Positions 1 through 13,487 are shown, numbered from the stretch's first letter. The stretch is 13,487 nt of DNA from a bacterium (GCA_030619985.1 JAUXAI010000033.1:1-13487); one strand, 5' to 3'. Notes: a model not told the origin generated them from the letters alone. Made by a program: numbers and translations.

Positions 1-316
<316 letters not shown>

Positions 317-491
317 ATTACTTGCACCCTTCTATTCGGTAATCGGTTGCCCTTCACTGCGTTCAGGATACCTCGCCAAGGTGAAGCATCCCGAGCCAAC
401 GGCGAGGGGCGGTTGCGAAGCTCGTATCGTTGAACGTTTTTCGTCAAACACGCAACCATATTACGTAATATAACGAAGATTTAAACATATT
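317..491 (+). other. 23S-5S internal transcribed spacer
   Basis: This 175-nt spacer contains no tRNA and no open reading frame worth calling. It holds two visible stems: CCTCGCC 371-377 with GGCGAGG 401-407 (7 bp), and GGTTGCG 411-417 with CGCAACC 451-457 (7 bp), the latter with an inner TTG-ACG/CGT-CAA stem around a TTTTT loop at 437-441. The second hairpin sits where precursor rRNA is processed, so a processing role is plausible but inferred. The heptamer CGGTTGC occurs at 344-350 and again at 410-416, flanking the first stem. Confidence 0.8.
352..371 (+). repeat. Possible dispersed element copy in the rRNA spacer
   Basis: The sequence CTTC-N8-CAG-N-ATAC here resembles the reverse complement of 13188-13207, matching at 14 of 20 positions with equal spacing. 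The consensus (CTTCGC, then GCTCAG, then AT) resembles a short dispersed intergenic motif I recall from many environmental genomes. With only two copies visible, the family assignment is tentative. Confidence 0.4.
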
Positions 492-609
492 TCCCGGTGG
501 CAATCTCGAAGGGGCCACACCTGATTCCATTCCGAACTCAGAAGTTAAGCCCTTCAGAGCCGATGGTACTAGTCTGGAGACGGACTGGGAGAGTAGGACG
601 CTGTCGGGT
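492..609 (+). rRNA. rrf: 5S ribosomal RNA
   Basis: The gene shows the conserved 5S core CCATTCCGAACTCAGAAGTT at 527-546, then GCCGATGGTACT at 559-570 and GGGAGAGTAGG at 588-598. The ends were set from helix I: CCCGGTGG at 493-500 pairs with CTGTCGGG at 601-608, eight base pairs including G-U wobbles. A length of about 118 nt is normal. It is the last gene of the rRNA operon and is followed directly by an intrinsic terminator. Confidence 0.96.
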
Positions 610-617
610 TTTAAATT

Positions 618-645
618 GCCTCCTCCTAAAGGGGAGGCTTTTTGT
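618..645 (+). terminator. Intrinsic terminator of the rRNA operon
   Basis: GCCTCCTC at 618-625 pairs with GGGGAGGC at 631-638 (8 bp with one U-G wobble) around a 5-nt loop. It is followed immediately by a T-rich tail at 639-647. It starts nine bases after the 5S end, as expected for the end of an rRNA transcript. Confidence 0.93.
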
Positions 646-648
646 TTG

Positions 649-701
649 ACCCCGCCCCTTTTACTTTGAAGTATTTCTTCGTAAGCAGTAAGGGGCGGGG
701 T
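649..701. repeat. Long palindromic element between 5S and the EF-G paralogue
   Basis: ACCCCGCCCCTT at 649-660 and AAGGGGCGGGGT at 690-701 form a perfect 12-bp inverted repeat. The 29-nt interior can pair further: CTT 664-666 with AAG 683-685, and GAAG 668-671 with CTTC 677-680. No T-run follows on either strand, so a simple terminator role is unlikely. The right arm ends on the first base of the -35 box at 701. It could be a REP-like intergenic palindrome or a regulatory structure; only one copy is visible. Confidence 0.75.
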
Positions 702-729
702 TGACATTTCATAAAAGATATGGTAGATT
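701..729 (+). promoter_or_regulatory. Sigma-70 type promoter for the EF-G paralogue
   Basis: A perfect -35 TTGACA at 701-706, a 17-nt spacer, and -10 TAGATT at 724-729 (4 of 6 consensus positions). Transcription would begin near 736, leaving a short leader with ribosome binding site GGAGG at 747-751 before the ATG at 758. The gene thus appears to be expressed independently of the terminated rRNA operon. The -35 shares one base with the upstream palindrome. Confidence 0.7.
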
Positions 730-757
730 AATGATAAGATTGTAAGGGAGGAGTTTT

Positions 758-2824
758 ATGACAGAGGTTGACAAAATAAGAAATATCGCTCTCATTGGTC
801 ATGGAAGCTGTGGGAAGACCTCTCTGGCAGAGGCCATCGCCTATCATGGCAAGATAACTACCAGGATAGGAAGGGTGGATGATGGCACCACTATATGTGA
901 TAGCGACCAGGATGAAAAAGAGAGGAAGATCTCCATAGGGGCCAGTCTTCTTTCCTGCCCCTGGAAGGAACATAAGATCAATCTCATCGATACCCCGGGA
1001 TATGCCGACTTCTTTGGAGAGGTGGTTGGTGCCTTAAGGGTCGTGGATTCTGTGGTCTTAATCCTATCCGCCCCCTCTGGGGTGGAGGTGGGAACGGAGA
1101 AGGTCTGGGACCAGGCCCAGCAGTATGGTCTTCCTTCCCTAATTCTCATTAACAAGATGGACAAGGAGAATGCTAACTTTCGAAATTCACTTAACTTAAG
1201 CCAAGAGAGATTGAGCCCCAAGGTAACCCCCCTCCAGATGCCTATTGGAGAGGGGGCTTCTTTTAAAGGTATGGTGGATCTACTGAGGAATAAGGCCTAT
1301 ATCTATTCTCAGGGGAAGGTAGAAGAGGGGGATGTCCCGGATGAGCTAAAGGATGAGGCAGGCAACTTAAGGGAAAAGCTGATAGAATCCATTGCCGAGA
1401 GTGACGATGCCTTATTAGAGAAGTATTTAGAGAGCGGAAGTTTAAGTGAGGAAGAGATTAAGAAGGGGCTAAAGAAGGCCATAACAACTAGGTCTATCAT
1501 ACCCCTGCTTTGTGGATCGGCCTTAAGAGACATGGGGACCGAAGCCCTCCTGGACACCGTTGTTAATTCTCTTCCTTCACCAGTTGATAGGGGAGAGATA
1601 AAAGGAGTAAATCCCAAGAATGAGGAAGAGGAGAAGAGGGCCCCGGATGAGTCCCGGGCCTTCTCTGCTCTGGTCTTCAAGACAAGGGTAGAGCCCCATG
1701 TGGGTCAGATGAACTTCTTCCGGGTCTACTCTGGTAAGATCTCAAGTGGCCAGGAGGTCTACAATGCTACCTCCCAGAATAGGGAGAGGATGGGCCAATT
1801 GGTCATTACCCAGGGTAGAGAGCAGAAGAAGGTCTCAGAAGTGAGAGTCGGGGATATGATCGCTGCCCTGAAGCTAAAGTATACAAATACGGGTGATACC
1901 CTATGTGACCCATCCCGACCCATAATCTTAGAAGGTCCCCGGTTTCCCGAGCCCATCATCTCTCTGGCTCTGAAGCCCTCTTCCAAGAAGGACCAGGAGA
2001 AGCTCTCTACTGCCTTAAGAGAGCTGGTGAGTGAGGATCCCACTCTAAATTGGCATATGGAGCATGAGTTTGGGGAGGCCATAATTTCCGGGATGGGGGA
2101 GTTGCATCTCGAGGTTCTTATCGGAAGATTGAAAAGGAAGTTCGGGGTAGAGGTGGTGCTCGGTAAGCCCAGGATCGCCTACCGGGAGACGATTCGGGCA
2201 AGAGCCAAGGCTCAAGGGAAGTATAAGAAGCAGACCGGAGGAAGGGGGCAGTATGGCGACTGTCGGATAGAGATCGAACCCCTAGAGTTAGGGAAGGGCT
2301 TCGAGTTCGTCAATGATATATTTGGTGGTGCCATTCCGGCAAAGTATATTCCCTCAGTGGAGAAGGGTGTGCAGCAAGCCATTGCCAAGGGAGTATTGGC
2401 TGGCTATCCCGTGGTGGACGTCAAGGTCACATTATGCGATGGCTCCTTCCATGAGGTAGACTCTTCTGATATCGCCTTTAAGATTGCGGGCTCCTTAGCC
2501 TTCAAGAAAGCAATTCAGGAAGCAAAGCCGGTCCTCTTGGAACCAGTGATGAGCATAGAGGTACTAGCACCTGAGGAGTATATGGGGGATCTTAATGGAG
2601 ACCTGAATAGCCGCCGCGGTCGGATCATGGGGATCGAGGCCAAGGGTAGAAATCAGATAATTAAGGCCCAGGTTCCCTTAGCTGAGATGTATAAGTATGC
2701 CACTAGCCTAAAATCCATAACCCATGGCCAAGGGACATATAGCATGAAGTTCTCCCACTATGAAGAAGTCCCCTCAAGGATTGCCCAGGAGATAATTGCC
2801 CAATCAAAGAAGAAAGAGGAATAA
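758..2824 (+). CDS. Elongation factor G paralogue (EF-G2 / FusA2-like GTPase)
   Basis: A 688-residue translational GTPase close to the usual ~700 of EF-G. The G domain shows the P-loop GHGSCGKT at residues 14-21, DTPG at 78-81, NKMD at 132-135 and GSA at 253-255. Domains II and III follow, then domain IV with GGRGQYG and HEVDSSDIAF, and the EF-G C-terminal domain with RRGRIMGIEA and a YATSLKSITHGQG segment. Two features separate it from canonical EF-G. Switch I reads ERKISI rather than ERGITI. Switch II reads DTPGYADF, with Tyr82 where canonical EF-G has the catalytic His (DTPGHVDF). Both match the EF-G2/FusA2 class, one member of which (in mycobacteria) is reported to bind GTP but lack ribosome-stimulated hydrolysis. 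A true fusA is therefore expected elsewhere. It has its own promoter and terminator, and its ATG has a good ribosome binding site. The family call is firm; its role in the cell is unknown. Confidence 0.93.
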   Translation: MTEVDKIRNIALIGHGSCGKTSLAEAIAYHGKITTRIGRVDDGTTICDSDQDEKERKISIGASLLSCPWKEHKINLIDTPGYADFFGEVVGALRVVDSVVLILSAPSGVEVGTEKVWDQAQQYGLPSLILINKMDKENANFRNSLNLSQERLSPKVTPLQMPIGEGASFKGMVDLLRNKAYIYSQGKVEEGDVPDELKDEAGNLREKLIESIAESDDALLEKYLESGSLSEEEIKKGLKKAITTRSIIPLLCGSALRDMGTEALLDTVVNSLPSPVDRGEIKGVNPKNEEEEKRAPDESRAFSALVFKTRVEPHVGQMNFFRVYSGKISSGQEVYNATSQNRERMGQLVITQGREQKKVSEVRVGDMIAALKLKYTNTGDTLCDPSRPIILEGPRFPEPIISLALKPSSKKDQEKLSTALRELVSEDPTLNWHMEHEFGEAIISGMGELHLEVLIGRLKRKFGVEVVLGKPRIAYRETIRARAKAQGKYKKQTGGRGQYGDCRIEIEPLELGKGFEFVNDIFGGAIPAKYIPSVEKGVQQAIAKGVLAGYPVVDVKVTLCDGSFHEVDSSDIAFKIAGSLAFKKAIQEAKPVLLEPVMSIEVLAPEEYMGDLNGDLNSRRGRIMGIEAKGRNQIIKAQVPLAEMYKYATSLKSITHGQGTYSMKFSHYEEVPSRIAQEIIAQSKKKEE

Positions 2825-2840
2825 AACCCAAAGAATTGGC

Positions 2841-2868
2841 AAAGCCCCCATCCGGGGGCTTTTCTTTT
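2841..2868 (+). terminator. Intrinsic terminator after the EF-G paralogue
   Basis: AAAGCCCCC at 2841-2849 pairs with GGGGGCTTT at 2854-2862 in a perfect 9-bp stem with an ATCC loop, followed by a T-rich stretch to 2868. An outer GGCAAA/TTTGCC pairing (2838-2843, 2867-2872) could extend it. It separates the EF-G gene from the yebC unit. Confidence 0.93.
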
Positions 2869-2895
2869 GCCATTTATGCTATAATGTGCTATACT
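2867..2895 (+). promoter_or_regulatory. Sigma-70 type promoter for yebC
   Basis: The -35 TTGCCA at 2867-2872 (5 of 6) and -10 TATACT at 2890-2895 (5 of 6) are separated by exactly 17 nt. The -35 begins inside the T-tract of the preceding terminator, so termination and initiation are packed within about 55 nt. A perfect TATAAT also lies at 2880-2885 but lacks a matching -35. The leader to the ATG at 2925 is short and holds the ribosome binding site AAAGGGG at 2912-2918. Confidence 0.75.
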
Positions 2896-2924
2896 TATTA
2901 AACACTTAAGCAAAGGGGTAATCT

Positions 2925-3674
2925 ATGTCGGGACATTCCAAGTGGGCAGGAATAAAGCATAAGAAGGCCATCGTCGATGCTAAGAGAGGAAAGATATTTT
3001 CAAAGCTGATTAGAGAGATTACGGTTGCTGCGCGCACTGGAGGAGATCCATCTGCTAACGCTCGTTTGAGGCAGGCCATAGAGCGAGCGAAAGAGGCTAA
3101 CATGCCCTCAGATAATATCAAAAGGGCTATCCAGAGGGGAACGGGTGAACTGCCGGGGGTAAGCTATGAAGAGGTTATCTATGAGGGTTATGGTCCGGGT
3201 GGGGTGGCCATCCTGTTAAACATCCTAACGGATAATAAGAATAGGACTACCTCTGAAGTGAGGCATCTCTTTGAGAGAAATGGGGGGCACTTAGGAGGGG
3301 CGGGGAGTGTAGCTTGGGTATTTAAAAAGAAGGGGTTCATTACTGTGGATAGTGATAAGTGTAGTGAGGATACCTTAATGGAGATGGCTTTAGAAGCTGG
3401 GGCAGAGGATTTGAAGAGAGAAGGAGATACCTTCGAAATCATTACCTCCCTAAGCGATTTCGAAAAGGTGAAAAAAGCCATTAAGGAGAAGGGGATTGAA
3501 TATAATTTAGCAGAAGTAACCATGATCCCTAAAAATGTAAAGAAACTCGATGCCCAGGTAGGGAAGCAGCTTCTGCGTCTCATCGATGCCGTAGAGGAGC
3601 ACGATGATGTTCAGCACGTCTATGCCAATTTCGATATTCCGGATGAAGTAATAGAGGAGATGGAGAAGGAGTAA
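2925..3674 (+). CDS. yebC: YebC/PmpR/TACO1 family protein
   Basis: A full-length (249-residue) YebC homologue. The N-terminus [20 protein letters not shown] is the family signature, followed by [19 protein letters not shown], and then the central [20 protein letters not shown] and the [19 protein letters not shown] segment. The acidic C-terminus with [12 protein letters not shown] is also typical. The family is cytosolic. It was first annotated as a transcriptional regulator, and more recent work links it and mitochondrial TACO1 to translation of difficult sequences such as polyproline runs. The start is fixed by the family N-terminus and AAAGGGG six bases upstream of the ATG. It sits directly before ruvC, an arrangement seen in many bacteria, and probably shares a transcript with it. 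Confidence 0.97.
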
Positions 3675-3682
3675 AGAATCAA

Positions 3683-3717
3683 TGCAAAATGTAAAATTAA
3701 CAGTGCAAAATTTAAGA
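3683..3717 (+). repeat. Period-7 tandem repeat between yebC and ruvC
   Basis: Five heptamers in unbroken register start at 3683, 3690, 3697, 3704 and 3711. The unit TGCAAAA is exact at 3683 and 3704, and TGTAAAA occurs at 3690; the units at 3697 and 3711 are diverged. It fills most of the 63-nt gap before ruvC. Confidence 0.6.
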
Positions 3718-3737
3718 AAAAGATTGGAAAGGGAAAT

Positions 3738-4226
3738 ATGATTATTCTGGGGATCGATCCGGGGACGGCAGCCATGGGTTATGGCATAATCGAGACCAAG
3801 AAGAGGAAGAATAAGGTCCTGGGTTATGGCTGTATCAAGACCACTCCTAAGACCCTCTTTCCCCAAAGACTAAAAATGATCTATCAGGAATTAGGAAAGA
3901 TTATTCGAGAATATTCTCCAGATGTCGTTGCCATGGAACAACTTTTCTTTGCTCGCAATGCGCGAACCGCCATCTCTGTTGGCCAGGCGCAGGGGATGGT
4001 CTTTCTTGCCGCAGCAGACGCAGACTTAGATGTGGTAAAATATCCACCCTTACAAATAAAGATGACCCTTACTGGGAAGGGAAGGGCAGAGAAGAGTAAA
4101 GTGCAGAAAAAGATTAAGAGGTTATTGAGGCTGAAGAAGATCCCCCGACCAGTAGATGCTTCAGATGCCTTGGCAGTTGCCCTCTGCCATATTCTTTTAA
4201 AGAGAAAATTAAAGAGTAAAGAGTAA
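3738..4226 (+). CDS. ruvC: Crossover junction endodeoxyribonuclease RuvC
   Basis: This is the 162-residue Holliday-junction resolvase, which nicks the two opposing strands of a four-way junction during recombinational repair. All four catalytic acids of the RNase H-like fold are present: Asp7 in GIDPGTAAMGYG, Glu67 in VVAMEQLFFARN, and Asp140 and Asp143 in PVDASDALAVALCH. The KGRAEKSKVQ segment at 114-123 is also typical. The start is supported by GGAAAGGG at 3726-3733. The usual partners ruvA and ruvB, which encode the branch-migration motor, do not follow here; a dehydratase activase-like gene begins only 4 nt after the stop. The last codons and stop lie in a duplicated AAAGAGT heptamer, suggesting the 3' end was altered by repeat growth. 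Confidence 0.96.
   Translation: MIILGIDPGTAAMGYGIIETKKRKNKVLGYGCIKTTPKTLFPQRLKMIYQELGKIIREYSPDVVAMEQLFFARNARTAISVGQAQGMVFLAAADADLDVVKYPPLQIKMTLTGKGRAEKSKVQKKIKRLLRLKKIPRPVDASDALAVALCHILLKRKLKSKE
4211..4224 (+). repeat. Heptamer duplication at the ruvC stop codon
   Basis: AAAGAGT is directly duplicated at 4211-4217 and 4218-4224 and continues as an A-rich run to 4230. It encodes the last residues of RuvC and supplies the T of its stop codon. It also occupies the region where the ribosome binding site of the next gene should be, leaving only a weak purine stretch. Confidence 0.55.
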
Positions 4227-4230
4227 AAAG

Positions 4231-7200
4231 ATGGCAAAGTATATCGGCATAGACCTGGGAGCACTCAGTATTAACACTATTCTCTACGATAGTAAGAATC
4301 AGGGTATAGAAGAACTCCCTTATTTACTTCATCAGAGAGAACCTCTTCCCAGGGCGATCATAAATCTTAAGAAGATTCTAAAAGATGAGAAAGGGATTGA
4401 AGGCATTGGAGTAACCGGCTCTGGTGGAGAACTCTTGGCGAGTCTAATCAATGCCCACTTTGTGAACCCCATCATTGCTCAGGCCGAGGCCAATATTAGA
4501 CTCTACCCCCACCTCAGGACCATCTTCACTATCGGTGGTCAATCCTCGGGTCTCATCTTTCTTGATCACGATTCCAACCCAGATCAAACCGTTATGTCCG
4601 ACTCGGTAACCTCTGGCCAGTGTGCTGCAGGCACCGGTTCCTTTCTGGACCAGGCAGCATCGAGACTAAAATATTCCATAGAAGAGTTTAGTGACCTGGC
4701 CCTCAAATCGAAGACCCCGGAGAACATTTCCGGAACCTGTTCTGTCTTCGCAAACTCCGCCATGATAAATAGCCAGCAGAATGGGGCGAAGGATGTGGAT
4801 ATTATAGCTGGCCTATGTTATGGCTTAGCAAGGAACCTGATCGGGACCCTAAGCAGAGGCAAGAGACTCTCCAAGCCCATATCCTTGCAGGGTGGGGTGG
4901 CGGCCAATAGAGGGATGATAAAGGCCTTTGAGGATATCCTGGGATTGCTCAAAGAGAATGAGACTCTCTTCATCCCCCCCTATTTTAGATCAATGGATGC
5001 CATCGGGGCCGCCATGATCGCCGCTCGCCAGAAGCAAGGAAGAGATTTTAACTTAAAGGTTATCAATAGAAAGTTGAGAAGTCTGAATCAGGAAAGGAAA
5101 GAGAATCTGCTCAAACCGCTAAGCTTGACGGATGATATAAATATCCTGGAAGGAGATCTCTATCCTTCGACAAAGGATGAGAGATGGGATGTCTTTTTGG
5201 GGATCGATGTTGGCTCAATAAGTACCAACATCGCGGTCTTAAACTTTGCTAAGGGTGAATGGAAACTTTTAACCAAGAGATATCTCCCCACAGAATCGAG
5301 GCCATTAAAGGTCGTTACCCAGGCACTATTGGATGTAGAGCAAGAGATGGGTGAGAGAATAAATGTTCTGGATGTCTGTGTCACTGGTTCGGGAAGAGGC
5401 CTGGTTGCTGATTATCTTGGGGGAGTGAGAACCAGGAATGAGATAACGGCCCATAAGACCGGCTCGTTGAGCGTGGCAGAGCGTCTGGAAATAGGGGTCG
5501 ATGAGATATTCGAAATCGGTGGTCAGGATTCGAAGTACATAATCTTAGAGGATGGGGTGGTAGTAGACTTTGCCATGAATACCGCCTGTGCCGCAGGAAC
5601 CGGTTCCTTCATAGAGGAGCAGGCAAAACTACTTGGCATAAGGGTTGAGGACTTTGCCCACCAGGCATTTAAGAGCCAGAGACCATTCTCTTTTGGTAGT
5701 TGCAAATGTACCGTATTCATGGAACAGGAGGTCATCTCTCGACAGAACACCCATAGAAAGAATGACCTGGTGGCCAGCCTCTGTCATGCCATTGCCCACA
5801 ACTACTTAAATGAATTCAAGATTGGGGATAAGAGAGGAAAGAATATCTTCCTCCAGGGAGGGGTGGCCCTGAACAGAGCCGTGGTGGTTGCTCTCCAGTA
5901 TCTGACCAAGGCCAAGATCACGGTACCTCCTCACTGCGAGGTTCTGGGGGCCATCGGGGCGGCTATCTTGGCAAAGAAAATGTATCAGGGAAAGACAAAC
6001 TTCGTGGGCTTCAAGAGATTGAAAGGAAGAACCTACTCCTTGAAGTCTTTTGAGTGTAAGGGATGTGCCAATGTATGTACTGTCAAGATGGTTGAGATAG
6101 AGGAAGAGGAGGGGATCACCTACTACTATGGCGACCGGTGTCAAAAATACCAGAAAAGTGCCGGTCAGCTATCAATTGAGAATAACCTTCCTAACCTATT
6201 TCGGGAAAGGGAGAGACTGCTCACCCGGCCTCACGAGACTAAGACAAAGAGAAATGGAATAAAGATCGGCATACCAAGACTCTTCTCAGTATACTATGAC
6301 CTCTTTCCTCTCTGGCAGGCTTTTTTTACAGAGTTAGGATACCGGGTGATTACCTCAGAGATAACGAATAAGAAGCTTCTGGCCAAGGGCTCTGATGGCG
6401 TCCTATCTGATACCTGTCTTCCCTTAGAAATGCTAACCGGTCACATAAGGAATCTATTGGAAAAGGATGTCGATTATATCTTCCTGCCCAGCGTGATCGA
6501 GATGCCCAACAGGAGAGAGGATAGAAAGACCTATCTCTGCCCCCTTGTCCAGGCCTCCCCCTATATGGCAAGAGTAACCACAGAGCTGGGCAAGAAGTTG
6601 CTCACCGTCCCCATCCATTTCCATAAGAAGAGGTATAACCTGGAAAGGGCAATGATGGAGATTGGGAGAACCCTGGGCCAGAACCCAAAGAGTGTAAAGA
6701 GGGCATTGAGCAAGGGCCTGGCATCCTTCACCCATTTCAATAAGGAGATAAAGAAGAGGGGAAGAGAAATATTAGAGAATATTGAGAATTATTCTCTTCC
6801 TGTGGTCGTCGTGAGCAGATCCTACACCATCGGTGATCCAGGAATAAATGTTGATCTACCGAGGATGCTTCTGGATTTGGATGCTCTACCGATTCCCCTC
6901 GATTTCTTACCCTTGGAGGAGCAAGACCTTGGGACTTATCAGGGTAAGATTAACTGGAGCTATGGTCAGAGGATCCTGCGGGCTGCGGAACTGATAAGGA
7001 AGACTCCGCGATTGAACGCCGTCTATTTCTCTATATTCGCCTGCGGCCCAGACTCCTTTCTCACCACATTCTTCAAAAATAGGATGGGGGGGAAGCCATT
7101 TCTAAACCTTGAGGTGGGAAAGACAACTGCTCAGGCCCATCTGCGCACAAGATGTGAGGCATTCCTGGACAGTGTCAGAGAAAGGGTAGAAAAGATTCAC

Positions 7201-8439
7201 CAGCTAAGTTTTAAAAGTAAAGAGGTTTCTTCTTCCCCTAAACCAGGGAAGAGAAAATTGCTCATCCCCTATATGGACGAGGATGCCCATATCCTGGTTG
7301 AGGCCCTGAAATTCATAGGGGTTGAAGCCGAACTCTTGCCCCGATCATCAGACGCCACATTAACCCTGGCCAACAGATTCATATCAGATAAGACCTGCCT
7401 GCCCACCAGGGAGACCGCCGGGGATTTCTTAGGTTATGTGCTCCGGCACCCTTGCCATCCAGATAAGATTGCCTTCTTTAACATGCAGGCGGATGGTTCC
7501 TGTAGACAGAAGTGCTATTACTTATTGCAGGAACAGACCTTGAAAGAATTGGGTTTTGAGGTTCCCATAATAACCCCTGAGCCAGGCACCATCAATTATT
7601 GGAAGGGGTTTGAACTGGTAAATGGGAGGATAAAGATCAGCAAGATAAGGGGGTTTAGATTTCTTACCAGATTCTGGAAAGGCCTGGTGGCCATGGAGGT
7701 TATTAGACAATATGTCAGGGAGAGGCGGCCCTATGAATTAGTTCCCGGCAGCATTGATAGAGCATTTAAAGAGAATATGAATCTGATACTGGAAGGGATG
7801 CGGGAAGGCAATATGGCCTCCAGAACCTATAAACTCTTCCAGTTGATAGAAAAGGTTCCTATCGGCAGAAAAGAAGAGAAGGTTAATATCGGGGTTGTGG
7901 GGGAGGCCTATGTCAGAGTCCACGAGCATAGCAATGAATACATGGTTAAAAGAATAGAATCCCTGGGCGGTATAGTCATCCTGCCCATGACTGGTTCCTT
8001 TCTGAACTATGCCTTTGAGGTCATAGCAAAGAGACACCCTATTTTGAAACCCCTAAAATACCTCCAGGAATTCCTGGAACATCAGGTCACTAAGAAGATC
8101 CGTCACCATCTGATCTTCCCGGAGCCGAAGGCTAAAGAAATGTTAGCCGCAGCCTCCCATTACCTTCACCTTTCAGCAGATAGTGAGGCCCTGGAGGGAA
8201 CCGGTCTGGCGCGACTCTATATCGCATCCAGAAAGATTTACGGGATACTCTCCCCCGTCCCCTCCTACTGTATGCCGGGAGGAATACTCCAATACATGCT
8301 GGAGAAGATGCACCGAGAATTTAAGATACCGGTGCTCACCTTAAGAATGGATGGAGTTCATGATCCAAATACCAGGACAAATCTCGAAATCTTTATGCAT
8401 AAAGCAAAGCGCTACAAGATGCATTTAGAGAAGAAGTAA
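4231..8439 (+). CDS. Giant acyl-CoA dehydratase activase-like protein (two BadF/HgdC ATPase domains, DUF2229 and HgdB-like regions)
   Basis: A 1402-residue protein of the BadF/BadG/BcrA/HgdC group. The first ASKHA ATPase domain (about 3-266) has GIDLGALSIN, the cluster cysteines Cys131 (CAAGTG) and Cys170 (GTCSVF), and LQGGVAANRG. The second (about 321-581) has GIDVGSISTN, EIGGQDSK, Cys453 (CAAGTG), Cys491/Cys493 (CKCTVF) and LQGGVALNR. A cysteine motif follows (Cys609, 612, 616, 637), then a DUF2229-type region (about 676-900) and HgdB-like parts to the C-terminus with Cys938, 975, 1056, 1091, 1095 and 1347. In HgdC, a homodimer holds one [4Fe-4S] cluster and uses ATP to push low-potential electrons into a dehydratase; here two such domains could do this within one chain. 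Large fused members of this length are known in anaerobes, mostly without assigned function. No separate dehydratase genes are visible. The substrate is unknown. The start codon follows a weak ribosome binding site, consistent with coupling to ruvC. Confidence 0.92.
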   Translation: MAKYIGIDLGALSINTILYDSKNQGIEELPYLLHQREPLPRAIINLKKILKDEKGIEGIGVTGSGGELLASLINAHFVNPIIAQAEANIRLYPHLRTIFTIGGQSSGLIFLDHDSNPDQTVMSDSVTSGQCAAGTGSFLDQAASRLKYSIEEFSDLALKSKTPENISGTCSVFANSAMINSQQNGAKDVDIIAGLCYGLARNLIGTLSRGKRLSKPISLQGGVAANRGMIKAFEDILGLLKENETLFIPPYFRSMDAIGAAMIAARQKQGRDFNLKVINRKLRSLNQERKENLLKPLSLTDDINILEGDLYPSTKDERWDVFLGIDVGSISTNIAVLNFAKGEWKLLTKRYLPTESRPLKVVTQALLDVEQEMGERINVLDVCVTGSGRGLVADYLGGVRTRNEITAHKTGSLSVAERLEIGVDEIFEIGGQDSKYIILEDGVVVDFAMNTACAAGTGSFIEEQAKLLGIRVEDFAHQAFKSQRPFSFGSCKCTVFMEQEVISRQNTHRKNDLVASLCHAIAHNYLNEFKIGDKRGKNIFLQGGVALNRAVVVALQYLTKAKITVPPHCEVLGAIGAAILAKKMYQGKTNFVGFKRLKGRTYSLKSFECKGCANVCTVKMVEIEEEEGITYYYGDRCQKYQKSAGQLSIENNLPNLFRERERLLTRPHETKTKRNGIKIGIPRLFSVYYDLFPLWQAFFTELGYRVITSEITNKKLLAKGSDGVLSDTCLPLEMLTGHIRNLLEKDVDYIFLPSVIEMPNRREDRKTYLCPLVQASPYMARVTTELGKKLLTVPIHFHKKRYNLERAMMEIGRTLGQNPKSVKRALSKGLASFTHFNKEIKKRGREILENIENYSLPVVVVSRSYTIGDPGINVDLPRMLLDLDALPIPLDFLPLEEQDLGTYQGKINWSYGQRILRAAELIRKTPRLNAVYFSIFACGPDSFLTTFFKNRMGGKPFLNLEVGKTTAQAHLRTRCEAFLDSVRERVEKIHQLSFKSKEVSSSPKPGKRKLLIPYMDEDAHILVEALKFIGVEAELLPRSSDATLTLANRFISDKTCLPTRETAGDFLGYVLRHPCHPDKIAFFNMQADGSCRQKCYYLLQEQTLKELGFEVPIITPEPGTINYWKGFELVNGRIKISKIRGFRFLTRFWKGLVAMEVIRQYVRERRPYELVPGSIDRAFKENMNLILEGMREGNMASRTYKLFQLIEKVPIGRKEEKVNIGVVGEAYVRVHEHSNEYMVKRIESLGGIVILPMTGSFLNYAFEVIAKRHPILKPLKYLQEFLEHQVTKKIRHHLIFPEPKAKEMLAAASHYLHLSADSEALEGTGLARLYIASRKIYGILSPVPSYCMPGGILQYMLEKMHREFKIPVLTLRMDGVHDPNTRTNLEIFMHKAKRYKMHLEKK

Positions 8440-8444
8440 ATCAG

Positions 8445-8491
8445 TCCGTCTGCCCATCAGTAGTATAGACGGATTCGACGGACAAGACGGA
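8445..8491. repeat. Period-9 repeat with inverted arm between the activase and spoIID genes
   Basis: GACGGA occurs three times at exact 9-nt spacing (8468, 8477, 8486). Its complement TCCGTCT at 8445-8451 pairs with AGACGGA at 8467-8473, a 7-bp stem with a 15-nt loop. No T-run follows, so it does not look like an intrinsic terminator. A small ACGCA/TGCGT hairpin (8495-8509) lies just downstream. Confidence 0.6.
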
Positions 8492-8530
8492 GAAACGCAT
8501 ATCTTGCGTGATGAACAAAGGATGTCGCGA

Positions 8531-9658
8531 ATGAAAAAAACCCTGCTACTATTTTTAATGATAGCGTGTTTTATTTTAACGGGTTTTAGAGATAGTTCCG
8601 ATCCTAAGATTCGGGTGGCTATTCTTCTGGACGCTTCATCTGTGAAAATATCTGCTACGGGAAGATTTAAAATCTTTGCTCCCGGAAAGTTGGAAGCAGT
8701 GGCTACTGGCGATGAGAGTTCTATTTATATGATTCAATCTGGTCTCTTTGGTCTAAAGATGGATGGGCCAGAGGAGTATGGAAATATCTTGGAGGTTAAG
8801 CCCTTAGGGGATTCTTTTATAAGAGTAAATAACCGGACCTATCGAGGAGAGATAGAGGTCAGGAAGAGGAATGACACCTTATTGGTCATCAATGAGGTGG
8901 ACTTGGAGGAGTATCTCTATGGAGTGATGAAGCATGAAATTTCGCCTGCCTGGCCCCTAGAAGCAGTAAAGGCTCAGGCTGTGGCTGCCAGAAGTTTCGC
9001 TTTAAATAAAAAATTGGGGAACGTCGGTAAACCCTACGACTTATGTGCTACTATTACCTCTCAGGTATATGGTGGCCTATCGGGTGAGGATCCCAGATCT
9101 AACGAGGCCATTGATGAGACGAGAGGAGAGATACTTACCTATGAGGAGAGACCAATAGCTGCCTACTATCACGCTACCTGTGGGGGAGAGACAGAGGACG
9201 TGGAGAATGTCTGGGGTGGGAGGTTACCCTATCTAAAGAGTGTAAGATGCAGATATTGTAAAGATTCTCCTCACTATGAATGGGAGGAGAAGTTGAGCCT
9301 CTTAGAGATTAGCAACGCCTTGGGTCATAAAGGGATTAGTGAGGTCGAGTCTATAGAGATCTATGAGAGAAGTGACACAGGAAGGATAGTGAAACTGGTT
9401 GTGGAAGACGAATTCGGCAAGCACATCATCTCTGGGAACCAGTTCCGGATGGCCCTTGGACCCAATCTAATTAGGAGTACTCTTTTTAAGATAAAGGAAA
9501 AGAGGGGTAGGGTGGAGTTTAAAGGAAAGGGCTGGGGGCATGGAGTAGGGATGTGTCAGTGGGGAACAAAAGGAATGGCAGAGAGAGACTTCTCTTATAA
9601 AGAGATTTTAAAGCATTACTATTCCAATGCTGAAATAAGGAAAATGGATAATAGATAA
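8531..9658 (+). CDS. SpoIID/LytB-domain peptidoglycan-modifying protein
   Basis: I chose the ATG at 8531 (375 residues) over the TTG at 8504. It gives a clean export signal beginning MKKTLLLFLMIACFILTGF, and AAAGG at 8517-8521 lies nine bases upstream; the TTG falls inside a small hairpin. The SpoIID domain is clear: LEEYLYGVMKHEISPAW, with a glutamate in the position expected for catalysis (about residue 136), then EAVKAQAVAARSFALNK, and near the end GKGWGHGVGMCQWGTKGMAE and the YKEILKHYY segment. Family members cleave glycan strands stripped of stem peptides; they are essential in sporulation but also common in non-sporulating bacteria, often as amidase enhancers. Cysteines at about 172, 217 (HATCGG), 240 and 243 (RCRYC) may bind zinc, as reported for a clostridial SpoIID. 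It is predicted to act outside the cytoplasmic membrane. Its presence alone does not show that the organism sporulates. Confidence 0.92.
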   Translation: MKKTLLLFLMIACFILTGFRDSSDPKIRVAILLDASSVKISATGRFKIFAPGKLEAVATGDESSIYMIQSGLFGLKMDGPEEYGNILEVKPLGDSFIRVNNRTYRGEIEVRKRNDTLLVINEVDLEEYLYGVMKHEISPAWPLEAVKAQAVAARSFALNKKLGNVGKPYDLCATITSQVYGGLSGEDPRSNEAIDETRGEILTYEERPIAAYYHATCGGETEDVENVWGGRLPYLKSVRCRYCKDSPHYEWEEKLSLLEISNALGHKGISEVESIEIYERSDTGRIVKLVVEDEFGKHIISGNQFRMALGPNLIRSTLFKIKEKRGRVEFKGKGWGHGVGMCQWGTKGMAERDFSYKEILKHYYSNAEIRKMDNR

Positions 9659-9698
9659 TGAATTACGAATGGCGGGCAGGTGTAAAAAATCTGTAACG

Positions 9699-9744
9699 AT
9701 TCGCGTTAATTCGCGTTTTAAAATTAAATTCGCGATTATTCGCG
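9699..9744. repeat. Four phased ATTCGCG repeats upstream of yajC
   Basis: ATTCGCG occurs at 9699, 9709, 9728 and 9738. The start-to-start spacings are 10, 19 and 10 nt, close to whole turns of the DNA helix. The array ends four bases before the yajC ribosome binding site. It may be a spacer microrepeat like the others in this window, or a binding-site array; the sequence does not decide. Confidence 0.65.
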
Positions 9745-9747
9745 TCT

Positions 9748-9756
9748 AAGGAGGTG
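9748..9756 (+). promoter_or_regulatory. Full-length Shine-Dalgarno sequence of yajC
   Basis: AAGGAGGTG is a perfect complement to the conserved 3' tail of bacterial 16S rRNA and lies four bases before the ATG at 9761. It is the strongest ribosome binding site in the window and fixes the yajC start. Confidence 0.9.
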
Positions 9757-9760
9757 TGGA

Positions 9761-10075
9761 ATGAATCAAGTATATGCCATGGCGCCCAGATCAGAGGGGG
9801 CGGCCCCTGGTGGAATGGGAGGTTTAGGACCTTTCGTTCCCATAATCTTAATCTTCATCATCTTCTACTTCCTCCTCATCCGACCCCAGCAGATAAAGCA
9901 GAAGAAGCACAGAGAGATGCTTCAGAATCTGGAAAGGGGAGATGAGGTAGTGACCAATGGTGGGATCCATGGGACCATTGTGAGGATCAAAGAGGATGTC
10001 GTCACCTTAAAGGTGGCGGAGAAGATGGAGATTCAAGTCTCCAAGAGCGCCATTGCCTACCGCAAAAAGAAATAA
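9761..10075 (+). CDS. yajC: Preprotein translocase accessory subunit YajC
   Basis: A small (104-residue) single-span membrane protein of the Sec holo-translocon. A short N-terminal stretch rich in Gly and Ala is followed by a hydrophobic helix at about residues 24-40 (FVPIILIFIIFYFLLIRP), ending in the family-typical IRPQQIKQKKHREM, and then the cytosolic domain with the signature LERGDEVVTNGGIHGTIVRI. Length and motif order match the family. YajC associates with SecDF, encoded two genes downstream, so the genes probably act together although an HD-domain gene lies between them. Confidence 0.96.
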   Translation: MNQVYAMAPRSEGAAPGGMGGLGPFVPIILIFIIFYFLLIRPQQIKQKKHREMLQNLERGDEVVTNGGIHGTIVRIKEDVVTLKVAEKMEIQVSKSAIAYRKKK

Positions 10076-10090
10076 CGTAAACTCGTAAAA

Positions 10091-10175
10091 TTCGGAGTTC
10101 AGAGTTAGGAGTTCGGAGAAAAAATACACCGAACTCAAGCGATCCCGCCGAGGGCGGGAGAGCGTACTCCGAACT
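10091..10175. repeat. Period-7 tandem repeat and alternative hairpins between yajC and the HD gene
   Basis: Four heptamers start at 10091, 10098, 10105 and 10112; TTCGGAG is exact in the first and last and one or two bases different in the middle two. The last unit can pair in two ways: GAGTTCGG 10109-10116 with CCGAACTC 10129-10136, or AGTTCGGAG 10110-10118 with CTCCGAACT 10167-10175. A separate 6-bp GC stem, CCCGCC 10144-10149 with GGCGGG 10153-10158, lies inside. No T-run follows any of them, so none reads as an intrinsic terminator. Confidence 0.7.
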
Positions 10176-10200
10176 AAAACCATCTAAAGAGAGGTTAGTA

Positions 10201-10866
10201 ATGGCTAAGGTTACTTTGAATGATGTGGTAAAGAATGAGAAGGTGAAGGCCTATCTGGAAGGAGCGAATAGACAATTAGAGGCCATAGGTTATACAGAGC
10301 ATGGCCATCGCCACGCTGACCTGACAGCAAAGATCGCCCGTAATATCCTCCTTCGTTTGGGATATAACAAAGATGAGGCAGAGCTGGCTGCCATTGCCGG
10401 GTACTTACACGATATCGGCAATGTGGCAGGAAGGACGAACCATGGCCAAGCAGCAGCCATCTTAGCCTCCCGTATCCTGGGAGAGATGGGGATGGAGGAT
10501 AAGGATATCGCAATCATCATGGGAGCGGTGGGGAATCATGAGGAAGAAATTGGAGAACCCCCTTCCCCTCAGGCAGCAGCCTTAGTCATCGCAGATAAAT
10601 CGGATGTCCATAGGTCACGGGTGCGAAATCCCAATATAGCCACCTTTGATATTCATGACAGGGTGAATTATGCTGCAGAGCACTCCTTCGTTAGGGTGGA
10701 CAAAAAGAGGAAGACCATCACCCTCGAACTGACCATCGATACCAAGATCTCCCAGGTTATGGAATACTTTGAGATCTTCTTATCCCGAATGATGATCTGC
10801 AGAAGGGCCGCCAAGGTCTTAAAGTGTGACTTCAAATTGGTAATAAATGGAATAAAGCTACTATAA
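10201..10866 (+). CDS. HD-domain metal-dependent phosphohydrolase
   Basis: A 221-residue soluble protein with the HD-superfamily metal site: His38 in GHRHAD, the His70-Asp71 pair in GYLHDIGN, His81 in TNHGQAAAIL, His113 in GNHEE, and Asp132/Asp135 in ADKSDVHR. HD proteins hydrolyse phosphate esters of nucleotides or related substrates; the substrate here cannot be read from sequence. The ATG follows AGAGAGG with a six-base spacing. Placement between yajC and secDF recalls the arrangement in some Clostridia, which suggests a conserved association with the Sec accessory operon without showing a shared function. The C-terminal third has no motif I recognise. Confidence 0.88.
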   Translation: MAKVTLNDVVKNEKVKAYLEGANRQLEAIGYTEHGHRHADLTAKIARNILLRLGYNKDEAELAAIAGYLHDIGNVAGRTNHGQAAAILASRILGEMGMEDKDIAIIMGAVGNHEEEIGEPPSPQAAALVIADKSDVHRSRVRNPNIATFDIHDRVNYAAEHSFVRVDKKRKTITLELTIDTKISQVMEYFEIFLSRMMICRRAAKVLKCDFKLVINGIKLL

Positions 10867-10878
10867 AAGGAATAAAGA

Positions 10879-13122
10879 ATGGATAAAAATAGACTCATCA
10901 AATTATTGGCCATTATTCTGATCATCGGTCTGGCCTTCTGGCAACTCTATCCCAGTCTTAAGTATTATAGATTAAGTCCAGAAGAGAGGGAATTAGAGAA
11001 GGAATTAAGGGATAGAGCTATCCATCTGGGCCTGGACCTCCAGGGAGGGATGCATCTTGTCCTAGAGGTGGATACCAAAGATATGGCGGCCAGGGAGGCC
11101 AATTCAGCTGTAGAAGGAGCTCTGATCGTTATCAGAAGGCGGATTGAGGATAAATTCCCTTTACTAGAACCTAAGATCCAGAGGCAGGGGAAGAACAGAA
11201 TCATCATTCAACTTCCTGGGATAAGGGATCCGGAGAGGGCAAAAGAACTCATTGGGAAGACAGCCCTCTTAGAGTTCAAAATAGTTAAGGATCGGGCAGA
11301 CAGTAAAGAAAGACTCTTGGAAAAACTCTCTAATGAGATACCCTTGGGATGCTATATTCCAGAGAGCAAGGAAGAGGAAGTCTTCTTAGTAGAGAAAGAA
11401 CCAGTATTAACAGGTGAAGAATTATCCACTGCTGCTCCAAAGATTTACGAGGCGCGACCCGAGGTCTCTTTAAAATTTACCAGAAAGGGGGCAGGAATAT
11501 TCAAGGAGGTGACCGGGAAGCATGTAGGAGAACAATTGGCCATCATCCTTGATGATGTAGTCTATTCCGCCCCAGTAATCAGGGAGAAAATAACGGGCGG
11601 GGAGGCCCGCATTACCGGCCGTTTCACCATGGATGAGGCAAAGGATTTGGCTAATGTGCTTCGTCACGGTGCCCTTCCCGCAGCAGTAAATAAGATTGAA
11701 GAGCGGACGGTTGGTCCTTCCCTGGGTCTGGACTCTATAAATAAAGGAGTAAGGGCAGCTATTCTGGGCCTGGCTTTAATTGCCCTCTTCATGCTTCTTT
11801 ATTATCGTTTCTCAGGTCTCATTGCTAACTTCGCTCTTTTCCTAACCCTCCTTCTTCTCCTGGCGACCTTAACTGGCTTTGGCCTTACTTTAACTCTTCC
11901 TGGAATTGCCGGTATCATATTGACCATCGGTATGGCGGTGGATGCCAATGTCCTAATCTTTGAGAGAATGAAAGAGGAACTAAGAAGTGGAAAGTCGATC
12001 AGGGCCTCCGTAGAAGGGGGCTACACCAAAGCCTTTTTGACCATTATGGATGCCAACGTTACCACATTAATCGCTGCCTTAGTTCTCTTTCAGTTCGGCA
12101 CCGGTCCAGTGAAAGGCTTTGCCGTTACTCTATCTATTGGAATATTGGCCAGCATGTTCTCTGCCCTTGTAGTCTCCCGGGCTATCTTTGAATTCTTAAC
12201 CAGCAGAAGGAGATTTAAGAGACTCTCCATGGCCAGCCTCATCGGTCCCACCAAAATAGACTTCATAAATAGGCGTAAGATTGCTTTTGCTTTTTCCATC
12301 CTTCTAATTGTTGTTGGACTGGTTTCTTTTGTGACCAAAGGAGAGGATAAATTATTGGGAATAAAGAAGAACTTTGGTATCGATTTCAGGGGAGGAAGTT
12401 TAGTCCAACTTAGGTTTGCCTCTCCCATTAGTGCAAATGAAGGAAGGAAAGCCTTAAGTGAGATCGGATTAGGAGCAAGCACCATCCAGCAGTTCGATAC
12501 TGGCAAAGGAATGATCATCAGAAGCACTAAGGATGCTGTTACTCCTATTGTAAGTAAGTTTTCCCAGGCCTTTAAATTAGAGGAGGTCCAGCGACGGGAG
12601 ATGGTAGGTCCAGAGGTGGGTAGGGACCTGAGAAAGGCAGCCTTCCTTGCTCTATTCTGGGCTTTAATCGGGATACTAATCTACATTGCCTGGAGGTTTG
12701 AGTTCAGATTTGCCATCGCTGCCGTAATTGCTTTATTCCATGATGTCTTGATTACCATTGGCGCTTTTTCTTTAACTGGGAGAGAATTTTCCCTTCCCAT
12801 CATCGCTGCTCTATTGACCATCGTTGGCTATTCATTGAATGATACTATCGTAGTCTTTGACAGAATACGCAGGAATGCCAAGATATTGAGAAAGGAACCC
12901 TATGAGATTATGGTTAACACCAGCATAAACGAGACCCTCTCTCGAACACTCCTTACTTCGCTAACCACCCTGGTCGTTGTTTTATGCCTCTTCTTCCTGG
13001 GAGGAGAGGTAATCCATGACTTCGCCTTCGCCCTTTTAGTGGGCATTACCGTAGGAACCTACTCCTCCATCTTTGTCGCCAGTCCCATCCTCGTTGCCTG
13101 GCAGAAGAGAGCAAGGAGATAA
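10879..13122 (+). CDS. secDF: Protein translocase SecDF (fused SecD and SecF)
   Basis: A 747-residue membrane protein in which SecD and SecF are one chain, as in Bacillus and Thermus. It uses the proton gradient to pull secreted proteins across the membrane after the SecA motor. SecD half: a first membrane helix at about 7-23, then LGLDLQGGMHLVLEVD (50-65), a large external domain, and a membrane block from about 290 containing GMAVDANVLIFER with Asp355. SecF half: FINRRKIAF at 462, GIDFRGGSLVQLRF (500-513), and a second membrane block with IVGYSLNDTIVVFDRIRRN carrying Asp655. Asp355 and Asp655 match the aspartates implicated in proton transport. Length agrees with known fused proteins (about 735-740). 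The start has AAAGG eight bases upstream and lies 12 nt after the HD gene stop, so the two are probably co-transcribed. Confidence 0.97.
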   Translation: MDKNRLIKLLAIILIIGLAFWQLYPSLKYYRLSPEERELEKELRDRAIHLGLDLQGGMHLVLEVDTKDMAAREANSAVEGALIVIRRRIEDKFPLLEPKIQRQGKNRIIIQLPGIRDPERAKELIGKTALLEFKIVKDRADSKERLLEKLSNEIPLGCYIPESKEEEVFLVEKEPVLTGEELSTAAPKIYEARPEVSLKFTRKGAGIFKEVTGKHVGEQLAIILDDVVYSAPVIREKITGGEARITGRFTMDEAKDLANVLRHGALPAAVNKIEERTVGPSLGLDSINKGVRAAILGLALIALFMLLYYRFSGLIANFALFLTLLLLLATLTGFGLTLTLPGIAGIILTIGMAVDANVLIFERMKEELRSGKSIRASVEGGYTKAFLTIMDANVTTLIAALVLFQFGTGPVKGFAVTLSIGILASMFSALVVSRAIFEFLTSRRRFKRLSMASLIGPTKIDFINRRKIAFAFSILLIVVGLVSFVTKGEDKLLGIKKNFGIDFRGGSLVQLRFASPISANEGRKALSEIGLGASTIQQFDTGKGMIIRSTKDAVTPIVSKFSQAFKLEEVQRREMVGPEVGRDLRKAAFLALFWALIGILIYIAWRFEFRFAIAAVIALFHDVLITIGAFSLTGREFSLPIIAALLTIVGYSLNDTIVVFDRIRRNAKILRKEPYEIMVNTSINETLSRTLLTSLTTLVVVLCLFFLGGEVIHDFAFALLVGITVGTYSSIFVASPILVAWQKRARR

Positions 13123-13128
13123 ATACAA

Positions 13129-13160
13129 AGGAGACCAGGAGATCGGGTCATCAGGTCATT
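13129..13160 (+). repeat. Period-8 tandem repeat after secDF
   Basis: Four octamers in register start at 13129, 13137, 13145 and 13153. The first two differ at two positions (AGGAGACC, AGGAGATC), as do the last two (GGGTCATC, AGGTCATT). It begins seven bases after the secDF stop. No intrinsic terminator is visible in this spacer. Confidence 0.6.
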
Positions 13161-13187
13161 AGATAAGCGAGAATTTCCTGATACCCT

Positions 13188-13207
13188 GTATTCTGAGCAT
13201 CGCGAAG
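13188..13207 (-). repeat. Possible dispersed element copy upstream of the ferredoxin-like gene
   Basis: Read on the minus strand this is CTTC-N8-CAG-N-ATAC, related to the copy at 352-371. A short inverted repeat, ATTCT 13190-13194 with AGAAT 13206-13210, overlaps it. The motif resembles a common environmental-genome intergenic repeat known to me by appearance only. Confidence 0.45.
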
Positions 13208-13265
13208 AATCTAGCCAACTTGTTAGGCGTCTATTCTGGTAATCTGATACTCTTCTTCTTTTTGC

Positions 13266-13293
13266 TGTAAACCCGTTGCTGTAAACTGTAAAC
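13266..13293 (+). repeat. Period-7 tandem repeat upstream of the ferredoxin-like gene
   Basis: TGTAAAC is exact at 13266, 13280 and 13287, with one diverged heptamer at 13273 keeping the register. It ends 23 bases before the ATG at 13317. Confidence 0.65.
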
Positions 13294-13316
13294 TAACCGT
13301 GCAAAGCGAGGTTTAG

Positions 13317-13487
13317 ATGAGATATCCCAAACTGAGAGAATTGAGAGAAGCGATTAAAGCCATTTTTAAAGGTCCCTATACTACCAAGTTTCCTAAAGTT
13401 CCCAGTCCCGCTCCTAAGTATAGAGGTAAGGCAGAGTTTGATGAAGCCGAATGTGTGGGCTGTGGGGCCTGTGTTGAGGTCTGCCCC
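13317..13487 (+). CDS. 4Fe-4S ferredoxin-like subunit, NuoI/EchF type (partial, 3' end cut by window)
   Basis: Fifty-seven codons are visible and remain open to the edge. The N-terminus (MRYPKLRELREAIKAIFKGP, then TTKFP) and the segment KYRGKAEFDEAECVGCG resemble the start of NuoI-like or group 4 hydrogenase ferredoxin subunits, which have PxxYRG before the first cluster. The first cluster motif is complete: C-x2-C-x2-C-x3-C-P, with cysteines at residues 47, 50, 53 and 57 minus one (last Cys is residue 56). Such subunits carry electrons between two [4Fe-4S] clusters in membrane-bound oxidoreductases. GAGG at 13309-13312 is a plausible ribosome binding site. Which complex it belongs to depends on genes beyond the window. 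Confidence 0.75.
   Translation, partial: MRYPKLRELREAIKAIFKGPYTTKFPKVPSPAPKYRGKAEFDEAECVGCGACVEVCP

Follow-up and report, generated by a model that had tools for sequence, protein, structure and literature searches.

A bacterial contig of 13,487 nucleotides (GCA_030619985.1 JAUXAI010000033.1:1-13487; hereafter the window) raises the question why its gene gaps hold short tandem repeats of period 7–10 nt built from ever different units, and whether these reflect a mechanism rather than one spreading sequence, as a first-pass annotation of positions 3,683–13,293 had proposed. Bacterial repeats dominated by heptamers have long been noted, without an accepted mechanism. The window corresponds to contig 21 of a 1.25 Mb MAG (G000; 83.65% complete, 91 contigs). 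According to its open reading frames it carries the end of a 23S rRNA, 5S rRNA, an EF-G-like gene, yebC, ruvC, a gene for a BadF-like activase protein of 1402 aa, a SpoIID-like gene, yajC, an HD-domain gene and a fused secDF; an Rfam scan of the window returned rRNA alone and no other family. Judged by its nearest named GTDB relatives, UBA7526 (UBP18), KR13_S3.mb.88 and HyVt-354 (YebC identity 89–90%), the MAG probably belongs to candidate phylum UBP18. The phylum sample comprised six genomes (MAGs 53–93% complete), among them G003 from the same genus and G002 from another genus. With several hundred arrays in roughly 1.2 Mb and comparable sites in related species, the phylum offers a compact test bed.

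Repeat arrays in the window

For each spacer of the window, the best lag-match segment at periods 7–10 was compared with 1000 dinucleotide shuffles. A period 7–10 array beat the shuffles at P ≤ 0.012 in five of eight regions, one of which includes the ruvC end; the fusA–yebC spacer gave P = 0.056 and the HD–secDF spacer held no array. All features below are read on the plus strand, apart from one inverted partner on the minus strand. The strict register ascribed to the seven repeats held at four of them (starting at 4211, 8468, 10091 and 13129), while those at 3683–3717, 9699–9744 and 13266–13293 proved to be interrupted.

The heptamer AAAGAGT, present in two to three copies (4208–4230; P = 0.003 for 4210–4230), lies at the 3′ end of the ruvC ORF (3738–4226) and spans its stop codon, so that the 4211–4224 array is a coding end and not a gap; it is retained in the congener G003. 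The 9-mer array GACGGATTC/GACGGACAA/GACGGAGAA occupies 8468–8494 (P = 0.005, or 0.012 with a wider spacer), and beside it the inverted word TCCGTC can be read at 8445–8450. Four copies of TTCGGAG, a unit found at other loci as well, form the array at 10091–10118 (17/21 lag matches; P = 0.003). This array opens a composite that extends to 10175, in which CGAACTC (10130–10136) and ACTCCGAACT (10166–10175) make up an inverted partner on the minus strand (10130–10175) and flank CCCGCCGAGGGCGGG, the partner being split by a GC hairpin, CCCGCC GAG GGCGGG, at about 10143–10159. The 8-mer array with the core GATCGGGTCATCAGGTCATTAG (13129–13162; P = 0.001) has an inverted CCTGAT nearby, at 13177–13182.

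Among the interrupted repeats, the degenerate TGCAAAA heptamer array (3681–3717) sits in a 67-bp insert between yebC and ruvC (3671–3737). It scored 16 of 28 lag matches over 3683–3717, is broken by TTAACAG and, taken alone, reached P = 0.09 (3681–3697). The repeat at 9699–9744 (17/36 lag matches) resolved into two ATTCGCG-N3-ATTCGCG doublets of period 10 with other sequence between them: the first, at 9699–9717 (P = 0.003), belongs to a dispersed family, and the second, at 9728–9744 and with exact 10-bp word spacing, lies directly upstream of the Shine-Dalgarno-like AAGGAGG of yajC (9748–9754). Finally, the TGTAAAC heptamer array (13266–13294), a member of the ACNGTWW word family, gave 9 of 21 lag matches over 13266–13293 and is broken by CCCGTTGC.

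Excess, periods and placement across the genome

The genome-wide survey covered 1.15 Mb of the window's MAG, including 168 kb of spacer, with a strict hit defined as 12 of 14 matches at lag p. Spacers held 468, 467, 92 and 59 hits per 100 kb at periods 7, 8, 9 and 10, respectively, against about 1–2 in shuffles. The comparison with shuffled spacers, which the first-pass annotation had named as its own check, thus came out in favour of an excess at periods 7–10, by about 40- to 700-fold. Periods 1–6 showed no excess over shuffles in spacers; period 11 was weakly raised (11 vs 0.6), there was little at 11–13, and multiples of 7–10 showed up as harmonics in the period spectrum. Long simple sequence repeats (LSSRs) have units of 5–11 nt and occur in scattered bacteria, with heptamers most abundant, for which a role of polymerase contact length has been suggested (Mrazek et al. 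2007, as summarised in PMC4679880). As in LSSRs, tandem units in the range of 5–11 nt lie well above composition-matched expectation here, but the expected enrichment of 5-, 6- and 11-nt units was not found.

Non-overlapping arrays numbered 384 (177, 140, 37 and 30 at periods 7, 8, 9 and 10), mostly with 2–4 copies (median 2.3–3, maximum 7.6). Strict arrays occurred in 22% of the 815 gene-flanked spacers, so that the statement that almost every gene gap carries one was too strong. G000 is unusually co-oriented, same-strand genes flanking 778 of these 815 spacers. Arrays are not restricted to gaps: 4211–4224 lies at the ruvC end, and some 83 arrays sit within predicted genes, a group that had escaped the first-pass annotation. 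Within spacers, array density drops in the last fifth, ahead of the start codon. Fold z-scores of array windows equalled those of other spacers, and a role as structured RNA or terminators was therefore rejected as a general function.

Recurrent words and dispersed families

The units, of which a first count gave 211 canonical ones, come from a restricted vocabulary of dispersed words. The 177 arrays of period 7 have 80 units among them, which gives 292 identical pairs vs 29 when letters were shuffled within each unit; the corresponding values were 212 vs 8.7 at period 8, 8 vs 0.1 at period 9 and 14 vs 0 at period 10. At periods 7 and 8, identical units thus recur 10–24 times as often as expected by chance, and the units cannot be called unrelated: those of the window, including TGCAAAA, TGTAAAC, TTCGGAG and ATTCGCG, belong to multi-locus families. 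The proposal of a mechanism instead of one spreading sequence fared accordingly. Many units within one narrow period range indicate that something period-specific is at work, but recurrence so far above chance indicates that dispersed words spread or are favoured. Flanks were alike in 6% of same-unit pairs vs 0.2% of random pairs; being alike so rarely, they suggest that mostly the word is shared and not a longer element. Similarity of at least 50 bp to another spacer was detected in 396 of the 647 spacers of at least 60 bp.

The ATTCGCG-N3-ATTCGCG doublet occurs 48 times in G000 and was found in all six phylum genomes (reversed-pattern control, 0). Its 10-bp spacing was exact in 64 cases, with a free 3-nt linker, and 41 of 47 doublets were intergenic. 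The next doublet often follows 41–46 bp further on in G000. Outside the phylum, 75 doublets were counted in an Elusimicrobia MAG, where the distance is about 27 bp, and 12 in a Nitrospiria MAG. A third genome has a single doublet and 30 others have none, and the reversed pattern, used as a control, gave 0 in every one of these genomes. The heptamer word ACNGTWW is likewise common in all six phylum genomes. Its sharing over phyla was rejected: ACNGTWW in three copies stayed at background in 33 other genomes, with four one-strand sites vs five for the reversed control. An Omnitrophota MAG carries heptamer arrays of its own, CGTGAAT and AACAACG, between yebC and ruvC (L197:5485-5542), two genes that also border an array in the window.

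Inverted pairs and nested hairpins

The inverted arrangement seen at 10091–10175 recurs elsewhere. Neighbouring arrays of the same period were inverted copies within distance 2 in 12 of 29 cases, vs 3.3–3.5 expected. Pairs of inverted short words, as in REPINs, are thus enriched, yet most arrays stand alone. Furthermore, GC hairpins were bracketed by a shared word in 49 of 313 cases vs 20 in the shifted control. Hairpins of this kind inside arrays have variable stems and similar surroundings (GGGCACC...GGTCGG), in genes and spacers alike, as if arrays served as targets of insertion; they were noted at L043:19768 and its G003 match, in the KsgA gene of G003 (L231), at L111:3734 and at 10143–10159 of the window.

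Arrays within genes

Array loci that lie within predicted genes, at a distance of over 45 nt from both ends, numbered 83. By NCBIfam, ten of their hosts are enolase, KsgA, NadC, GMP, RnfC, DapF, IleS, RibE, IspG and ValS. Compared with PDB homologues, the arrays of the four enzymes that were checked correspond to insertions, of +5 aa in enolase, +16 in KsgA, +10 in ValS and +6 and +7 in NadC. Some coding arrays, especially those of period 9, may be chance or ordinary codon repeats.

Two of these sites could be followed across species. In four genomes the enolase loop preceding LPVPMMN holds an array of about four heptamers; its total length is equal in all of them, and the unit is TTAAGGG in G000, TTACCAA in G003, TTACGGG in G004 and TTTACGG in G005. 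In G002 the unit is TTACCGA, and an in-frame insert is nested in the array. Between G000 and G003 the array is 54% identical and its flanks 88%. In KsgA, five species from two genera share four copies of GGTTACCC followed by an inverted AACTGGC array, and the copies read CCGG throughout in G000, CCAG throughout in G003, G001 and G004, and are mixed in G002; at this site G005 carries a 7-mer array in place of the 8-mers. G000 retains the CCAG form at another locus, so the word change is per locus, and the mixed copies of G002 argue for change in place there. Such a reading need not apply everywhere: the contrast of TTGGACT vs ACGGTTA at L130:5603 may represent overwriting by another array. The KsgA array alleles (L227–L232) cross genus lines, G000 resembling G002 and G003 resembling G001; not following genus, they hint at recombination between species.

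Gain, persistence and copy number between species

The insert that carries the TGCAAAA array of the window has an empty counterpart. In G003 (L135), yebC and ruvC overlap and the 67 bp are absent. G002 shows the bracket of the window split by a nested insert, and the insert of G001 is unrelated. In G005 (L132), the gene that starts some 25 nt past the yebC match is not ruvC but a different one, and the spacer array is missing. A further array gain, at L062:4335, is clean and in frame (+21 nt).

A systematic comparison of G000 with G003, based on 563 kb of G003 with 119 of 330 array loci mapped, is one between species, at 83% nucleotide identity. Among about 99 well-mapped G000 arrays, 46 had a same-period array at the same place in G003 and six an array of another period; the remaining sites showed a weak array or none. 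At the 46 same-period sites the unit was identical in 23 and different in 23. Copy number was mostly stable: in 21 of 31 sites with units identical or one letter apart, the length did not differ, and copy number is thus not hypervariable at this identity. Where it did change, whole units could be gained or lost (16 bp at L100:442 and L118:16332, 7 bp at L045:8500, 10 bp at L060:3462). Frequent copy-number change between close relatives, as in contingency microsatellites, was not observed between these congeners. Identical repeats of fixed copy number in distant relatives had been named beforehand as evidence against a generating mechanism, and such constancy was in part encountered, in these 21 of 31 arrays and in KsgA across two genera; with fixed copy number between species at many arrays, their behaviour is not that of hypervariable slippage loci. 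At 15 G003 sites scored as array-free, the seed match was 0.83 for the unit vs 0.72 for a random unit, several of these sites holding a diverged array. In the clear gains at L111:7870 and L062:4335, the array-free site matched the unit no better than a random unit.

Possible origin of the arrays

Profile searches for candidate machinery in the six phylum genomes returned no match for MutS1. Reverse transcriptase (PF00078) and the Y1/RAYT transposase (PF01797) were found in none of these incomplete MAGs, 5 of 14 control genomes being positive for the transposase. Ku was likewise not found in the six, which is weak evidence, as only one control genome was positive. That a universally present gene was missed in all six incomplete MAGs is improbable. 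Although MutS1 was found in none of them, repeats of 1–6 nt are not in excess.

Standard repeat mechanisms do not fully explain same-site arrays with differing words. The reading that we prefer, and to which we would give an even chance, is that arrays are inserted at tolerated sites, persist there and are homogenised in place or overwritten, so that words change while site and period stay. A large population of short arrays, made of words at a period of 7–10 bp, often paired in inverted orientation and at times interrupted by GC hairpins, would gain members by insertion, and these would survive where tolerated, namely in spacers and protein loops. They would persist for long with mostly stable copy number, the unit changing across copies together, and sister species would come to have different words at the same site and period. 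The change might proceed by local duplication or conversion within the array, some property of the replication or repair polymerase might favour the length of 7–10 nt, and recurrent words could reflect ectopic copying or sequence preference. One point counts against homogenisation: such a process should alter copy number too, and little change of this kind was seen. Same-site word differences may also arise by overwriting with another array or by independent insertion at a permissive site. A more specific process, in which period-counting synthesis or repair first writes 7–10-nt arrays, at permissive sites or at breaks, and then changes the word in all copies at constant copy number, seems rather improbable to us. 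If true, rewriting would act even inside essential enzymes, species would differ by word and not by site, and a period-counting process would be active in several phyla, that of the window and sporadically Omnitrophota, Elusimicrobia and Nitrospiria.

Under ordinary replication slippage the arrays would be long-unit microsatellites that began as chance duplications, and the contact length of the polymerase would favour 7 nt. The heptamer preference known from bacterial long simple repeats (PMC4679880, PMC4692102) and the whole-unit indels fit this idea, which we nevertheless consider unlikely given the recurrence of identical words at periods 7 and 8, the mostly stable copy number between congeners and the two clear gains without a seed match above that of a random unit. 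Moreover, without MutS1 slippage should favour short units, and their lack of enrichment speaks against plain slippage. Dispersed miniature elements (REPIN-, MITE- or SDR-like), with the arrays as ends or arms moved by a transposase, would account for the inverted pairs around loops or GC hairpins, the long similarities between spacers, the empty sites and the inserts nested inside arrays. Against this origin, which appears quite unlikely, the missing Y1/RAYT and reverse transcriptase argue with respect to REPIN/RAYT and retroelements; most same-unit loci have no common flank, and more than 200 units at several periods differ from one or few element families. The arrays could also be functional sites, that is, iterated binding sites of a protein or RNA regulator under selection. 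The strongest case is the ATTCGCG doublet, with about one helical turn between its words: the word is conserved while the linker is free, the spacing is exactly 10 bp, doublets recur at 41–46 bp, most copies are intergenic, and it extends from the six phylum genomes to the Elusimicrobia and Nitrospiria MAGs. Selection on such sites leaves the 7- and 8-mers with changing units and the arrays inside enzymes unexplained, predicted folding near arrays is no stronger than in other spacers, and as a general explanation it is very improbable. Insertion followed by change in place or overwriting remains our preferred reading. If it is confirmed, a repeat process at the DNA level would be rewriting loops of core proteins. 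Arrays in enzymes are of particular use, as the reading frame records length, and a period and site that stay stable while the word changes narrow the possible generating processes.

Comparison with known repeat systems

The small dispersed repeats of cyanobacteria are, in the work of Elhai et al. of 2008, reportedly tiny elements inserted within tandem heptamer arrays. By description, they can be likened to the GC hairpins that lie nested in the present arrays. Rickettsia palindromic elements are in-frame repeat inserts in housekeeping genes. The arrays share this in-frame insertion into protein-coding genes, but, again compared by description, they differ in being tandem 7–8-bp words in loops whose unit varies by species. 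REPIN/REP sequences resemble the present arrays in their inverted short words, imperfect hairpins and dispersal in spacers; they comprise few conserved REPs, in contrast to the many words, the tandem iteration within each arm and the lack of a detected Y1/RAYT gene here (PMC3116915).

The closest likeness is to LSSR and heptameric repeats, as far as these are summarised in PMC4679880 and PMC4692102: heptamers dominate, most arrays lie in spacers, tens to hundreds of loci are involved, and inverted arrangements occur. GGGAATC in Xanthomonas and GGGGA(T/C)T in Nostoc are examples, and the sequence varies at the same intergenic places in relatives (PMC4692102), as the intergenic position is kept with varying sequence among related species here. 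Unlike the LSSRs described in those summaries, a genome of 1.25 Mb here combines more than 200 units at periods 7–10 with no other long-repeat periods, many arrays lie in genes, including core enzymes, and units at the same site differ between species. The TAACTGA repeats of marine Beggiatoaceae (2–6 copies, gene-adjacent) are heptamers of few copies next to genes and sporadic over distant phyla, like those studied here, but there a single heptamer is favoured and mostly lies immediately before start codons, whereas the present arrays use many words and avoid the last fifth of the spacer (PMC4679880). A literature search, outside of which most subscription papers lay, yielded no account of unit differences at fixed sites and none of repeat arrays with concerted change inside genes. 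Four features are new compared with these systems: arrays are dense although the genome is very small, their units are diverse within a narrow range of periods, arrays occur in core enzymes, and units differ at sites that stay fixed.
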